A DNA stretch of 64,000 bases, taken from assembly GCF_031432215.1 (NCBI RefSeq), contig NZ_JAVKGN010000001.1, positions 1,293,421-1,357,420 on the forward strand, written 5' to 3'. The notes below the pieces were generated by a model, which saw only the letters and a list, made by a program, of their open reading frames with translations, was not told where the DNA came from and did no database searches. The position numbers were made by a program, and so were the translations under genes. Shown piece by piece: positions 1-64,000 of this stretch. The first letter of the stretch is position 1, and the number at the start of each line of letters is the position of its first letter. Origin of the DNA: Halodesulfurarchaeum sp. HSR-GB. Its GTDB lineage: Archaea > Halobacteriota > Halobacteria > Halobacteriales > Halobacteriaceae.

Positions 1-1
1 C

Positions 2-370
2 CGGGACCTCAGGATCGACGACCGGGTGACCTTCGTCGGGGACCTCCCGGTCGCGGAGCGGATCGCCCGGTTCAAGGCGGCCCACGTGTACGTCCACACC
101 GCCGAGTACACGCCGTTCGCCCACGACCTGCTCCGGGCCCTCGCGGCCGGGTGCGTGTCGGTGGTGGAGTACCACGAGGCAGCGAGCGCTCACGAACTGG
201 TCGAGCACGAGGAGCGTGGGTTCACGGCGACCAGCCCGGAGGAGCTTACCCGCCGACTCGCCGCGGCCGGGGACCTCGAACGACGCACCTTCGACGAGGC
301 GTTTGCCCGGTTCGACGACGACGCCGTACTGGAGACCTACCTCGATCGCTACCGATCGATCCGCTCCTGA
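2..370 (+). CDS. Glycosyltransferase family 4-like protein, C-terminal fragment
   Basis: The gene enters from the left edge; the frame is open from base 2 and ends at TGA 368-370. The fragment has the second Rossmann half of GT-B glycosyltransferases: a strand-turn 'VTFVGDLP', then 'AHVYVHTAEYTPFAHDLLRALAAG', the usual place where a GT4 enzyme holds the nucleotide-sugar donor, and a short C-terminal helix ending 'LETYLDRYRSIRS'. The usual 'EGFGLPVLEAMACG' signature is degenerate here, so the subfamily and the sugar are unknown. A GTG at 26 could be misread as the start, but the coding sequence clearly continues upstream of it. Confidence 0.75.
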   Translation, partial: RDLRIDDRVTFVGDLPVAERIARFKAAHVYVHTAEYTPFAHDLLRALAAGCVSVVEYHEAASAHELVEHEERGFTATSPEELTRRLAAAGDLERRTFDEAFARFDDDAVLETYLDRYRSIRS

Positions 371-386
371 GTCGCTGGTTGGTCAA

Positions 387-396
387 GCCTTTTGGT
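387..396 (+). promoter_or_regulatory. TATA-like element of hemE
   Basis: GCCTTTTGGT is centred about 28 nt before the ATG at 419. This spacing implies a leaderless mRNA and supports the 419 start over the TTG at 392. Confidence 0.5.
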
Positions 397-418
397 GGCC
401 CCACACGATCGTTCGACG

Positions 419-1426
419 ATGCGATCACACTTCTTGCAGGCGGCCCGCGGGGAGGAAACTGCTCGCCCGCCGGTCTGGCTGATGCGCCAGGCGGGCCGCT
501 ATCTCCCCGAGTACCGCGAGCTCCGGGCCGATTACACCTTCCGCGAGGCCATCTCCACCCCGGACGTGGCGACCGAGATCACGTTGCAACCGTTCGAGCG
601 CTTCGGCCTCGACGCCGTCGTGATCTATTCGGACATTTTGGTCGCCCTGGAGCCACTGGGCATCGACTATCATCTCGAATCCGGCGTGGGACCGGTTATC
701 GACGACCCGATCGAGACGCCGGCGGCGATTCCAGACCACCACGAACCGGTCGCCGAACGGCTCGACTACGTGGGCGAGCTGATCGAGCGCGTGAGTGAGC
801 ACGTCGGCGACCGGGCGGCGACCCTGGGATTTGCCGGCGGGCCCTTCACCCTCGCCTCCTATGCGGTCGCGGGCGAGCCCGCCAAAAATCACATCCCCGT
901 ACGGGGGTTCCGGGCGGCCCATCCCGCGGCCTTCGAGGAGTTGCTCGGGACGTTCGCGGACGTGGTTCGGGAGTATGTCCGGTTCCAAGTCGAGCATGGG
1001 GCCGACGCCATTCAGCTATTCGACACCTACGCGGGATTGCTGGGGCCGGAGGATTACCGCGACTACGTGTTACCCCTCCACCAGGAGATCCTCGAGGCCG
1101 TCGACGTGCCAACGATCGTCTTCGTCCGGAACATGGGCGGTCGGCTCCCGACCCTGGCCGAGAGCGGCGCGGACGTGGTCGGGCTCGACTGGACGGTCGA
1201 CATGGCCGAGGCCCGGGAGACCCTCGGCGAGCAGCCTGTCCAGGGCAACCTCGATCCGACCGATCTGCTGGGCGACCCCGAGTTCGTCCGGCGGCGAACG
1301 GAGTCGATCATCGAGGCTGCCGGTCCGGACGGACACATTCTCAATCTCGGGCACGGCGTGAATCGCACCACGCCGGTGGAGTCGGTCGCGGCCTTCGTCG
1401 AGACGGCGAAATCCTGGGAGTGGTGA
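419..1426 (+). CDS. hemE: Uroporphyrinogen decarboxylase
   Basis: Decarboxylates the four acetate side chains of uroporphyrinogen III to give coproporphyrinogen III in haem synthesis (cytoplasm). The 335-residue protein has the family's N-terminal signature 'PPVWLMRQAGRYLPEYR' (residues 17-33) and the second signature 'GFAGGPFTLASY'. Length is normal for HemE. The ATG at 419 is chosen because the signature then lies at the usual distance from the N terminus and a TATA-like element sits about 28 nt upstream; a TTG at 392 would overlap that element. The TGA stop abuts the hemH stop on the other strand. Many archaea make haem by the siroheme-dependent Ahb route, so HemE together with HemH points to the classical porphyrin branch here. 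Confidence 0.95.
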   Translation: MRSHFLQAARGEETARPPVWLMRQAGRYLPEYRELRADYTFREAISTPDVATEITLQPFERFGLDAVVIYSDILVALEPLGIDYHLESGVGPVIDDPIETPAAIPDHHEPVAERLDYVGELIERVSEHVGDRAATLGFAGGPFTLASYAVAGEPAKNHIPVRGFRAAHPAAFEELLGTFADVVREYVRFQVEHGADAIQLFDTYAGLLGPEDYRDYVLPLHQEILEAVDVPTIVFVRNMGGRLPTLAESGADVVGLDWTVDMAEARETLGEQPVQGNLDPTDLLGDPEFVRRRTESIIEAAGPDGHILNLGHGVNRTTPVESVAAFVETAKSWEW

Positions 1427-2473
1427 TCACTCGACGGGCGCGTTCAGGCAGAAGGTTCCCGGTTCGTCCCGGCACTGACACTGGCGAAGCTGGTGGTACG
1501 CGGGGTCGAAGTCGGCGAGGAACGGTTCGATCAGGTCCCCGAGGACCGTCGCGAGCCGTGGATCGTCGTGTGGCACTGGCACCCGGTAGAACTCCAGGCC
1601 CTGTGTTTCGGCTGCCTCGCGAAGTTCGACGTCGAGTTCGTGAAGCGTCTCGGATTGCTCGTGGAGGAAACTCATCGGCTCGACGACGACCCGGTCGGCC
1701 TCGATCGATTCGAGGGCGTCCTCGATGTCCGGTTCGGTCCAGGGGATGTCCCGGTTCGCGTGGTTCTGGAAGCCCAGCGTGTAGGACTCCGGTCCCAGCA
1801 ATGCGGCCATGGTGTCCGCGTACTCCGTGACGTACTGGTCATAGCGGCTGCCGGCCTCCAGATACGAGGTGGGGGTCCCGTGGGCCGAGAAGAGCAGTTC
1901 GGTCCCCGGGGCCGCGAGGTCCACCCCCTGTGCCTGGAGGAACGACTGGACGTTCTCGACCCGGAGCCGGGTGTAGGTAGCGTGACGGTGCCAGCCGGTG
2001 ACGGCACGAAACTCCACGTCGGCGTCGTGGTCAGCCAGTGCCGATTCGAAATCCCCGACGGCGGCGATGTTGGTCGAGGGGCCCGAAAGCGGATACACTG
2101 GGACGACGATCACGCGATCGAGGTCCTGGGCAGCCACCTCGGCAGCCACGTCGTCGATGAGCGGGTCGGTGTACTGCATCGCCAGAAATACCGCCGGGTC
2201 GAATCCCCGGGCGGCGAGTTCGTCCTCGACGGCCGACTGCTGGTCCCGGGCCTGCGCGTCGAGCGGGGAGCCACCGATGGTCTCGTACTCCTCGATGAGC
2301 CCGCTCGCACGGCGGGACGCGAGTTCGCTGGCCCGATCGCGGGCCGCGGCCTCGCTGTCGAAGCGCTCCAGATTGGCGTTGTCCAGAAAGATGCGTTCGA
2401 GGAAGGGTTCGACGGCTTCTCGGGTCGGTTCGGCGGGTTCGCCGAAGTTGAGCAACACGACGCCTGCGTCCAT
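1427..2473 (-). CDS. hemH: Ferrochelatase with a cysteine-rich C-terminal tail
   Basis: Inserts Fe2+ into a porphyrin in the last or next-to-last step of haem synthesis. The 348-residue protein opens 'MDAGVVLLNFGEP', typical of ferrochelatases, and has the conserved 'LFSAHGTP' histidine motif and 'GFQNHANRDIPWTEP'. Its only three cysteines lie within eleven residues of the C terminus ('CQCRDEPGTFC'), which suggests a metal or Fe-S site. The ATG at 2473 has a TATA-like ACTATACC about 30 nt upstream, inside the 43-bp gap after the purNH gene. Whether the product is protohaem or coprohaem cannot be told from sequence alone. Confidence 0.93.
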   Translation of the reverse strand: MDAGVVLLNFGEPAEPTREAVEPFLERIFLDNANLERFDSEAAARDRASELASRRASGLIEEYETIGGSPLDAQARDQQSAVEDELAARGFDPAVFLAMQYTDPLIDDVAAEVAAQDLDRVIVVPVYPLSGPSTNIAAVGDFESALADHDADVEFRAVTGWHRHATYTRLRVENVQSFLQAQGVDLAAPGTELLFSAHGTPTSYLEAGSRYDQYVTEYADTMAALLGPESYTLGFQNHANRDIPWTEPDIEDALESIEADRVVVEPMSFLHEQSETLHELDVELREAAETQGLEFYRVPVPHDDPRLATVLGDLIEPFLADFDPAYHQLRQCQCRDEPGTFCLNAPVE

Positions 2474-2516
2474 GCCAGCAGGTATGTGGGCGTCCGGGGT
2501 ATAGTTGTGGGACCCC

Positions 2517-4124
2517 TCAATCGTGGCGGAAGGCCCGGGTACCCGTGAACACCATCGCCAGATCATGTTCGTTCGCGGCCTCGATGACGGCCTCGTCGTT
2601 GACCGAGCCACCGGGCTGGATCACGGCCTCGACACCCGCTTCGGCCGCGAGTTCGACCCCGTCCGGGAAGGGGAAGAAGGCGTCACTCGCCATGACACTC
2701 CCTGCCGCGGACTTGCCCTCGGCGTCCCGATCGGCCTTCTTGGTCGCCAGGTCGACGGCGTCGACTCGACTCGCCTGTCCCATCCCGATCCCGACCGTTT
2801 CGGTGCCGGAGGCCAGGACGATGGCGTTTGACTTGACGTGTTTGGCGGTCTGCCAGGCAAACAGCAGTGACTCCAGTTCGGCCGCGGTTGGCTCGCGTTC
2901 GGTCACCGTCTCCAGATCCGCCGCCTGGGGGGCCTGGAGGTCACGCTCCTGTACCAGCCGACCGCCGACCAGCGGCTTCTCGACCTGTCCCAGCGTGTCG
3001 CCGTCGAATTCGCCGACGTCGAGCACGCGGAGGTCGTCTTTTTCGGTCAGCACGTCGAGGGCGTCGGCTGTGTATCCGGGTGCGACGACGGCCTCCTTGA
3101 ACGAGTCGACGATGGCGGTCGCGGTTGGTTCATCACAGGGTCGGTTGAGGGCCACGATCCCGCCGAACGCGCTCTTGGCGTCCGTGGCCAGTGCGTCCTC
3201 GTAGGCCTCGCTGAGGCTGTCGCCGACCGCACACCCGGCCGGGTTGGTGTGTTTGATGACCGCGGCGGCCGGCGCTTCGAACTCCCGGATCAGGTTCAGG
3301 GCGGCGTCGGCGTCGTTGTAGTTGTTGTAGGAGAGGGCCTTCCCGGTCGGATTTCGCTGTTCGGCGTCGACCACGCTGGCGGCCTCGTTTCTTGGATCGG
3401 CATAGAGGGCGGCCTCCTGGTGGGGGTTCTCCCCGTATCGGAGTTTCCGAACCCGGTCGGTGGAGGTGAATCGTCGGTGGGGAAAGGCCCCGCCGTCCTC
3501 CGTGACCGTGACCTCGTCTCCATCGATTGTCACCTGTCCCGCCGCGATCATCTCGATCGCGCGGGGATAGGCCGTGAACTCGCCCTCGTAGAGGACCCGG
3601 CGTTTCAGATCCGCCGGGTCGTCGTCGGGATAGACCGGCACCGGCTCCTGGGTGATGATCGGGCCCGCATCGACGTGTTCCTCGATGACCGAGCCATCCT
3701 CGGCGACGGCGTCGGTCACGAGATGGACGGTACACCCCGAAACGGCCACCCCCGCCGCGAGGGCCTGTTCGTGGGCGTTCTCGCCCGGGAAGGACGGCAA
3801 CAGCGAGGGGTGAACGTTGAGCGTCGGCGGCGCGGCTTCGAGGAACGTCTCGGACAGGATTTGCATGTAGCCATCGAGCGCGACGAGATCCAGGTCGTAG
3901 TCGGAAAGCACCTGCAGGATTCGCCGTTCGTGTTCCCGGCGGTCCATCCCCGGGGAGCGCTCGACGACGGCCGTGTCGATCCCCCGATTTTCGGCCTTCT
4001 CGATGATCGGCGCGTCGGCGTGATTCGACACGACGACCCCGAGGGTCGCATCCCCCGGCTGTCGATCCTGGATGTGCAAGAGATTTCGACCGCGGTTGCT
4101 CGCGAGTCCGGCGATAATTGGCAT
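2517..4124 (-). CDS. purH: PurN-PurH2 fusion: GAR formyltransferase and AICAR formyltransferase
   Basis: A 535-residue bifunctional purine enzyme. Residues ~1-200 are a GAR transformylase domain (PurN-like) with 'NVHPSLLPSFPG' containing the catalytic Asn/His pair. Residues ~230-535 are an AICAR transformylase domain with 'LRYGENPHQEAALY', 'KALSYNNYNDADAA' and the 'KHTNPAGCAVG' motif. The IMP cyclohydrolase domain that normally precedes AICAR transformylase in bacterial PurH is absent; archaea generally use a separate PurO for that step. Such PurN-PurH2 fusions are known in haloarchaea. The ATG at 4124 has a TATA-like GATTTTGC about 28 nt upstream. purB diverges from it, and purL and purA lie elsewhere in the window. 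Confidence 0.9.
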   Translation of the reverse strand: MPIIAGLASNRGRNLLHIQDRQPGDATLGVVVSNHADAPIIEKAENRGIDTAVVERSPGMDRREHERRILQVLSDYDLDLVALDGYMQILSETFLEAAPPTLNVHPSLLPSFPGENAHEQALAAGVAVSGCTVHLVTDAVAEDGSVIEEHVDAGPIITQEPVPVYPDDDPADLKRRVLYEGEFTAYPRAIEMIAAGQVTIDGDEVTVTEDGGAFPHRRFTSTDRVRKLRYGENPHQEAALYADPRNEAASVVDAEQRNPTGKALSYNNYNDADAALNLIREFEAPAAAVIKHTNPAGCAVGDSLSEAYEDALATDAKSAFGGIVALNRPCDEPTATAIVDSFKEAVVAPGYTADALDVLTEKDDLRVLDVGEFDGDTLGQVEKPLVGGRLVQERDLQAPQAADLETVTEREPTAAELESLLFAWQTAKHVKSNAIVLASGTETVGIGMGQASRVDAVDLATKKADRDAEGKSAAGSVMASDAFFPFPDGVELAAEAGVEAVIQPGGSVNDEAVIEAANEHDLAMVFTGTRAFRHD

Positions 4125-4261
4125 ACTGGATAGCCCGGCGTGCACTCGCAAAATCGTTGTGGTCCCTGCGCGAACGATTATCCACTGTCGTGCATATCTC
4201 CGTGACTCCAGGCGGGAAACGGGACGAATATATTCACGAACGTGGAACGACTCGACCGACA

Positions 4262-4269
4262 TTCTTAAC
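4262..4269 (+). promoter_or_regulatory. TATA-like element of purB
   Basis: TTCTTAAC is centred about 28 nt before the ATG at 4294, consistent with a leaderless purB mRNA. The purNH promoter lies on the opposite strand about 110 bp away. Confidence 0.55.
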
Positions 4270-4293
4270 CGGCGACCGCGGCCACACCGACAC

Positions 4294-5673
4294 ATGTCAA
4301 ACGATCGTGGCCCGCTGTGGGCCGTTTCGCCGCTCGACGGTCGGTACGCCGACCGGACGGCCCCGCTCGTCGAGTACGTGAGCGAGGCGGCGCTCATGCG
4401 TGCCCGCGTGACCGTCGAGGTGGAGTACACTATCGCCCTCGCTGATCTCCAGGCGACCCCCGTCGAGATCGATCCCGAACTCCGGGAGTCGATGCGGGAC
4501 TGCTACCGGGACTTCGATGAGTCGGACGCCGAGTTGATCAAGGCCATCGAGACGACCGGCGCCAGGGGCTATGCCGCGACCAACCACGACGTCAAGGCCG
4601 TCGAGTACTATCTGCGGGAGGCCACACCCGAACGGGTCCATCCCTGGTTGCACTTCGGCTTGACCAGCGAGGACGTCACGAACCTGGCCTACCGCATTCT
4701 GATCCGGGACGCCATGGAGTCGGTGTTACTGCCTCGACTGCGGGTGATTCGTGAGGAACTGACCGACTTTGCACACGACCACGCCGACCTCCCGATGCTC
4801 GCCCGAACCCACGGCCAGCCTGCAACGCCGACGACCTTCGGCAAGGAGATGGCGGTGTACGCCGCGCGGGTGGGCCAGGGAATCGCGGCCGTCGAATCGG
4901 CGACAGACTCGCTCGCGGGCAAACTCGGCGGGGCGACCGGGACGTTCGCGGCTCACGCCGTGGCCTATCCTGATGTCGACTGGCCGGGCTTTGCCCGCGA
5001 GTTCGTCACCGATCTGGGGCTCTCTTACCTACAGCCGACGACCCAGATCAATCCCGGCGACGACCTGGCGACGCTCTTCGACGCGCTGGCCCGAGTAAAC
5101 CGGGTGCTGGTCGACCTCGACCGGGACGCCTGGCAGTACGTGAGCCTGGGCTATCTGGGCCAGGAAGCCGCGGCGGGCGAAACCGGTTCCTCGACGATGC
5201 CACACAAGGTCAACCCCATCGACTTCGAGAACAGCGAGGGCAACCTCTCGCGGGCCAACAGCGATTTGGGCTTCCTCGCGGAGACCATCACGACCTCCCG
5301 CATGCAGCGGGACCTCTCGGACTCGACGGTCAAACGGAACATGGGGGTCGCACTCGCGCATTCGCTTTTGGGCTACGTGAAACTCGAGGCCGGCCTGGCG
5401 AAGGTCGTGCCCCGCGAGTCGGTCATGGCCGAGGACCTCCAGGCCAATCCGGCGGTGATCGGCGAGGCGATCCAGACGGTCCTCCGGCGTGAAGGGAATC
5501 CGGACGCCTACGAACTGGTGAAAGAGGCCACTCGGGGCGAGTCCGTCACCATGGCGGACTTCGAGGCCCTCATCGAGGACCTTGATGTCGATGCGTCGAC
5601 GAAAGAAACGCTGCGTTCACTCACGCCGGAATCGTACACCGGCATCGCCGCTTCGATCGCACGAGACGTGTGA
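4294..5673 (+). CDS. purB: Adenylosuccinate lyase
   Basis: Cleaves SAICAR to AICAR and adenylosuccinate to AMP, releasing fumarate. The 459-residue protein has the fumarase/aspartase superfamily signature 'GSSTMPHKVNPIDFE' with the catalytic serine loop, and 'TSEDVTNLAYR' and 'ARTHGQPATPTTFGKE' for the other two conserved regions. The frame is open further upstream, but the ATG at 4294 gives the normal N terminus ('GPLWAVSPLDGRYAD') and fits the TATA spacing. The TGA abuts the dapE stop as TGATCA. Confidence 0.96.
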   Translation: MSNDRGPLWAVSPLDGRYADRTAPLVEYVSEAALMRARVTVEVEYTIALADLQATPVEIDPELRESMRDCYRDFDESDAELIKAIETTGARGYAATNHDVKAVEYYLREATPERVHPWLHFGLTSEDVTNLAYRILIRDAMESVLLPRLRVIREELTDFAHDHADLPMLARTHGQPATPTTFGKEMAVYAARVGQGIAAVESATDSLAGKLGGATGTFAAHAVAYPDVDWPGFAREFVTDLGLSYLQPTTQINPGDDLATLFDALARVNRVLVDLDRDAWQYVSLGYLGQEAAAGETGSSTMPHKVNPIDFENSEGNLSRANSDLGFLAETITTSRMQRDLSDSTVKRNMGVALAHSLLGYVKLEAGLAKVVPRESVMAEDLQANPAVIGEAIQTVLRREGNPDAYELVKEATRGESVTMADFEALIEDLDVDASTKETLRSLTPESYTGIAASIARDV

Positions 5674-6747
5674 TCACTCGGCCACGAGCAGTGTCTCGAG
5701 GCCGTCGGTGAGGATCGCTCCGGCCTGCCGGACGGCGTCGATCGGAACGTACTCGCGCTCGCCGTGGGCGACCGGTCCCTGTTCGTCGGCCAGCACGCCC
5801 GGCCCGAAGACCACGGTCGGCGCCATTGAAGCGAAGTACGCAGCCTCGGTCGCAGCTCCGAAGGTTCGAGGTTCGCCCGCGCCGGCAGCCACCAGCGCCT
5901 GACTGACCGCCGCGTCGGCATCTGTCTCGAACCCTTCCAGGAACGGGGTCTCCCGCTCGGCCGGCTGGACCGCGACGGTGAGATCCTCGGAGACGACCGA
6001 GCGGAGGTGAGTCTGGAGCGACTCGAAGAATTCGGGTGCTCTCTCGGGTGGCACGCTCCGCCGATCGATCGTGAGTGTTGCTTCCGACGGGATCCGGTTG
6101 GTGGCTTCGCCCCCCGAGACGAGCGTGGGGGTCAGTGTGGGGGCCCCGAGCCGTGGATGGGTCGCGGGTCCGTGTTCGTCGTCGTAGCTTTCCAGGCCCG
6201 CGATCGCGTCTTTGAGCCCCGAGATGGCGTTCACGCCCGATTCAGGCGTGGCCGCGTGAGCACCCCGGCCACCGAGGTGGACCGTCCCCTGAAATCGGCC
6301 CCTGGCGGCCACACACACGTCGAGCCCGGTCGGTTCGCCCACGATGAAGCCGTCGGCGTCCAGTTCGAGTGCCGCCGCGCCGGTCGACTCCCGCTCCTCG
6401 TCGGGCGTGAGCGCGAGCGTGAGCCGGCCGGTTTCGGGTTCGGTCCGGAGGAAGGCTGCCAGTATCGCCGCGAGTGGCCCCTTCGCGTCACAGGATCCTC
6501 GGCCGCGGATCTCCGTCTCGGTCCGTTCGAGCGGGTGATGGGGCGGGACGGTGTCAAGGTGCGTGTTGAGAACGATCCGTGGCTCTCCGCTCCCTTTATC
6601 GGCCAGCAGGTTCCCCGCGTCGTCGATCCTGACTGTTTCGCCGTTGGCTTCCAGGGTCTCCCGGACCAGTTCCCGCATCTCCGTGACCGACTCGGTCGAG
6701 GGGGTTTCGACGGCCGTTTCGAGGAACTCGATCGGGTCGAAACTCAT
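5674..6747 (-). CDS. dapE: Succinyl-diaminopimelate desuccinylase (M20 metallopeptidase family)
   Basis: Removes succinate from N-succinyl-LL-diaminopimelate. The 357-residue M20 enzyme has metal-binding and catalytic positions His63 and Asp65 ('LNTHLDTVPPH'), Asp87 ('GRGSCDAKG') and the acidic pair in 'TPDEERES' (~116-118), and a dimerisation domain from ~160 to 270. M20 proteins act on many acyl-amino acids; DapE is assigned because the gene is the last of six in a lysine operon that also has dapD, the succinylase. Its ATG overlaps the dapF stop by four bases. Confidence 0.88.
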   Translation of the reverse strand: MSFDPIEFLETAVETPSTESVTEMRELVRETLEANGETVRIDDAGNLLADKGSGEPRIVLNTHLDTVPPHHPLERTETEIRGRGSCDAKGPLAAILAAFLRTEPETGRLTLALTPDEERESTGAAALELDADGFIVGEPTGLDVCVAARGRFQGTVHLGGRGAHAATPESGVNAISGLKDAIAGLESYDDEHGPATHPRLGAPTLTPTLVSGGEATNRIPSEATLTIDRRSVPPERAPEFFESLQTHLRSVVSEDLTVAVQPAERETPFLEGFETDADAAVSQALVAAGAGEPRTFGAATEAAYFASMAPTVVFGPGVLADEQGPVAHGEREYVPIDAVRQAGAILTDGLETLLVAE

Positions 6748-7571
6748 CGACTCCCCGCCTCGAACTCGACCGTTCCCTCGCGCTCGAAGGCCGTTGGGCC
6801 CGCGAGCGTGGCTGGCCCGTCTGCCGGTACGGTCACCGTCAGCGTGCCCCCTGGTGGCGACACTTCGATCGGTTCCCCGGCCGCAGCCAGCTCTTGCCTG
6901 ACGGCGACGGCCGCGATCGCGACCGCGCCCGTCCCACAGGACTGGGTCTCGTCCTCGACGCCCCGCTCGTAGGTGCGCTGTCTGAACTCGCTGGGGCCGA
7001 CGTACTCGGCAACCGTGACGTTCGTGCCCGCCGGAAACTCATCGGCGTAGCGGATCGGCTGGGCCATGGCCTCAAGGGCAACCTCCTCGACCGACCGGAG
7101 GAACGCGACCGCGTGGGGCACACCTGTGTTCACAGCCGAGATCGTCAGCCCCTCGAAGGGCTCCTCGATCATCGGTCCCTCCGATTCTACGGGGATTTCG
7201 GCCGGCTCGAAGCTCGGTTCGCCCATCTCGACGGTCACGTTGGTCTCGTCCGCATCAACTTCCGCGAGTCGGTCCCCGGCTGGGGTTTCGAGTCGGAACT
7301 TCCAGTCCCCGGTCTGTTCGTGGGCCCACCGGGCGGCCACTCTGGCCCCGTTGCCACACATCTCGGCCGTGCTGCCGTCCGGCTGGTAGAGCGTGAAGCC
7401 GACCCGGGTGGGCTCGGTTTCGGGATCGAGCTCCAGAAAGAGGATCCCGTCCACCCCCAACTCCACACAGGCCGACTGGGCGAACGCCGCCCGGTCGGTT
7501 TCCAGGGCCGCGGCTTCGACGACTGCGAATGCGTTGCCCGTCCCATGGTACTGGCGGTAGGGAACGTTCAT
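6744..7571 (-). CDS. dapF: Diaminopimelate epimerase
   Basis: Converts LL- to meso-diaminopimelate without a cofactor. The 275-residue protein keeps both catalytic cysteines: Cys72 in 'MCGNGAR' and Cys212 in 'ETQSCGTGA', one in each half of the pseudo-symmetric fold. Length is normal. It overlaps lysA upstream and dapE downstream by four bases each, so translation is probably coupled. Confidence 0.95.
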   Translation of the reverse strand: MNVPYRQYHGTGNAFAVVEAAALETDRAAFAQSACVELGVDGILFLELDPETEPTRVGFTLYQPDGSTAEMCGNGARVAARWAHEQTGDWKFRLETPAGDRLAEVDADETNVTVEMGEPSFEPAEIPVESEGPMIEEPFEGLTISAVNTGVPHAVAFLRSVEEVALEAMAQPIRYADEFPAGTNVTVAEYVGPSEFRQRTYERGVEDETQSCGTGAVAIAAVAVRQELAAAGEPIEVSPPGGTLTVTVPADGPATLAGPTAFEREGTVEFEAGSR

Positions 7572-8794
7572 CTGTCCACCTCCGAGTTGATCACGTCCTC
7601 GACGGTTTCCCGGCGTCTGACGAGTTTTGTCGAGCCGTCTTCCATGGCGATTACGGGTGCTCGCGGCCGGCTGTTGTACTGGCTCGCCATCTCGATGCCG
7701 TAGGCGCCGGTGAAGCCGACCCCGTACAGCTCACCTCGCTCTGGCTTCGGGAGACGCCGGTCCCGGGCGAGCACATCGGTACTCTCACAGATCGGGCCGA
7801 CAACGGAGACTGTCTCGGTCTCTCCAGCCTGGTCCCCGGTGAGTGATTTGACCGGGTGGTAGGCGTCGTACAGGGCCGGTCGGAGCAAATCAGTCATGCC
7901 CGCGTCGACGCCAGCCAGGACGCCGTCGCCGGCCGGCTTGACGGTGTTGACCCGGGTCAGGAGGACCCCGGCGTCGGCGACCAGATACCGTCCCGGCTCG
8001 ATGCGAAGTTCGGCGTCAACCCCCGCGAGTGCCTCGCGGGTCGCCGTCGCGATCGCGTCCAGGTCGAGGGGTTCTTCGTCGGGTCGGTACGGGACGCCGA
8101 ACCCGCCGCCCACGTCGACGAACTCCAGGTCGGTATCGAGGTCCGTCGCGACCGACGCGATGGTTTCGACGACCGCTCGGTGGGCCGCCAGGCCGTCGTC
8201 CAGGATGCCGCTGCCGGCGTGGGCGTGCAAGCCGACCACGTCGAGTCCCTGCTCGGTCCCGGCCGCGACCGCCTCCGGGACCCGATCGACCGGGATCCCG
8301 AACTTGGCGTCCGCGCCGGTCGCGACCGCGTCACTGTGACCGGCACCTGTCCCTGGATGGATTCGGATCGCGACGCCCCCGTCGAAACCACGTTCCGCGA
8401 GGCGGTCGATCGTGTCCATCGCGTCCACGGTGATGGTGATCGGCGCTCCGCCGCCAACCAGGACGGCATCGAGGTCCCTGGCTGGCGCGTTGACGGGAGT
8501 GTACTGCACGTTGGCGGGGTCGAAGCCGGCTTCGAGCGCACGGCGAACCTCCCCGGCTGACGCACACTCGGCGCCGACACCAGCGTCTGCAAGTGTCTGC
8601 AGCACTGCCCGACCGGCGTTTGCCTTGACAGCGTACAGCAGCCTGGCGTCCGGAAACGCCGTCTGCAACCGGTCCAGGTTCTCGCGGATTCGATCCAGGT
8701 CGATGACGTAGGCGGGGGTCCCGTGGGTTTCAGCGATCTCCTGCAGTGGGTCTCGCTCCCAGTCGTCCAGACGGCGTACGGTCGGTCCAGTCAT
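7568..8794 (-). CDS. lysA: Diaminopimelate decarboxylase
   Basis: Last step of lysine synthesis: PLP-dependent decarboxylation of meso-diaminopimelate to L-lysine. The 408-residue fold-type III enzyme has Lys57 in 'LLYAVKAN' as the PLP Schiff-base residue, the glycine loop 'VDVGGGFGVPY', and the cysteine-containing 'VVGPICESTDVLA' that supplies the partner active site across the dimer. It lies between dapD and dapF with four-base overlaps on both sides. Confidence 0.95.
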   Translation of the reverse strand: MTGPTVRRLDDWERDPLQEIAETHGTPAYVIDLDRIRENLDRLQTAFPDARLLYAVKANAGRAVLQTLADAGVGAECASAGEVRRALEAGFDPANVQYTPVNAPARDLDAVLVGGGAPITITVDAMDTIDRLAERGFDGGVAIRIHPGTGAGHSDAVATGADAKFGIPVDRVPEAVAAGTEQGLDVVGLHAHAGSGILDDGLAAHRAVVETIASVATDLDTDLEFVDVGGGFGVPYRPDEEPLDLDAIATATREALAGVDAELRIEPGRYLVADAGVLLTRVNTVKPAGDGVLAGVDAGMTDLLRPALYDAYHPVKSLTGDQAGETETVSVVGPICESTDVLARDRRLPKPERGELYGVGFTGAYGIEMASQYNSRPRAPVIAMEDGSTKLVRRRETVEDVINSEVDR

Positions 8795-9621
8795 GAACTT
8801 CGAAGCTCCGCCTCGCGCTGGGTTGCGTCCCGTGTTTCGGCCTCGATGTCCATGGCGACGACCGCGGGCTTGTACGCGCCGCCGCTGAACAGTTCGTGTT
8901 CCCCCACGCTGGATTCGACGAAGCGAGTGAAGGCTCGCCGGTTGGGCGGAAGCTCGCCATAGTGGATCTCCTCATCGACCAGATCGTAGACCGGAATCCG
9001 CGGCGTCAGTAGCGTGTTCTCGCCGACGACACTCCCCTCGCCGACGACGAACCCGGAGGTCACCCGGGTGCCTGCACCCAGGGACACGTCGTCCTCGATG
9101 ACGACCGGCGTGTCCTCGACGGGTTCCAGCACCCCGCCGATCAGGGTGTTTCCGCCAAGCTTGACGTTCTCGCCGATCTGGGCACACGAACCGACCGTGT
9201 TCGCCGAATCGACCAGCGTGCCGTCGCCGACGTACGCGCCGATGTTGACGAAACTGGGGCTCATCAGGATCGCGTCGCTGCCGACGTAGGCCCCTCGGCG
9301 GATCGTGGTGCCGTTGGGCGTGTTTCGGGTGCCGCGCTCGCCCAGATCAGCGGTTTCCCGAAGGCCCAGCACGTCGTGGTAGGTCACGTCGCCGTAGGTC
9401 CGGGGCTCGATCTCCCGGAGTGAGAAGTTGAGCAGAATTCCGGTCTTGACCCACTCGACGGCTTCCCATCCGTCGGTTCGGGGCTCGGCGGCGCGAATAT
9501 CGCCCGCTTCGAGGGCGGCGAGGAACTCCGCGAGTACCTCGCGTTCGGCTGTGCCCGGTTCCGTCAACTCGCCCGAATCGTAGCGATGCTTGAGGTCGGT
9601 GATGTCGGCTTCCAGCGTCAT
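8791..9621 (-). CDS. dapD: Tetrahydrodipicolinate N-succinyltransferase
   Basis: Transfers succinyl from succinyl-CoA to tetrahydrodipicolinate, committing lysine synthesis to the succinylase route. The 276-residue protein has a helical N-terminal domain (~1-100) and a left-handed beta-helix of hexapeptide repeats (~105-215), seen as 'GAYVGSDAILMSPSFVNIGA' and 'IGENVKLGGNTLIGGV'. ATG 9621 overlaps the dapB stop as ATGA. The frame is open far upstream, but that extension is antisense to nothing recognisable and is Arg/Pro-rich, unlike this acidic protein. Confidence 0.93.
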   Translation of the reverse strand: MTLEADITDLKHRYDSGELTEPGTAEREVLAEFLAALEAGDIRAAEPRTDGWEAVEWVKTGILLNFSLREIEPRTYGDVTYHDVLGLRETADLGERGTRNTPNGTTIRRGAYVGSDAILMSPSFVNIGAYVGDGTLVDSANTVGSCAQIGENVKLGGNTLIGGVLEPVEDTPVVIEDDVSLGAGTRVTSGFVVGEGSVVGENTLLTPRIPVYDLVDEEIHYGELPPNRRAFTRFVESSVGEHELFSGGAYKPAVVAMDIEAETRDATQREAELRSS

Positions 9622-10400
9622 TGATCGGTCTCGCTCAGTTTCGCTGCGATCGCTGCAAATCGGTAGAATCCCGGTTCCTGGTCGACAAGCCAGCTCGCGG
9701 CGTCGAGGGCTCCCTCTGCGAAGACCGAGCGTGAGCCGGCCCGGTGGGTAAGCGAGAGGGTCTCCCGGTTGCCCGCGAGCAGTACCTCGTGTTCGCCAGT
9801 GATGTCGCCGGCTCGGCGAGCGTGAACGCCGATCTCGCCGGCTTCCCGCGGGGCCTCGCCCTCGCGACCGTGCACCCGCGCTGCGGGCCCGCCCCGGGCC
9901 TCGTCGATCCGGTCGAGGATCAGCGAGGCGGTCCCGGAGGGAGCATCGCGCTTGCCGTTGTGGTGGGTCTCGGTCAGTTCGATGTCGTACTCCGAGAGTG
10001 ACTCCACGGCCGCCGTCACGGCGTCGATCAGGGCCTGGATCCCGCGGGCGAAGTTCGCGCCCAGCAGGACCGGCGTCTCCTCGCCGGCGGCTTCGAGGGC
10101 GGCCCGCTGCTCGTCGTCGAACCCAGTCGTGCCAGTCACGATGGGGACGCCGGCGTCGGCCGCCAGGGTGACGTACTCGACAGCACTCTCCGGGCCCGTG
10201 AAGTCGATGATTACGTCGGGTTCGGTCTCGGTGAGTAGCGTCTCGAACCGCCGGGCTGGCTCCACGTTCTCCAGCTGTGGGTCGGCGTCCCGGTTCACGG
10301 CGAAGGCGACGGTGAGCCCGCGCTCCTCGGCTGCGTCCCGGACTGCCTGGCCCATCCGGCCGGTCGCGCCGGTGACCCCGATTCGGAGGCCCTCGCTCAT
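9618..10400 (-). CDS. dapB: 4-hydroxy-tetrahydrodipicolinate reductase
   Basis: Reduces hydroxy-tetrahydrodipicolinate with NAD(P)H. The 260-residue protein has the N-terminal nucleotide-binding loop 'GVTGATGRMG' (8-17) and the catalytic region 'ETHHNGKRDAPSGTA' (144-158) with the His-His pair and Lys150. It is the second gene of the lysine operon and overlaps both neighbours by four bases. Confidence 0.95.
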   Translation of the reverse strand: MSEGLRIGVTGATGRMGQAVRDAAEERGLTVAFAVNRDADPQLENVEPARRFETLLTETEPDVIIDFTGPESAVEYVTLAADAGVPIVTGTTGFDDEQRAALEAAGEETPVLLGANFARGIQALIDAVTAAVESLSEYDIELTETHHNGKRDAPSGTASLILDRIDEARGGPAARVHGREGEAPREAGEIGVHARRAGDITGEHEVLLAGNRETLSLTHRAGSRSVFAEGALDAASWLVDQEPGFYRFAAIAAKLSETDQ

Positions 10401-11287
10401 TCGGCTCCCTCCGCGAGGTCCGCGAGGACCGCTTCGAGCTCACGGCGGTTCTCCGGGCTGATCGTCGAGAGCGGGGAGCGAAGGCGACCCGTGCCGTGCC
10501 CCCGGATCTCCATTGCGGCCTTGACCGGGATCGGGTTCGTCTCGGCGAAGAGGGCCTCGACCAGCGGGGCGAGTTCCCGGTGCACCTCGCGAGCCTGTTC
10601 GTAGTCGCCCTCGAGCGCGCTGTGAACCAGTTCGACGGTGCGCTCGGGTTCGACGTTCGCGGCGACGGAGATGACCCCAGTCCCGCCGACCGAAATGATC
10701 GGGAGGGTCAGGCCGTCGTCACCGGAGAGGACCGAGAACTCCTCGGTGGCCGTGCGCCGGGCGACCTCGCTGACTCGGCCGAGATCGCCACTCGCGGCCT
10801 TGTAGCCCACGATGTTCTCGTGGCTCGCCAGGTTCACTGCCGTCTCGACGGCGATGTTTCGGCCCGTTCGCGAGGGGACGTTGTAGATGATCTGTGGCAG
10901 GTCGACCTCGTCCGCGATCGCGCGGTAGTGGGCCTCCATTCCGGCGGGTTCGGGCTTGTTGTAGTACGGCGAGATGAGCAGGAGCCCGTCCGCACCGGCT
11001 TCCTCCGCCCCGCGAGAGAGGACGAGGGCCTCGTGGGTTGCGTTACTTCCCGCTCCGGCGATCACGGGCACATCGACTGCTTCGACGACTGTCTCGACGA
11101 CGTCGACGTGTTCCTGGTGGGTCAGCGTGGCGCTCTCGCCGGTCGAGCCCACTGGTACGACGCCGTCGACGCCGGCTGCTTCGAGCCGGGTCGCGTTCGC
11201 CGCGAGTCGATCGTGGTCGATACTCCCGTCTTCGAGAAACGGCGTCGTCATTGCCGGGTAAACGCCGGTCGTGAGATCGTGTGTCAT
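10397..11287 (-). CDS. dapA: 4-hydroxy-tetrahydrodipicolinate synthase
   Basis: Condenses pyruvate with aspartate semialdehyde, the first committed step to lysine. The 296-residue TIM-barrel protein has 'GSTGE' (47-51), Tyr135 in 'IIYNVPSRTG' and the Schiff-base Lys163 in 'NIVGYKAASGD'. It heads the operon dapA-dapB-dapD-lysA-dapF-dapE. A TATA-like element about 29 nt upstream suggests a leaderless start. DapC (the aminotransferase), aspartate kinase and Asd are not in the window. Confidence 0.95.
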   Translation of the reverse strand: MTHDLTTGVYPAMTTPFLEDGSIDHDRLAANATRLEAAGVDGVVPVGSTGESATLTHQEHVDVVETVVEAVDVPVIAGAGSNATHEALVLSRGAEEAGADGLLLISPYYNKPEPAGMEAHYRAIADEVDLPQIIYNVPSRTGRNIAVETAVNLASHENIVGYKAASGDLGRVSEVARRTATEEFSVLSGDDGLTLPIISVGGTGVISVAANVEPERTVELVHSALEGDYEQAREVHRELAPLVEALFAETNPIPVKAAMEIRGHGTGRLRSPLSTISPENRRELEAVLADLAEGAE

Positions 11288-11310
11288 TGGTGGTCGGTTG
11301 GTGGGTGGGG

Positions 11311-11320
11311 TGTTTCATTA
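11311..11320 (-). promoter_or_regulatory. TATA-like element of the dap operon
   Basis: Reads TAATGAAACA on the minus strand, about 29 nt before the dapA ATG at 11287. It is the only good candidate promoter for the six-gene operon. Confidence 0.45.
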
Positions 11321-11550
11321 GTGTGCTGATACGGGCGAGTGATGGGTGCGTCCAGTTAGCTGCTGGTCGCAGGATGGGAAACGGCCCGAAACGGGGTCCG
11401 AACCCGCAACGAGCCATGTGATCACTGCCCACGTTTCAGAACAGGTCGAAACTCGCCTCCTGGCCCGTCGTGACCGCCGGTGGAAGCGAGTATCATGCTC
11501 GAAGGCTGACCGTCCAGGGTTAAAGCTGTTTTGGGCTCCCGGGCCGCCCG
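11321..11550. other. Intergenic region between dapA and the phosphoesterase gene
   Basis: A 296-bp gap (11288-11583) holds the two divergent promoters. In the middle there are small hairpin-forming stretches (CCCGAAACGGG near 11380 and GGGTCCGAACCC near 11392). No tRNA or convincing small gene was found. The minus-strand sequence near 11391-11407 resembles a tRNA T-arm but has no matching acceptor or D arm. Confidence 0.4.
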
Positions 11551-11560
11551 GTTTTTCAAC
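11551..11560 (+). promoter_or_regulatory. TATA-like element of the phosphoesterase gene
   Basis: GTTTTTCAAC is centred about 28 nt before the ATG at 11584. Confidence 0.5.
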
Positions 11561-11583
11561 GGGGCGCTCGAACGGGGAATCGA

Positions 11584-12243
11584 ATGCTCGTCTTGGGGGA
11601 CGCCCACGCGAATACACCCGACCGCCGTGCAGCCCTGATGCGCGCCTATCGGGCCGCAGACCCGGACGTCGCCCTCCAGCTCGGGGACCTCTTTTACTAC
11701 GACCTGCCGGTCGAGACCTACTTCATCGCGGGCAACAACGAGGACTTCGACGTGATCGACGCGCTGCGACACGGCCGGGTCCGGAGTCGGAATACCAGAA
11801 ACGTCCGACTGCTCGACAGCCGCGCCGTCGAACTCGAAGGCCTCCGGATCGGCGGGCTCTCTGGCAATTTCGCACCCACCCAGTACGAGAAGCCCCGATC
11901 CGCGCTTCGTGGCGACCGGCGGCGACACTTCGTCCGGGCCGACGTGGAAGCCCTCAAACGGGTGGGCTCGGTCGACGTGCTGCTCACCCACGAGGCCCCA
12001 CACGGGACTGACGTCGACGAGGAGTACACCGTCGGGTGCCGGCCGGTCGACGAACTCATTTCGGCACTCTCGCCCGATCTCTGTTTGACTGGACACCACC
12101 ATCAGCACACCGAGACGACTTTCGGTGACACACGGGTGATCACCACCGCGCCGGCCTGGGAGTCCTACTACGAACTGGACCCGGACACGCTCGCTGTGGC
12201 CCGTCACGAGACACCCGGCCCGGACGAGGAAGCGGAGGTTTAA
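11584..12243 (+). CDS. Calcineurin-like metallophosphoesterase
   Basis: A 219-residue cytoplasmic metallophosphoesterase. It has the ordered metal-binding motifs of the fold: 'GDAHAN' (Asp6, His8), 'LQLGDLF', 'IAGNNED', a single His in 'LLTHEAPHG' and 'LTGHHHQHTE'. The substrate is unknown; small archaeal members have been linked to nucleotide or RNA phosphodiesters. The TAA stop is part of the TATA-like element of the next gene, and both genes may be transcribed independently. Confidence 0.88.
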   Translation: MLVLGDAHANTPDRRAALMRAYRAADPDVALQLGDLFYYDLPVETYFIAGNNEDFDVIDALRHGRVRSRNTRNVRLLDSRAVELEGLRIGGLSGNFAPTQYEKPRSALRGDRRRHFVRADVEALKRVGSVDVLLTHEAPHGTDVDEEYTVGCRPVDELISALSPDLCLTGHHHQHTETTFGDTRVITTAPAWESYYELDPDTLAVARHETPGPDEEAEV

Positions 12244-12244
12244 C
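12237..12244 (+). promoter_or_regulatory. TATA-like element overlapping a stop codon
   Basis: GGTTTAAC is centred about 27 nt before the ATG at 12268. It contains the TAA stop (12241-12243) of the upstream phosphoesterase gene. Confidence 0.5.
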
Positions 12245-12267
12245 ATCGCCCGGGAAGACGACAGGGT

Positions 12268-12765
12268 ATGACCTCGATCCATCCCGGGCAGCGCGTCGCG
12301 GTCCTTGCCGACGCGCAGAACCTCTATCACTCCGCACAGAGTCTTCACTCCCGGAACATCGATTACTCGAAGCTCCTCTCGAAGGCCGTGCAGAACCGCG
12401 AACTCACACGGGCCATCGCCTATGTCATACGAGCCGACTCCCCCGAGGAGGAGAGCTTCTTCGAGGCGCTTGACGACATCGGCTTCGAGACCAAGATCAA
12501 GGACATCAAGACCTTCCAGGACGGCTCGAAGAAGGCTGACTGGGACGTGGGCATGAGCCTGGACGCGGTGACCCTGGCCGATCACGTCGACACGGTCGTG
12601 CTCTGTACGGGCGATGGCGATTTCTCCCGGCTGGTCTCCCATCTCCGGCACGAGGGGGTCCGCGTGGAGGTCATGGCCTTCGAGAGTTCGACCGCCGAGG
12701 AACTCAGGGCGGCCGCCGACACGTTCATCGATCTGGGAGATCGGATCGAAACGTTTCTGCTTTGA
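12268..12765 (+). CDS. NYN-domain (LabA/DUF88-like) putative ribonuclease
   Basis: A 165-residue protein of the NYN branch of the PIN-like nuclease fold. Acidic residues in the expected places are Asp15 in 'LADAQNLYH', the aspartates of 'ADWDVGMSLDA' (~92-100) and 'CTGDGDFSRLV' (~112). These normally bind a divalent metal and cut RNA. Archaeal members are uncharacterised. The promoter overlaps the upstream stop codon; the next gene (uspA-like) has its own TATA element. Confidence 0.85.
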   Translation: MTSIHPGQRVAVLADAQNLYHSAQSLHSRNIDYSKLLSKAVQNRELTRAIAYVIRADSPEEESFFEALDDIGFETKIKDIKTFQDGSKKADWDVGMSLDAVTLADHVDTVVLCTGDGDFSRLVSHLRHEGVRVEVMAFESSTAEELRAAADTFIDLGDRIETFLL

Positions 12766-12779
12766 AGGGATTCGGACGG

Positions 12780-12786
12780 TTTTAAC
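12780..12786 (+). promoter_or_regulatory. TATA-like element of the UspA-APC operon
   Basis: TTTTAAC is centred 28 nt before the ATG at 12811. Confidence 0.5.
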
Positions 12787-12810
12787 TGCGGGGTCACAAT
12801 AGAGACGGGT

Positions 12811-13239
12811 ATGAACGAGACGCCCACCGACCGGAAACGGGACCTCCTCGGGCGCGTGCTGGTCCCGGTCGCAAACGTGGACGACGCCGAGAGAACGGCT
12901 CGAATCCTCGCAACCTACGATCCGGGCGAGATCGTCGTGCTTCACGTCGTCGAGAAGGGCGAAGGAGTGCCGGACAAGACGCCGGTCGAGCAATCCGAAG
13001 AGATCGCGGCGGAGAGTTTCGCCGTCGTGCGCGAACACTTCCCGGATGCCGAGACCGAGACGGCGTACGCCCGGGACGTGGTGGGCGCGATAATCGAAAC
13101 GGCCGGGGCCGTCGAGGCGACCTCGATCGTCTACCGCCCGCGCTCGGGCGGTCGGCTGATGCATTTTCTCTCCGGTGATCTCTCGCTCAAGCTACTCACG
13201 CGGGCTGACCGGCCGGTCGTCTCTCTCCCCGAAGCATGA
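12811..13239 (+). CDS. Universal stress protein (UspA) family protein
   Basis: A 142-residue single UspA domain: strand 'RVLVPVANVDDAERTARI', central 'EIVVLHVVEKGEGVPDKTP' and the C-terminal 'RSGGRLMHFLSGDLSLKLLTRADRPVVSLP'. The canonical ATP-binding G-2x-G-9x-GS motif is not clear, so nucleotide binding is uncertain. The stop overlaps the start of the following APC transporter gene as ATGA, so it is probably a cytoplasmic regulator of that transporter. Confidence 0.85.
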   Translation: MNETPTDRKRDLLGRVLVPVANVDDAERTARILATYDPGEIVVLHVVEKGEGVPDKTPVEQSEEIAAESFAVVREHFPDAETETAYARDVVGAIIETAGAVEATSIVYRPRSGGRLMHFLSGDLSLKLLTRADRPVVSLPEA

Positions 13240-15500
13240 CCGAGGAAGAACTCGCGAAAGACCTGGGCCTGATCTCGGCGATGACCATCGGGATCGGGAC
13301 CATGATCGGGGCCGGGATCTTCGTGCTCCCCGGTGTTGCGGCCCACGCGGCCGGGCCAGTCGTGGTGCTCTCCTTCGTCGTCGGGGGCGTGATCGCGATG
13401 GTGAATGCGCTCTCGATCTCCGAACTCGGGACGGCCATGCCCAAGGCGGGCGGCGGGTATTACTACATCAACAAGGCACTCGGGCCACTGTTCGGCTCGA
13501 TCGCCGGCATGGGTGACTGGATGGGGCTTGCCTTTGCCTCGGCCTTTTACTCGATCGGGTTCGGTCAGTATCTCGCGGTCTTCGTTTCGCTCCCGGAATT
13601 CGGTTTTCTCAACCAGATTCAGGTCGGAGCGCTGGTCGCGGGGCTCGTCTTCGTCGGAGTCAACTACATCGGTGCGAAGGAGACCGGCGGGGTCCAGACG
13701 GTCATCGTCTTTCTGCTCCTTGGCATCCTCACGCTGTTTTCGATTGCCGGCTTCTTCTCCTTTGACTACGCCACGCTCATCAGCGAGGGTGGTCTGGCTC
13801 CCTTCGGATTCGGACAGATCCTTCCGGGGACGGCGCTCGTCTTCGTTTCCTTCCTGGGCTATGCGAAGATCGCGACGGTTGGCGAGGAACTCCGCAATCC
13901 AGGGCGCAACCTCCCGATCGCGCTCATCGGAAGCGTGGCCATCGTGACGGTCATCTATGCGATCGTCGTCTCGATCATGCTCGGTGTGGTTCCGTGGCCC
14001 GATCTCAGCACGGACGCGCCGGTCGCCCAAGCGGCCGAGGTGGCCTTTCCCTCCGCTATCGGGCCGATAACCGGGGTCGCGGGTGCCGCGGCCGCGGTGA
14101 TGACCGTCGGCGCCCTTCTGGCGACGGCTTCCTCGGCCAACGCCTCGATTCTCGCCTCCGCGCGGATCAACTTCGCGATGGGTCGTGACAAGATCGTCAC
14201 GGACTGGCTCAACGAAGTCCATCCGAACTTCTCGACGCCCTACCGGTCAATTCTGGTCACGGGCCTGCTTATCGTGGTGTTCATCGCGCTTCTGGGCCGG
14301 GAAATCGAAATACTCGCGAAGGCCGCGAGTGTGCTCCATCTCATCGTCTATGCCCTGATGAACGTGGCCCTGATCGTCTTCCGGGAGGCAGAAACGCCGG
14401 AGTACGACCCGGACTTCACAGTCCCGTTTTATCCGTACACTCCCATCCTTGGAACCGTTCTCTCCCTGGGGCTCGTCGCCTTCATGGACAATTACGAGAT
14501 CGCGCTGGCCGGGGCCTTCGTGGCCGGCGCGGTGATCTGGTACTTCCTCTACGCGCGGGACAACACGACCCAGGAGGGCGTACTCTCGGACTTCATCGCG
14601 TCCCGGGAGGAGCAGTTCCCCGACCAGGTCGTTGATGCCGCAAACGCCGTGGCCCCGAACGGGGACGAAGGGCCGACGATCATGGTACCGGTCATGAACC
14701 CTCGGACGGAGACCGCACTCATCACCCTGGCGAGCATCCTCGCCCGCCAGCAGGGCGGTCGCGTGCTTGCGACACACATCGTCACCGTCCCGGACCAGAC
14801 ATCGTTGCAAGCCGCAGCGCGCAATCGAGAACAGATCGACGCACGCTCCTCGGAGCTTCTTTCGGCGGCGACCGAGGACGCGGCACAGTTCGGGGTTCCG
14901 ATCGAGACTCGGACGATCCTCTCTCACCGGGGCCTCGAAGAGGTCTTCGACGCCGCGAGAGACCACGACGCCGATACGGTCGTCATGGGTTATGGCGGGG
15001 CTCGCTTCGCTGGTGGTCGCGCCGAGCGGGCACTCGACGAGTTGACACACGACCTGCCCTGTGACTTCCTGGTCCTCGACGCGGAGGAGTTCGATCCCGC
15101 GACGGTCTTGCTCCCCACGACGGGTGGCCGGTCCTCTGAGCTTTCCGCCGACGTGGCCCGGGCACTCCAGGCGGCAGTCGATTCCTCGATCTCGTTGCTC
15201 CACGTGGTCGACGCGGGCGAGGAGACCGCCGGCGAGAAGTTCCTCACGGAGTGGGCCACCGAAAACGATCTCACCGACGCCGAACAGATCGTGGAGACGG
15301 GGTCCCCGTCGTCGGTCATCGCCCGTCTCGGCGGCGAGTACGACCTGGTCGTCCTGGGAGCGACCGAGCGGGGCCTGCTCTCCCGGGTGATACAGGGCTC
15401 GCCGGCGCTGCGGAGTCTCGAATCGCTCGACGTGCCAGTACTACTGGCCGAACGGCCGTCCTCCCGTTCGCTCTGGAGTCGGCTGTTCCGGCGGACGTGA
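13236..15500 (+). CDS. APC-superfamily amino acid transporter with two C-terminal UspA domains
   Basis: A 754-residue fusion. Residues ~1-445 are an APC permease with about 12 membrane segments, beginning 'LGLISAMTIGIGTMIGAGIFVLPGV', the substrate-binding glycine region of helix 1. Residues ~480-610 and ~620-740 are two UspA-like domains ('TIMVPVMNPRTETALITLASI' and 'ATVLLPTTGGRSSEL...VSLLHVVDAGEET'), expected in the cytoplasm. With the coupled upstream UspA gene the operon encodes three Usp modules per permease. Substrate is probably a (cationic) amino acid but is not fixed by sequence. Confidence 0.88.
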   Translation: MTEEELAKDLGLISAMTIGIGTMIGAGIFVLPGVAAHAAGPVVVLSFVVGGVIAMVNALSISELGTAMPKAGGGYYYINKALGPLFGSIAGMGDWMGLAFASAFYSIGFGQYLAVFVSLPEFGFLNQIQVGALVAGLVFVGVNYIGAKETGGVQTVIVFLLLGILTLFSIAGFFSFDYATLISEGGLAPFGFGQILPGTALVFVSFLGYAKIATVGEELRNPGRNLPIALIGSVAIVTVIYAIVVSIMLGVVPWPDLSTDAPVAQAAEVAFPSAIGPITGVAGAAAAVMTVGALLATASSANASILASARINFAMGRDKIVTDWLNEVHPNFSTPYRSILVTGLLIVVFIALLGREIEILAKAASVLHLIVYALMNVALIVFREAETPEYDPDFTVPFYPYTPILGTVLSLGLVAFMDNYEIALAGAFVAGAVIWYFLYARDNTTQEGVLSDFIASREEQFPDQVVDAANAVAPNGDEGPTIMVPVMNPRTETALITLASILARQQGGRVLATHIVTVPDQTSLQAAARNREQIDARSSELLSAATEDAAQFGVPIETRTILSHRGLEEVFDAARDHDADTVVMGYGGARFAGGRAERALDELTHDLPCDFLVLDAEEFDPATVLLPTTGGRSSELSADVARALQAAVDSSISLLHVVDAGEETAGEKFLTEWATENDLTDAEQIVETGSPSSVIARLGGEYDLVVLGATERGLLSRVIQGSPALRSLESLDVPVLLAERPSSRSLWSRLFRRT

Positions 15501-15537
15501 ACGAAGCCGCTAAACCGCTCCCGACCCCAGGACGGCC

Positions 15538-15996
15538 ATGCACTCGGCGGCACAACTTCGCACCGTAGCCGACTACCAGTTCGGGGCTGGGGCCGGGCAG
15601 GCGCTTTTTCCACCCGACGTGGACCGGACGATCCAGCGCTCCGCATCCGGTCGCCCGCGCCAGGTCATCCAGGACGGCGACCGGCTGGTGAGTCTGGGTA
15701 CTGATGGCCGCTTCACGCTCGGTCTGGCCGGTGGGCAGGCTCTCCAGGCAGCGCTGGATCCTCCGGCGTATCGGGTCGTCGTGGGTGACGAGAGCGAGCC
15801 GTTCGTCAGGGACGGAAAGAACGTCTTCGCGAAGTTCGTCCAGTCGGTCGATCCGACGGTGCGTGCGGGCGACGAGGTACTAATCGAACACGAACGCGGC
15901 GAACTCATCGCGGTTGGCCGGGCCGAACTCGACGCGTCGGCGATGCTCGACTTCGAGACGGGCATGGCCGTGCTCGTCCGCGAGGGCGCTCGCTGA
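15538..15996 (+). CDS. PUA-domain protein of unknown function
   Basis: A 152-residue protein. The C-terminal ~75 residues form a PUA RNA-binding domain ('[58 protein letters not shown]'), like the one at the end of archaeosine tRNA-guanine transglycosylase. The N-terminal half is a small alpha/beta part with no motif I recognise. The next genes are nac and trmI, so an RNA-related role is likely. GCTAAACC (15509-15516) is a TATA-like element about 26 nt before the ATG. Confidence 0.8.
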
Positions 15997-16012
15997 GTGT
16001 CCCAAACGCCAC

Positions 16013-16020
16013 GCTTTTCT
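16013..16020 (+). promoter_or_regulatory. TATA-like element of the nac-trmI operon
   Basis: GCTTTTCT is centred about 27 nt before the nac ATG at 16043, just after the PUA gene stop. Confidence 0.45.
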
Positions 16021-16042
16021 CCCCGGCTTCCAACCCTCGGGT

Positions 16043-16414
16043 ATGTTCGGAGGCGGCGGCATGAACCCGCGCAAGATGGAACAGCTCATGGACCAGATGG
16101 GGATCGACCTCGACGAACTCGACGCCGTCGAGGCCACGATCACCCTCGAAGACGGGACCAAACTCCACTTCGACGAGCCCGAGGTCACCCGCATGGACGC
16201 CCAGGGCCAGGAGACCTACCAGGTCGTCGGCGAACCAGCGGAACACGAGGCGGAGTCCGAGGAGAGCGAGTCCCCGGCCGAGTCCGGGACTGGGATTCCC
16301 GAGGCCGACGTCGAGATCGTTGCCGAGCGGGCCGGGGTTCCGACGGAGACAGCCCGACAGGCCCTCGAAGCGGCGGATGGCGACCTCGCGGCGGCCATCG
16401 ACGACCTCGAGTGA
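16043..16414 (+). CDS. nac: Archaeal nascent polypeptide-associated complex (alpha-NAC homologue)
   Basis: A 123-residue ribosome-associated chaperone for emerging polypeptides; archaeal NAC works as a homodimer. It begins '[21 protein letters not shown]' and has the NAC beta-barrel core (~25-75), an acidic Ser/Glu linker (~75-85) and a C-terminal UBA domain ('[34 protein letters not shown]'). The TGA overlaps the GTG start of trmI. Confidence 0.92.
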
Positions 16415-17130
16415 TTCTCCTCGTCCGCGGCGACCGGGAGTTTCTGGTCGAACCGGGTGCGGAACTCCACACCGATCTGGGGGTCGTGCACGTCCCCGAG
16501 GACGTCGAACCCGGTCAGCAGGTCGAGAGCCATCTGGGTGAGGCCTTCGGGGTCCGGGCCCTGCGGGGACCGGACCTGTTCAACCACCTGGAACGGACCG
16601 GCGCGCCGATGATGCCCAAGGACATCGGCCTCCTGGTCGGGCACACAGGCGTCGCGGCCGGCGACCGGGTGCTCGACGCCGGCACCGGGACAGGCGTGCT
16701 CGCGGCCTATCTCGGTCGGATGGGGGCCGCGGTGACGACCTACGAGCGTGACCCCGACTTTGCCGAGGTGGCCCGCGAGAACATGAAACTGGCTGGGGTG
16801 GCCGAGACCGTCGAGGTTCGGACCGGCGACCTGACCGAGGCGCTTGGGGACCTGGCTGACTTCGACGTGCTCACACTCGACACGGAAGACGCACCGACCG
16901 TCGTCGCTCGGGCACCCGATCTGCTCGTCTCCGGCGGTTTCCTGGCCGTCTACTCGCCGTTCATCGAGGCCGCTCGCGAGGTCGAACACACGGCTCGCGA
17001 AGCGGGTCTCGGGGACATCGAGACGACCGAGACCATCCAGCGGCGGATGGACTTCGACGACCGTGGGTCCCGTCCCTCCACGAAGGGCGTCGGTCACACG
17101 GGCTATCTGACCTTCGCACGGATGGTGTAA
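16411..17130 (+). CDS. trmI: tRNA (adenine-N1)-methyltransferase TrmI
   Basis: Class I SAM-dependent methyltransferase expected to make m1A57/m1A58 in the tRNA T-loop. The 239-residue protein has a small N-terminal beta domain (~1-75), the SAM loop '[15 protein letters not shown]' (~89-103), the acidic '[16 protein letters not shown]' and '[11 protein letters not shown]' in place of the usual catalytic D-x-P, and '[17 protein letters not shown]'. The start is GTG 16411, which overlaps the nac TGA as GTGA. Confidence 0.88.
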
Positions 17131-17189
17131 CGGAGGCGGTGGCACGTCCCCCACAAGTGGGCCGGCTTATTTCCACTATGGTCTGGTGG

Positions 17190-17294
17190 CTGTTCCCATG
17201 ACAATTGAGGCTGGGTGAGAGAAGTAGCATCCGCGAGAGCGGGTTCGAAGAACCCGCTCGAAGCGGTTCTCCACGCCTTCGGCGTGGCTTTTTT
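17190..17294 (+). ncRNA. Candidate small RNA with two hairpins and a T-run
   Basis: No protein gene fits between trmI and the TFS gene. A TATA-like GGCTTATTTCC (17164-17173) predicts a transcript start near 17195. The next ~100 nt contain a perfect 10-bp stem (17237-17246 with 17250-17259, loop GAA), an alternative partner for its second arm (17261-17268), and a GC hairpin followed by CTTTTTT (to 17294). This could be a small RNA or simply the structured 3' end of trmI. Confidence 0.3.
17271..17294 (+). terminator. Intrinsic-type terminator downstream of trmI
   Basis: CCACGCC-TTC-GGCGTGG forms a 7-bp stem (17271-17287) followed directly by CTTTTTT. It could end trmI transcripts or the candidate small RNA. 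Confidence 0.6.
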
Positions 17295-17313
17295 GGTCCA
17301 GATTTTTGGAGAG

Positions 17314-17350
17314 GGGGTTCCGCAGCGAGCGGTAGCGAGCGAGGAACCCC
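17314..17350. repeat. Inverted repeat near the end of the TFS gene
   Basis: GGGGTTCC (17314-17321) and GGAACCCC (17343-17350) are perfect complements. The loop holds a GCGAGCGGTAGCGAGC direct repeat of GCGAGC. On the minus strand the hairpin lies just past the TFS stop and is flanked by T-runs (CTTTTTCG and CCAAAAATC), so it may act as that gene's terminator. Confidence 0.55.
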
Positions 17351-17369
17351 GTCTCGAAAAAGGTGGGTG

Positions 17370-17684
17370 TCAGTGATCGTCTTCTCGCCAGCGGTGATCG
17401 CACTCCGTACAGACGAAAAAGCGGGTCTCTGACTCGTCGGCCGAGCGGATCTGCTGCATGTACCAGTAGGCCGTATCGTTCCCACACTCCGGGCACTCGG
17501 TCTCGGTCGTCGGCAGCCCGGTGTCACCGCCCGTTCCGGTCTCGATGACCTCGCTTACCTCCTGTTCCTCCGAGAGGACGTAGTTCGCGTCGGGGTTCTT
17601 GGGCTGTCGGTTCTCACAGCTGGTACACACCCAGAACTCGCCGTCGGCTCGCATCATCGAGCCGCATTCGTCACAGAACTCCAT
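17370..17684 (-). CDS. tfs: Transcription factor S (TFIIS/RPB9-like RNA cleavage factor)
   Basis: A 104-residue protein with two zinc ribbons. Cys4/Cys7/Cys20/Cys23 form the N-terminal RPB9-like ribbon and Cys64/Cys67/Cys92/Cys95 the C-terminal TFIIS-like ribbon. The Asp83-Glu84 pair in 'RSADESETRFFVC' is the acidic tip that stimulates RNA polymerase to cut backtracked RNA. Some haloarchaea carry several TFS paralogues. CTTAAG, about 28 nt upstream on the minus strand, is a good TATA element. Confidence 0.92.
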   Translation of the reverse strand: MEFCDECGSMMRADGEFWVCTSCENRQPKNPDANYVLSEEQEVSEVIETGTGGDTGLPTTETECPECGNDTAYWYMQQIRSADESETRFFVCTECDHRWREDDH

Positions 17685-17774
17685 TGGGGGCCAGTTCTCG
17701 ATTCGCGGGCTTAAGGCCGTTGCTCGCGCGACCGGTTTCCAAACAGGGAAGGCATCGAGTCAGTAATCCCCACC

Positions 17775-19028
17775 ATGGCCGTTTTCGGCACCGACCGTCG
17801 GGTCCTCGTGCTGGCATTCGCACGGATGGCCGACGAGATGGGCAACTCCTTTCTCATCATCGTCCTGCCGCTCTACATCGCCTCCGGACAAATTCAGCTC
17901 GATGCTCTGTTGGGCACCCAGGTTCCAATCCTCTCGATCACGGTCACGGAATCGCTTCTGATCGGGCTCGCACTCTCGATGTTTGGCTTTCTCAACAGCT
18001 TCAGCCAGCCCTTCACGGGGCGGTTGACTGACCGGGCGGGCCGGCGAAAGGTCTTCATCCTCTTCGGGCTTGCAATTCTGGGAATCGGAAGCGGGGGATA
18101 CCTCTTCGTCTCGCAGTACCGCTGGGTTCTCTTCTTCCGGCTCCTGCAGGGAATCGGAGCGGCTTTCACCATCCCGGCGACGGTCGCACTCGTAAACGAG
18201 TTCGCGACGAGTGCTCGGACCCGCGGGGGCAACTTCGGGGTCTACAACACCTTCAGACTCATCGGATTTGGATTCGGCCCGATCGTCGCCGGCGTCGTCG
18301 TGGAATTCTGGGGCTTCGATGCGGCCTTTCTCGTCGCGGTTGCAGGGGCGTTTTTCAGTTTCCTCCTCGTCTATCTCTTCGTCGAGGACCCCGAAGAGAC
18401 GCAGGCGAGTGCGGGAAGCGACCTCTCCATTGCGGTCAGGGGGCCACCGGGCTATCTCCTGGATCCGGTTTTCACCCTCGGTCTGGGCACCGTGGCGATG
18501 GGGATCGCGATCGCACTCTTTGCGCCCCTCGAGGGCCAGATCAACGCTCGCCTGGGCCAGTCGTCAGTTCTCTTCGGGGTCCAGTTCGGGGCGGTGACGA
18601 TCGCGAACATCCTGCTGCAGATCCCGATCGGGCGGGCGAGTGACGGGTATGGGCGTCGTCCGTTCCTCGTCGCCGGATTCCTGATTCTCGTTCCCTCGAC
18701 GCTCGCGCAGGGGTATGTCCTCTCGCCGCTTATGATGACACTTGCACGGTTGGCCCAGGGGGTCGCCGTCGCGATGGTCTTCGCGCCCTCGCTGGCGCTG
18801 GCCGGTGACCTTGCCCGCGAGGGGGCCTCGGGAACCACGCTGTCGGTGCTCACCATGGCCTTCGGGTTCGGGGTGGCGGTGGGGCCGCTTTCGGCCGGCT
18901 TTCTGGAGCGCTTTGGCTTTCACGTGCCCTTCCTCGCGGGTAGCGTCCTCGCCGTGCTGGCCCTCCTCTTGGTCTACACGCAGGTCGAGGAGACGCTCAC
19001 GGACACGAAATCGATCTTCGGCTCCTGA
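17775..19028 (+). CDS. Major facilitator superfamily transporter
   Basis: A 417-residue integral membrane protein with about 12 helices. It has the MFS loop 2-3 motif 'GRLTDRAGRRKVFI' (~78-91) and its half-two copy 'GRASDGYGRRPFLV' (~290-303). 'RLLQGIGAAFTIPATVALVNEF' matches helix 4 and 5 of drug and metabolite exporters. No substrate can be assigned, and no regulator is adjacent. Confidence 0.88.
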   Translation: MAVFGTDRRVLVLAFARMADEMGNSFLIIVLPLYIASGQIQLDALLGTQVPILSITVTESLLIGLALSMFGFLNSFSQPFTGRLTDRAGRRKVFILFGLAILGIGSGGYLFVSQYRWVLFFRLLQGIGAAFTIPATVALVNEFATSARTRGGNFGVYNTFRLIGFGFGPIVAGVVVEFWGFDAAFLVAVAGAFFSFLLVYLFVEDPEETQASAGSDLSIAVRGPPGYLLDPVFTLGLGTVAMGIAIALFAPLEGQINARLGQSSVLFGVQFGAVTIANILLQIPIGRASDGYGRRPFLVAGFLILVPSTLAQGYVLSPLMMTLARLAQGVAVAMVFAPSLALAGDLAREGASGTTLSVLTMAFGFGVAVGPLSAGFLERFGFHVPFLAGSVLAVLALLLVYTQVEETLTDTKSIFGS

Positions 19029-19067
19029 GCCAGAAAGGGGAAATACCTCGGCTTAATCCCCGTAGAT

Positions 19068-19544
19068 ATGCCCCTCTCCGAGACGGCCCGGTCGCGGCTC
19101 GCGGATATCCTGGAACGTGAACCCACGAAGAACAGCGAGCTCCAGGCGGCCTGGGATATGGACAGCGGCAGCGAGGTCCACCAGTACCTCGAATCCGAAC
19201 TCAAACCCTACTACTATCGAGACGATAACAGTTTGATTCGAGTGACACCCGAGGGCGAGGCGGTGCTCTCAGGCGAGACGGGTGACGGGCCGGCCGTCGC
19301 CTTTGCCGGAATCGAGGAGGCGGTCTTCGGGGCGGTTCCGGGCCCCGAGGAGCGGTCGGCGAGTGTCGTCGCGATCCTCCACGAGGTGCGCGATCAGGGA
19401 GCACCAGATGCTGGAGTCGAGGCGGTCCGGGCCGCGCTCCGGACGCTCACCCAAAAAGACGTCCTCGAACGGATCGACCGAACTGTCCCGACCTACCGGC
19501 TGGCGGTGCCCCGTTCCGATGTCACGGTGCTGGAGACGGAGTGA
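19068..19544 (+). CDS. Winged-helix protein of a haloarchaeal family (DUF5797-like)
   Basis: A 158-residue soluble protein. The N-terminal ~65 residues look like a winged helix ('LADILEREPTKNSELQAAWDMDSGSEVHQYLESELKPYYYRDDNSLIRVTPEG'), followed by an acidic helical C-terminal domain with another helix-turn-helix-like stretch ('VRAALRTLTQKDVLERIDRTVPTYRL'). From memory it fits DUF5797; the family has no known function. Its 3' end overlaps the opposite gene by 52 bp. Confidence 0.7.
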   Translation: MPLSETARSRLADILEREPTKNSELQAAWDMDSGSEVHQYLESELKPYYYRDDNSLIRVTPEGEAVLSGETGDGPAVAFAGIEEAVFGAVPGPEERSASVVAILHEVRDQGAPDAGVEAVRAALRTLTQKDVLERIDRTVPTYRLAVPRSDVTVLETE

Positions 19545-20566
19545 CACCTCGCGCTCCGTTCTCGCAAGATTCGTTTGACCGTCTGCCCCGGTCCGCCTTC
19601 GATGGGCCAGCCACCCTGTCGGTGCTGGGGCGGTTCGGGCTGGAAGTGTGGACAGTTACCCCGACACTCCCGCGGGGTCTGGGTCCGTTCGAAGGCTGCA
19701 CACGTCGGCCTGTAGCCGTACCGACCCACGGTCAAATCGAAGTGCGCACAGTCCGGCCGCATCGACTCGACGTAGTGACGCCACCCGCGCTCGTAGGCCC
19801 GCTCGGCGATGTCGTATCGCTTCTCCGATTTTGCGGCCCGTGACAGCACCTCGAACCGGGCTGCTGACTGGTCGTGGGACCCGCCCTCGGGTCGATCGAG
19901 AATGTCGATGCCGGCCTGGTCCGTCGTGAGGGTGCGCGGTCGCCAGAGCACGTCGACGCCGTCGGGCCCCAGCGTGAGAATCCCGACCTCGGAGGGGATC
20001 CGTTCCAGGAGCGCTGGTTCCACTCGCGAACCGGTGCCGGTCGTCGCGAGCCAGACCTCGTCGGCGATCCCGGCGGCGACATCTCGCTCTAGTTGGTCCG
20101 TGAGTCGACGGGCGGCGCTCGCGTCCAGGTCGGGTTTGTTCTCGATCGCGACGATTCGGTCGACCCAGTCGGGATACTCTTCGACTCGGCGAATCTCGAT
20201 TTGACCCCCGCGCTTGCGGGATTCGAGGGCGTCACGGGCCGTCGCCTCGTGGATCGACTCCCTGACGTACCGCCAGGGATAGCCCGGGTGTGGAAGGGCC
20301 TCGCGGTAATAGGTCCAGGATTCCGGGGCGTGCTGGAGGACGTGGCGAAGGTCGCTGTTGAGCCGCTCGGAGCCGAACGCGGCGCGGGTCTCGAAGGCAT
20401 CGGGTTCGACCTCGATCACGATGGTGTCCCAGCGACGCTGCTGCCAGCCCAGTTGGCGGGCGACGATGGCCGGTGTCGGCTCACCCGCTGGTGGCCACTC
20501 CTGTTCGGCCCAGGCACAACTCGCCAGTTCGAAGGCGAACTCGCTGTCCCCGGGTGGGAAGCTCAC
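19493..20566 (-). CDS. Putative Fe-S PD-(D/E)XK nuclease (DUF5787-like)
   Basis: A 357-residue haloarchaeal protein. Residues 134-144 ('WVDRIVAIENK') have the D-x5-E-x-K arrangement (Asp136, Glu142, Lys144) of restriction-type nucleases, followed by 'LTDQLERDVAAGIADEVWLATTG', the helix and strand that usually come next. A lone Cys17 ('ELASCAWAEQEW') and a C-terminal set Cys273, Cys289, Cys301, Cys305 resemble the split Fe-S cluster of Cas4, AddB and Dna2. The start is GTG 20566, overlapping the NUDIX stop as GTGA. The last ~17 residues lie over the 3' end of the convergent gene and may be variable. The function is inference; the family is undescribed as far as I know. Confidence 0.65.
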   Translation of the reverse strand: MSFPPGDSEFAFELASCAWAEQEWPPAGEPTPAIVARQLGWQQRRWDTIVIEVEPDAFETRAAFGSERLNSDLRHVLQHAPESWTYYREALPHPGYPWRYVRESIHEATARDALESRKRGGQIEIRRVEEYPDWVDRIVAIENKPDLDASAARRLTDQLERDVAAGIADEVWLATTGTGSRVEPALLERIPSEVGILTLGPDGVDVLWRPRTLTTDQAGIDILDRPEGGSHDQSAARFEVLSRAAKSEKRYDIAERAYERGWRHYVESMRPDCAHFDLTVGRYGYRPTCAAFERTQTPRECRGNCPHFQPEPPQHRQGGWPIEGGPGQTVKRILRERSARCHSVSSTVTSERGTASR

Positions 20567-20988
20567 ACGTCCAGTTCGTCGATGTGTTCGTGGGCATCCC
20601 GCAGGATGTCCCGCGGACCGTCCTGAGTGATCGTGTTCAGTGCCTGCTGGTAGTCCCGCCACTGGTGGTCCCGGTGTTCGTGGGACAGTTCGGCACTGGC
20701 CTCGTAGGACTTCGCGACGAACAGGTGCACGGTCTTGTGGATCCGGTCCCCGTTCGCCTCGAAGACATAATCGTATTCCTCGCGGAAGCCATCGAGCAGC
20801 CTGAAATCGCTGATCCCGGCCTCCTCCTGTACCTCTCTGATTGCCGTCTGCTGGAGTTCTTCGTCCCCCTCGACGCCGCCTTTGGGGAATTCCCAGTCCC
20901 CGGGGCGGCTCTTCAGTAGGAGGTATTCACGCCGGCCCCGCGTGTCCCGATAGAGAATGGCCCCGGCGCTTGTCGCTTCAACCGTCAT
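20563..20988 (-). CDS. NUDIX hydrolase, Ap4A hydrolase-like
   Basis: A 141-residue NUDIX enzyme. The complete Nudix box is 'GGVEGDEELQQTAIREVQEEAGI' (~33-55), preceded by 'EYLLLKSRPGDWEFPKG', typical of asymmetric dinucleoside tetraphosphate hydrolases. It probably clears alarmone-like or damaged nucleotides. The ATG at 20988 has CTTATTAC about 27 nt upstream. It is translated just before, and coupled to, the putative Fe-S nuclease. Confidence 0.88.
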   Translation of the reverse strand: MTVEATSAGAILYRDTRGRREYLLLKSRPGDWEFPKGGVEGDEELQQTAIREVQEEAGISDFRLLDGFREEYDYVFEANGDRIHKTVHLFVAKSYEASAELSHEHRDHQWRDYQQALNTITQDGPRDILRDAHEHIDELDV

Positions 20989-21099
20989 TACTAGAGCGGT
21001 ACACGGTGGCGTAATAAGAGAATGTCGGAGTGTGTGACTCCACGACAGGCTCGACTCGCATACTACAGGCTTTTCCCGTCGCTCGTCCTCCCTTCGCCC

Positions 21100-21414
21100 A
21101 TGACCACCGTCCTCCACCTCACGCTGAAGAGCGGCGATCGGGAGACACTCGATTCCGTCGTCGAGACGATCAAACGGACCGTCCGCCGGAAGGGAACTGA
21201 GCTCAAAGGCCCCCACTCGGACGCCCCGACGGAGTATCGCGTGCCGCTTTACAAGCAACTCGACGGCGATTCGACGGCCCGATACGACGACTGGCAGTAC
21301 ACGGTCTATCAGCGTCGCTTCGAGCTTCGCGGTCGGGACGAGGTCGGTCGGCAGGTCCTCGAGTGGGACTATCCGGAGTCCGTTCGCGTCGAGGCGACTG
21401 TCGATCGCACCTGA
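21100..21414 (+). CDS. Ribosomal protein S10-like protein (uS10/mL48 family)
   Basis: A 104-residue basic-acidic mixed protein resembling the ferredoxin-like fold of uS10: 'TVLHLTLKSGDRETLDSVVETIKRTVRRKGTELKGPHSD' and then 'RVPLYKQL...YTVYQRRFELRGRDE'. It is a paralogue found in haloarchaea and not the main ribosomal S10, which sits in the str operon. The role is unknown. ATG 21100 has GGCTTTTCC about 27 nt upstream. Confidence 0.75.
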   Translation: MTTVLHLTLKSGDRETLDSVVETIKRTVRRKGTELKGPHSDAPTEYRVPLYKQLDGDSTARYDDWQYTVYQRRFELRGRDEVGRQVLEWDYPESVRVEATVDRT

Positions 21415-21432
21415 AAAGAAAACCCGAACGGC

Positions 21433-21699
21433 CTAGAAAGCGCTCTCGCCGACCGTCTCGAGGTAGGTACCTTCGCCGATGTGGTCTTCGGTGTCCCACT
21501 CCTCAATTTCGACCATCACTCTCGTGTTTTCCCCGTCTTCGGGGACGTTTTTGATCCGGAGGATCGAGTCCCCAATCCGGGCCTTTGCTTTCCCGTCCCG
21601 CATCGACGTGATCATCACCTCGATCGTCTCGCCCGGCTCGTAGTCCGGCTTCGCGGTCCGGAGCTTCCAGCCGGCCATGTACTTCTCGACGAAGCTCAT
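21433..21699 (-). CDS. Small TRAM/OB-like protein coupled to NhaC
   Basis: An 88-residue soluble acidic protein. The middle ('YEPGETIEVMITSMRDGKAKARIGDSILRIKNVPEDGENTRVMVEIEEW') looks like a TRAM-type OB fold that could bind RNA. Its ATG overlaps the stop of the NhaC antiporter gene as ATGA, so it is co-translated. No function is known, and the TRAM assignment is by pattern only. Confidence 0.65.
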   Translation of the reverse strand: MSFVEKYMAGWKLRTAKPDYEPGETIEVMITSMRDGKAKARIGDSILRIKNVPEDGENTRVMVEIEEWDTEDHIGEGTYLETVGESAF

Positions 21700-23231
21700 A
21701 CTCGGCTCACCTCCTCGGACCGGCGGTCGGAAATGTACTCACGACCGAACCCGGTGATCGCCGCGAGGATGAACACGGCGAGCAGCAGCCATCCGTGGAA
21801 CACGTACGGGATGACGTCGGCCGGATTGACCAACATCACGTTACCGAACTGATCGACCGGGCTGCCGGGCCCCGTCATGGCACCGTATCCGGCCAGAATA
21901 CCACCGCCCCACGGGAAGATGTATCCCAGCGCGGAGGTGTTGGCGTCGAGGATGTTCGCCCGGCGGTAGCCGTTGATGTTGAACTTCTCACCGATGCGCG
22001 CGATGTACGGCGAGATGGCGATCTCCGCGGCCGTGTTGATCGTGATCATCGCGTTGACGATCGCCGTCGAGAAGACCATCGTGAGCTCGGCGCTCCGAAC
22101 GCTCGTCGCGACCTTTTCGAGCAGCACGTCCTGGATCGCCTCGAAGCCGCCGCCCTGGATCATGATCCGGGCCATGGCGACGATGAGCAGGGTCAGGACG
22201 ATCAGCGGGAAGAAGCCCACCGCACCGTTGAGCAGGCTCCCACCGACCCCTGCCGTATCAGCAACGACGACGCCTGGAATCGCAGTCCACGCGCTCTCTT
22301 CGGTCACCTGTAGGGCGACGATGTCGGCGACCGAGGAGAGGCCGAAGACGAGGTTGAACACGATCGCCGCGATCAACCCCCACGAGATGGCCTCCACAAT
22401 GTGCCGTCCCCGAATCGCCGTGACGATGACGATTCCCATCGAAATAAGGTGGATAAGTCCTGGTGCGGTCCCTTCGAGTGCGGCCTGGCCGCCGGGGGGT
22501 GCGCCAGCCATCATGCCACCCACGACGAGGTAGAGTGCGAATGATGGGACCGCGGCCAGAATCGCATACTTGAACCGGGAGGCCACGACGCCACCGATGT
22601 CCGAGTCCTGAGTCACCGCGCTGACAATCGTGGTGTCACTGACCGGTGCCAGGTTGTCGCCGAAGACGGCCCCGGACAGGATCGCCGCGAACATCAACAC
22701 GGGATTGGCGCCCAGAAGGACGCCGGCCGGGAAGAACAGTGTCACGAACGCGACAGCTGTCCCGTACCCGGTCCCGATCCCCGTCGCGAGCACCGCGGCC
22801 AGCACGAAGGTTGCAGCCGGGAACGTCGCCGCGTTGACGCCGATTGCGTCCGCGGCCCAGATCAACCCGTCGACGAACTGTCCAACCTGCATCGTGTTCG
22901 CGAACATGCCGGCCCACAGCCAGGCAACGATCGCCGTCGCCGCGACCCGCTGAGTCATGCCTTCGAAGATGGTATTCGCGTAGGTCTTCCAGTTCCCCTT
23001 CGCGAAGAACATCCCGACGATGGTCGCGATCAGGGCCCCGACCACCAGTCCACTCGTTTGCCCAATGCCAAGGATTCCACTCTGGAAAATCGCCCAGAGG
23101 ATGAATAGGACGAGCGGTATCGTACTCGCCCAGACGCCCCCATAAAACTCGATTTGGGGGCCTTCCATTGCCTCTTCGGCTTCACGCAACTCCTCGTCTA
23201 CGCCTGTGTCTTTATCATCCGGACCTGCCAT
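21696..23231 (-). CDS. nhaC: NhaC-family Na+/H+ antiporter
   Basis: A 511-residue integral membrane protein with ~12 helices. The region 'GIGTGYGTAVAFVTLFFPAGVLLGANPVLMFAAILSGAVFGDNLAPVSDTTIVSA' is the ion-transport core typical of NhaC ('GDNxxPxSDTT'). An acidic N-terminal tail (~1-27) lies in the cytoplasm. A TATA-like GGTTAAG lies ~43 nt upstream, leaving a short leader. NhaC proteins exchange Na+ for H+, sometimes malate for lactate. Confidence 0.88.
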   Translation of the reverse strand: MAGPDDKDTGVDEELREAEEAMEGPQIEFYGGVWASTIPLVLFILWAIFQSGILGIGQTSGLVVGALIATIVGMFFAKGNWKTYANTIFEGMTQRVAATAIVAWLWAGMFANTMQVGQFVDGLIWAADAIGVNAATFPAATFVLAAVLATGIGTGYGTAVAFVTLFFPAGVLLGANPVLMFAAILSGAVFGDNLAPVSDTTIVSAVTQDSDIGGVVASRFKYAILAAVPSFALYLVVGGMMAGAPPGGQAALEGTAPGLIHLISMGIVIVTAIRGRHIVEAISWGLIAAIVFNLVFGLSSVADIVALQVTEESAWTAIPGVVVADTAGVGGSLLNGAVGFFPLIVLTLLIVAMARIMIQGGGFEAIQDVLLEKVATSVRSAELTMVFSTAIVNAMITINTAAEIAISPYIARIGEKFNINGYRRANILDANTSALGYIFPWGGGILAGYGAMTGPGSPVDQFGNVMLVNPADVIPYVFHGWLLLAVFILAAITGFGREYISDRRSEEVSRV

Positions 23232-23456
23232 GTTTGTGTATCACCCACACTATCCATCAACGACCACCTACTTAACCGATTTGGTTGTTTGGGTCCCCGC
23301 CGGGGGTCGATTCCCTCGAATCAGGTTCGCAATTCGAATTACTGGCGGCTATCGTTAGGGGGCCCATTACCTGTCTGACCGATCACACGTCCCGTCAGAC
23401 ATCCGACAGACACCCGCTCGTCTCGACGAGTTTTGACGGGGGCCACACAACACCGC
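23232..23456. other. Intergenic region upstream of nhaC
   Basis: A 225-bp gap between two minus-strand genes. It holds the nhaC promoter (GGTTAAG on the minus strand near 23271), a CCCCGCCGGGG hairpin near 23297, the inverted repeat at 23372-23401 and a CTCGT/ACGAG hairpin with TTTT near 23430-23446. No coding sequence seen. Confidence 0.4.
23372..23401. repeat. 8-bp inverted repeat upstream of nhaC
   Basis: TGTCTGAC (23372-23379) and GTCAGACA (23394-23401) are perfect complements 14 nt apart. It could be an operator, a hairpin at the 3' end of the upstream gene's mRNA, or chance. Confidence 0.4.
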
Positions 23457-24824
23457 TCAGTACTTGGGGGACGCCCCGGTCACCTGGTAGACCGACTCCA
23501 TGATCGCATCTCGTTCTCGTTGCCACTCGGCAAACTCGGCGGGTGACTCGGGGTAGGTCTCGTAGTGGTCAAGCAGGCGGTCGGCCACGTCTTTGGTCTG
23601 ATACAGCTGGTAGAGCAAGCGCCAGTGGCCCAGACTCCCCAGCATGGTCCGGAGCTTGAGCCCCAGCCCGAAATCGGCGGTCCCGGCATAGAGTGCCTCC
23701 GAGACCTTCTCGGCCGGAATCGAGGCCAACAGGTCCATGAGTTGCTCGACCTCGACGGCCGTCGTCAAAATGTTGTACACGTCCAGACTGGCGTATCGGC
23801 CCCCGAAGTGGTCCATGATCCGTTCGTTGTACTCCCAGAGCACGTCCTCGCTCGCGTCGCCGGCTTCGAGCGCGTCGATGGCGCTTTCACCGGCGTACGT
23901 GCCGGCGTAGGCTGCTCCAGCAATGCCCCCGCCAGTCGTGGGGTTCACGTGGCCCGCGGCGTCTCCCGCCGCGAGATAGCCCGGTGCGACAGCGGAGTCG
24001 TAGGGGCGGCGAGTCGGGATAGCCGCACCGAGTTTGTCGAGCACTTTCGCGTTCCCGAACTCCGGTCGGGACTCCAGGTCCTCCCGGAGAGCCTCGACCA
24101 ACTGCATTGGCTCCGCGGTCATCTGGAACCCCACGCCGGCGTTGATCTCGGTCCCGGTTCGGGGGAAGTACCAGATGTATCCCTCCGCGCGATCTGTGGG
24201 TTTGAAAACCAGGGCGTCCTCGTAATCGACCGGCTCCTCGACCTCGATGATCTCCCGATAGGCCGAAGTGAACTGCCGGTAGTTCACGTTCGTGTCGAAT
24301 GTCGTCTCCTCGAGGTCGGCCTTGTCCTGCAGGAGCGAGAGCGCACCTGCAGCGTCCACGACGATCGGGGCCTCGAAAGCCTGGGGCTGGCCGTCCTGCA
24401 TCGCTGTAACGCCCGTTACCTGCCTCCCGTCCTGGAGAACGTCCGTGACGGCGGTGTCGAACTCGAAGGTGGCACCCGCGTTCTGAGCGCCGTCGATGAT
24501 CGCTTTCCCGAACGCCAGTCGGTCGATCACGGCCAACTCTCCCGGCACGGGGATGTCGACGACCGTGTCGGCCTGTGGGATCTCGAATCGGCCGTGATCG
24601 ACGTCCGGGTTGCTGATCGCGTGTTCGAAGGTTGATTTCGGAATGGAGTCGGGGAACTCGTCGGCCCCCTTCAACGCGTCCCCGCAGGCGATGTGTCCGG
24701 CTTCGTCCTCGGATTTCCGTTCGAGTACCGTCACGTCGTATCCGGCCCGGGCGATCGTCGCAGCGGCGTAGGCACCAGCGGTCCCGGCCCCGACGACGAT
24801 GGCGTCTTTCTCTACGGGAGGCAT
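23457..24824 (-). CDS. Geranylgeranyl reductase-family FAD flavoprotein
   Basis: A 455-residue flavoprotein. Residues ~8-35 are the dinucleotide-binding fold ('AIVVGAGTAGAYAAATIARAGYDVTVLERK'). 'GYLAAGDAAGHVNPTTGGGIAGA' is the second FAD motif shared by digeranylgeranylglycerophospholipid reductases, which saturate the isoprenoid chains of archaeal lipids. It could also act on menaquinone side chains. ATG 24824 has a TATA-like GGTTTTCATC upstream. It diverges from a 2Fe-2S ferredoxin, a plausible electron donor. Confidence 0.82.
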   Translation of the reverse strand: MPPVEKDAIVVGAGTAGAYAAATIARAGYDVTVLERKSEDEAGHIACGDALKGADEFPDSIPKSTFEHAISNPDVDHGRFEIPQADTVVDIPVPGELAVIDRLAFGKAIIDGAQNAGATFEFDTAVTDVLQDGRQVTGVTAMQDGQPQAFEAPIVVDAAGALSLLQDKADLEETTFDTNVNYRQFTSAYREIIEVEEPVDYEDALVFKPTDRAEGYIWYFPRTGTEINAGVGFQMTAEPMQLVEALREDLESRPEFGNAKVLDKLGAAIPTRRPYDSAVAPGYLAAGDAAGHVNPTTGGGIAGAAYAGTYAGESAIDALEAGDASEDVLWEYNERIMDHFGGRYASLDVYNILTTAVEVEQLMDLLASIPAEKVSEALYAGTADFGLGLKLRTMLGSLGHWRLLYQLYQTKDVADRLLDHYETYPESPAEFAEWQRERDAIMESVYQVTGASPKY

Positions 24825-24905
24825 GCACACGGATATACACCCGGGATGAAAACCGTTGTCGGTCGGCCCCATTCCGAGAGCCGGCCGGGGCCGCGTGGGA
24901 GAAAA

Positions 24906-24914
24906 GGGTTATAG
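24906..24914 (+). promoter_or_regulatory. TATA-like element of the ferredoxin gene
   Basis: GGGTTATAG is centred about 27 nt before the ATG at 24938. The divergent flavoprotein promoter lies ~60 bp away on the minus strand. Confidence 0.5.
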
Positions 24915-24937
24915 GGGTGATTTCCCTACACGACTGC

Positions 24938-25258
24938 ATGACAACACACACCGTCGAGTTCGTCGGGACCGGCGAGAAGATCGAGGTGGCAGAGACCGAG
25001 ACGATCCTCGACGTCGCGGTTCGGGAGGGGATCTCCCAGGAGTACTCCTGCCGCGTCGGGATGTGTCTGGCCTGCTCGGCCGAGATTATCGAAGGCGAAG
25101 TCACGCAGCCTGGCTCCCGTGGGCTCACGGAGGCCGAAGCCGAGAACTACGCGTTGACCTGTATGGCCCGTCCGGAGACGGACCTCAAACTGGACCGGGG
25201 CTCCTATCCGCCGAGTATCGAGGCCGAGGAGCCGACCGGCGAACCGGCCGACGACTGA
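24938..25258 (+). CDS. [2Fe-2S] ferredoxin
   Basis: A 106-residue plant-type ferredoxin. The cluster ligands Cys38, Cys43, Cys46 and Cys75 appear in 'YSCRVGMCLACSAEI' and 'LTCMA', the C-x4-C-x2-C-xn-C pattern. The C terminus is acidic, as in halophilic ferredoxins, but the large N-terminal insertion of classic haloarchaeal ferredoxins is absent. It probably feeds electrons to the divergent flavoprotein or similar. The TGA abuts the phoU stop as TGATCA. Confidence 0.92.
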   Translation: MTTHTVEFVGTGEKIEVAETETILDVAVREGISQEYSCRVGMCLACSAEIIEGEVTQPGSRGLTEAEAENYALTCMARPETDLKLDRGSYPPSIEAEEPTGEPADD

Positions 25259-25939
25259 TCAGTAGATTAGCTGGTCGTCGCCCTCGCTCATGTAGAGGGT
25301 CCGCGCGGCGATGTTCGTCGCGTGGTCTCCGACCCGTTCGAGGTCCCGGATCGTGAGCAGGAGCCGCGAGACGTCGTTCATCAGCTGTTCGATCTCCGCG
25401 TCGTCAGTCCCGTTCGAAATGTTTCGCTCCATCAGATCACGGACGACGGCCTCGGAGGCTTTTCGGCACATCTCGTCGACCTCGTCGTCCCGATCGGCGA
25501 TCGCCAGGCAGGTGTCGTGATCCTCCGTTTCGAAGGCCTGCATGGCCGTCTCCAGCATGTCGAGGGTCTCGTCCCCGATCGACTGGATGTCGACCTCCGG
25601 GAACACGTCCCGCTCGGCGTCGAGACTGTAGTCGGCGAGGTTCGTCGCCAGGTCCCCGATGCGTTCGAGGTCCGTGATAATCTTGAAGGAGGCCGCGATA
25701 AATCGTAGATCGGAGGCCACCGGCTGCTGAAGGGCCAATAGGTCGACACAGTCTCCCTCCAGATCGAGATACAGTTGATTGATCTCGGCGTCGCCCTCGA
25801 TGACGTTCATCGCCGCCGTATCGTCTTTCGATTCCATCGCAGACAGCGCCGTCCGTAACCGGTCTCCCACGAGTTCCCCCATGTAAAGCACGTCGCTGCG
25901 CAGTTGATCGAGCTGCTCTTGGTAGCTCTCTCGCGCCAT
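25259..25939 (-). CDS. phoU: Phosphate-uptake regulator PhoU
   Basis: A 226-residue all-helical protein with two PhoU repeats (~10-110 and ~115-220), each with the metal-binding 'ERIGDLATNLA' / 'ERVGDHATNIA' sequence. It normally restrains the Pst transporter and phosphate signalling. No pst genes are adjacent, so it is an isolated copy. GTACATTAC on the minus strand, ~28 nt upstream, is a TATA-like element. Confidence 0.92.
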   Translation of the reverse strand: MARESYQEQLDQLRSDVLYMGELVGDRLRTALSAMESKDDTAAMNVIEGDAEINQLYLDLEGDCVDLLALQQPVASDLRFIAASFKIITDLERIGDLATNLADYSLDAERDVFPEVDIQSIGDETLDMLETAMQAFETEDHDTCLAIADRDDEVDEMCRKASEAVVRDLMERNISNGTDDAEIEQLMNDVSRLLLTIRDLERVGDHATNIAARTLYMSEGDDQLIY

Positions 25940-26035
25940 ACCTATACCGTGGGCGTCCCCGTAATGTACTCTTCGGCAGCCACAGATAACCCGTGACGAA
26001 ATGTATAGAAGCCACGGGGCCCAATGATCGGGATA

Positions 26036-26566
26036 ATGGACGATTACGGGTCACTCGCCGACGCACTCGCGTTCGGACCGCCAGTGACCGTCGACGGCCC
26101 CGATCGAGTCGCCGTGACCGAAGCCCGACTTGCGGACTTCGAGATCACGACCGAAGCCGTCGAGATCATCTGTGCGACGGGGAGCAGCTACACCGCCGAC
26201 TGGACCGGCCCGACAGTCGGCTCGTTGCTCGACGCGGCTGGCGTGGAGCCGGACACGACCCACCTCCTCGTGGTGTCCGCCGACGAGTACGCCGTCACGA
26301 TTCCAATACGCGAAGCGCTGGGCGGCGTGCTCGCCTTCCTGAAAGACGGCGTCCCGATCGGGGCCCACCAGGAGTACACGAACCGGCTGGTTACCCCCGG
26401 GACCGAGGGGGCACGAGATATCAAGGGCGCGGCCCGCATCGAACCGCTCACGCTCGAACCTGGTGAGGACCCGGAAGCCCTCGAAAACCTCTTTCCCGAG
26501 GGCGAACGGTTCACGGCGAATCGAGTCGAGCACGACGCGGAAGAATCAGCGGAACGGTCCCAGTAA
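26036..26566 (+). CDS. Small molybdopterin-dependent oxidoreductase (sulfite oxidase fold)
   Basis: A 176-residue single-domain protein. Cys46 in 'EIICATGSSY' is the expected molybdenum ligand, and 'WTGPTVGSLLDAAGVEPDTTHLLVVSADEYAVTIPI' and 'RLVTPGTEGARDIKGAARI' match the Moco domain of sulfite oxidase-like enzymes. It lacks the Mo-Co dimerisation domain and a Tat signal, so it is probably cytoplasmic. An ATG at 26024 is also in frame; 26036 is chosen because AATGTATA (26000-26007) lies 32 nt from it and only 20 nt from the other. Substrate unknown. Confidence 0.78.
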   Translation: MDDYGSLADALAFGPPVTVDGPDRVAVTEARLADFEITTEAVEIICATGSSYTADWTGPTVGSLLDAAGVEPDTTHLLVVSADEYAVTIPIREALGGVLAFLKDGVPIGAHQEYTNRLVTPGTEGARDIKGAARIEPLTLEPGEDPEALENLFPEGERFTANRVEHDAEESAERSQ

Positions 26567-26569
26567 CGC

Positions 26570-28471
26570 TCAGAAGACGTCCGAAAGCTGGTCGCTGACC
26601 TGTCGAATGCGATTGATGTCGTCCTCGAAGTTCTCGAACTTCGTTTCGAGCTCCGCCACGGTGAGCTGCAGGTCCTCGACGTCCGCGAGTCGCTCGTCCA
26701 TCGCGTCTAGATCGCCCTGAAGGCGCTCGATCCGTTCGAGTTCCGCCTCCATCTGGGACGTGTCTTCGGCGACGGATTCGACTGTGTCGGCCAGCTCGGC
26801 CCGCGCTTCGACCGCCGACTCGATCTGTTCCTGTATCGACTCGATCTCCGACTGGACGTCGGCGACGGCCGACTCGGCGTGTTCGATTTGGGATTCCAGC
26901 CCGTCGACCGACTCGGCCACCTCGCTCGCTTGCGCCTCGACCGACGTCACGGTCTCTTCGAGCCCGTCGACGGTGCCTTCCAGGTCCTGGTGGTCGGTCT
27001 GGAGGTCCTGCAACCAGGAGATCTGCTCGGCCTGTTCTGCGGCGAGTTCCTGCAATTCGTCCTCGGTGGCCTCCTGTGCTGTGGCGAGCTGGGACTGCTC
27101 GTCCTGGAGGGATTGGAACTCGTCGTCGACCGTCTCGACCTGCGATTCGAGGTCGGCAACTTCCTGCTGGGTCCGATCGACCGTCTCCAGGAGGTCCGCC
27201 TGTGTACTCGCGAGGTCGGCGATCTCGTCGTCGAGGGCGTCCTGATAGCCCGCCAGCTCGTCCAGTTCGGTTTCCAGGGTGGTCTGGTCCTCGGCCAGGT
27301 CCGTCTGTGCCGTTTCGAGGGACTCCTGGGTCCGTTCCAGCCGTTCGAACCCGCCTTCCAGGTCCTCGACGTCGTCTTCGAGATCCTCGATGTCGTCCTC
27401 GAACTCGTCGACCTCCTCGTCGAGGTCCTCGACATCCTCCTCGACGGCTTCGAGATCGGTTTCGATGTCGTCCTGGCCCGCTTCGAGGGCCGCCTGGCCG
27501 GATTCAAGCGTGTCCAGGCGTGATTCGACGGCCTCGAACTCGGGGGCGAGCATCGTCGAGATGTCCTCGCTGGTCCCGGCCGCATCGATGAACGACTCCA
27601 GGGCGTCCGTGTAGGCCTCTAGCTCGGCCACGCGGGACTGGAGGTGTTCGACCTGAACTGACTGGCTCCGCGAACCCGTCGAGAGCGCCGACGCGAGGGC
27701 CTCCCTGTCGGCCTCGTCGACGGCGCCCGATTCGAGTTCCGCCACGAGGGCCTCCACGATGGTCTCGAAGTCGGATTCGCCCTCGATGGTTTTCGATTCC
27801 GGCTCGGGTTCGGCATCGTCCTCGGCGTCCCCATCGCCGACGGCCGCTTCGACCGTCGCCTCCGTGTCGAGGCCACCAGTGGCGTCCGTTGCGCCCGTAT
27901 CCGTGTCCGCCTCGGCCGTCTGAACCGGCGAATCACCGGTGACGGACGGGGTTGTTTCGGTCGATTGTGCCTCGGAGTCAGCACCGCCGTTCGACGGCGA
28001 TCCCCCAATGATCTCCGCGTCGTCGTCCGGCAGGGACTCCGCTGTGGCCGTCGACTCGGCCGTCTCGCTCGCACCCAGGTCCTCACGCGAGTCAGTTACG
28101 TCCTCGCCTGCCGGGTTGATCGGGGCGGGGTCCACGTCCAGGGACGGTTCGTCGAGCAGCGGCGTCGGGTCCGTCCGGTCGTCCATGCGGATCCCGTAGA
28201 CGGTCGTGAGCCTCTCCGTCGGCGCGAGTTCGCGCTCGAACCGGAGCGTGCCGTCACTCCGGGCCGTCCAGTGTTCGCTCCCGTAGTCCGGGTGGAACCC
28301 GATCTGGTCGATGTCGAACTGATCGGGCACCGTCTCGGTCAGGCGAACCGAGACCGGCTTGCTTCGCTCGGATGCGATCTCCATCCGCACGGCGGGGACC
28401 GGAAACCCCTCCGCGTCGAAGGACTTCTCGACGGTGATCCCGTCTACCTGGACGACCTGTTCCTCAGTCAT
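26570..28471 (-). CDS. Haloarchaeal coiled-coil protein
   Basis: A 633-residue, very acidic protein. Residues ~1-105 form a small beta-rich domain ('VVQVDGITVEKSFDAEGFPVPAVRMEIASE') ending near 'TTVYGIRMDD'. Residues ~105-215 are a Ser/Thr/Asp/Glu-rich linker, and ~215-620 are a nearly continuous coiled coil with heptads such as 'LEAVEEDVEDLDEEVDEFED'. No signal peptide or membrane helix is seen. It may be a cytoskeletal or scaffold protein; the same N-terminal domain occurs in other haloarchaeal proteins, as far as I recall. The function is unknown. Confidence 0.8.
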   Translation of the reverse strand: MTEEQVVQVDGITVEKSFDAEGFPVPAVRMEIASERSKPVSVRLTETVPDQFDIDQIGFHPDYGSEHWTARSDGTLRFERELAPTERLTTVYGIRMDDRTDPTPLLDEPSLDVDPAPINPAGEDVTDSREDLGASETAESTATAESLPDDDAEIIGGSPSNGGADSEAQSTETTPSVTGDSPVQTAEADTDTGATDATGGLDTEATVEAAVGDGDAEDDAEPEPESKTIEGESDFETIVEALVAELESGAVDEADREALASALSTGSRSQSVQVEHLQSRVAELEAYTDALESFIDAAGTSEDISTMLAPEFEAVESRLDTLESGQAALEAGQDDIETDLEAVEEDVEDLDEEVDEFEDDIEDLEDDVEDLEGGFERLERTQESLETAQTDLAEDQTTLETELDELAGYQDALDDEIADLASTQADLLETVDRTQQEVADLESQVETVDDEFQSLQDEQSQLATAQEATEDELQELAAEQAEQISWLQDLQTDHQDLEGTVDGLEETVTSVEAQASEVAESVDGLESQIEHAESAVADVQSEIESIQEQIESAVEARAELADTVESVAEDTSQMEAELERIERLQGDLDAMDERLADVEDLQLTVAELETKFENFEDDINRIRQVSDQLSDVF

Positions 28472-28536
28472 GGCGACCCCCTCGGCGTGTCATGTGTACA
28501 CGAAAAGGGTGGGTCAACAGCCTCTTAAAGCCGTGG

Positions 28537-29376
28537 TTACTCCAGATCGACTCGATCGCCGATCTCCACGATGTCGATCCGCGAGGGTGCCTGTCGGGAG
28601 CGGCGGTGGTCGAACAGGGCGGTCGGATCCGCCGTCAGCCCCTTCCACATGTCCCAGTGGGTCGGCAGGAGCCGATCGAGTGAGAGTTGTTCGGCGGCGT
28701 CGATGATCTGGGTCTCGTCGCTGTACCACGTCGTCTTCTTCGGCTCGCGGGTAGTTTTGTCGGGGATCATCCCGGTCGAACCGAACGGGAGGATTCCCAG
28801 GTCGATGTCGTACTCTTGGCCGATGGTCGCCAGGGCTGGGTCGGGCTTCGTGTCCCCGCCGTGGAAGACGGTCACGCCGTCGTACTCGATCAGGTAGCTC
28901 ACCGGCTCGGCCGCGTCTGGATCGAAGGCCGGCTCGACGTGGACGGTCACATCCCCGAACGCCCGTGATTCGCCCGTGGAGACGACGTCGTACTGGTCGG
29001 GTTCGACGCCGTAGGTCTCCGTCCAGGTCTCTTCCTCGCGAGCCTTTCGGACGCTCTGTTCCGGGCCGAGGAACGTGGCCCCGGTTTCCGTGAGAATGGG
29101 GGCCTGGCTCGGGCCGTGCACGTGGTCGGTGTGCTCGTGTGTTGCCAGTACGGCGTCGGCTTCCTGAACGTCGCCTGGCTCGAAGGGAATCGGGATCATG
29201 CGAACTGTCCGAGGTGGATCGCCGGTCCCCAGGTACGGATCGATGAAGAGGGTGGTTCCGTCACCGGCCTTGAGAATGAAGCCGTTACAGCCGAGATACC
29301 ACAGGGCGAGGCCGTCCGGATCCGCCGCGGCGACGGCCTCGGGCAGCCAGTCGCCCCAGTCGCTGTGAATCGCCAT
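28537..29376 (-). CDS. Metallo-beta-lactamase-fold hydrolase (UlaG-like)
   Basis: A 279-residue MBL-fold enzyme. Metal ligands are in 'LATHEHTDHVHGP' (H-x-H-x-D-H), 'FHGGDTKPD' and 'LPTHWDMWKG'. It lines up with L-ascorbate-6-phosphate lactonase (UlaG) proteins, which have this arrangement of histidines near the C terminus. Haloarchaea are not known to use ascorbate, so the substrate is open. A TATA-like GCTTAGGC lies about 25 nt upstream. It precedes the coiled-coil gene by 65 bp. Confidence 0.85.
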   Translation of the reverse strand: MAIHSDWGDWLPEAVAAADPDGLALWYLGCNGFILKAGDGTTLFIDPYLGTGDPPRTVRMIPIPFEPGDVQEADAVLATHEHTDHVHGPSQAPILTETGATFLGPEQSVRKAREEETWTETYGVEPDQYDVVSTGESRAFGDVTVHVEPAFDPDAAEPVSYLIEYDGVTVFHGGDTKPDPALATIGQEYDIDLGILPFGSTGMIPDKTTREPKKTTWYSDETQIIDAAEQLSLDRLLPTHWDMWKGLTADPTALFDHRRSRQAPSRIDIVEIGDRVDLE

Positions 29377-29434
29377 ATCGGCGGTTTGTCGGCCTGGCCT
29401 AAGCACCTTCGGTGTGGAGTGCGGGGACCGGACG

Positions 29435-29442
29435 GGTTATAC
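29435..29442 (+). promoter_or_regulatory. TATA-like element of dph2
   Basis: GGTTATAC is centred about 28 nt before the ATG at 29467. Confidence 0.55.
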
Positions 29443-29466
29443 CTCCCTACCCAATAGAGCGGCGTA

Positions 29467-30501
29467 ATGAGCGATTCGGACGGCTGGGAGGGTGATCTCC
29501 GGGACACTGGACTCGCCCTGAAACACGACCGGGAGTGGGACTACGAACTCGAACGCGTCGCGGAGGCGGTAACGGAACAGGCAGCCGAAACCGTTGGCCT
29601 GCAGTTCCCCGAGGGAATCAAGCGACGCGCGCCGAAGGTGGCACGGGACCTTGAGGAGCATCTGCCTGACCGGGTGCGGATCTACATCTCCGGGGAGGCC
29701 AACTTCGGGGCCTGTGACCTGGACATGGATCTGATGCGTCGGACCGACGTGTTCGTCCACTTCGGGCACTCCCCGATGGTCGAATCGGAGGGGGTGGTCT
29801 ACGTCCCGCTGTTCTCGAACGTCGACGTCGAACCGATCATGACCGAAGCCGTCGAGCACTTGGAGCCCGGCGAGGTGGGTCTGGTGACCACGGCCCAGCA
29901 CATGAACAAGTTCGACGCGATGCGGGCCTTCCTCGAAGACCGGGGCTTTACGGTCCAGACTCGCCGGGGGGACGAACGACTCACCCACGAGGGCCAGGTC
30001 CTCGGTTGCAACTACGCGAGCGCCAAGGTTCCCGCCGAGCAGGTCCTGTATGTCGGTGGTGGTGGCTTTCATCCCTCCGGGCTCGCCATGGACAACCCCG
30101 AGAAGGACGTCATCATCGCGGATCCGGTGAACAACGTCGTCAAACCCGCGTCCGCGGAGAAGTTCGTCAAACAGCGCTACGCCGCGATCCACCAGGCGAT
30201 GGACGCCGAGACCTGGGGCATCATCGCGGGGACGAAGATCGGCCAGCGTCGCCACGGCATCGCCGAACAGCTCGCCGCGGAGAACGAGAACGCCTCCCTC
30301 ATCACCCTCGACGAGATCACCCCCTCACACCTCAAGAACTTCGGCCTCGACGCCTACGTGAACACCGCCTGCCCACGGATCACGACCGACGACGGGCCCC
30401 AGTTCGACCAGCCGCTTTTGACCCCCCAGGAGTACCGCATCGCCATCGGGGAGGAACCGATGGACGCACTCGAGTTCGACACCTTCGAGGGGACGTGGTG
30501 A
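29467..30501 (+). CDS. dph2: Diphthamide biosynthesis enzyme Dph2 (3-amino-3-carboxypropyltransferase)
   Basis: A noncanonical radical SAM enzyme that starts diphthamide formation on elongation factor 2. The 344-residue protein has three separated cysteines that hold the [4Fe-4S] cluster: Cys83 ('NFGACD'), Cys181 ('LGCNYA') and Cys302 ('NTACPR'), one per repeat domain. Length is typical of archaeal homodimeric Dph2. The next gene begins 25 bp downstream. Confidence 0.93.
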   Translation: MSDSDGWEGDLRDTGLALKHDREWDYELERVAEAVTEQAAETVGLQFPEGIKRRAPKVARDLEEHLPDRVRIYISGEANFGACDLDMDLMRRTDVFVHFGHSPMVESEGVVYVPLFSNVDVEPIMTEAVEHLEPGEVGLVTTAQHMNKFDAMRAFLEDRGFTVQTRRGDERLTHEGQVLGCNYASAKVPAEQVLYVGGGGFHPSGLAMDNPEKDVIIADPVNNVVKPASAEKFVKQRYAAIHQAMDAETWGIIAGTKIGQRRHGIAEQLAAENENASLITLDEITPSHLKNFGLDAYVNTACPRITTDDGPQFDQPLLTPQEYRIAIGEEPMDALEFDTFEGTW

Positions 30502-30526
30502 TGAGTCCCCCGACGATGGGAGACCA

Positions 30527-31144
30527 ATGGGACTGAAAGCCCGTCTCGAAGCCGAACTGGGGGGCGTCTCGGACTTCGAGGACCCGATTCGGGATCTCGA
30601 ACAGTATCGCACGCCGGCCTCGGTCGCCGCGCATCTCGTCGCGCTGGCCGACCTGGAGGGGGACATCGAGGGGCAGACGGTGATCGACCTGGGGACCGGA
30701 ACGGGGATGCTCGCGCTGGCCGCGGCACTGCGATCACCTGACCGGGTGCTGGGCGTCGAGATCGATCCGGCCGCGCTCGAACAGGCCCGGGCGAACGAAC
30801 GATCGCTGTCGAGCATGCCGGTCGACTGGATTCGTGGGGACGCGACGGCCCTGCCGGTCGATCTGGCGGGGACGACCGTCGTCGCCAACCCGCCCTTCGG
30901 GGCCCACGAGGACAATCGCCACGCCGACCGGGAGTTCCTCGAAACGATCGCCGGGGACGCCGCCGTCTCGTATACGATCCACAACGAGGGGAGCCGGGAG
31001 TTCCTGGAGGCCTTTACGATGGACAACGGCGGTCGGATCACCCACGCCTACGGGGTCGAGTTCCACGTTCCAAAACAGTTCAGACATCACGACTCGACCA
31101 GCCGGACGATCCAGGCCGAACTCTACCGCGTCGCCTGGGACTAG
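30527..31144 (+). CDS. METTL5-like N6-adenine methyltransferase
   Basis: A 205-residue class I SAM methyltransferase. 'EQYRTPASVAAHL' (25-37), the SAM loop 'DLGTGTG' (54-60) and the N6-amino methylation motif 'NPPF' (121-124) are as in METTL5, which makes m6A in the small-subunit rRNA with Trm112. A Trm112 gene is at 52353. It may be co-transcribed with dph2. The stop overlaps the rhomboid stop as CTAG. Confidence 0.85.
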   Translation: MGLKARLEAELGGVSDFEDPIRDLEQYRTPASVAAHLVALADLEGDIEGQTVIDLGTGTGMLALAAALRSPDRVLGVEIDPAALEQARANERSLSSMPVDWIRGDATALPVDLAGTTVVANPPFGAHEDNRHADREFLETIAGDAAVSYTIHNEGSREFLEAFTMDNGGRITHAYGVEFHVPKQFRHHDSTSRTIQAELYRVAWD

Positions 31145-32775
31145 GCTCCAGCGGCCCGGAACACCACGACGCGGGTGTCCTCGTGACCCGCTATCAGCGA
31201 GGAATTGTCGTGCTCGATTCGAATTTCACCGATCGTGATTTTTTCGCCCGGTTCGGGTACCGGGCCCCGGTCCGGAGTCCCGATCTGTGCCGACTCGGCT
31301 TCGGCTTCCACACGCAACGCGAAGCTACCGTTCCGTGGCGCGACCGTGATCGTCCGGCCAGCAACCACCGCGTCGGCTGTCGCCGCGTCGCTCGCATGGA
31401 TCGCAGTGGGATCCTCCTCGCCAGGGGCGGCCCGGACGAGGACCGCCGCGTCGCCCCCGACGGCTTCCCATCCCGTCCGGCGGATTTCAATTGACTCCCG
31501 CCAGCCCAACCCCCCGACTGTCACCGTGGCTCGATCCGCGTTCGCCAGCCGACCCGCGGAGACGGCCTGCGTCCAGAGATGCCGTTTCTCGCTCGCGACG
31601 ATCACGCCGCTGACCGTGGGCGGGGACGGCGATTCGACAAACGAGACGTTGAGCGGTTCGTATCGCGGGTCGGTGGCCGCCTCGGCGTAGCCGACCTCGT
31701 AGTCCGCGACGGTGACCGTGTCCCCCGGGGCGGACACGGCCCCGGTGGCGGTCAGGTTCACCGGCAGGGCAATCCCGCCCATGATGAGAACCGGGACGAC
31801 GAGCAGGCCGATCGAGAATTCGCGGGCCGAGAGGTCCGTGATTGGGGATCGACGAAGGCTCGCTGCCACCGTGATGAGGACGGCGACTCCCAGCAGTAAG
31901 ACGAATCCTGGAGCCCGGAACAGGCGGTAGCGCTCCACCCCGCTGTACCACCAGAGCGCCCAGAGCGTGAGCGAACTTCCCACCAGCACGCTCGCGACGA
32001 AGAGCCGCCAGGGATCCGTTCGGACGGTCTCAGTCCGATATCGCTGCCAGGCCAGTCCCAGCCCAACACCGAGCAACAATCCCAGCAGATGGGTCTGGAC
32101 CGCGACGTTGGCCCACCAAGGGGCCCCATAAGACGTTCCGGCCGTGGCGGTCTGGATCGGGTTCCGGAGGGTCCAGAACGTGGTGGTGAGAAACTCCTGC
32201 CCGATCAGGCCGGCGACCGTCACAAGGGGGTAGTGGACGAGCGCGAACCCGACCGCCGCGAACACGACCCCGGAGAAGCCGATGATCGGGCCCCAGGCAA
32301 ACAGACTCGTGAGAAGCGCGACGAGCACGACGCCGGCCGGAAACCCAAGCACCCGGGCGTAGGGGTTGGTCCGGAGCGAACTGAAGGCGGACTGCCCGCG
32401 GGTCCGTGGGTAGTGCCCGACGGCAAATTCCGCGAGCGTCCCGAAGACGAGGAATCCGGCCAGGTTCCCGACCAGATGCCCCAGGCTCTGGTGGGAGAGC
32501 GGCGCGGCGACCATCCCCAGCGGGTAGCGGAGCGACCAGGAGACGAAGGGCAACGTGAGCAGGTGGTCGTGCCCGTATCCGCCCTGGACGAAGAAATAGA
32601 CCACTGCGAGCAGGCCCGCCGTAAGCAGCGTTCCGAGTGGGAGTCCGAAGAGCAATCGGGTCCGAACCCGACGCCAGGAAATCGCCTGTGAGCCACGCAG
32701 GCGGTGAACGAGAACCAGCGCGAGGCCGCTCGCGACGAGGACAGCAATGCGCGCTCCGAGGGCGAGCGGATCCAT
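31141..32775 (-). CDS. Rhomboid-family intramembrane serine protease with a C-terminal extracytoplasmic domain
   Basis: A 544-residue protein. The rhomboid core is at ~80-245: 'GHLVGN' (His100, Asn104), the nucleophile motif 'GFSG' (Ser168) and the catalytic His229 ('[11 protein letters not shown]'). There are about nine membrane helices up to ~360, then ~180 residues of soluble beta-rich sequence not typical of rhomboids. It likely cleaves or senses membrane proteins. ATG 32775 has CGTTTTGG about 28 nt upstream; the divergent rpoL gene shares the 88-bp promoter region. Confidence 0.88.
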
Positions 32776-32830
32776 GCTCGCCCGTTGGCACGCCAGCCCA
32801 AAACGTCTCCGGCCCTCGTGGCGGGTCGAA

Positions 32831-32840
32831 ACGTTCAAAC
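32831..32840 (+). promoter_or_regulatory. TATA-like element of rpoL
   Basis: ACGTTCAAAC is centred about 28 nt before the rpoL ATG at 32864. Confidence 0.45.
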
Positions 32841-32863
32841 GACTCACTAGAATACAGAGCCAC

Positions 32864-33151
32864 ATGGATCTCCGGGTCATCGAGCGCGACGAATCGGAAC
32901 TCGTCATCGAAATCGCCGGCGAGGATCACACGTTCATGAACGTCCTCAAAGGCGCGCTGCTCGAGGCCGAGGAAGTCTCGGCGGCGACCTACGACGTCAA
33001 TCCCGAACAGTCGGGTGGCCAGACCGAGCCAGTACTAACACTCAAGACCGAGGACGGAACTGACCCGCTCGAGGCGCTCGAACGGGCGGCGGGACAGATC
33101 AAGCAAAAACTCACCGACTTCCAGGACGCCTTCGACGCGGCAGCCAGCTAG
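32864..33151 (+). CDS. rpoL: DNA-directed RNA polymerase subunit L (Rpo11)
   Basis: A 95-residue archaeal RNA polymerase assembly subunit that pairs with Rpo3 in the alpha-like platform. '[26 protein letters not shown]' is the conserved dimerisation core of Rpo11/AC19. The stop overlaps the hisF stop as CTAG. Confidence 0.93.
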
Positions 33152-33960
33152 AGTCGAACCGGCACGCCGTGGTCGTCGAGGTACTCCTTGGTCTCCTGAA
33201 TCGTGTACTCGTCGAAGTGGAAGATCGACGCCGCGAGCGCCGCGTCCGCACCGGCCTCGAAGACTTCGAGCATGTGACGGGGATGCCCACAGCCGGAGGA
33301 GGCGATTACGGGGGTCGAGACGGCGTCGCTGACCGCTTCCATCAGCGGGAGGTCATACCCGTCCTTGGTGCCGTCCTTGTCGATGGAGTTGATGAACATC
33401 TCGCCGGCCCCGCGCTCCTCGGCCTCCTGAACCCACTCTAGGACGTCGAGGTCCGTGCCGGTTCGACCGCCGTGGATCGTGGCCTCGAACCAGGCCGACT
33501 CGCCGTCGATCTGGACGTAGTGTTCCCCTTCTTCGTCGAACCGGCGGCGGGCGTCGACGCTCAAGAGGATACACTGGTTCCCGAAGGCGGTTGCGCCCTC
33601 CGTGATGAGTTCCGGGCGCTCGATGGCGCCGGTGTTGATCGAGACCTTGTCGGCCCCGGCACGCAGGGTCTCTTTGATGTCCTCGACCGTACGAATCCCG
33701 CCGCCGACGGTGAGCGGGATGAACACCTCGTCGGCGACCTGCTCGACCACGTCCAGCATCGTCTCCCGGCCTTCGGCCGAGGCGGTGATGTCGAGGAAGG
33801 TGAACTCGTCGGCTCCAGCCTCGTTGTACTCCTTTGCCATCTCGACGGGATCACCGGTGTACTCCAGGTCCTCGAACTGCACGCCGGTGTAGACCGCCGC
33901 GTTCCCGTCCTCGTCGACGTCGACGTCGATACAGGGGATGATCCGCTTCGTGAGCGTCAT
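33148..33960 (-). CDS. hisF: Imidazole glycerol phosphate synthase subunit HisF
   Basis: The cyclase subunit of IGP synthase: uses ammonia from HisH and PRFAR to make IGP and AICAR. The 270-residue beta/alpha barrel has the catalytic Asp11 ('IIPCIDVD') and the second Asp in 'LLSVDARRR'; '[13 protein letters not shown]' and 'VSINTGAIE' are phosphate-binding loops. The last phosphate loop reads '[12 protein letters not shown]' in place of the usual ASGG. It is isolated from other his genes. AICAR made here joins the purine pathway represented by purNH. Confidence 0.94.
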
Positions 33961-34055
33961 CGTCGTCCCTCCTGGGGCCAGTCGGCCCCGACCTGACTGT
34001 GCATACTGGACGTGTCTCTATCCCGAGTAAATAGGCTACCGGTTACCGCAACGGT

Positions 34056-34214
34056 CTAGATCCCGATGATGGCCTCACACTCCGGACAGACCGTCGCGAT
34101 GGCCCGCGAAGGCTCCCCCTCGGTCGATTCTGACACCTCTTCGGTGGGGTTCAACTCGATCATCTCGGCGTCAACGTGGGTGATCTCGGCGCTGCAGGCT
34201 GGACATTTTGCCAT
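34056..34214 (-). CDS. Very small CPxC zinc-ribbon protein
   Basis: A 52-residue gene read from ATG 34214 to TAG 34056-34058. The protein has two cysteine pairs, 'KCPACSAEI' (Cys4, Cys7) and 'VCPECEAIIGI' (Cys43, Cys46), joined by an acidic linker. It is a compact single zinc ribbon typical of haloarchaeal small zinc-finger proteins. A TATA-like GCTTATC lies 27 nt upstream, which supports a real gene. The function is unknown. Confidence 0.75.
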   Translation of the reverse strand: MAKCPACSAEITHVDAEMIELNPTEEVSESTEGEPSRAIATVCPECEAIIGI

Positions 34215-34335
34215 ATCGGGCCCTCTCCCGCCGGAATGATAAGCCTGCTGTCAATTGAATTTGGGCGAATGCAACTCTCGGTTACCTCTCCGTGGCTTCG
34301 ATACGCCAAAGTACCCGGCGGTTCGAGATGGAGGT

Positions 34336-34473
34336 ATGAGCGACGACGAACCCGCCGAGGAAGGCAGAGTCACGGCACCGATGCAGGCGTTCGAATCCAG
34401 TGAAGTAACGATCGGCTTCGTCGTACTGCTGATCGGTCTGGCGATCGCCTTCGTCCTCCCACTGGCCTTCTAA
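34336..34473 (+). CDS. Small single-span membrane protein (DUF7550-like)
   Basis: A 45-residue protein: an acidic N terminus ('MSDDEPAEEGRVTAPMQAF') then one membrane helix ('VTIGFVVLLIGLAIAFVLPLAF'). From memory it resembles the haloarchaeal family DUF7550. The ATG at 34336 has CCAAAGTACC ~27 nt upstream. It ends four bases before the purL stop on the other strand. Confidence 0.7.
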   Translation: MSDDEPAEEGRVTAPMQAFESSEVTIGFVVLLIGLAIAFVLPLAF

Positions 34474-34477
34474 CCGG

Positions 34478-36592
34478 TCATCCGAGCGTTTCGAGGGTCG
34501 ACCGGAATTCCGTAATCTGTGCAGTGTCGTAGTCGACCGTCTCGTCTTCGTCAGCGACGGTCACCGAGAGTCCACCCGCCGTGGTTGTCGTGCCGAGTGA
34601 CTGGACAGCCATTCGATCCCCGACAGTTTCCGTCAGGCCTTCGCGGTCGGTCGTCTCGACGACTACTCGACCCGGGGCCTCCGAGAAGAGCGCGGCGGCA
34701 CTCGGCACGGTCGCGTCGACGCCACCATCTTCGTGAATCATCTCGGCGAGGGTCACGGCCAGGCCGCCGTCGCTCACGTCGTGGACGGCGGTGGTGCTCT
34801 CCAGGCTTGCAGCCTCGATGATCGTCTCGATCACTTCACTCGGGTTCTCGGGCAGTTCGGGGAACCGATCCGCGCCACCGAGTTGGGCCAGTAGTTCGGC
34901 CCCACCCAGTTGCTCCGTGAACTCACCGAGCAGCACCAATTCTCCCTCGCCCTCGACCGCGAGCGTCGGTGCGTCGAAATCCGGGGTGGTGCCGATCATG
35001 GCCAGCGTGGGCGTCGGCGGAATCGGGCCGACGTTGGAATCGTTGTAAAGCGAGACGTTTCCGCCGACCACGGGCACATCGAGATCGCTGCAGCCGTCGG
35101 CCAGGCCGTCGACGATCGCCGCAAATTCGCCGTAGACGTCCGGTTTCTCGGGGTTCCCCGCGTTCACGCAGTCGACGGTCGCGAGCGGGCTTGCGCCCTT
35201 GGCCGCGAGGTTCGTGGCGTTCTCCAGGGCCGTCGCGTACGCGCCCTCGTAGGGTGCGGTGTCCGTCCAGGTCGGTTCGGTGCCCGAGGTGATCGCGAGG
35301 CCGGTCTCGGCCTCGCGAATGGCCAGAATCCCCGCGTCATCGCCCGGCCGCATGGCCGTCCGCGCGCCGACCTCGTGATCGTACTGGCGGTAGACCCACT
35401 CGTCGCTCGCGGCGTTCGGACTGGCGAGGATCGTCTCCATGGCCTCGCGCAGGTCGATATCCGGCAGATCCGGTTCGGGCTGTTCGGGGTCGATCGTCGG
35501 CAGGTCGTTCATCGGGGCCCCGTCAGCCACGAAAATCGCCGGCACGTCGACGACGGTCTCGCCGTCGAAGTGACAGACATAGCGGCCGGTGTCGGTGGTC
35601 TCACCGATGACCGAAATCCCCAGATCGAAGCGCTCGGCGATCGCCTCGACCCGCGAGACGTGCTCCGGGCGCACCTCGTAGACCATCCGCTCCTGGGATT
35701 CGGCGAGCAGAATCTCCGTCGCGTTCATTCCCGTCTCGCGGAGGTGGACGTTCCCGAGGTCGATGTCGGCCCCCAGGTCGCCCTTCGCGACCAGTTCGGA
35801 GGAGGCCCCGCCCAGGCCCGCCGCACCCAGGTCGCGGGCCGATTCGATCAGGCCCTCGTCGATCAGGACCTCGTTGGCCTCGATGAGCAACTTCTCGGTG
35901 TAGGGGTCCCCGACCTGAACTGCCGGTCGGTCCTCCGTCTCGGCGTCCTCGCCGAGGTCCTCGCTCGCGAAACTCGCCCCGCCGAGGCCGTCACGACCGG
36001 TCGCGTTGCCGACCAGGACGAGTTTGTTCCCCGGGGCACTCGCTTCGGCGGTCACGAGTCGCTGTTCGTCGACCAGTCCCACACAGGCGACGTTCACCAG
36101 CGGGTTCCCTTCGTAGCCGGGGTGGAATCGGGTGCTCCCGGCGATCGTCGGGACCCCGATCGAGTTGCCGTAGTCGCCGATTCCCTCGACGATCCCTTCG
36201 AGGAGATAGCGCGGGTGTTCGTCGGCGAAGTCCCCCACATAGAGGGAGTCCGCGAGGCCGATGGGGTAGGCTCCCATCGAGATGATGTCCCGGACGATCC
36301 CGCCGACCCCCGTCGCGGCCCCGTCGTAGGGGTCGACGTAGGAGGGGTGGTTGTGGCTCTCGATCCCGAAGGCCACGTAGGTGTCATCATCGAGGCTGAC
36401 GACGGCGGCGTCGTCGCCGGGGCCGACGACGACCTGCTCGCCTTCGCTCTCGAAGGCACCCAGTAGCGGTCGGGAGGAGCGATACGCACAGTGCTCGCTC
36501 CAGAGGTTCTCGAACAGCGCGGCCTCCGGTCTCGTGGGCTCCCGGTCGAGGGTCTCGGTGACCCGTTCGCGGTCCGGTTCGGCCAGAGTCAT
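34478..36592 (-). CDS. purL: Phosphoribosylformylglycinamidine synthase subunit PurL
   Basis: The large ATP-dependent subunit of FGAM synthase (small-type, works with PurS and PurQ). The 704-residue protein has '[13 protein letters not shown]', '[31 protein letters not shown]' and '[14 protein letters not shown]', the AIR synthase-like signatures of the two halves. Length is normal for archaeal PurL. On the minus strand CCATTTAGTC is a TATA-like element about 28 nt upstream. Confidence 0.95.
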
Positions 36593-36615
36593 TCATCTCA
36601 TTGATCATTCCCGGC

Positions 36616-36625
36616 GACTAAATGG
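36616..36625 (-). promoter_or_regulatory. TATA-like element of purL
   Basis: CCATTTAGTC on the minus strand is centred about 28 nt before the ATG at 36592. Confidence 0.5.
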
Positions 36626-36696
36626 TTTGTTATGTGCACGATGGTGGATTACGCGAGATCGGTTGGTTTTTGCAGGGCGGTATCGAAGCCGATTGC

Positions 36697-37380
36697 GTGC
36701 TCACCGTCGAGCTCCACACCCACTCGGCCCGTTCGTACGACGGTCGGGACCCCGTCGAGATGCTCCTGGAGCAGGCTGCAGCCGTCGGGCTCGACGCCAT
36801 CGCGGTGACCGATCACGACGCGTTCGACGCCAGCCAGCGGGCGGTCGAACTCGCCCCGGAGTTCGATCTCATCGGAATTCCGGGGATGGAGGTCACCTCC
36901 GCGGCCGGTCACGTTCTCGCGCTCGGCATCGATCGCAAGATTCCGAAGGGGCTGCCCTTTTCGGAGACCCTCGACGCGATTCACGAGGCCGGCGGCATTG
37001 CAGTCGTCCCCCACCCGTTCCAGAAGTCCCGGAGCGGGGTCGCCCCGAATATCTCTCGGGCCGCATTGGCTTCGGCTGACGCCATCGAGGTGTACAACTC
37101 GCGGCTCCTCACGGGCCGGGCCAATCGCAAGGCACGGGCCTTCGCCGAAAAACACGGGGTGCCACAGACCGCCGGGTCGGACGCCCACATCGCGGAGATG
37201 GTGGGGCAGGCGATCACCGCGGTCGACGCCAAAAGCCACACGGCCGATGGAATCGTCGACGCGATTCGCGAGGGGAAAACGACGGTCGAGGGCCATCGTA
37301 CCCCCTGGCACATCAGCTTCCGGCAGGCCGCTGGTGGGGCCAAACGCCGCGTGAAAAACCGGCTCGCGAGTTTCTTCTGA
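36697..37380 (+). CDS. PHP-domain phosphoesterase
   Basis: A 227-residue PHP protein. Metal ligands are in 'ELHTHSARSYDG' (H-x-H), 'AVTDHDAF', 'PHPF' and 'GSDAHIAEM' (D-x-H). Members hydrolyse phosphate esters such as histidinol phosphate or nucleoside 3',5'-bisphosphates. The start GTG at 36697 is preferred because GGTTTTTG lies about 28 nt upstream; a longer upstream frame would run through that element. Confidence 0.85.
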   Translation: MLTVELHTHSARSYDGRDPVEMLLEQAAAVGLDAIAVTDHDAFDASQRAVELAPEFDLIGIPGMEVTSAAGHVLALGIDRKIPKGLPFSETLDAIHEAGGIAVVPHPFQKSRSGVAPNISRAALASADAIEVYNSRLLTGRANRKARAFAEKHGVPQTAGSDAHIAEMVGQAITAVDAKSHTADGIVDAIREGKTTVEGHRTPWHISFRQAAGGAKRRVKNRLASFF

Positions 37381-37390
37381 CCGGATCGAA

Positions 37391-37400
37391 ACCCTTACCG
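37391..37400 (+). promoter_or_regulatory. TATA-like element of gatCA
   Basis: ACCCTTACCG is centred about 29 nt before the gatC ATG at 37425. Confidence 0.4.
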
Positions 37401-37424
37401 AACGACCACCCGTTCGGATCGACA

Positions 37425-37703
37425 ATGACAGACGAGCCGGTCGAGGCGGCCGACGTACGGCGCGTCGCGGACCTCGCCCGTGTCGAACTAGACGAGTCCG
37501 CAGTCGAGGCGTTCACCGCCGAGTTCCAGGACATTCTGGGCTACTTTGACGCCCTGGAGGAGGTCCCGGCGGTCGAGTCCGAACCCGACCTCGTCAACGT
37601 GATGCGGGCCGACGAGGTTCGGCCCTCCCTCTCACAGGCAGACGCGCTTCGAAACGCCAGCGAGTCCGAGGACGGTCGATTCAAGGGGCCGCGGGTCTCA
37701 TGA
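37425..37703 (+). CDS. gatC: Aspartyl/glutamyl-tRNA amidotransferase subunit C
   Basis: A 92-residue subunit that wraps around GatA and steadies the GatCAB complex. 'VRRVADLARVELDES' and 'EFQDILGYFDALEEV' are the family's helices, ending in 'DGRFKGPRVS'. The stop overlaps the gatA start as ATGA. Confidence 0.92.
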   Translation: MTDEPVEAADVRRVADLARVELDESAVEAFTAEFQDILGYFDALEEVPAVESEPDLVNVMRADEVRPSLSQADALRNASESEDGRFKGPRVS

Positions 37704-38968
37704 GCCTGAACGCCTTCATCACGCGCACGGAAATCGAGGGCGAGGCCGCGGGGCCACTCGCGGACACGACGGTAGCCGTGAAGGACAACCTCAGCACCGA
37801 GGGTGTCCGGACGACCTGTGGCTCGGAGATGCTCGAAGACTATGTCCCGCCCTACGACGCGACCGTCGTCAGCCGGCTGAAGGCGGCCGGCGCGACCATC
37901 GTCGGCAAGACGAACATGGACGAGTTCGGGATGGGGACGACCACGGAGACCTCGGCCTTCGGGCCGACCCGAAACCCGGTCGACGAGGACCACGTTCCAG
38001 GAGGCTCCTCCGGCGGGAGTGCTGCCGCCGTCAAAAACGGGGATGCCGACGTGGCGCTCGGAACGGACACGGGTGGGTCGATCCGGTGTCCCGCTGCCTT
38101 CACCGGGACGGTCGGCATCAAGCCGACCTACGGGCTCGTCTCCCGGTACGGTCTGGTCGCCTACGCCAACAGTCTGGAACAGGTCGGCCCGATCGCGCCC
38201 ACGGTTCGCGAGGCGGCCGAACTCCTCTCGGTCATCGCCGGGCCCGACGAACACGACGGAACGACTCGCGAGGCGGGCGCCGATGTCGACTACGCCGCCG
38301 TCGCGGATGGCGACGTCGAAGGCCTCACGATCGGGATTCCTACGGAACTGGTCGAAGGGAGCGAACCGGGCGTGCGCGAGCGCTTCGAGGCAGGTCTGGA
38401 GACACTCCGCGAGCAGGGCGCCCGAACGGTCGAGGTCGATCTTCCCTCCGTCGAGTACGCCGTCGCGGCCTACTATGTCATCGCGATGTCCGAGGCCTCC
38501 TCGAACCTGGCTCGCTTCGACGGCGTTCGTTATGGCGTCTCGGGCGGCTTCGAGGGCGACTGGAACGAGGCGTTCGCGAAGAGCCGCTCGGCGGGCTTCG
38601 GCGAGGAAGTCATTCGCCGCATCCTGTTGGGGACCTTCGCGCTCTCGGAGGGCTATCACGACAAGTACTACAAGCAGGCCCAGGAGGCTCGCTCGTGGGT
38701 CAAACAGGACTTCGATGCGGCCTTCGAGGAAGCTGACGTGCTGGCGACCCCGACGATGCCCGTCCTGCCGCCGAAACTGGGTGAAAGCCTCGACGATCCG
38801 CTGCAGATGTATCGCATCGACGCGAACACCGTCCCGGTGAATCTCGCGAACCTGCCGGCCATCTCGGTCCCGGTCGGCGAGCATGACGGGTTGCCCGTCG
38901 GCTTTCAGCTGATCGGGCCGGCCTTCGGCGAAGAACAGATCATCCAGGCCGGAAGCGCACTCGAGTAG
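37700..38968 (+). CDS. gatA: Aspartyl/glutamyl-tRNA amidotransferase subunit A
   Basis: Amidase subunit that frees ammonia from glutamine for tRNA-dependent Asn (or Gln) synthesis. The 422-residue protein has the catalytic Ser-cisSer-Lys triad: Lys in 'VAVKDNLS', the cis-Ser in 'GGSSGGSAAAV' and the nucleophile Ser in 'GTDTGGSIRCPA'. It is shorter than typical bacterial GatA but normal for haloarchaea. GatB is elsewhere. The TAG abuts the next gene's stop as TAGCTA. Confidence 0.94.
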   Translation: MSLNAFITRTEIEGEAAGPLADTTVAVKDNLSTEGVRTTCGSEMLEDYVPPYDATVVSRLKAAGATIVGKTNMDEFGMGTTTETSAFGPTRNPVDEDHVPGGSSGGSAAAVKNGDADVALGTDTGGSIRCPAAFTGTVGIKPTYGLVSRYGLVAYANSLEQVGPIAPTVREAAELLSVIAGPDEHDGTTREAGADVDYAAVADGDVEGLTIGIPTELVEGSEPGVRERFEAGLETLREQGARTVEVDLPSVEYAVAAYYVIAMSEASSNLARFDGVRYGVSGGFEGDWNEAFAKSRSAGFGEEVIRRILLGTFALSEGYHDKYYKQAQEARSWVKQDFDAAFEEADVLATPTMPVLPPKLGESLDDPLQMYRIDANTVPVNLANLPAISVPVGEHDGLPVGFQLIGPAFGEEQIIQAGSALE

Positions 38969-39325
38969 CTACTCCTCGTAAACGAGGTTCATGATCCACT
39001 GGGAGAACCGGTCGGACTCGGGATCGATGTTCTCCTCGCCGACGAAGGGCGAGAGCATGTCCCCGGCCATCAAGAGTGAGAAGTCGAGGTCTTCTTCCCG
39101 GATCACTGGTTTCAGCAGGTAGGTCTGGTTGCCCCCGTGGACGGTTCGTTCCCGCTCGATCAACCCGGTCTCCTCCAGGGCCGTCGCCAGGCGACTCCCC
39201 TTGCGTGAGGAGACATCGAGTTCCTTCCAGAATTCGGATTGGTGGATCGACCCTCGTTCTCTGACGAGTTCGAGGCCGGCCCGTTCGTCCGCCGAGAGTT
39301 CGGCCTCGATGGATTCCCCGCTCAT
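38969..39325 (-). CDS. Helix-turn-helix transcriptional regulator
   Basis: A 118-residue protein with a winged helix at ~14-70 ('AGLELVRERGSIHQSEFWKELDVSSRKGSRLATALEETGLIERER') and a C-terminal helical region ('LLMAGDMLSPFVGEENIDPESDRFSQWIMNLVYEE') known from a haloarchaeal regulator family. CTTTAAAC, 28 nt upstream and directly past the menE stop, is a strong TATA match. The targets are unknown. Confidence 0.82.
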   Translation of the reverse strand: MSGESIEAELSADERAGLELVRERGSIHQSEFWKELDVSSRKGSRLATALEETGLIERERTVHGGNQTYLLKPVIREEDLDFSLLMAGDMLSPFVGEENIDPESDRFSQWIMNLVYEE

Positions 39326-39348
39326 TAGTTTACACTTCCGGCGAAACC

Positions 39349-39357
39349 GTTTAAAGG
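39349..39357 (-). promoter_or_regulatory. TATA-like element of the HTH regulator gene
   Basis: CCTTTAAAC on the minus strand is centred 28 nt before the ATG at 39325, in the 33-bp gap after menE. Confidence 0.55.
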
Positions 39358-39358
39358 T

Positions 39359-40849
39359 TCATTCTTGACTGCCGGGAGTGTGCGCCTCGAACGCCCCTTC
39401 GAGTGCCGTCCGATCGACGGTGCCAGAGGCCGTCCGGGGCAGTGAATCGAGTGCGATAACCCGTTTTGGAAGCGCGTACTCCGGGATTTGCCCCCGGAGT
39501 ATGTCTCGGACCGCCTCAGTTTCGATCGCTGTCGCTCCCGCTTCGAAGACCACTGCTGCAGCCACGCGCTCGCCCCACTCCGCGTCGGGAATGCCGAGGA
39601 CGGCAACCGCTTCGACGGGGAGTGTCTCCCGGATCGCGGCCTCGACGGTGCGCGGCGAGACGTTCTCCCCGCCGGTGACGATCAGATCGTCGATTCGCCC
39701 CGTCACAGTGAGCCAGCCGGCCGGCGAGAGACGGCCACGGTCTCCCGTTCGGAACGCCCGTCGTGGCCGGCTTCGCTCGCTTGCAAGGGTTCCGGGGCTC
39801 ACGATGGCTCCGGAAACGGCGATTTCGCCCACCTGGCCTGGATCCAGCGGCGCGCCGTCGGGCCCCAGAATCGAAACGCTCGCTGCACGGACTGGGCGAC
39901 CCACGGTCTCTGGGTCCTGGCGGAGTTCAGCGGGGGTCGCCGTGGCGATTCCGGAGGCCGTTTCGGTCATGCCGTAGGACGCGAAAATCGGCACGTCGGC
40001 TTCGAGCGCCTGCTTCACGAGAGACGGGGGCGTCTCGGCCCCGCCCACGAGGGCAAATTCGAGGGTTTCGGGAACCCCAGGACCGTCCAGCAGTCGGCGG
40101 AGCATCGTCGGAACCAGGGAGACACCGGTTACCTCGTATGCCGCCATGGTCGCCGCCGTGGCTTCGGTATCGAATCCCTGACGCAGGACGGTCGTGGCCC
40201 CGAGCATCGCGGTTCTGATGGGAATCGAGAGCCCGCCGGCGTGGTAGATCGGCAGATCGAGCAGCCAGCGATCGGCGGCCGTGACGCCCAGTCGCGAGAC
40301 CGTCGAGGCGGCACTCGCTCCCAGATTCCGGCCCGTGAGCCGAACGCCAGTCGGTCGGCCGGTCGTCCCGGAGGTGAACAGGACGACTCGTGTCCGATCG
40401 AGGCGCTGTGATCCCGCCTCGGGAGTTCGCTCGTCGGACTGCCGAGTCGTGGAGTCTTCCCTTGGCACGGACTCGATCCGAATCCGGTCGGTCCCGTCCG
40501 AAGCCACCGCTTCGGCCGTCCTCTCCGTCTCACTCCCGCAAATGCAGGCCTCGATTGCAGCCCGGTCACATCGGGAGCGCAGATTCTGGGGCGGTTCGTC
40601 GGCATCGAGTGGGACCAGCGTCCCGCCGGCCCGGAAGACCCCCCAGATTGCCGCGATCGCAGCGGGGTCGCGCCCCAGGAGCAGCGCGACCCGATCGCCC
40701 GGTTCGATGTTTCTGTCGACGAGCGCGCTCGAAATCGAGTCGGCCCAGCGGTCGAGTTCGGCGTAGGTCAATCGATTCTCACTGGCGGCGTCGATGAGGG
40801 CGACTCGATCAGGGGTCTCTCTGGCCCATCGCCGGAGGTACTCATCCAT
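39359..40849 (-). CDS. menE: o-Succinylbenzoate-CoA ligase (MenE-type adenylating enzyme)
   Basis: Activates o-succinylbenzoate to the CoA thioester. The 496-residue ANL-superfamily protein has the P-loop motif 'FTSGTTGRPTGV' (~158-169), 'ASYGMTETASG' and 'FRTGDRGRLSPAGWLTVTGR'. Two normally conserved lysines are threonine: Thr167 in the P-loop and Thr477 in 'TASGTVDR', the A10 position that catalyses adenylation. ATG 40849 overlaps the menC stop by 8 nt; a start at 40873 is possible. It is last in the men operon. Confidence 0.85.
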   Translation of the reverse strand: MDEYLRRWARETPDRVALIDAASENRLTYAELDRWADSISSALVDRNIEPGDRVALLLGRDPAAIAAIWGVFRAGGTLVPLDADEPPQNLRSRCDRAAIEACICGSETERTAEAVASDGTDRIRIESVPREDSTTRQSDERTPEAGSQRLDRTRVVLFTSGTTGRPTGVRLTGRNLGASAASTVSRLGVTAADRWLLDLPIYHAGGLSIPIRTAMLGATTVLRQGFDTEATAATMAAYEVTGVSLVPTMLRRLLDGPGVPETLEFALVGGAETPPSLVKQALEADVPIFASYGMTETASGIATATPAELRQDPETVGRPVRAASVSILGPDGAPLDPGQVGEIAVSGAIVSPGTLASERSRPRRAFRTGDRGRLSPAGWLTVTGRIDDLIVTGGENVSPRTVEAAIRETLPVEAVAVLGIPDAEWGERVAAAVVFEAGATAIETEAVRDILRGQIPEYALPKRVIALDSLPRTASGTVDRTALEGAFEAHTPGSQE

Positions 40850-41894
40850 CGACTCCCACCTCCCCGATCCCAAGGCCGGGGCCGGATGGGGGGATCACGA
40901 CGCCGCCCTCGACCGGGGCTGGATCCGCAGCGAGGTCAGTCACCAGTCGATCGGCCGTGGCGAGCCCGGCTGCCTCCGTCGTATCAAGTGCCGCGGCCAG
41001 GTGGACGGCCGCCGTGCGACCCACGACGCTCTCGAAGATCGAGGTGCAGATCGGGGTCCGGCCCTGGCGAGCGACCCGCTTCCCGACACCGGCGGCGACG
41101 TCGACCCCGCCGAGGGCCATCGGTTTCAGGACGTACCAGTCGGCGACGTCCGCGGCCAGGAGGTCCTGCACGGGGAACTGTGCGAGACTTTCGTCGACGG
41201 CGATTGGGGTCCCCAGTCCGCGCAAGTCTGTGTGGGCCAAGGTCTGTTCTACGGGGAGGGGCTGCTCGACCGCGGCCAGATCCAGGGCAGCGGCGTCCCG
41301 GAGAAACGCGGCCGCCGTCTCGGGTGACCAGGCCCCGTTCGCGTCGACGCGCACTGAAACCGTCGAGCCGACCCGCTCGCGAACGGCCCGGAGGCGTTCG
41401 AGGTCCCGATCGACGGCTCCCCGACCGACTTTCACCTTCACGGCCTGGAACCCCCTGTTTCGGGCGTCAGCGACCGACTGGGCGGTCTCGCTGGGGGAGC
41501 CATCACCGACCGTCGCGTTGACCGGGACCGGCGTTCGGGCTGTTCCGCCGAGCTGTTCGAACAGTGGTTCCTCCTGGGTTCGCCCCCGCCAGTCCAGCAT
41601 CGCGAGCGAGACGGCGTGACGAGCGGCCGGATATTCCAGGCGGCCGTTGTGCCGGCTGGAGACGACTCTGAACGCCGCTGGCCAGCCCTGCTGGTCGTAG
41701 GCGTCTGCCGCACGCTCCAGTGCTGCTCGACTCTCCTCGTAGGGCTCCGTGAACGGCGGGAGCGGAGCTGCGTCGCCGATCCCACCCGGCCCCTCCTCGG
41801 CCCGGAAGAGCAGCCCTCGTCTGGTTTCCATCGTCTCGCGGGCCGTCCGGAGCGGCGGGTCGAGTGCCAGTTCGTAGGGCTGGACGCGGCTCAT
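40842..41894 (-). CDS. menC: o-Succinylbenzoate synthase
   Basis: Dehydrates SHCHC to o-succinylbenzoate (enolase superfamily). The 350-residue protein has the Lys-x-Lys motif in 'FQAVKVKVGRG', metal ligands in 'SVRVDANGAW', 'AVEQPL' and 'PIAVDES', and Lys in 'YVLKPMALGG'. It overlaps menA (four bases) and menE. The place in the men operon removes doubt about the specificity within this broad superfamily. Confidence 0.9.
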   Translation of the reverse strand: MSRVQPYELALDPPLRTARETMETRRGLLFRAEEGPGGIGDAAPLPPFTEPYEESRAALERAADAYDQQGWPAAFRVVSSRHNGRLEYPAARHAVSLAMLDWRGRTQEEPLFEQLGGTARTPVPVNATVGDGSPSETAQSVADARNRGFQAVKVKVGRGAVDRDLERLRAVRERVGSTVSVRVDANGAWSPETAAAFLRDAAALDLAAVEQPLPVEQTLAHTDLRGLGTPIAVDESLAQFPVQDLLAADVADWYVLKPMALGGVDVAAGVGKRVARQGRTPICTSIFESVVGRTAAVHLAAALDTTEAAGLATADRLVTDLAADPAPVEGGVVIPPSGPGLGIGEVGVDG

Positions 41895-42826
41895 AGCCCC
41901 AGTCCGACCCCGAAGAGAACCCCGAAGGCCGCGACCAGCTTGCCGGTTCGTTCGAGGGCCGGATTGAGCGTCTCGGTGTCACGGCCGGCATAGAGCTGTC
42001 GCGTGGCCGAGATTGCCAGTGGGAGACTCAGGACGGGCAACAACACGACGGCTCCCGCACCCCGAGCGAAAAACCAGAGCGGAACCGCGTAGGCGAGGGC
42101 CGTGAGCAAGACGTACTCGACCCGACTCCAGCGATACCCGAGGTAAACGGCCAGGGTGTGCTTGCCCGCCGCCCGGTCGTCATCGATGTCCCGTATGTTG
42201 TTGACCACGAGGATGTTCGTGATCAGCCCGCCCATCGAGAGACTCGCCACGATGGCTGCGAGCGGGAGTGTCTCCGGGTGAACCGTCACCGGAATGGTCT
42301 CCAGCAGGACGGCACTCGCCTGGACGTAGTACGTCCCGGTAACCGCGATCACGCCGAAAAAGAGGAAGGCAAAGATGTCCCCGAGTGCGTGGGAGGCGAT
42401 GGGGTACGGGCCACCGGAGTAGGCAACGCCGCTGGCGATGCTGGCCAGCCCGATCACGACGATCGGAAGCCCCCCGATCGACACGAGATAGATCCCCAGG
42501 AGGAAGGCAAGCCCATAGCAGAGCACGGCCGCCCCGAAGACGCGGCGAGCGGGGATCAACCCCGACTGCGAGACCCGGACGTACCCGGCCGACTCATCCG
42601 AATCAACCCCCTTCGCGTAGTCGAAGTAGTCGTTGGCGAAATCCGTCCCCGTCTGGATGAGCAGCGCGCCAAGCAGGGCCGCGACCGCCGGGAGCGCCGC
42701 AAACACTCCCTGATGAACGGCTAATCCGGTCCCGACGATCACGGGCGCTGCGCCGGCCGGTTTCACGTGTGGCCGGGCGGCGATCACCCAGGCCTCGCGG
42801 CGAGAGATGTCGGCTGTGTCCGCCAT
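41891..42826 (-). CDS. menA: 1,4-Dihydroxy-2-naphthoate polyprenyltransferase
   Basis: Membrane UbiA-family enzyme that joins DHNA to the isoprenoid tail. The 311-residue protein has about 8-9 helices and the two aspartate-rich motifs, 'NDYFDYAKGVDSD' (~64-76) and 'NNIRDIDDDRAAGK' (~207-220), that bind the Mg-diphosphate. Start ATG shares one base with the menB stop. Confidence 0.92.
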   Translation of the reverse strand: MADTADISRREAWVIAARPHVKPAGAAPVIVGTGLAVHQGVFAALPAVAALLGALLIQTGTDFANDYFDYAKGVDSDESAGYVRVSQSGLIPARRVFGAAVLCYGLAFLLGIYLVSIGGLPIVVIGLASIASGVAYSGGPYPIASHALGDIFAFLFFGVIAVTGTYYVQASAVLLETIPVTVHPETLPLAAIVASLSMGGLITNILVVNNIRDIDDDRAAGKHTLAVYLGYRWSRVEYVLLTALAYAVPLWFFARGAGAVVLLPVLSLPLAISATRQLYAGRDTETLNPALERTGKLVAAFGVLFGVGLGL

Positions 42827-43707
42827 CAGTAGTGCCAGGGGAACTCCTCGAACTCCGGCTCGCGATCCTCCAGGAACGCGTCCCGGCCCTCCCGGGCCTC
42901 ATCTGTCATGTAGGCGAGTCGCGTCGCCTCGCCGGCGAACACCTGCTGGCCGATCAGCCCGTCGTCGACGCCGTTGAAGGCGTACTTGAGCATCCGGATC
43001 GCGGTCGGACTCTTCTTCGTGATCGTCTCGGCCATCTCGATGGCCCGGTCCTCCAACTGTTCGTGTGGGACGACCTCGTTGACCATGCCCATCGCCTTCG
43101 CCTCGGCCGCGTCGTAGGTCTTCCCGAGGAAGAAGATCTCGCGGGCTCGCTTCTGGCCGATCTGGCGAGCGAGGTAGGCCGAGCCGAATCCCCCGTCGAA
43201 GCTGGCGACGTCCGGATCGGTCTGTTTGAACGTGGCCTGCTCCTCGCTCGCGATGGTGAGATCACAGACCGCATGGAGACTGTGCCCGCCCCCGACCGCC
43301 CAACCCGGGACCACGGCGATGACCGGTTTCGGGAGGTGGCGGATCTGCCGTTGCACTTCGAGGATGTGGAGCCGTCCGGTCGAACCGCCCTCGTCCGCGC
43401 CGTATTCGTAGCCGGAGTCCGAGCGGACGGCCTGATCGCCACCCGAGGAGAACGCCCAGCCGCCGTCATTGGGGGATGGGCCGTTCCCCGTCAGGAGTAC
43501 TGCCCCGACGTCGGTCTGCCGTTTCGCGTGTTCCAGGGCCGTCGAGAGTTCGTCGACAGTCCGGGGGCGAAAGGCGTTGCGGACCTCGGGTCGGTCGAAG
43601 GCGATCCTGACTGCGCCGACCTCGGTCCCGCGGTGATACGTGATGTCCGAGAACTCGAACTCCCGGACCGGCGTCCACCGGTCGGGGTCAAAGAGCGTCG
43701 AGACCAT
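42826..43707 (-). CDS. menB: 1,4-Dihydroxy-2-naphthoyl-CoA synthase
   Basis: Crotonase-fold enzyme that closes the second ring of the naphthoquinone. The 293-residue protein has 'AVRIAFDRPEVRNAFRP', 'AFSSGGDQAVRSDSGY', 'AVVPGWAVGGGHSLHAVCDLTIAS' and 'QTDPDVASFDGGFGSAYLAR'. ATG 43707 is chosen over an upstream in-frame ATG at 43734; a TATA-like element lies between menD and this start, so menB may also have its own promoter. Confidence 0.94.
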   Translation of the reverse strand: MVSTLFDPDRWTPVREFEFSDITYHRGTEVGAVRIAFDRPEVRNAFRPRTVDELSTALEHAKRQTDVGAVLLTGNGPSPNDGGWAFSSGGDQAVRSDSGYEYGADEGGSTGRLHILEVQRQIRHLPKPVIAVVPGWAVGGGHSLHAVCDLTIASEEQATFKQTDPDVASFDGGFGSAYLARQIGQKRAREIFFLGKTYDAAEAKAMGMVNEVVPHEQLEDRAIEMAETITKKSPTAIRMLKYAFNGVDDGLIGQQVFAGEATRLAYMTDEAREGRDAFLEDREPEFEEFPWHY

Positions 43708-43730
43708 TACCGAAATCCAACGGGCCGGTC

Positions 43731-43745
43731 CCAAAAAGTTTCGCT
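43731..43745 (-). promoter_or_regulatory. Possible internal promoter before menB
   Basis: The minus strand reads GCGAAACTTTTTGGG, centred about 29 nt before the menB ATG at 43707 and inside the only real gap (43 bp) of the men operon. Confidence 0.4.
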
Positions 43746-43750
43746 GTTCC

Positions 43751-45505
43751 TCACTCGTGATCGGCGAGTCGGTTCCCGACCGTCTCGCGGAGCCGTTCGC
43801 GAATCTGCTGGCTTCGTTCGGCGTCGGTTCGGACCTCGAGCACCTGGGTTCCGGGGGCCGTTGTGCTCGCAGCCACGGCCGCGCCGATCTCTGCGGGTTC
43901 GACGCGGTCGAAGTCTAGCTCGTAGAGCGCCTCGGTGGCCTCGAAGTCAAGTCCGTGTGGGGTCTTGAACTGGCGTTCGAAGGGCGGATCGAAGTCCGCG
44001 ATCGGCAACTTGTGGAAGATGCCGCCGCCGTCGTTGTTGAGCAAAACGATCGTCGCGTCGAGCCCGAACCGGCCCAGCGCGAGCAGCCCGTTCATGTCGT
44101 GGAAGTAGGCGAGATCGCCCGTGATCGCGATCAGCGGGTCGCTGGTTGCGCTGCCGGCCCCGAGTGCGGTGCTCGCGATGCCGTCGATCCCGCTCGCCCC
44201 GCGGTTCCCGAGCACCGTCAGGTCGGCCTCCCGGGGGTGCCCGTACCGGTCGAGGTCCCGGACCGGCATGCTGTTCGAGACGAACACCGTCGCCGGATCT
44301 GGCGCGGCGGCAACGACCTGGTGGAGGACTCCCCCCTCCCAGCCCGGCGCATCGACGTCCGCGACGGCAGCCTGATGAACCGCCTCGGCCTGGCGGAACC
44401 GCTCCGTCCAGCCGGAGCGAACCGCGGCGTCCACGTCCCCCAGCGCCTCGACGAGCGCCGGAATCGAGGTCTGGAGTCGGTCCGTCGCGGTGAAGGTCGC
44501 CTCCCGCCAGCCGCCAGCCGGGTCGATAACGAACTGTCGGGTGTCGGCGTCCCGGAGCCAGTGTCGGAGGGGTTTCGAGGTCGGTGAGGCGCCGACCCGA
44601 ATCACGAGGTCCGGATCGGGCCAGGCGGCCGTGCCTGCGGTGCCCAGATAGCCGTCGTAGCCACCCAGTATCAGTTCCGGCGGCTCCCGACCGTATCGCA
44701 AGTTCGAGAGCGGGTCTGCCAAAAGCGGGACGCCCGTTTCTCGGGCTAGCTGGTAGAGCGCGTCGCGACGTGCTGGGTCAGGGGCGAGCGGGCCAGCGAC
44801 GAGCAATCCCCGCTCGGACTGTTCGATGGCCGTCCGAAGTTCGGCCACAGCGTCATCGCTGGGCGAGACCGTTCCAGCGTGCGTGCGAACGAAGGGGCCA
44901 TCCAGTCCCGTTTTGCCCGGGCCGGTCTCGGGGAGCGGCCCGCGCAGGGCAGTCGAATCCTCCACCGGGGCCAGTGGCTTTCGCAGGGGAACGTTGAGGT
45001 GAACGGGGCCCGGATTCGGTGGCTCCGCGGCGGCGAGTGCTCGATCGACGGTCGTCCGGAGTGATCGGAGGCTCCGGTCGGCCGGATCGGGGGTGGGCAG
45101 CGTGCGATCGAAGCGCGTGGCCGACCCGTAGAGTTCGCGCTGGTCGATGGTCTGGTTCGCGCCGCTGTCCTGCAGTTCCGGGGGCCGATCCGCGGTCAGC
45201 ACCACGAGCGGGGTTCTGGATTGATGAGCCTCGACGACGGCGGGGTGGAAGTTCACCGCGGCGGTCCCCGACGTCGAGACGAGCGCGGCCGGGGAGCCAG
45301 TCCGCTTGCCGATTCCCAGGGTGTAGAAGCCAGCCGAGCGCTCGTCGAGGTGCGTCTCGGTGTCGAGTGCCGGGTGCTGGTCTGCCGCGACGGTGAGCGG
45401 CGTCGAACGGCTCCCGGGGGCGATCACGACCCGGTCGAGCCCGGCTCGCGCGGCTTCCTCGATCAATACCTCGGCCCACAGCGTACTCAGGTTGGGGGCG
45501 GTCAT
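43751..45505 (-). CDS. menD: SEPHCHC synthase (MenD)
   Basis: ThDP-dependent addition of 2-oxoglutarate to isochorismate. The 584-residue protein has the N-terminal 'VVIAPGSRSTPLTVAA', 'HLDERSAGFYTLGIGKRTG' with the catalytic Glu, and the ThDP/Mg motif 'ITGDLAYFHDMNGLLAL...VLLNNDGGGIF' near 465-500. It overlaps menF by four bases. Confidence 0.94.
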   Translation of the reverse strand: MTAPNLSTLWAEVLIEEAARAGLDRVVIAPGSRSTPLTVAADQHPALDTETHLDERSAGFYTLGIGKRTGSPAALVSTSGTAAVNFHPAVVEAHQSRTPLVVLTADRPPELQDSGANQTIDQRELYGSATRFDRTLPTPDPADRSLRSLRTTVDRALAAAEPPNPGPVHLNVPLRKPLAPVEDSTALRGPLPETGPGKTGLDGPFVRTHAGTVSPSDDAVAELRTAIEQSERGLLVAGPLAPDPARRDALYQLARETGVPLLADPLSNLRYGREPPELILGGYDGYLGTAGTAAWPDPDLVIRVGASPTSKPLRHWLRDADTRQFVIDPAGGWREATFTATDRLQTSIPALVEALGDVDAAVRSGWTERFRQAEAVHQAAVADVDAPGWEGGVLHQVVAAAPDPATVFVSNSMPVRDLDRYGHPREADLTVLGNRGASGIDGIASTALGAGSATSDPLIAITGDLAYFHDMNGLLALGRFGLDATIVLLNNDGGGIFHKLPIADFDPPFERQFKTPHGLDFEATEALYELDFDRVEPAEIGAAVAASTTAPGTQVLEVRTDAERSQQIRERLRETVGNRLADHE

Positions 45506-46842
45506 TCGAGCACCTCCCGGATCGGCCGGAACTTGGCCGCGAGTTCCTCGTATTCTGTTTCGGGGTCGCTACCGGCCACGATGCCGTTTCCGGCGAAGAG
45601 CGTGACCCGTCTGTCGCGTGCGAGCGCAGATCTGATGCCGACGGCGAACTCCCCGTCGCCGTTCGCGTCGAACCAGCCCACTGGGGCCGCATACCAGCCA
45701 CGAACCGTCGATTCGACGTCGTGGATCGTCTCCAGTGCCGCTTCCAGTGGATGCCCCCCAACTGCCGGCGTGGGGTGAAGCGTGGCGACGAAATCCAGTA
45801 CGTGTGTGTCCGTATCGAGTGTGACGTGGATGGGAGTTCTGAGATGGTGGACGTTCGCCAAACTTCTGACCTCGCGGTCATCGACCGCGACCGTGGCCGC
45901 CCGCGCACGGAGTTGTTCGGCGATCCGGCTGGCGACGAACTCGTGTTCGGCAGCCAGGGTCGAATCCCGGGTTAGCCGTCTGACGTTCGCCGCATCGATC
46001 GCCTCGGTGGATCCACGCTCGACGGTCCCCGCGAGCGCTTCGGTCTCGACGGTCCGACCTCGTTTGCCGACGAGTTGCTCCGGGGTCGCCCCGAAGAACT
46101 GCGCCGGTGGGGTTTCGCCCGCCTCGGTGCCTGGGGGTGTGAAGCTGAACCGGTAACAGGATGGATACCGATCGGTCAGGGCCTCCAGCACCGCTCCGAG
46201 TGGGAGTGGGTCGGTCAACTCCACGTCCAGGGCTGCGGCGAGGACGGCCTTCTGGAGCGGGCCGGTTTCGATGCGATCCTGGATGGCCCTCACACGTTCG
46301 ATCCAGTCCGGCCGGTCGGCCCGGAGGTCAGTCGCGGTCGCCGAGATGCGTGGTTCTGTTGTCGTCTGTTTTCCATCGCGTGCGTGTGCAAGTTGCTGGA
46401 CGACTTGGTCGAGTCGAGACGGGGCTGCCCCGTCACCGAAGCCGGAAACGAGGGTCTGGTCTCGACCCAGCGTTACCTGGATCGCCGGCAGGACGAATGC
46501 GGCCGGCTCGAAATCGGTCCAGGGGGGTTCGAGTGTAGGCTGGTCGAAGAAGGAAAATCCACCAAACAGGCGCGGCTGGGCTCGTTCAGGCAGGTGGGCT
46601 GTCTCGACTCGTTCGAGCACTCGATCGCCACGTCTCTTCACCGCCTGGAACCGATCTGGTTCCGACCCGGTGACCGTTTCGGCCTGTCCCACCGCGAGGA
46701 CCGGCGGGGCGTCTGGACTCGCCCAGACTGCGGTGATCGGATCCAGCGCTGTGATCGCCTCGCGGAGCGTGCGGGGGTCGGTCGTCCGGATCGCCGCGTC
46801 GAGTCGGTCTGCCTGCTGGAGTTCGCTTACGTCCTTCGCCAT
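45502..46842 (-). CDS. menF: Isochorismate synthase
   Basis: Isomerises chorismate to isochorismate, feeding menaquinone synthesis. The 446-residue chorismate-binding enzyme has 'ETEALAGTVERGS', 'EHEFVASRIAEQL' and 'TLHPTPAVGGHPLEAAL' in the C-terminal domain. It is the first gene of menF-menD-menB-menA-menC-menE. A Shine-Dalgarno-like GGAGGAG ends 2 nt before the ATG, unlike the leaderless first genes nearby, so a 5' UTR is likely. Confidence 0.92.
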   Translation of the reverse strand: MAKDVSELQQADRLDAAIRTTDPRTLREAITALDPITAVWASPDAPPVLAVGQAETVTGSEPDRFQAVKRRGDRVLERVETAHLPERAQPRLFGGFSFFDQPTLEPPWTDFEPAAFVLPAIQVTLGRDQTLVSGFGDGAAPSRLDQVVQQLAHARDGKQTTTEPRISATATDLRADRPDWIERVRAIQDRIETGPLQKAVLAAALDVELTDPLPLGAVLEALTDRYPSCYRFSFTPPGTEAGETPPAQFFGATPEQLVGKRGRTVETEALAGTVERGSTEAIDAANVRRLTRDSTLAAEHEFVASRIAEQLRARAATVAVDDREVRSLANVHHLRTPIHVTLDTDTHVLDFVATLHPTPAVGGHPLEAALETIHDVESTVRGWYAAPVGWFDANGDGEFAVGIRSALARDRRVTLFAGNGIVAGSDPETEYEELAAKFRPIREVLE

Positions 46843-46851
46843 GGCTCCTCC
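46843..46851 (-). promoter_or_regulatory. Strong ribosome-binding site of menF
   Basis: The minus strand reads GGAGGAGCC directly before the ATG. GTTTACC (46857-46863) lies only ~18 nt upstream, too close to be the TATA box of a leaderless start, which again favours a leadered mRNA. Confidence 0.5.
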
Positions 46852-46892
46852 GGGTGGTAAACGGTGGTTCCGTGGGCTGGTTCTTGCATCGG

Positions 46893-47489
46893 TCAGCTAT
46901 ACCGATCCTCGGCCCAGGGGTCGGCGGAGACCGAGTAGCCCCGCTTTTCCCAGTAGCCCCGGACGGGTTCGGTACGAAATTCGATACCAGTGAGCCACTT
47001 CGCGCCCTTGTAAGCGTATTTGTGGGGCGTGACGACCCGGAGTGGCCCGCCGTGTTCACGTTCGAGTGGGTCGCCGTCGTGTTCGAAGGCCAGGAGCACC
47101 TCCTGGCGCAACACGTCCGCTAGTGGAAGGTCGGTCGTGTAGCCGTCCGCCGCATGGAACAGGACGTGGGTCGCCGCCGGATCGATGTCGATCCGATCCG
47201 CGAGCGTGGGAACGGGGACGCCCGTGAACTCGTGGTCGAAGGAACTCCAGCCCGTGACACAGTGGACGTCCTGGCGCTGGGTCTCCGTGGGCAAGTCCCT
47301 GAACGTCTCCCAGTCGAAGGTCCGCTCGGTGGCGACAGCCCCGGTGATTTCGAGGGTGAGTGTCTCCCGATCGACGGCGGGAGTGTCGCCTTTCGTGAAG
47401 ACCGGAAACTCCTCGGTCCGGTGCTGGCCCGGTGGAAGCCGGTCCGTACCGAATTCCGCGTAGAGCCCGGTCACGTCCCTCACAGCCAT
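46893..47489 (-). CDS. Sulfite oxidase-like molybdopterin oxidoreductase
   Basis: A 198-residue Moco-domain protein. Cys77 in 'DVHCVTGWSSFD' is the Mo ligand; 'PLEREHGGPLRVVTPHKYAYKGAKWLTGIEF' matches the end of the Moco domain. It has no Tat signal and no C-terminal dimerisation domain, so it is likely cytoplasmic. Substrate unknown. GGGACTAATC on the minus strand, about 26 nt upstream, is TATA-like. Confidence 0.85.
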   Translation of the reverse strand: MAVRDVTGLYAEFGTDRLPPGQHRTEEFPVFTKGDTPAVDRETLTLEITGAVATERTFDWETFRDLPTETQRQDVHCVTGWSSFDHEFTGVPVPTLADRIDIDPAATHVLFHAADGYTTDLPLADVLRQEVLLAFEHDGDPLEREHGGPLRVVTPHKYAYKGAKWLTGIEFRTEPVRGYWEKRGYSVSADPWAEDRYS

Positions 47490-47600
47490 ACGGCGACTAT
47501 CGGGGGCTCGGATTAGTCCCTTGTGGTCCAGGCGACGGCCTCGATGCCTGTTGGGGGCCCGTCAGTCTTAAGAAGGGAGGGGGCCAAACCCGCTCGATAG

Positions 47601-47813
47601 ATGCCGACGGTGGAAATCAACGTCCCCGACCACATCGAGATGCAGATCGCTCAGCTCGTCGACCAGGGGGAGTTCCTGAGCCAGGAAGAGGCGATCGAAC
47701 AGCTACTGTCCGCGGGCATCAAGGCCTACAAGACATCCGGCCCGATCGAAGAGGAGGAGGGCGGGTTCGAGGACGAGGGAATGATGGGCCACGAGGACGA
47801 GTACGTCTTCTAA
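47601..47813 (+). CDS. Ribbon-helix-helix (CopG-like) protein
   Basis: A 70-residue acidic protein. 'PTVEINVPDHIEMQIAQLVDQGEFLSQEEAIEQLLSAGIKAY' has the beta strand and two helices of a ribbon-helix-helix DNA-binding dimer; the C terminus is an acidic tail ('EEEEGGFEDEG'). From memory it may be DUF7120. GTCTTAAGA (47565-47573) is TATA-like, about 31 nt upstream. Confidence 0.75.
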   Translation: MPTVEINVPDHIEMQIAQLVDQGEFLSQEEAIEQLLSAGIKAYKTSGPIEEEEGGFEDEGMMGHEDEYVF

Positions 47814-47843
47814 GGGCGTGTGGCCGCCTGGGGCCCCGAGAGA

Positions 47844-47852
47844 CTTTTAACC
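47844..47852 (+). promoter_or_regulatory. TATA-like element of the UPF0058 gene
   Basis: CTTTTAACC is centred about 31 nt before the ATG at 47879. Confidence 0.55.
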
Positions 47853-47878
47853 CGCAACCCCCTCACCTTCGAGTAATT

Positions 47879-48157
47879 ATGCACAAAGACGAACTGCTGG
47901 AGCTTCACGAGGAGATGGTCCACATCAAGGACCGATTTGCCGGCTTCGAGGAGATCAACGCCGAGCACTTCGAGCCCTACGAGGAACTCGACGTGGACCC
48001 CTCACACGTCCACAAGTCCAAAAGCGAGCACAAACACGCCGTCTTCGTTCTCGGCAACGCCCTGGCGTCGGCGATGAGCGAGGACGAGTTCAGCTCGGCG
48101 GGCCGGCTCTCCAAGCGCATGGCGGAGCTCGCCGAGGACGCCGAGGAAAAGCTGTAA
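47879..48157 (+). CDS. UPF0058 family protein
   Basis: A 92-residue helical protein. 'MHKDELLELHEEMVHIKDRF' and 'HKSKSEHKHAVFVLGNALASAMSED' are typical of archaeal UPF0058, whose function is not known. The charge pattern and length suggest a small helical bundle. It has its own promoter. Confidence 0.85.
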   Translation: MHKDELLELHEEMVHIKDRFAGFEEINAEHFEPYEELDVDPSHVHKSKSEHKHAVFVLGNALASAMSEDEFSSAGRLSKRMAELAEDAEEKL

Positions 48158-48237
48158 ACTGGCCAATAACTCTCTCCCGCAAACTGGCTCCCTGTCGCTA
48201 TTTCCTATCGGTACCCTCACTGACGGCTCGGGAAAGT

Positions 48238-48246
48238 CTTTTTACC
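48238..48246 (+). promoter_or_regulatory. TATA-like element of the DUF7527-like gene
   Basis: TCTTTTTAC is centred about 27 nt before the ATG at 48269. Confidence 0.55.
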
Positions 48247-48268
48247 GGCATGCTCCCTTCGGTTGGGT

Positions 48269-50449
48269 ATGCACTCACGCACGGTCGATCAGGTTCGATC
48301 CTGGGACTCTCGACCGTTTGCCGGCGGGCTGGGGGGCCTCTCCGAACTTTCAGAGCGCGATCACACCGGCGCGGTGGTCGCCGGGGACACCTGGCTTTTC
48401 ATGCTGAACGGTCGGGTCATCGGCGTCTTCGAGGGCTCGCTTTCGGACTTCGAGGAATCGGGGACGGTGTATGGGGCACCGCACGACTCCCTGCCGCTGT
48501 TGTTCGCGATGCAGGAGCGAGGTGGGCAGCCACGGGCGCGGTACTTCACCGAGGACACGCCCCTGGCGGAGGCAGACCGCACCCTTTCGGAGGCCAACTT
48601 CACCGGCTACGTCGAACTCTCGGAGAACGTCCTCAGCGGGGATTATTACCTCGTCTACTACGGCGGGACCCGACGGGCCGCTGCCTTCATCGGGGAGAGC
48701 GGTCGCCTGGAGACGGGCGAGAAGGCCTACGAACTCGCCGCGGACGAAGTGGGACTGTACGAGGTCATGGACGTCTCCATGACGATCACGGAGATCCCGG
48801 AGCCGGCGGCCACCGCGGCCGGGACGGCGACGGACACCGCGACCGCCACGGCTGCGGATTCCTCGGAAGCGACTGACGCTGCCGTGTCGGCCCCAGACAC
48901 CGAGTCGAACGAGTCACCGGCAGCGGAGGACCAGGGCAGCGAGGAGGATTCCACGCCGTCGGAGTCACCAGCGGAGGCAGAATCGAGCACTTCTGCGTCC
49001 GCCAGCACCGCTGACGGAAGTAATTCCACGACCCAGGAGGCGAGTTCGGCGGACGCCGAATCGCCGGCCGACCCTGAACCGGAGGCCGAATCGCCGGCCG
49101 ACCCAGAACGGGAAGCCGGCCCGTCACCGAGTACTGGAACCGCGAACGCAGCCGCGGCCGAAGGGCAGGAAGCTCCCGAGACGGGAAAGGCGTCGACCGA
49201 GGCCGAGTCGGACCCGCGCTCGGAATCCGCCGTCGAAGCCGACGCGGACTCGGACCTCGACCGGATGTTCCGCGCAGAGGCGGAGTGGCGGCGGACCCGT
49301 GCCATTCCCGCGCTCGATCCGGACGAAACCGAACCGGTCGATTCCGATGCGGAACCGAACACGAGCAGCGCCGCCACGTCACAGCCAGCCGATTCGGCGG
49401 GGCGCCAGTCGAGCCAACCGACCGGACAACCGGAATCGGTGTCCAGCACTTCCTCGACTCCCACGGCAAACCGGGCAGCCACCGGTTCGAATGCTGGTCG
49501 CAGGAAGAAGCTCGAAGCGGCCCTGGCAAAGCGAGACGAGCGAATCGAGCGCCTCGAAGAGCAGCTCCAGTCGGCCGAATCCCAGCGGGAATCCCTCGAA
49601 TCTGAACTCGAAGCGGCCCGGTCCGAGCGGGCCCGCCTGGAGGAGGAACTGGCCGATGTTCGGAGCGAACGCGACGACCTGCAGGCCCGTGTCGAAGAAC
49701 TGGAGGCCGGTGGCGGGCCATCGGGAGCTGGGGGACCGGACGCCATCGACCCGGCGACAGCCCTGGCCGGCACGAACCTCTTTGTCAGGTACGAGTCCAA
49801 GGGCAAACCGACCCTGGAGGCGATCGCCGAGGCCGACCCGGACGCGATCAACGCGAACCTGCAACTCGAACACCACACGCAGTTCGAGAGCGAGTCAGCC
49901 AAGGTCGACGGGCAGCCCTACCGGTCCTATCTGGAGGGGACCGGTGCGTTCCGATTCGTCTCCTGGTTGCTCCGGGAGTTCCCGTACGAACTGCTCGAAC
50001 TGGAGGCCGACTCGGCGATGGGTGAACTCTTCGAGGCGATCCCGCAGATCGATCGGGTCGAGTTCGACGGGTCGGTGACCGTCGATCCGGAGTCTGGTGC
50101 CCAGGAGGAGTTTGCCATCGTCATGCGGGACCGGATGGGCAATCCGCTCGCCGTCGCGGCGTACAACGAGGGGCGAAATCCCGTCCAGGGTGAGGAACTC
50201 GAGACGCTTCTGGACGGGGCCCGTGCGGTCGCGGGAGCCGTCGACTCGCTTGCGGGTGCCTTCTACGTCACTGCCAGTTTCTTCGAACCGCAGGCACTCG
50301 AAAGCGCAGAATCAGCCGCCTCCTCGGGCGGGCTCTTCAGCCGGAAAGAGAAAGCGAGTTACGTCAACCCGGACGGGGGCAGTGGCTTCCACCTCGGACT
50401 GATCGAGGACCGGAGCGAAGCGTTCCACGTGACCGTGCCCAAACTCTAA
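48269..50449 (+). CDS. Long acidic haloarchaeal protein with coiled coil (DUF7527-like)
   Basis: A 726-residue soluble protein in four parts. ~1-170 is an N-terminal alpha/beta domain ('HTGAVVAGDTWLFMLNGRVIGVF'). ~170-410 is a disordered Ala/Glu/Ser/Thr-rich linker. ~415-480 is a coiled coil ('LEAALAKRDERIERLEEQLQ'). ~495-726 is a globular C-terminal domain ('ALAGTNLFVRYESKGKPTLEAIAEADPDAINANLQLEHHTQFESE'). No signal or membrane helix. From memory it matches haloarchaeal DUF7527; the role is unknown. Confidence 0.8.
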   Translation: MHSRTVDQVRSWDSRPFAGGLGGLSELSERDHTGAVVAGDTWLFMLNGRVIGVFEGSLSDFEESGTVYGAPHDSLPLLFAMQERGGQPRARYFTEDTPLAEADRTLSEANFTGYVELSENVLSGDYYLVYYGGTRRAAAFIGESGRLETGEKAYELAADEVGLYEVMDVSMTITEIPEPAATAAGTATDTATATAADSSEATDAAVSAPDTESNESPAAEDQGSEEDSTPSESPAEAESSTSASASTADGSNSTTQEASSADAESPADPEPEAESPADPEREAGPSPSTGTANAAAAEGQEAPETGKASTEAESDPRSESAVEADADSDLDRMFRAEAEWRRTRAIPALDPDETEPVDSDAEPNTSSAATSQPADSAGRQSSQPTGQPESVSSTSSTPTANRAATGSNAGRRKKLEAALAKRDERIERLEEQLQSAESQRESLESELEAARSERARLEEELADVRSERDDLQARVEELEAGGGPSGAGGPDAIDPATALAGTNLFVRYESKGKPTLEAIAEADPDAINANLQLEHHTQFESESAKVDGQPYRSYLEGTGAFRFVSWLLREFPYELLELEADSAMGELFEAIPQIDRVEFDGSVTVDPESGAQEEFAIVMRDRMGNPLAVAAYNEGRNPVQGEELETLLDGARAVAGAVDSLAGAFYVTASFFEPQALESAESAASSGGLFSRKEKASYVNPDGGSGFHLGLIEDRSEAFHVTVPKL
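49055..49104 (+). repeat. 30-bp in-frame tandem repeat in the linker
   Basis: The 20-mer GCCGAATCGCCGGCCGACCC occurs at 49055-49074 and 49085-49104, period 30 bp (ten codons), giving two copies of an 'ESPADPE' peptide in the linker. Confidence 0.8.
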
Positions 50450-50755
50450 TTACTCGGCTGCTTCGGGGACCGAATCGATCTTCATCGCTTCGAGTTTCTC
50501 CATGATCTCCTCGATCTCACCGTCGAGATCCTCGACGAAGTCCGCGGTGTCCTCCGTCGTGATGGCGCCCTGACTCGACGGCTCGATGAGGTTCTCCTCC
50601 TCGAGTACCCGCAGCGAGTATCGCACCTTGTGGTGGGGATAGCCGGTTTCGTTCGACATCTTCACGATCCCGATGGGTTCGCTCTCGATGACCATCTTCA
50701 GAACCTGCAGATGGCGCTCTAGCATATCGACCTCTTTGGCCAGGCGATCTATCAT
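50450..50755 (-). CDS. Winged-helix transcriptional regulator
   Basis: A 101-residue archaeal regulator. The winged helix 'HLQVLKMVIESEPIGIVKMSNETGYPHHKVRYSLRVLEEENLIEPS' is followed by an acidic coiled-coil tail ('DLDGEIEEIMEKLEAM') for dimerisation. ATG 50755 is chosen because GGTTTAAATCC lies ~30 nt upstream; a start at 50806 would lie beyond that element. Targets unknown. Confidence 0.82.
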   Translation of the reverse strand: MIDRLAKEVDMLERHLQVLKMVIESEPIGIVKMSNETGYPHHKVRYSLRVLEEENLIEPSSQGAITTEDTADFVEDLDGEIEEIMEKLEAMKIDSVPEAAE

Positions 50756-50779
50756 GCCATTTGTTAACTTGTCGTAGGT

Positions 50780-50790
50780 GGATTTAAACC
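50780..50790 (-). promoter_or_regulatory. TATA-like element of the winged-helix regulator gene
   Basis: GGTTTAAATCC on the minus strand, centred about 30 nt before the ATG at 50755. It is one of the strongest TATA matches in the window. Confidence 0.55.
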
Positions 50791-50948
50791 TTGCCGTCCG
50801 GAGCAACCAGTATTTCCACGTTAGCGGCCCGCACGCTTAACGCTTCGGGTGGTAACATGTGACGGATTTTTCACTTGCCCGGGAGGCAGTGTGCTGCCAA
50901 TTTGTCAGGTCTGTCCCCGGGCTCGGGTGCCCGAACGTTCCGTAATAA

Positions 50949-50955
50949 GTTTACC
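50949..50955 (+). promoter_or_regulatory. TATA-like element of purA
   Basis: GTTTACC is centred about 26 nt before the purA ATG at 50978. Confidence 0.45.
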
Positions 50956-50977
50956 CCGGGGGTCGAAATTCCTGGGT

Positions 50978-52291
50978 ATGACTGTGACGATCGTCGGGGC
51001 GCAGCTGGGCGACGAAGGGAAGGGCCGTGTCGTCGACCTGCTGGGCGAACGAGCCGACGTCGTGGTACGATATCAGGGCGGGGACAACGCGGGCCACACC
51101 GTGGTCGACGGGGACGAGGAGTACAAACTCTCCCTGGTGCCAAGTGGAGCGGTCCGGGGCAAGATCGGCGTGCTCGGCAACGGCGTCGTGATCAACCCGC
51201 GAACGTTCTTCGACGAGGTCGATCAGCTCCGCGAACAGGGGCTGGATCCCGACGTTCGGCTGGCAAAACGCGCCCACGTGATCATGCCCTACCACCGGGC
51301 CATCGACGGCATCGAGGAGTCCGCAAAATCCGACTCGGATCTGGCGGCTGGAACGACTGGTCGCGGCATCGGGCCCACCTACGAGGACAAGGCGGGTCGC
51401 CGTGGCATTCGTGTCGGTGACCTGCTCGATCCCGCGGTGCTCCGGGACCGCCTGGAGTACGTCGTTCCGCAGAAACGCGCGCTCTACGAGGAGGTTTACG
51501 GTGGCGAAGCCGACGAAGCGTTCGATGTCGCGGCCCTTTACGAGGAGTACAAGTCATTCGGCGACCGGATTCGGTCGGAGGGCCTGGCCGTGAACGCCGG
51601 CGAGTTCCTCGACGAGCGCATCCAGGCGGGCGATCAGGTCATGCTCGAAGGGGCCCAGGGCACCTCCCTCGACATCGATCACGGGATTTACCCCTACGTC
51701 ACCTCCTCGAACCCGACCGCCGGCTACGCGGCGACCGGCTCCGGGCTCGGCGTGACCACCGTCGGACAGGGGGACGTGATCGGTGTGGTCAAGGCCTATC
51801 TCTCCCGGGTCGGGACTGGTCCGCTCCCCACTGAACTGGATGGCGATCTGGCCGAATACATCCGTGATGAGGGTGGCGAGTACGGCACCGTGACCGGTCG
51901 CCCGCGTCGGGTCGGCTACCTCGACATGCCAATGTTGCGCACGGCGACCCGGGCGAACGGCTTCACGGGCCTCGCGATCAACCACCTCGACGTGCTGGCC
52001 GGCCTCGAGGAGGTCAAAGTCGGTCACGCCTACGAGCACGAGGGCGAGACCCGGTATACGATGCCCGCGACGACCGAGCGGTGGGGCGAGTGCGATCCGG
52101 TCTATCGGACGTTCGATGGGTGGCCAGATGTCGACTGGAACGCGGTCGCGGCCGAGGGATACGAGGCGCTGCCGACCGCCGCCCAGGAGTACGTTTCCTA
52201 TATCGAATCGGAACTCGGGGTGCCGACGGTGACACTGGGCCTCGGCCCGGCGCGGGAGACCGCCATCGTCCGCGAGAATCCCTTCGCCTGA
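50978..52291 (+). CDS. purA: Adenylosuccinate synthetase
   Basis: GTP-dependent joining of IMP and aspartate, first step to AMP. The 437-residue protein has the P-loop 'GDEGKGRVVDLL', 'GGDNAGHTVV', 'GTTGRGIGPTYEDKAGRRGIR' and 'GYLDMPMLRTATRANG', and 'TLGLGPARETAIV' at the end. The frame is open upstream, but ATG 50978 gives the usual N terminus and fits the TATA spacing. It works with purB in the same window. Confidence 0.96.
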   Translation: MTVTIVGAQLGDEGKGRVVDLLGERADVVVRYQGGDNAGHTVVDGDEEYKLSLVPSGAVRGKIGVLGNGVVINPRTFFDEVDQLREQGLDPDVRLAKRAHVIMPYHRAIDGIEESAKSDSDLAAGTTGRGIGPTYEDKAGRRGIRVGDLLDPAVLRDRLEYVVPQKRALYEEVYGGEADEAFDVAALYEEYKSFGDRIRSEGLAVNAGEFLDERIQAGDQVMLEGAQGTSLDIDHGIYPYVTSSNPTAGYAATGSGLGVTTVGQGDVIGVVKAYLSRVGTGPLPTELDGDLAEYIRDEGGEYGTVTGRPRRVGYLDMPMLRTATRANGFTGLAINHLDVLAGLEEVKVGHAYEHEGETRYTMPATTERWGECDPVYRTFDGWPDVDWNAVAAEGYEALPTAAQEYVSYIESELGVPTVTLGLGPARETAIVRENPFA

Positions 52292-52352
52292 GTCGCCGGT
52301 ACCCGGCAGCCTTTTTTCGACCCCCCTCGATTATCGAGTCGGTGAACGGGTC

Positions 52353-52544
52353 GTGAACGAAGAACTCATGGACATCGTCTGTTGCCCGGTGGACAAGGCC
52401 GAACTTGAACTTTCAGTCGAAACGCGAGACGACGGGGAGATCGTGGCGGGATCGCTTACCTGCACGGAGTGTGGGACCGTCTACCCGATCGAAGACGGAA
52501 TCCCGAACCTCCTCCCGCCGGACATGCGGGAGACGTCCGCCTGA
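52353..52544 (+). CDS. trm112: Trm112-like methyltransferase activator
   Basis: A 63-residue zinc-ribbon protein that steadies and activates several tRNA, rRNA and release-factor methyltransferases. 'MDIVCCPVDKAELEL' (Cys10, Cys11) and 'LTCTECGTVYPIEDGIPNLLP' (Cys37, Cys40) are the family pattern. Start is GTG 52353. In Haloferax Trm112 is known to bind multiple methyltransferases; the METTL5-like enzyme at 30527 is a likely partner. Confidence 0.85.
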   Translation: MNEELMDIVCCPVDKAELELSVETRDDGEIVAGSLTCTECGTVYPIEDGIPNLLPPDMRETSA

Positions 52545-52577
52545 ACCTTTTTGACCAGGGTGGCCGTAGGTGGAGAC

Positions 52578-53180
52578 GTGCGGGAGCTCACCGTCTACCT
52601 CAACCGCGACGGGATGAATACCGTCGAGACCGACGAGCGGACGGTCCGAGCCACCCAGTCGATGGCGCTGCTCCTGGAGAACCACGGAAAACCAACCCAC
52701 ATCCACTTTCACCCGGACGACGATCTGGCCGCGCTCGGGTCCATGACGGAGCATCACGTCTTCGTCCCGAAAGGTGAGTGGCGACGCGTCGAGTTGCAGT
52801 TCATGGAGACCGCCGCGGGGACCGGCCGGCTCGAAATCACTGCCGGCTACGGACAGGAGAAAACGACCGTCGACATCGAGGTCACCCCGGCCGAACCAAC
52901 TGACTCGACCGAATCGAGTTCCGAATCGGCCGTCCAGACCGAAGGCGAGGCCGACACCGAGCCGTCACCGGACGGCTCGCTTCTGGCCGGACTCGATACC
53001 GAACGCCTCGAAAACCCCGTCGTGCTGGGTGCGGCCGGGGCGTTCCTCCTCGTCGTGATTCTGCTCGCCGTTGTCAACCCCCTCGCGGCCATCGCCTCGA
53101 TCGTTGCGGCCGCGATCGTGGCCGTTGGCGTCGGGGGCTATCTCGCTGAGTGGGACCCATTCGAGTCAGAGGAACCTTGA
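52578..53180 (+). CDS. Haloarchaeal membrane-anchored protein (DUF7524-like)
   Basis: A 200-residue protein. The N-terminal ~110 residues form a beta-rich domain ('RELTVYLNRDGMNTVETDERTVRATQSMALLLENHGKPTHIHFHP'), followed by an acidic Ser/Glu linker and two membrane helices at ~145-185 ('VVLGAAGAFLLVVILLAVVNPLAAIASIVAAAIVAVGVGGYL'). The start is GTG 52578; CCTTTTTGACC, 28 nt upstream, overlaps the Trm112 stop region. From memory it resembles DUF7524. Function unknown. Confidence 0.75.
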   Translation: MRELTVYLNRDGMNTVETDERTVRATQSMALLLENHGKPTHIHFHPDDDLAALGSMTEHHVFVPKGEWRRVELQFMETAAGTGRLEITAGYGQEKTTVDIEVTPAEPTDSTESSSESAVQTEGEADTEPSPDGSLLAGLDTERLENPVVLGAAGAFLLVVILLAVVNPLAAIASIVAAAIVAVGVGGYLAEWDPFESEEP

Positions 53181-53220
53181 CTTCGGCGCGTTTTTGTCCG
53201 CTCCGATCGACCCGGCTGGT

Positions 53221-53676
53221 ATGGGATCGATCGCCGCCGAGACCCGTCGTGCCGTCGACCGGACGCCGTACCTTCGGCGGGCCCTGCGAGCGGGGGTCCT
53301 GAACTACACGGCCGCGGCCCGCGAACTCGACGTGTCTGCGGAGACCGAAGCTGTCGCTTCCGCGCTCCGGCGGTACGCTGCGGAACTTCCGGCTCTCGAA
53401 CCCGACACCTCGCGGGTCTCGGTCCGGATGGAACGGGACACCGACGAGCGCGTGAGCGTCTCCGGACAGTCCTCGGCGGCCGAGTCGCCCACGGCGATCA
53501 GATTGCGGGGCGACATCGATCCAGGACGGTTCGGGAACGCGCTCTGGGCCCTTTCGGTTTCGGACGTGCCCGTCTTAGGTGCTGGAACGGTCGGTGAGAC
53601 CGCGGTCGTGTTGGTTCCTCGGGGCGACGGGCCGACGGCCCTTCGGCTGGTCGAGGACGCTTTGGACAGGGACTGA
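53221..53676 (+). CDS. Uncharacterised haloarchaeal protein (DUF7523-like)
   Basis: A 151-residue soluble protein. The N-terminal helices ('RRAVDRTPYLRRALRAGVLNYTAAARELDVSAETEAVASALRRYAAEL') look like a small HTH-type bundle, and the C-terminal half resembles an ACT-like alpha/beta fold ('GDIDPGRFGNALWALSVSDVPVLGAGTVGETAVVLVPRGDGP'). It may be a ligand-sensing regulator (inference). GTTTTTGTCC (53190-53199) is a TATA-like element 28 nt before the ATG. The family is probably DUF7523, from memory. Confidence 0.72.
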   Translation: MGSIAAETRRAVDRTPYLRRALRAGVLNYTAAARELDVSAETEAVASALRRYAAELPALEPDTSRVSVRMERDTDERVSVSGQSSAAESPTAIRLRGDIDPGRFGNALWALSVSDVPVLGAGTVGETAVVLVPRGDGPTALRLVEDALDRD

Positions 53677-53682
53677 CCGTAT

Positions 53683-53692
53683 GAGATAAACC
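53683..53692 (+). promoter_or_regulatory. TATA-like element of cysS
   Basis: GAGATAAACC is centred about 29 nt before the ATG at 53717. Confidence 0.45.
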
Positions 53693-53716
53693 GCTCGGGC
53701 GAGCAAGTCACACGCA

Positions 53717-55198
53717 ATGCCGCTTTCCGTGACGAACACGCTCACCGGCGAGCGCGAACCGTTCGAGCCGCAGGACCCCGACTCCGTATTGCTCTACTAC
53801 TGTGGGCTGACGGTCTCGGACGACGCGCACCTGGGCCATGCACGCTCCTGGGTGCAAGTCGACGTGATGCACCGATGGCTCGAACACCTGGGCTACTCGG
53901 TTCGACACGTCGAGAACTTCACCGACGTGAACGAGAAGATCGTCGCCCGGGTCGGGAGCGACGAGTTGGGCACAGACGAGCAGTCGGTCGCGATGCACTA
54001 CATCTCCTCGGTCATCGAGGACATGCGGGGGTTGAACCTCAAACGCGCCTCGGTCTATCCTCGCGTGTCCGAACACGTTCCCGAGATCATCGACCTCATC
54101 GAGCGACTCATCGAACGGGACCACGCGTACGTCTCGAACGGCTCGGTGTACTTCGACGTCTCCTCGTTCCCCGAGTACGGCAAGCTCTCCGGTCAGAACC
54201 TCGAGGCGATGGAGTCCCAGGGACCCGAAGCCGAACGCGCCGAGAAGAAGGCCCCCCAGGACTTCGCACTCTGGAAGGCCGGGCCCGTCGATCCCGAGAC
54301 CGTCGCCGAACACCGCGACGGTGATCCGGCGGCAGTCGAGGCCGAGGGCCAGACCTGGGACGCCCCCTGGGGCGAGGGCCGACCGGGCTGGCACATCGAG
54401 TGCTCGGCGATGAGTATGGCGCACCTGGACGAGTCGATCGACATCCACGTCGGCGGCCAGGATCTCGTCTTCCCACATCACGAGAACGAGATCGCCCAGA
54501 GCGAGGCGGCCACGGGTCACCAGTTCGCGAAGTACTGGCTCCACGTCAACCTTCTCGAGACCGAGGGCGAGAAGATGTCGACGAGCCTGGAGAACTTCTT
54601 TACCGTGAAGACCGCGCTGGACGAGCTCGGGACCAACGCCGTGCGGATGTTCCTGCTCTCCGCGCAGTACCGCCAGTCCCAGACCTACTCCGAAGGAACG
54701 ATCGAGGAGGCCATCGAACGCTGGGACCGCCTCGAACGGGCCTACGACCGTGCGGTCGACGCCGCGGACTCCCCAGACGCGTACGCGACCGAAGTCGACG
54801 AAACCCTCAGAGCGACGATCTCGGACCAGCAGGCCGCCTTCCGGGCGGCCATGAACGACGACTTCAACACCCGGGGGGCGCTGGCGGCCCTGTTCGAAAT
54901 CGTGGGCGCCGTGAACGAACACGTGACCGACCGGGACCGGTACGACTACGAGGGGCTGCACGAGGCCATCGAGGCCTTCGAGACGCTCGGCGGCGAGGTA
55001 TTTGGGTTCGTCTTCGCCGGCACGAGTCGGGATGGCGAGGTCGAACTCGCCGCGGAACTGATCGAGGAACTCCTCTCGGTTCGGGAATCCCGGCGCGAGG
55101 CGGGGGACTACGAGTCCGCCGATCGGATCCGGGACCGCCTTTCGGAACTGGGTGTCGAGGTTCAGGACACCGACCAGGGGCCGGAGTTCCGACTCTAG
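53717..55198 (+). CDS. cysS: Cysteinyl-tRNA synthetase
   Basis: Class I synthetase charging tRNA-Cys. The 493-residue protein has the zinc cysteine region 'LYYCGLTVSDDAHLGHARSW' with the HIGH-type 'HLGH', 'PGWHIECSAMSM', 'DIHVGGQDLVFPHHENE' and the KMSKS-type loop 'GEKMSTSLENF'. Length is normal for haloarchaeal CysRS. The stop overlaps the TctA-like gene's stop as CTAG. Confidence 0.95.
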   Translation: MPLSVTNTLTGEREPFEPQDPDSVLLYYCGLTVSDDAHLGHARSWVQVDVMHRWLEHLGYSVRHVENFTDVNEKIVARVGSDELGTDEQSVAMHYISSVIEDMRGLNLKRASVYPRVSEHVPEIIDLIERLIERDHAYVSNGSVYFDVSSFPEYGKLSGQNLEAMESQGPEAERAEKKAPQDFALWKAGPVDPETVAEHRDGDPAAVEAEGQTWDAPWGEGRPGWHIECSAMSMAHLDESIDIHVGGQDLVFPHHENEIAQSEAATGHQFAKYWLHVNLLETEGEKMSTSLENFFTVKTALDELGTNAVRMFLLSAQYRQSQTYSEGTIEEAIERWDRLERAYDRAVDAADSPDAYATEVDETLRATISDQQAAFRAAMNDDFNTRGALAALFEIVGAVNEHVTDRDRYDYEGLHEAIEAFETLGGEVFGFVFAGTSRDGEVELAAELIEELLSVRESRREAGDYESADRIRDRLSELGVEVQDTDQGPEFRL

Positions 55199-56433
55199 CC
55201 CACCGCGAGCGGCACGAAGAGCACGCCCATCAGGTGGACTCGTCGGCTGTCGAAGTAGATCGGCAGGTGACCGATCAGGGCGCTCACCCCGAGGACGAAC
55301 ACGCCGAGCGGGCCGGTGAAGACCCAGGTGAGGACGGCGATGAGCAGGCCGACGCCTATCGAGAGCCGTTTGCTGTCGGCGTTGCCGACCAGGTCCAGAT
55401 ATCGGTCGCCCAGGACGGGGACCAGTACCAACCCTGCCGCCGCGGCAATCAGGATCGCGACGAGCAGGAGGGGGAGGTTCGGCGGCAGTGAGGCCCGCTC
55501 GAACGCCACGAGCACGCCCGTTCGGGGTGCGCCCAGTGCGAGTAACGCGAACAGCGCGAACACCGTGTTCGCCGTGTTCACGCCGCTGATCGCCACGATG
55601 AAGCCCCGGTCGGTTGCCTCGCCTGGAAGACCGATGAACGCGAGGACGGCGGCGACGGCCGCGGAGACACCTGGCACGTACGCAACCACAGCTCCCGAGA
55701 CGGCCCCGACGAGGCTCCACTGGCCGAGTTGGCGGCGGTCGGTCGCGAGTGTCGTCCCCGACTGCGGCGGCAATCCCCCGCCTCGGGCGGCCAGAACCAG
55801 AACCGGGATGCCGAAGAGCCCGGCGAGCAGGGGAAGCAGCATATCGCCACCCGGGAGCAGACTTTCGGGCTCCAGATCGAGGGTGAGCAAGCCCAGGCCC
55901 CCGCTGGCCAGGATCGCGAGTACGCCGCCCACTCGCGCCCGTTTCGACCGTTCGGTGAGCACCATCAGGGCCGCGACCACGAGGAGAACGATCCGGAGAT
56001 GCTCGATCAAAAGCGGTGCGACCCGGCTCATCAGCCAGGTCACCGGGAGCCCGAGGACGACCGCAGTCAGGATAGCGCCGCCGCTACCCAGGGCCGAGAG
56101 CCGGAGCGCTTCCCGCCCCCGGCCACCGAGTACGAGCCGGTGGCCGGGGAGCGCCGAGACGGCCATCGCGGCGTCCGGGACGCCGATCGCGAGTGTCGGG
56201 ACGATGTCGAGAAAGGAGTGGACCACACCCGCGGCCAGGAGTGCGGCCCCGACCAGATGGGGAGCGGCCGGGATCTGTGGGGCGAGCGCGGCGAGTAAGA
56301 TCGCCAGCGTGTTGACGTGGAGTCCGGGGACCAGCCCGCTTGCCGTGCCGAGCCCCACCCCGCCGGTGATAAACCCCAGCGCGAGGATGGCTCCAGTCGG
56401 GTTCGAGACCATCCTGATCCCCAGCACCTCCAT
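55195..56433 (-). CDS. TctA-family (DUF112) permease
   Basis: A 412-residue membrane protein with about 10-12 helices. 'GTASGLVPGLHVNTLAILLAAL' and 'VVAYVPGVSAAVAAVLAFIGLPGE' are the paired glycine/proline re-entrant motifs of the tripartite tricarboxylate transporter TctA family. No TctB or TctC is adjacent, so it may act alone, as proposed for archaeal COG1784 members. ATG 56433 is preferred (alternative 56412); CTTTATCC is TATA-like about 29 nt upstream. It diverges from the HyuA-like gene. Confidence 0.82.
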   Translation of the reverse strand: MEVLGIRMVSNPTGAILALGFITGGVGLGTASGLVPGLHVNTLAILLAALAPQIPAAPHLVGAALLAAGVVHSFLDIVPTLAIGVPDAAMAVSALPGHRLVLGGRGREALRLSALGSGGAILTAVVLGLPVTWLMSRVAPLLIEHLRIVLLVVAALMVLTERSKRARVGGVLAILASGGLGLLTLDLEPESLLPGGDMLLPLLAGLFGIPVLVLAARGGGLPPQSGTTLATDRRQLGQWSLVGAVSGAVVAYVPGVSAAVAAVLAFIGLPGEATDRGFIVAISGVNTANTVFALFALLALGAPRTGVLVAFERASLPPNLPLLLVAILIAAAAGLVLVPVLGDRYLDLVGNADSKRLSIGVGLLIAVLTWVFTGPLGVFVLGVSALIGHLPIYFDSRRVHLMGVLFVPLAVG

Positions 56434-56457
56434 GGGCCGGCATGGTCCGGGCTTCGG

Positions 56458-56503
56458 GGATAAAGGGTCGGACAGAAAGCTGTCGCTGACGGAAGTCCTA
56501 AGG
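56458..56503. promoter_or_regulatory. Back-to-back promoters for the permease and the HyuA-HDAC operon
   Basis: On the minus strand GGATAAAGG complements the TATA-like CCTTTATCC (56458-56466), serving the permease. On the plus strand TCCTAAGG (56496-56503) serves hyuA about 29 nt downstream. The two elements are ~38 bp apart, so one regulator could control both. Confidence 0.45.
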
Positions 56504-56528
56504 TGGGCCTCCCCCTTCGGAGTCACGT

Positions 56529-58109
56529 GTGATAATCGGCATCGATACGGGTGGGACCAACGTCGACGGTGTCGTCCTCAATGAGGATGGTGTGTGTGGC
56601 ACCGCGAAGGTCCCGAATACCGAAACCAGGGCGAGCATCGAGGCGGTCATCGAGGCCCTCCGGGAGTCCTGTGACCGCTTCGAGATCAGCCGCGTGGTCG
56701 TCGCGACGACCCTCGTGGTCAACGCGGCCGTCCAGGATCGGCTCCCGTCCTGTACGAGTGTCCTGATACCCGGGCCAGGCCTGGCCCCCGATCGGAGCTT
56801 CTTCGGAACGGAGAATCACGTCGCCGAGGGGGCCGTCGACCATCGCGGACGGGTGACCGAACCGCTCGGCTACGACCAACAGCCGTCCCACGACGTCCGC
56901 GCCGTGACAGCGAAGTTCTCCGACCGGAACCCCGACCTCGAACGCGAACTCGCGGCGGCGTTCCCCGACGATCTGGAGGCCCTCGCGCTGGGTAACGAGT
57001 CCGGAGCGGGACTGACCTTCCCGGAACGGGCGGCGACCACAGTCGCGAACGCTCGGGCCAAACCCGTCTTCTCGGCGTACGAACGCGCCGTCGAGCAGGC
57101 GATCGCGGCGGCCGGGATCGACGCGCCGGTCTACTATCTCAAGGGCGACGGCGCGATGCTCGGGAGCGACGCGATGGTGACGACCCCGGCGCATACGATC
57201 CGAAGCGGCTCGGCCGCGAGCGCGCTCGGCCTCGTCGCGCTCACCGACATGGACGCCGGGATCGCGGTCGACATCGGCGGGACGACGACCGACGTGAGCC
57301 GGATCGTCGAGGGATTCCCGGACACCGAACCGGACGTCGCCGAAGGCGATCTGGAGACTGCGTACGCGGGAATCACCGCGACCAGTCTTCCGATCGGGGG
57401 CGATACGCTGATCCAGTCCACGACAGACGGATTCGAACTCGCCGACGAGCGTATCGGGGACGCGGTGGCGCTCGGCGGGAGCCAACCCACGCTCACAGAC
57501 GCCCTCCACGTCCTGGGGATCTTCGAGGTTGGCGACGTCGAAGCTGCGCGCGCGGCCCTGGCTGCCCTCGGGCCGGCCCCCCAAACAATTGCCGAGGCGG
57601 TGCTCGGGGAGTTCGAAACCCGGGTCGGCGAGGCCATCGACGAACTTCGGCGGGACGATCCGACCCGAATCGCGGTCGGCGGAACCCTCGCACCGATTCT
57701 CGGCCCGCGGCTGAGCGATTCCCTGGAGACGGTCCAGGCGGCCGAGGTCCCGGGGTATGCCGACGTGGCCGGGGCCGTCGGCTGTGGCGTCGCCCGGGTG
57801 AGTGTCGACACCGCCCTCCACATCGACAGCCACCGTGGCATCAAGACGGTCACGGCGGTCGGCTCCGAACGGGTCGACTCGGTCGAGACGGGCCGGCAGT
57901 TCTCCGACCAGGAGGTCCGGGAACTCGCGGCGACGGCGGCCCAGGAGGCCGCGCTGGCTGCGGGCGGGGAGCCAAACAAGCCGGTCGAGATTCAGGCGAC
58001 AGACGGCTTCAGCGTGGTCGAACGGGGCACTGTCGTGGGCCAGATCATCAACGCCCGGGCGCGTGTGGCTCCGGGTATCGAGCGCTGGTTCGTAGGTGAG
58101 CAGCCATGA
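56529..58109 (+). CDS. Hydantoinase/oxoprolinase (HyuA-like) family protein
   Basis: A 526-residue member of the ASKHA ATPase fold. Phosphate loops: 'IIGIDTGGTNVDGVVL' (2-17) and 'GIAVDIGGTTTDVSRIVEG' (~241-259). 'VVVATTLVVNAAVQDRL' and 'YLKGDGAMLGSDAM' are HyuA motifs. At ~526 residues it is shorter than bacterial HyuA (~680), lacking much of the C-terminal domain, and no HyuB subunit is adjacent. It may be a kinase-like or amide-hydrolysing enzyme. GTG 56529 is the start. The TGA overlaps the HDAC gene ATG. Confidence 0.82.
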   Translation: MIIGIDTGGTNVDGVVLNEDGVCGTAKVPNTETRASIEAVIEALRESCDRFEISRVVVATTLVVNAAVQDRLPSCTSVLIPGPGLAPDRSFFGTENHVAEGAVDHRGRVTEPLGYDQQPSHDVRAVTAKFSDRNPDLERELAAAFPDDLEALALGNESGAGLTFPERAATTVANARAKPVFSAYERAVEQAIAAAGIDAPVYYLKGDGAMLGSDAMVTTPAHTIRSGSAASALGLVALTDMDAGIAVDIGGTTTDVSRIVEGFPDTEPDVAEGDLETAYAGITATSLPIGGDTLIQSTTDGFELADERIGDAVALGGSQPTLTDALHVLGIFEVGDVEAARAALAALGPAPQTIAEAVLGEFETRVGEAIDELRRDDPTRIAVGGTLAPILGPRLSDSLETVQAAEVPGYADVAGAVGCGVARVSVDTALHIDSHRGIKTVTAVGSERVDSVETGRQFSDQEVRELAATAAQEAALAAGGEPNKPVEIQATDGFSVVERGTVVGQIINARARVAPGIERWFVGEQP

Positions 58110-59179
58110 CGATGGGACTGATCTATCACGACGCGTATCTCAAACACGAACACACCCCCACCCATCCCGAGCGCCGCGAACGGCTCCAGTACACGATGGA
58201 CCAGCTCCGGGAGGAGGGGGTCCTGGACGACGAGGACGTATGCCAACTGGATCCCATCGAGGTCACCGACGAGCAGATCGCCCGGGTTCACACCCAGCGA
58301 TACGTCGACCGATTGCGGTCCATGTCCGCGACCGGGACCGGCCGACTCAGTGCAGACACCCACGTGTCGGAGCACACCTGGGAGACGGCCAAACTCTCGG
58401 CCGGTGGCGTGATCCGGGGCCTGGAAGCCGTCGAGTCGGGCGAGGTAGCCTCCGCGTTCGTGATGGCCCGTCCCGGTGGGCACCACGCCTTTGCCGACGA
58501 CGGCCACGGTTTCTGTTATCTCAACAACACGGCCGTGGGCATCCGTCACTTGCAGGCCACGACTGACGTCGACCGGGTCCTGATCTGGGACTGGGACGCC
58601 CATCACGGGGACGGGACCGAATCGATCTTCTACGAGGATCCATCGGTGCTGGTCATGTCGACCCACCAGGACGGCCGGACGCTGTTCCCCGGGACCGGCG
58701 ACGTCGAGGACGTGGGTGAGGGACCTGGCGAGGGCTACAACGTCAACGTTCCCCTGCCCCCAAAGACGACCGACGAGGCCTACATGCAGGTCGTCACGGA
58801 GATCTTCCGACCGATCGCCGAACAGTACGATCCTGATCTCGTCTTCGTCGAGGCCGGCCAGGACAATCACTTCACCGACCCGATCACGGACCTGGGTGTG
58901 ACCGCCCAGGGGTACGCCGCGCTCATGGACGCGGCGGTGGACGCAGCCGACACCCTCGCTGGCGGCGACATCGTCGCCTCGCTCGCGGGTGGCTATGGGA
59001 TCGAGGGTGGGCTTCCCTACACCAACCTCGCCGTGATTGCCACACTCCTGGACTACGAGACGGCCTACATCCGGGAACCGGCGATCTACGAACCCCCGAC
59101 AGAGAATCCGGACGTCTCGGGAATCATCCAGCGGGTGAGAGAGGTCCATGAGGAGTACTGGGATCTCCCCTCGGAGTAA
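58106..59179 (+). CDS. Histone deacetylase-superfamily deacetylase
   Basis: A 357-residue arginase/deacetylase-fold zinc hydrolase. The active site is intact: the His126-His127 dyad ('RPGGHHAFADDGHGFCYLNN'), Zn ligands Asp164 and His166 ('DWDAHHGDGT'), the third Zn ligand in 'EAGQDNHFTDP', and the Gly-Gly-Tyr of 'LAGGYG'. It could deacetylate proteins, polyamines or another small amide. It is coupled to the HyuA-like gene by an ATGA overlap. Confidence 0.9.
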   Translation: MTMGLIYHDAYLKHEHTPTHPERRERLQYTMDQLREEGVLDDEDVCQLDPIEVTDEQIARVHTQRYVDRLRSMSATGTGRLSADTHVSEHTWETAKLSAGGVIRGLEAVESGEVASAFVMARPGGHHAFADDGHGFCYLNNTAVGIRHLQATTDVDRVLIWDWDAHHGDGTESIFYEDPSVLVMSTHQDGRTLFPGTGDVEDVGEGPGEGYNVNVPLPPKTTDEAYMQVVTEIFRPIAEQYDPDLVFVEAGQDNHFTDPITDLGVTAQGYAALMDAAVDAADTLAGGDIVASLAGGYGIEGGLPYTNLAVIATLLDYETAYIREPAIYEPPTENPDVSGIIQRVREVHEEYWDLPSE

Positions 59180-59309
59180 GTACCAAACTGTTTTGGGCCA
59201 ATACTTTAGTTACAGGTTTCGCAAGACTAAACTGCCGGTCGTCGACCGGCGGCCAGGTGAATCCCCCTCGTCTGGCTAGTCACCCTCTCCCCTCACCGGA
59301 AAGCGGAAT

Positions 59310-59738
59310 TCACCCGCTTTCTTGGTGACTTTCGAGATGTGCGACGTGTCGATTCGTCAATTCCAGGAGCCGTTCGGTCCAGGCTTCGAGGTCGAAATCG
59401 GCGTCGTCGGTGCGTGCAGCCGCGACCTTCGAGAGCGCCTGGTACAGATCGACGCCGAGTGCGTCGGCCTGGAACGCTCGATCGAAGTGTTCGGCAGTTG
59501 GTGTCTCGTCGAGATCCGCCTCCTCGATACCGAGTTTGGCGCCGACGTGTCCGGCCCAGAACGCGAGCAACCCGTCGGCCGCCGTCGAGGTGGCTCCCGA
59601 TTCGAGGACGTCCTGTACCGTGTCCGTCAGTGTGAGCACGGCGTCGACCGTGTCGTCGGCGAGGTCGTCGTGTGACTTGGCGGCGATGGCCCGGCCGAGG
59701 TCTCGAGTCGCCGGCCGGTCGATCTGGGGCTCGTCCAT
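59310..59738 (-). CDS. Hypothetical helical acidic protein
   Basis: A 142-residue protein from ATG 59738. It is acidic and helical, with no motif I recognise ('TVDAVLTLTDTVQDVLESGATSTAADGLLAFWAGHVGAKLGIEEADLDE'). The composition is haloarchaeal, and codon use fits a real gene. The upstream in-frame sequence is Cys/Arg-rich and unlike it, so it is not included. Function unknown. Confidence 0.65.
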   Translation of the reverse strand: MDEPQIDRPATRDLGRAIAAKSHDDLADDTVDAVLTLTDTVQDVLESGATSTAADGLLAFWAGHVGAKLGIEEADLDETPTAEHFDRAFQADALGVDLYQALSKVAAARTDDADFDLEAWTERLLELTNRHVAHLESHQESG

Positions 59739-60009
59739 GGCCCTGTTTGGTCGGGGGCACTCAACTGAGTTTCGAGGTAGAAAAACGCGGCCGGGATGAG
59801 AGCAGTCGTCTGGCAGTCGGTGGCCGCGTTGGCCAGATGGATCGGGTGTGGGCAGGTCCGTTCCAGTGGCCAAATTGCTACTTCCTTGGGGTCCTGTAAA
59901 CCGTTGGTGGCATGTGCAATTGTTGCACCGACGACTGCAGTGCCTCCGATGTTGGCACTCCAACCCACGAGAATAGCTCGCACAGTCCGGCCCGCGTCCG
60001 AATCACAAT
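59739..60009. other. Long intergenic region upstream of the feoB promoter
   Basis: No convincing gene is present. A minus-strand frame at ~59750-60000 has a hydrophobic stretch ('AILVGWSANIGGTAVVGATIAHA') without a start or promoter and with poor codon use; it may be a decayed gene. Several short oligomers such as CAATTGTTGCAC look unremarkable. Confidence 0.35.
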
Positions 60010-60065
60010 CTTTACCTCTACCCTGTAGCAACTTCCAGTCGTCAGTCTTAGGGGTGCCTAATTAT
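60010..60065 (+). promoter_or_regulatory. feoB promoter region
   Basis: Two TATA-like sequences, CTTTACC (60010-60016) and TAATTAT (60059-60065), predict transcription starts near 60040 or 60089. Either leaves a 160-210 nt leader before the feoB ATG at 60249, unusual in this window. No TATA element lies within 40 nt of that ATG. Confidence 0.4.
60048..60061. promoter_or_regulatory. DtxR/IdeR-type operator palindrome upstream of feoB
   Basis: TTAGG-GGTG-CCTAA is a perfect 5-bp inverted repeat with a 4-nt spacer, matching the DtxR-family half-site TTAGG/CCTAA known to bind iron-dependent repressors (Idr/SirR/IdeR). It overlaps or follows the feoB promoter candidates. Iron-dependent repression of feoB is the natural reading, by inference. 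Confidence 0.55.
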
Positions 60066-60252
60066 GGATAGCAACTATCGAGCGAGGTGGACCGAACGGG
60101 CGATCGGTCCCCTCTCAGTCGTCGATTATCGGTCTGTCGGGACGAATCGCAGTCCGTTCTGTCAGTCGAGACACCCAAACGCGGGGCCGGTTCTCGGTTG
60201 GCGCTTCAGGACCGCAACTGCTCATCGCGTCTCCCCTCTCCCTGACCGATGA
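60064..60252 (+). other. Possible 62-codon leader ORF overlapping feoB
   Basis: An ATG at 60064 opens a 62-codon frame whose TGA (60250-60252) overlaps the feoB ATG as ATGA, the same junction used by true operon pairs here. The peptide is Arg-rich and not acidic, with rare codons, and does not resemble FeoA. It may be chance or a short regulatory leader. Confidence 0.2.
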
Positions 60253-62015
60253 GCGACTCACCCATTCTCCTGATGGGACACCCCAACGTGGGGAAAAGCG
60301 CGATGTTCAACCGCCTCGCGGGGGCGGACATCACCGAGTCGAACTACCCGGGAACGACAGTTGATTACACGGAGAGTGATCTGGCTGTCGAGGGGACGAC
60401 TCGGCGGATCATCGACGTACCGGGGACCTTCTCGCTCGATCCGAAGGACAGCGCTGAATCAGTCGCTGTCGATCTGCTGGACGAGAACCCGGACGCGACC
60501 GTGGTGTGTGTTCTCGACGCCACCCGGATCGAACGGGGCCTCAACCTCGCTGTCGAGATACTCGAGCGGGGCTATGATCTAATCGTCGCGCTCAACATGT
60601 GGGACGAGGCCGCCTCGGGGAACATCGACATCGATGTCGACGAACTGTCCTCGGTCCTCGACGTGCCTGTGGTTCCAACCGTCGCCACGGAGGGAACCGG
60701 TATCAAGGCCCTCATCGACCGGCTTCCAGAGGCGAATCCGACGCCCATCGAGTCGGTACTCGACGCGGTTGGATTCGCGAGGGCGGAGGCTTTGGACTCG
60801 GCGACCCGCTGGGATCTGGTCGACGCGATCGTCGATGCGACCGTGGAGTACGGCGAGACCGAACCCACACTCCCGGAGTTGATCGGAACCCTGACGGTCA
60901 AGCCCTGGACCGGGCTGCCCTTCGCACTCGCCGCGCTCTACGGGATGTGGGCCTTCTTCAGCGCGGTAGCGGGCTTTTTCACCGACGGGTATTTCGTGCC
61001 ACTCTTTGACGCCCACTGGTTGCCGTGGCTCCAGGAGACGTTCCCCTTCGAGGGGACCTGGCTTTACTTCATCCTGGTTGGCGATCCGGCGGCGACGAAC
61101 TCATTCGAGGCGTTTGGCATGCTCACGAGTGGATTGTTCGTCGCGATCGGGGTCGTCCTGCCCGCAGTCTTCGCGCTGTATCTCGTCCTCGCGGTCTTGG
61201 AGGACTCCGGGTACATGGCCCGGTTAGCGGTGCTTCTGGACACGATCTTTCACAAAATCGGCCTCCACGGTTTCGCGATCGTGCCGATGGTGCTCTCCTT
61301 TGGTTGCAACGTTCCGGGGGTCGCCGCCACACGGTCCTTCGAGACGGAGAAACAGCGCTTCGTGATGATGACGCTGCTCTCGGTTTTCATTCCCTGTGGA
61401 GCCCAACTCGCGGTGATGCTCTCGCTGATCCCGCAGTATACCGGATTTATCGTGCTCTACCTGCTCGCCGGGTTCTTCGTGTTCGGCGCGATCCTGGACA
61501 AACTCGTCCCCGGATCCTCCCCCGAACTCATCGTGGACGTCCCGCCGCTGCGGGAACCCCGAATCGGTAACATCGCGACCAAACTCACGCTGCGGACCCG
61601 CGAATTCCTCAAATCAGCCGTTCCGTTCGTTCTGCTGGGGGTGGGCATCATCAACGTCCTCTATCTGGGCGGGGCGATCGAATGGCTCGCCGGGGCACTC
61701 GAACCGGTTCTCACCGGGTGGTTCGGCGTTCCGACCGATACCATTCCCGCGCTGATCGCCGGGTTCCTCCGGAAGGACCTCGCCGTGGCTCAGTTGAGTG
61801 CGATCTCGATGACGCCGTTCCAGACAGTCATGTCAGTGATCATGGTCAGTATCTACTTCCCCTGCCTCGCGACCTTCGCGATGCTCATCAAGGAAGGTTC
61901 GAAGAGTGGTGGCGTTGTCAAAATGCTGGGTGGCGCACTGTTGACGCTGGTCGCCGCGCTGTTCCTCTGGGGTGGGCTCTTCCACCTGGGTGGCATCCTC
62001 ACGGGGGTGGCCTGA
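60249..62015 (+). CDS. feoB: Ferrous iron transporter FeoB
   Basis: GTP-coupled Fe2+ importer. The 588-residue protein has an N-terminal GTPase domain: G1 'GHPNVGKS' (10-17), 'YPGTTVD' (34-40), 'DVPGT' (56-60) and 'NMWD' (116-119), then a membrane domain with ~8-10 helices and Gate motifs 'LSFGCNVPGVAATR', 'VFIPCGAQ' and 'IYFPCLATF', whose cysteines may line the pore. It is shorter than E. coli FeoB (773) and lacks the extra cytoplasmic C-terminal part. FeoA is not adjacent. The membrane gene downstream abuts it. Confidence 0.93.
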   Translation: MSDSPILLMGHPNVGKSAMFNRLAGADITESNYPGTTVDYTESDLAVEGTTRRIIDVPGTFSLDPKDSAESVAVDLLDENPDATVVCVLDATRIERGLNLAVEILERGYDLIVALNMWDEAASGNIDIDVDELSSVLDVPVVPTVATEGTGIKALIDRLPEANPTPIESVLDAVGFARAEALDSATRWDLVDAIVDATVEYGETEPTLPELIGTLTVKPWTGLPFALAALYGMWAFFSAVAGFFTDGYFVPLFDAHWLPWLQETFPFEGTWLYFILVGDPAATNSFEAFGMLTSGLFVAIGVVLPAVFALYLVLAVLEDSGYMARLAVLLDTIFHKIGLHGFAIVPMVLSFGCNVPGVAATRSFETEKQRFVMMTLLSVFIPCGAQLAVMLSLIPQYTGFIVLYLLAGFFVFGAILDKLVPGSSPELIVDVPPLREPRIGNIATKLTLRTREFLKSAVPFVLLGVGIINVLYLGGAIEWLAGALEPVLTGWFGVPTDTIPALIAGFLRKDLAVAQLSAISMTPFQTVMSVIMVSIYFPCLATFAMLIKEGSKSGGVVKMLGGALLTLVAALFLWGGLFHLGGILTGVA

Positions 62016-62480
62016 ATGGGACGTTTCGATACGCCATACTTCGGGCTCGTCGGCGTTGTACTCGTGGCCGCCGGGGCGGTCTCGGTCCTGCTGGGACTGA
62101 CCGGCGGGAGCCTCGAATACTGGCCGCTCGCGATTGCGGGTCCCTTCTCCATCTGGCGAGGCGCCGTTGTTCTCGCCGCGGGGGCCTTCTACCTCACGGC
62201 CGTCAACGGTCGGATTACGAATCGCGAGGACGAAGCCCTCGTCTTCATGGGAAGTCTGATGATCTGGATCGTGGGCGGCATGGAGGTGCTCTCGATCCTG
62301 CTGGGCGCGATTCCCGGTGGCCCGGAGGTGTGGATCGCCGGCCCCACTGAGTTCTTGGCTGCAATCGCTCCACCCTACTCGCCATCGGTGCTTGCGATCC
62401 CACTCTCGCTTCCGGCGTTTCGATACGCCGAGGAGGACGTTGTGACGGTACTCAAGCGACTCTTCTCCGGAGAAAATTGA
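62016..62480 (+). CDS. Four-helix membrane protein downstream of feoB
   Basis: A 154-residue protein with about four membrane helices (~8-30, ~38-62, ~74-98, ~115-135), for example 'YFGLVGVVLVAAGAVSVLLGLTG'. The ATG follows the feoB TGA with no gap, so it is probably co-translated with it. No known family; a helper in ferrous iron uptake is an inference. Confidence 0.75.
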   Translation: MGRFDTPYFGLVGVVLVAAGAVSVLLGLTGGSLEYWPLAIAGPFSIWRGAVVLAAGAFYLTAVNGRITNREDEALVFMGSLMIWIVGGMEVLSILLGAIPGGPEVWIAGPTEFLAAIAPPYSPSVLAIPLSLPAFRYAEEDVVTVLKRLFSGEN

Positions 62481-62640
62481 AGCCAGTTGTTTGATTCACG
62501 CATTATTTTTTGTTGGATTTCTTTTTGGATTATTTTCTCAATGTCAAAATCCGCAGTCTCCTCGATAGATTGACATTTTCTTAAAACGATTTCACTCCGA
62601 TCCGTGATGCCTCGAAATGGTGATCGAGCACTTCGGTGAG
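62481..62640. other. AT-rich intergenic region
   Basis: The base composition shifts sharply here: T-rich runs such as ATTTTTTGTTGGATTTC (~62500-62520) separate the feoB operon from the histidine kinase gene. No gene is seen. The transition may mark the edge of acquired DNA. Confidence 0.45.
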
Positions 62641-62670
62641 TATTAAGTACGCTCTCAATGATATATGGGT

Positions 62671-63756
62671 ATGAAAGAAGGATCTGAGTTGGGCAAAAAC
62701 TCGCGTATACAGCGACTCCGGACTGCCATGCGAGCAGCCAATATAGCGTGGTGGGAGATGGAGATGCCGGAGGGCACGACTAATTTTCATGATCGAAAAG
62801 CAGAAGTCCTCGGATATGATCCCTCAAACTTCAATAATTATGAGGATTTTACCTCGCTCCTACATCCCGATGACTACGACCGGGCAATGACTGCGATGAA
62901 ACGGCATCTAAATGGTGAAGCAGAGCGGTATGAGGTTGAATATCGGATTGAAGCAAACGACGGGTCCTATCATTGGTTCCACGATATTGGTTCTATAACT
63001 GATCGTTATGACGACGGAGCTCCAAAGCTAGTTTCGGGGTTAGTTATTGACATTTCAGCTCGGAAAGAGTACAAAGAGCAAATAGCCGAACAGCGCGATA
63101 ACCTTGAGGTACTCAATCAAGTACTAAGGCACGATATACGAAATGATTTACAACTTATATCGGCATACACTGATTTGCTTGCAGAAAACCCCGAAGAGAG
63201 CCAAGAGTATATTGACAAAATCCAGAAAAACGCAAGGCACGCAATCGACCTAACGACTACTGCCCGGGATATGGCAGAGGTGTGGGTGTCAGAAACGGAG
63301 AACTTAGTGGAGGTACCAATCAAGCCCGTCCTTGAAAGTGGGATCCAAAATGTCCAATCCACTGCTCGTGATCCTGGTGTGTCCACAAATGGCTCGATAC
63401 CAGACCGATCTGTTCGTGCTGATAATATGCTCAATTCAGTGTTCAATAATATACTGATGAATGCCGTACAGCACAACGACAAGAGTAGACCAAAAATTGA
63501 AGTGGAAGTTGAGGAATCAAACGAGTTTCTGCAGGTGCGAATAGCTGATAACGGCCCCGGAATATCAGACGACCAAAAGGAGGCCATCTTTGGGAAGGGC
63601 GAAAAAGGGCTTGATAGTACTGGGTCCGGTCTAGGCCTTCACCTGGTGAAATCGCTTGTAGAACGGTACCATGGTGACATTTACGTCGAAGACAACAACC
63701 CAGAAGGCGCAGTTTTCGTCGTCGAATTACCGAAATACACTCCTTCCTCAAGCTAA
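62671..63756 (+). CDS. PAS-domain sensor histidine kinase
   Basis: A ~361-residue soluble sensor kinase. A PAS fold (~20-130, 'LHPDDYDRAMTAMKRHLNGEAERYEVEYRIEANDGSYHWFHDIG') is followed by an H-box 'QVLRHDIRNDLQL' with the phospho-acceptor His, an N-box 'NNILMNAVQHND', G1 'DNGPGI' and G2 'GSGLGL'. No membrane helix or receiver domain is seen. ATG 62671 fits GTATTAAG (62640-62647) about 27 nt upstream; an in-frame ATG at 62665 is also possible. GC is clearly lower than in the neighbouring genes, a sign of transfer. No response regulator is in view. Confidence 0.88.
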   Translation: MKEGSELGKNSRIQRLRTAMRAANIAWWEMEMPEGTTNFHDRKAEVLGYDPSNFNNYEDFTSLLHPDDYDRAMTAMKRHLNGEAERYEVEYRIEANDGSYHWFHDIGSITDRYDDGAPKLVSGLVIDISARKEYKEQIAEQRDNLEVLNQVLRHDIRNDLQLISAYTDLLAENPEESQEYIDKIQKNARHAIDLTTTARDMAEVWVSETENLVEVPIKPVLESGIQNVQSTARDPGVSTNGSIPDRSVRADNMLNSVFNNILMNAVQHNDKSRPKIEVEVEESNEFLQVRIADNGPGISDDQKEAIFGKGEKGLDSTGSGLGLHLVKSLVERYHGDIYVEDNNPEGAVFVVELPKYTPSSS

Positions 63757-63835
63757 TGCCCGAGGTTTTCGGACTGTCACCCAAATTCTAAAGTCAAAAA
63801 TCCCAGTTAAGTGAACCGACGAAACGATTCTGACG

Positions 63836-64000
63836 TTAGTTCTTCTGGATGTAGTAGATGACTGCCACCAGTCCGACCGGAACTAGCAGCTGTAGGAAGG
63901 AGACTCACAGTGGACCCCGGTCCGCGGTCGACGGGTCTTCCAGTGTGATAGTAGTGGTTGTCGAGGACCCGGTCGTTCCATCCGTTTGTGCCACCGTGAC
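63836..64000 (-). pseudogene. 3' end of a surface protein gene interrupted by an in-frame TGA
   Basis: Reading the minus strand from base 64000 gives a Thr-rich tail ('AQTDGTTGSS' then four Thr and 'ITLEDPSTADRGPL') that stops at TGA 63907-63905. The same frame continues without a break into 'VSFLQLLVPVGLVAVIYYIQKN' and ends at TAA 63838-63836. A Thr-rich linker before one C-terminal membrane helix is typical of anchored haloarchaeal surface proteins, so the TGA probably replaced TGG (Trp). The rest of the gene lies beyond the right edge. A sequencing error is the alternative. Confidence 0.6.

Follow-up and report, generated by a model that had tools for sequence, protein, structure and literature searches.

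A dispersed, covarying hairpin element between convergent genes of haloarchaea: a candidate mosaic terminator or insulator

What role is played by a highly structured intergenic stretch that ends in a run of thymines and faces the 3' end of a convergently transcribed gene? The question is raised by positions 17164–17294 of the window (the whole stretch of 64,000 nucleotides of Halodesulfurarchaeum sp. HSR-GB DNA analysed here), which lie between trmI and the convergent gene encoding transcription factor S (TFS). An initial annotation had proposed a small RNA or an attenuator built on mutually exclusive stems. We find that the region belongs to a dispersed element of haloarchaea, of which it is a single copy, and that it is not a lone small RNA or a switch. 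Its most likely role, to which we assign a probability of roughly 0.55, would be that of a mosaic terminator or insulator between convergent genes.

The copy between trmI and TFS

The hairpins and the T-run of the region are real (Table 1), and the initial observation is, overall, partly confirmed. The core hairpin P1 begins 95 nt beyond the end of trmI. The positions first given for the two arms of its 10-bp stem are exact; the segment AGCGGTTC, proposed as their competitor, has the sequence reported but lies at 17262–17269, one nucleotide away from the location assigned to it (17261–17268). The terminator-like hairpin P2 and the CTTTTTT that follows it are present as described, in the layout of an intrinsic terminator, i.e. 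a stable hairpin, then C and six Ts. This is not the only such signal, however: the single terminator claimed initially is there, but a second T-run inside the long palindrome P4 had been overlooked. P4 occupies the same position in relatives as in the window.

Table 1. Features of the trmI–TFS interval (window positions)
Feature	Position	Strand	Evidence or putative role
Gene A, trmI (GCD14-like tRNA methyltransferase)	16414–17130	+	Pfam PF08704, E 1.9e-13; reading frame
P1, core hairpin of the dispersed family (46 nt)	17226–17271	+	R1 match, 65.3 bits, E 1.1e-16 in own genome
P1 foot AGCAT	17226–17230	+	
P1 4-bp stem, CCGC / GCGG	17231–17234 / 17263–17266	+	
P1 10-bp stem, GAGCGGGTTC / GAACCCGCTC, GAA loop; then foot TTCT	17237–17246 / 17250–17259	+	
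P2 hairpin, CCACGCC-TTC-GGCGTGG	17271–17287	+	
Six-T run after P2 (C between)	17289–17294	+	Putative termination site of + strand transcripts
P4, long palindrome	17298–17366	.	Putative terminator of the − strand gene; adjoins the TFS stop codon
T-run in P4	17303–17307	+	
A-run in P4 (T-run of the other strand)	near 17354–17358	−	
Gene B, transcription factor S (TFIIS/RPB9-type zinc ribbon), convergent	17370–17684	−	Pfam PF01096, E 3e-19

The segment 17226–17300 folds at -38.2 kcal/mol, compared with -24.6 (sd 3.1) for shuffled sequences (z -4.4, 0/200 as good), and the segment from P1 to P4 (17226–17366) at -78.4 kcal/mol (z -6.0, 0/200 shuffles as good). For 17164–17300, z is -2.4 on the + strand (2/200 shuffles as good) and -2.6 on the − strand (3/200), so that folding gives the + strand no advantage. 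Since a scan of the same 1 kb expects 0.5 (sd 0.7) hairpin-plus-T-run sites, a lone terminator-like hairpin is not remarkable. A tRNA search of the window gave no match. A known Rfam RNA was rejected, Rfam 15 giving no match at gathering score in the window and, in five and seven relative loci, miRNA-like chance matches far below gathering. A kink-turn was discarded by eye, the order of bulge and G-A pairs not fitting the kink-turn layout.

The initial annotation envisaged an attenuator or riboswitch-like switch working through alternative stems. Such an alternative can indeed be drawn, but it makes a weaker fold (-18.2 kcal/mol for the best fold in which it is enforced, against -26.4 for the P1 rod, a gap of about 8 kcal/mol) and its pairing is not conserved, pair 31–41 being C-C in 58 of 132 distinct copies. 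Moreover, the nearest downstream gene is convergent. Relatives thus contradict a switch, as conserved exclusive stems ahead of a co-directional gene are not found, and we regard it as very improbable.

A small RNA transcribed independently, from a promoter located upstream of P1, and ending at the T-run would agree with the terminator-like end, with an AT-rich stretch upstream, and with the 62 nt upstream of P1, of which 55 of 62 columns are identical in the sister species. However, the TATA-like GGCTTATTTCC from which a promoter was deduced reads GGCAAATTTCC in that species, the one compared, and no promoter is thereby established, nor is a shared one seen by eye upstream of other copies; coding and next intergenic stretches are equally or more conserved (trmI 673/717, TFS 310/318, next intergenic stretch 87/90). 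P1 itself is identical at 46 of 46 positions, which proves little on its own since neighboring stretches are conserved too; the third pair of P2 is A-T in the window and G-C in the sister species. Moreover, the 131-nt region first annotated is matched over its whole length (nt 6–131) in the sister species alone (G021, 94%), and the core is a multi-copy repeat found at many gene ends. Considering also two features described below, i.e. P1 doublets whose linkers of 26–29 nt were judged too short for two promoters and G-U pairs in no excess over A-C, a small RNA is at best a weak candidate, and an unlikely one.

A family of units placed at gene ends

In other genera, matches to the 131-nt region are partial, cover mostly nt 62–113 and occur at up to eight places per genome; the region is matched in 21 of 26 family genomes, including one (G004) whose only match is a coding false hit (L020). 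In the window's genome, the covariance model R1 detects one strong and three weak copies (E below 0.001). Across the class, 145 genomes out of 242, from 58 of 74 genera, have matches to it (E ≤ 0.01), a number of these genomes having weak matches alone (E 0.001–0.01). In a phylum-wide sample (E ≤ 1e-4), the 20 matching genomes out of 196 all belong to the window's own order. Copy counts in these many-genome searches are lower bounds, 25 or 31 candidates having been scored per genome; scored more deeply, three genomes placed in Halobacterium hold 24, 21 and 31 copies.

As seen by eye in relatives, a full unit reads P1 - P2 - P3 - TTTT - N6-8 - TTTTGC - P4 - GCAAAA, with the stop codon (or the tRNA 3' end) of the gene on the other strand at its far end; P3, typically GCCGACGA..GGAGGAGTGC, is missing from the window's copy. 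The feet of P1 are fixed and read GCAT..TTCAC in the majority of Halobacterium copies; its interior is replaceable. The strict pattern GCATCSGCGA-N5-35-GCSGTTCAC is matched in 16 of the 26 family genomes and never in controls, with stems that differ as widely as GAGCGCCGCAGGCGCGA and GACCCGAGTGG..GAAGGGTC. Neither the window's genome nor that of its sister species has a match of this form, since P1 ends with TTCTC in both. When the pattern is loosened, 26/26 genomes are matched (five matches in the window's genome and one in its control; two in controls overall), several of the matches resembling coding chance. When the closing pair is left free, the 46 distinct hairpins bracketed by the feet have C-G in 21 cases, T-A in 13, A-T in 4 and a non-Watson-Crick combination in 8. 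Of these hairpins, 32 are intergenic with a T-run and have a gene no more than 250 nt away, and 27 of the 32 face a convergent gene.

Some loci depart from this plan. By eye, P1 is split in L014 and L030 by an insert of about 80 nt that folds into hairpins, both P1 ends being recognizable, and the sequence after P4 in L060 (Natrialbaceae-type) is unlike that of the similar L054, L057, L061 and L067, in an insertion-like manner. A stretch like CAGGTCACG..GGTTGGTCCCGCTCTCCTACTTGAACCTACGCAG, whose other strand holds a TATA-like TTCAAGTA, recurs 5' of P1 in L007, L008, L010, L013, L023, L025, L027 and L028; an Rfam search of two of these loci (L013 and L027) returned nothing. In the window's genome but outside the window (G000:C1:466749-466980), L032 and L034 are shortened bracketed hairpins in tandem, about 200 bp apart, which carry a T-run and a palindrome, with a tRNA-like stretch apparently 3' of the second (by eye).

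The placement of the units relative to genes was counted over loci L001–L154 and L233–L262, excluding L020, the weak own-genome loci L035–L038, loci shorter than 1700 bases, cores scoring below 24 (e.g. L032–L034) and one edge unit. Genes were called here, and for the counts and doublets described below and the bracketed hairpins above, with a GC3-based ORF caller that misses some genes, the resulting exceptions staying in the counts; Aragorn tRNAs were added except for the doublets. Among the 136 units analysed (of 137 distinct R1-type units), two lie inside a called gene and 134 outside. A called gene lies within 250 nt on the P4 side of 117 of the 134, and it is convergent in 109 cases and otherwise oriented in 8. 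A binomial test against one half gives P 9e-24, a value that is too small because the units include copies at homologous, hence non-independent, gene ends of related genomes. The median distance from the end of P1 to the facing stop is 130 nt, and a run of at least four Ts occurs within 170 nt after P1 in 130/134 units, compared with 20/134 over the 170 nt preceding P1. On the side opposite P4, the 109 convergent units have a gene on the + strand in 57 cases, a gene on the − strand in 50 and no gene in 2.

An independent probe for the T-run junction, GAGTGCTTTT-N5-10-TTTTGC, matches 17 of the 26 family genomes, with up to 34 matches in one, and has no match in controls or in the window's genus. 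Thirty such loci were read: a convergent gene is faced by 28 of them, and in 21 the pattern detects a bracketed hairpin upstream, at least one of these hairpins (L291) resembling a chance match. Units also occur as head-to-head doublets, with P1s 26–29 nt apart in eight loci and 95 to 563 nt apart in five other places. At least four of the eight close doublets (L026, L068, L082 and L123) separate a NusA-like gene from that of ribosomal protein S12 (domains checked for L014, L026 and L082; S12, PF00164), and there one unit points at the upstream region of the S12 gene and not at a gene end.

Homologous gene ends differ in whether they carry a unit. A TFS homologue exists in 26/26 family genomes, and 23 of the 26 loci could be read by eye at the TFS end: long units are present in three (G000, G021 and G001), short P1 forms in three (G010, G017 and G008) and a remnant in G012, G016 is at a contig end, and no P1 is recognizable in the remaining readable loci. 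At the SAHase end (23 of 25 loci readable), exact brackets occur in six genomes (G017, G015, G018, G008, G011 and G019) and altered ones were recognized by eye in two more (G016 and G023); in the other 15 readable loci no unit faces the SAHase gene. Modules are gained or lost as wholes, and the interiors of copies at homologous ends vary by entire hairpins, in a mosaic-like manner. Separately, a structured-looking stretch like GGGACGGTGGATGCGGCGAGGCGGCGAGCCGTCCC..GCCGCCGGACAGC recurs in the TFS–trmI gap of Halobacterium (L184, L185, L187, L191, L196 and L199); it could be a small RNA gene, and five loci of this type gave no Rfam match above chance.

Covariation and the RNA-or-DNA question

For P1, 27 of 30 loci were aligned, leaving out the coding hit L020 and the interrupted L014 and L030. 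A lack of base-pair covariation in relatives had been named at the outset as an argument against a structured RNA; covariation is found. RNAalifold run on these 27 relatives returns the same rod as the structure written by hand, six of the 12 pairs have changed on both sides among 25 distinct rows, and 98.7% of the cells are paired, values for both-sided changes and paired cells that none of 500 shuffles reaches. A second measure, which counts further pair types, is reached by 59 of 500 shuffles, and this counts against the terminator or insulator account. In 132 distinct R1-type copies, pair 7–41 is C-G in 69, G-C in 59 and A-T in 3, and T5, G14, A15, G32, T43, T44, C45 and C47, all unpaired in the R1 model, are kept in at least 128. 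The initial interpretation is therefore partly supported: what is confirmed is that a conserved structure with covarying pairs precedes a terminator-like T-run.

Strong covariation of base pairs need not imply that the element functions as RNA, and here the wobble pattern favors no RNA strand. Over 134 distinct copies, the P1 cells comprise 1558 Watson-Crick pairs, 19 G-U, 13 A-C, 12 others and 6 gapped. If an RNA helix were under selection, far more G-U than A-C would be expected; the near-equality of the two thus gives no clear preference for a + strand RNA, and it suits recognition at the DNA level, correction of hairpins during replication, or functioning of both strands. In raw counts, uncorrected for base composition, the mismatches of P2 and P3 on the + strand are purine-purine in 142 cases, pyrimidine-pyrimidine in 27, G-T in 20 and A-C in 30, and those of P4 are purine-purine in 208, pyrimidine-pyrimidine in 130, G-T in 82 and A-C in 83. 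The purine-purine excess in P2 and P3 hints that the + strand is the one that folds. Because tandem G-A mismatches in a CGAG context are stable both in RNA and in single-stranded DNA, this excess points to a strand and gives no hint of RNA over DNA.

Terminator, mobile repeat and known systems

Three features make a mosaic terminator or insulator the likeliest role, namely the succession of hairpins and T-runs, the aim of 109 of 117 units at a facing gene end, and termination at T-stretches in Haloferax. In Haloferax volcanii, T-stretches terminate with 95% efficiency and 503 termination sites have a hairpin upstream (PMC7237163); in H. salinarum, antisense RNAs are over-represented over 3' ends (PMC6523106). 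In the mechanism we propose, RNA polymerase that continues beyond gene A (here trmI), or that transcribes antisense from elsewhere, would make the P1, P2 and P3 hairpins and stop at the T-run that follows, so that gene B (here TFS) would not be entered in antisense. P4 and its T-runs would end the transcript of gene B in the opposite direction, and P1, with its fixed feet and replaceable interior, may be the part recognized by a hypothetical factor. Besides the second covariation measure, three observations weigh against this account: G-U and A-C are about equally frequent (19/13; 20/30 in P2/P3), contrary to what would be predicted if one RNA strand were under selection; 50 of the 109 convergent units have a divergent gene upstream, leaving no obvious + strand transcript to stop; and many homologous gene ends do without the module.

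The same wobble counts are accommodated by the main, though less probable, alternative, that of a selfish REP/BIME- or PATE-like repeat, i.e. a single-stranded DNA hairpin with a fixed foot that an IS200/IS605-type (HUH) transposase would move or copy and that would be tolerated where genes end. Covariation would then result from DNA-level hairpin correction or recognition of single-stranded DNA, and not from RNA folding. Such a repeat would also account for the many copies, the fixed feet with replaceable stems, the head-to-head doublets of eight loci with their 26–29 nt linkers, and the patchy presence at homologous gene ends; moreover, Haloquadratum has PATEs with near-terminal palindromes that are related to IS605-type elements (PMC3119063). 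The strongly one-way placement of the P4 side argues against it, as does a Pfam scan of ten neighbors that found no transposase: two are universal stress proteins, three KaiC-like ATPases, one each an SAH hydrolase, an AAA ATPase, a class V aminotransferase and an NAD kinase, and one is unmatched. An omega-RNA or IS200/IS605 right end, with neighbors of 141 and about 460 amino acids as TnpA and TnpB, was rejected on the same scan. Finally, one 176-nt unit had no match in plasmid and phage collections, and spread on plasmids or phages was rejected on this basis. Termination and selfish spread are not exclusive: a spreading repeat may have been kept where it terminates transcription.

More tentatively still, the units might form a modular boundary system shared by haloarchaea, in which a hairpin of free sequence with the fixed feet GCAT and TTCAC would be read single-stranded by a hypothetical dedicated factor. 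It would mark the borders of facing units by ending antisense read-through, its modules spreading as mosaics between gene ends. If the elements are terminators or insulators, each genome offers dozens of natural, alignable copies with which to test how archaea separate convergent genes, and the conserved hairpin is a bait for a binding factor. If they are mobile, they are a REP-like family spread across an archaeal order.

How do the units compare with known systems? The REP/BIME elements of bacteria are dispersed, multi-copy, extragenic imperfect palindromes that form mosaics, often as inverted pairs, and REP hairpins have a fixed short foot motif, GTAG. The haloarchaeal units are likewise dispersed extragenic palindromes in many copies per genome (134 of 136 outside called genes), with mosaic structure, inverted pairs and a fixed short foot. 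Unlike REPs, they have T-runs, a second palindrome and one orientation toward a gene end; their stem is replaceable, and their foot is GCAT..TTCAC and not GTAG. The window's own genome has few copies. REP elements are also treated in the RepRanger paper (PMC12306157). PATEs, described in PMC3119063 as terminal transposon remnants without terminal inverted repeats, resemble our units, as do IS605-type termini, in being haloarchaeal and non-coding with a palindrome near the end; by that description, they are set apart by the lack of transposases among the ten neighbors of our units and by the one-way placement facing genes. The termination sites of Haloferax volcanii also combine T-runs with upstream hairpins at intergenic 3' ends, but the accessible text of PMC7237163 mentions no fixed-foot hairpin family; the P1 family could overlap with the 37 structure clusters reported there. 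A description of the family was not found in Rfam or in the literature covered by text searches and five sequence strings, a corpus with few subscription papers and no supplements. This suggests that the P1 family is apparently undescribed as such, though of a known type, that of dispersed terminator/REP-like elements.
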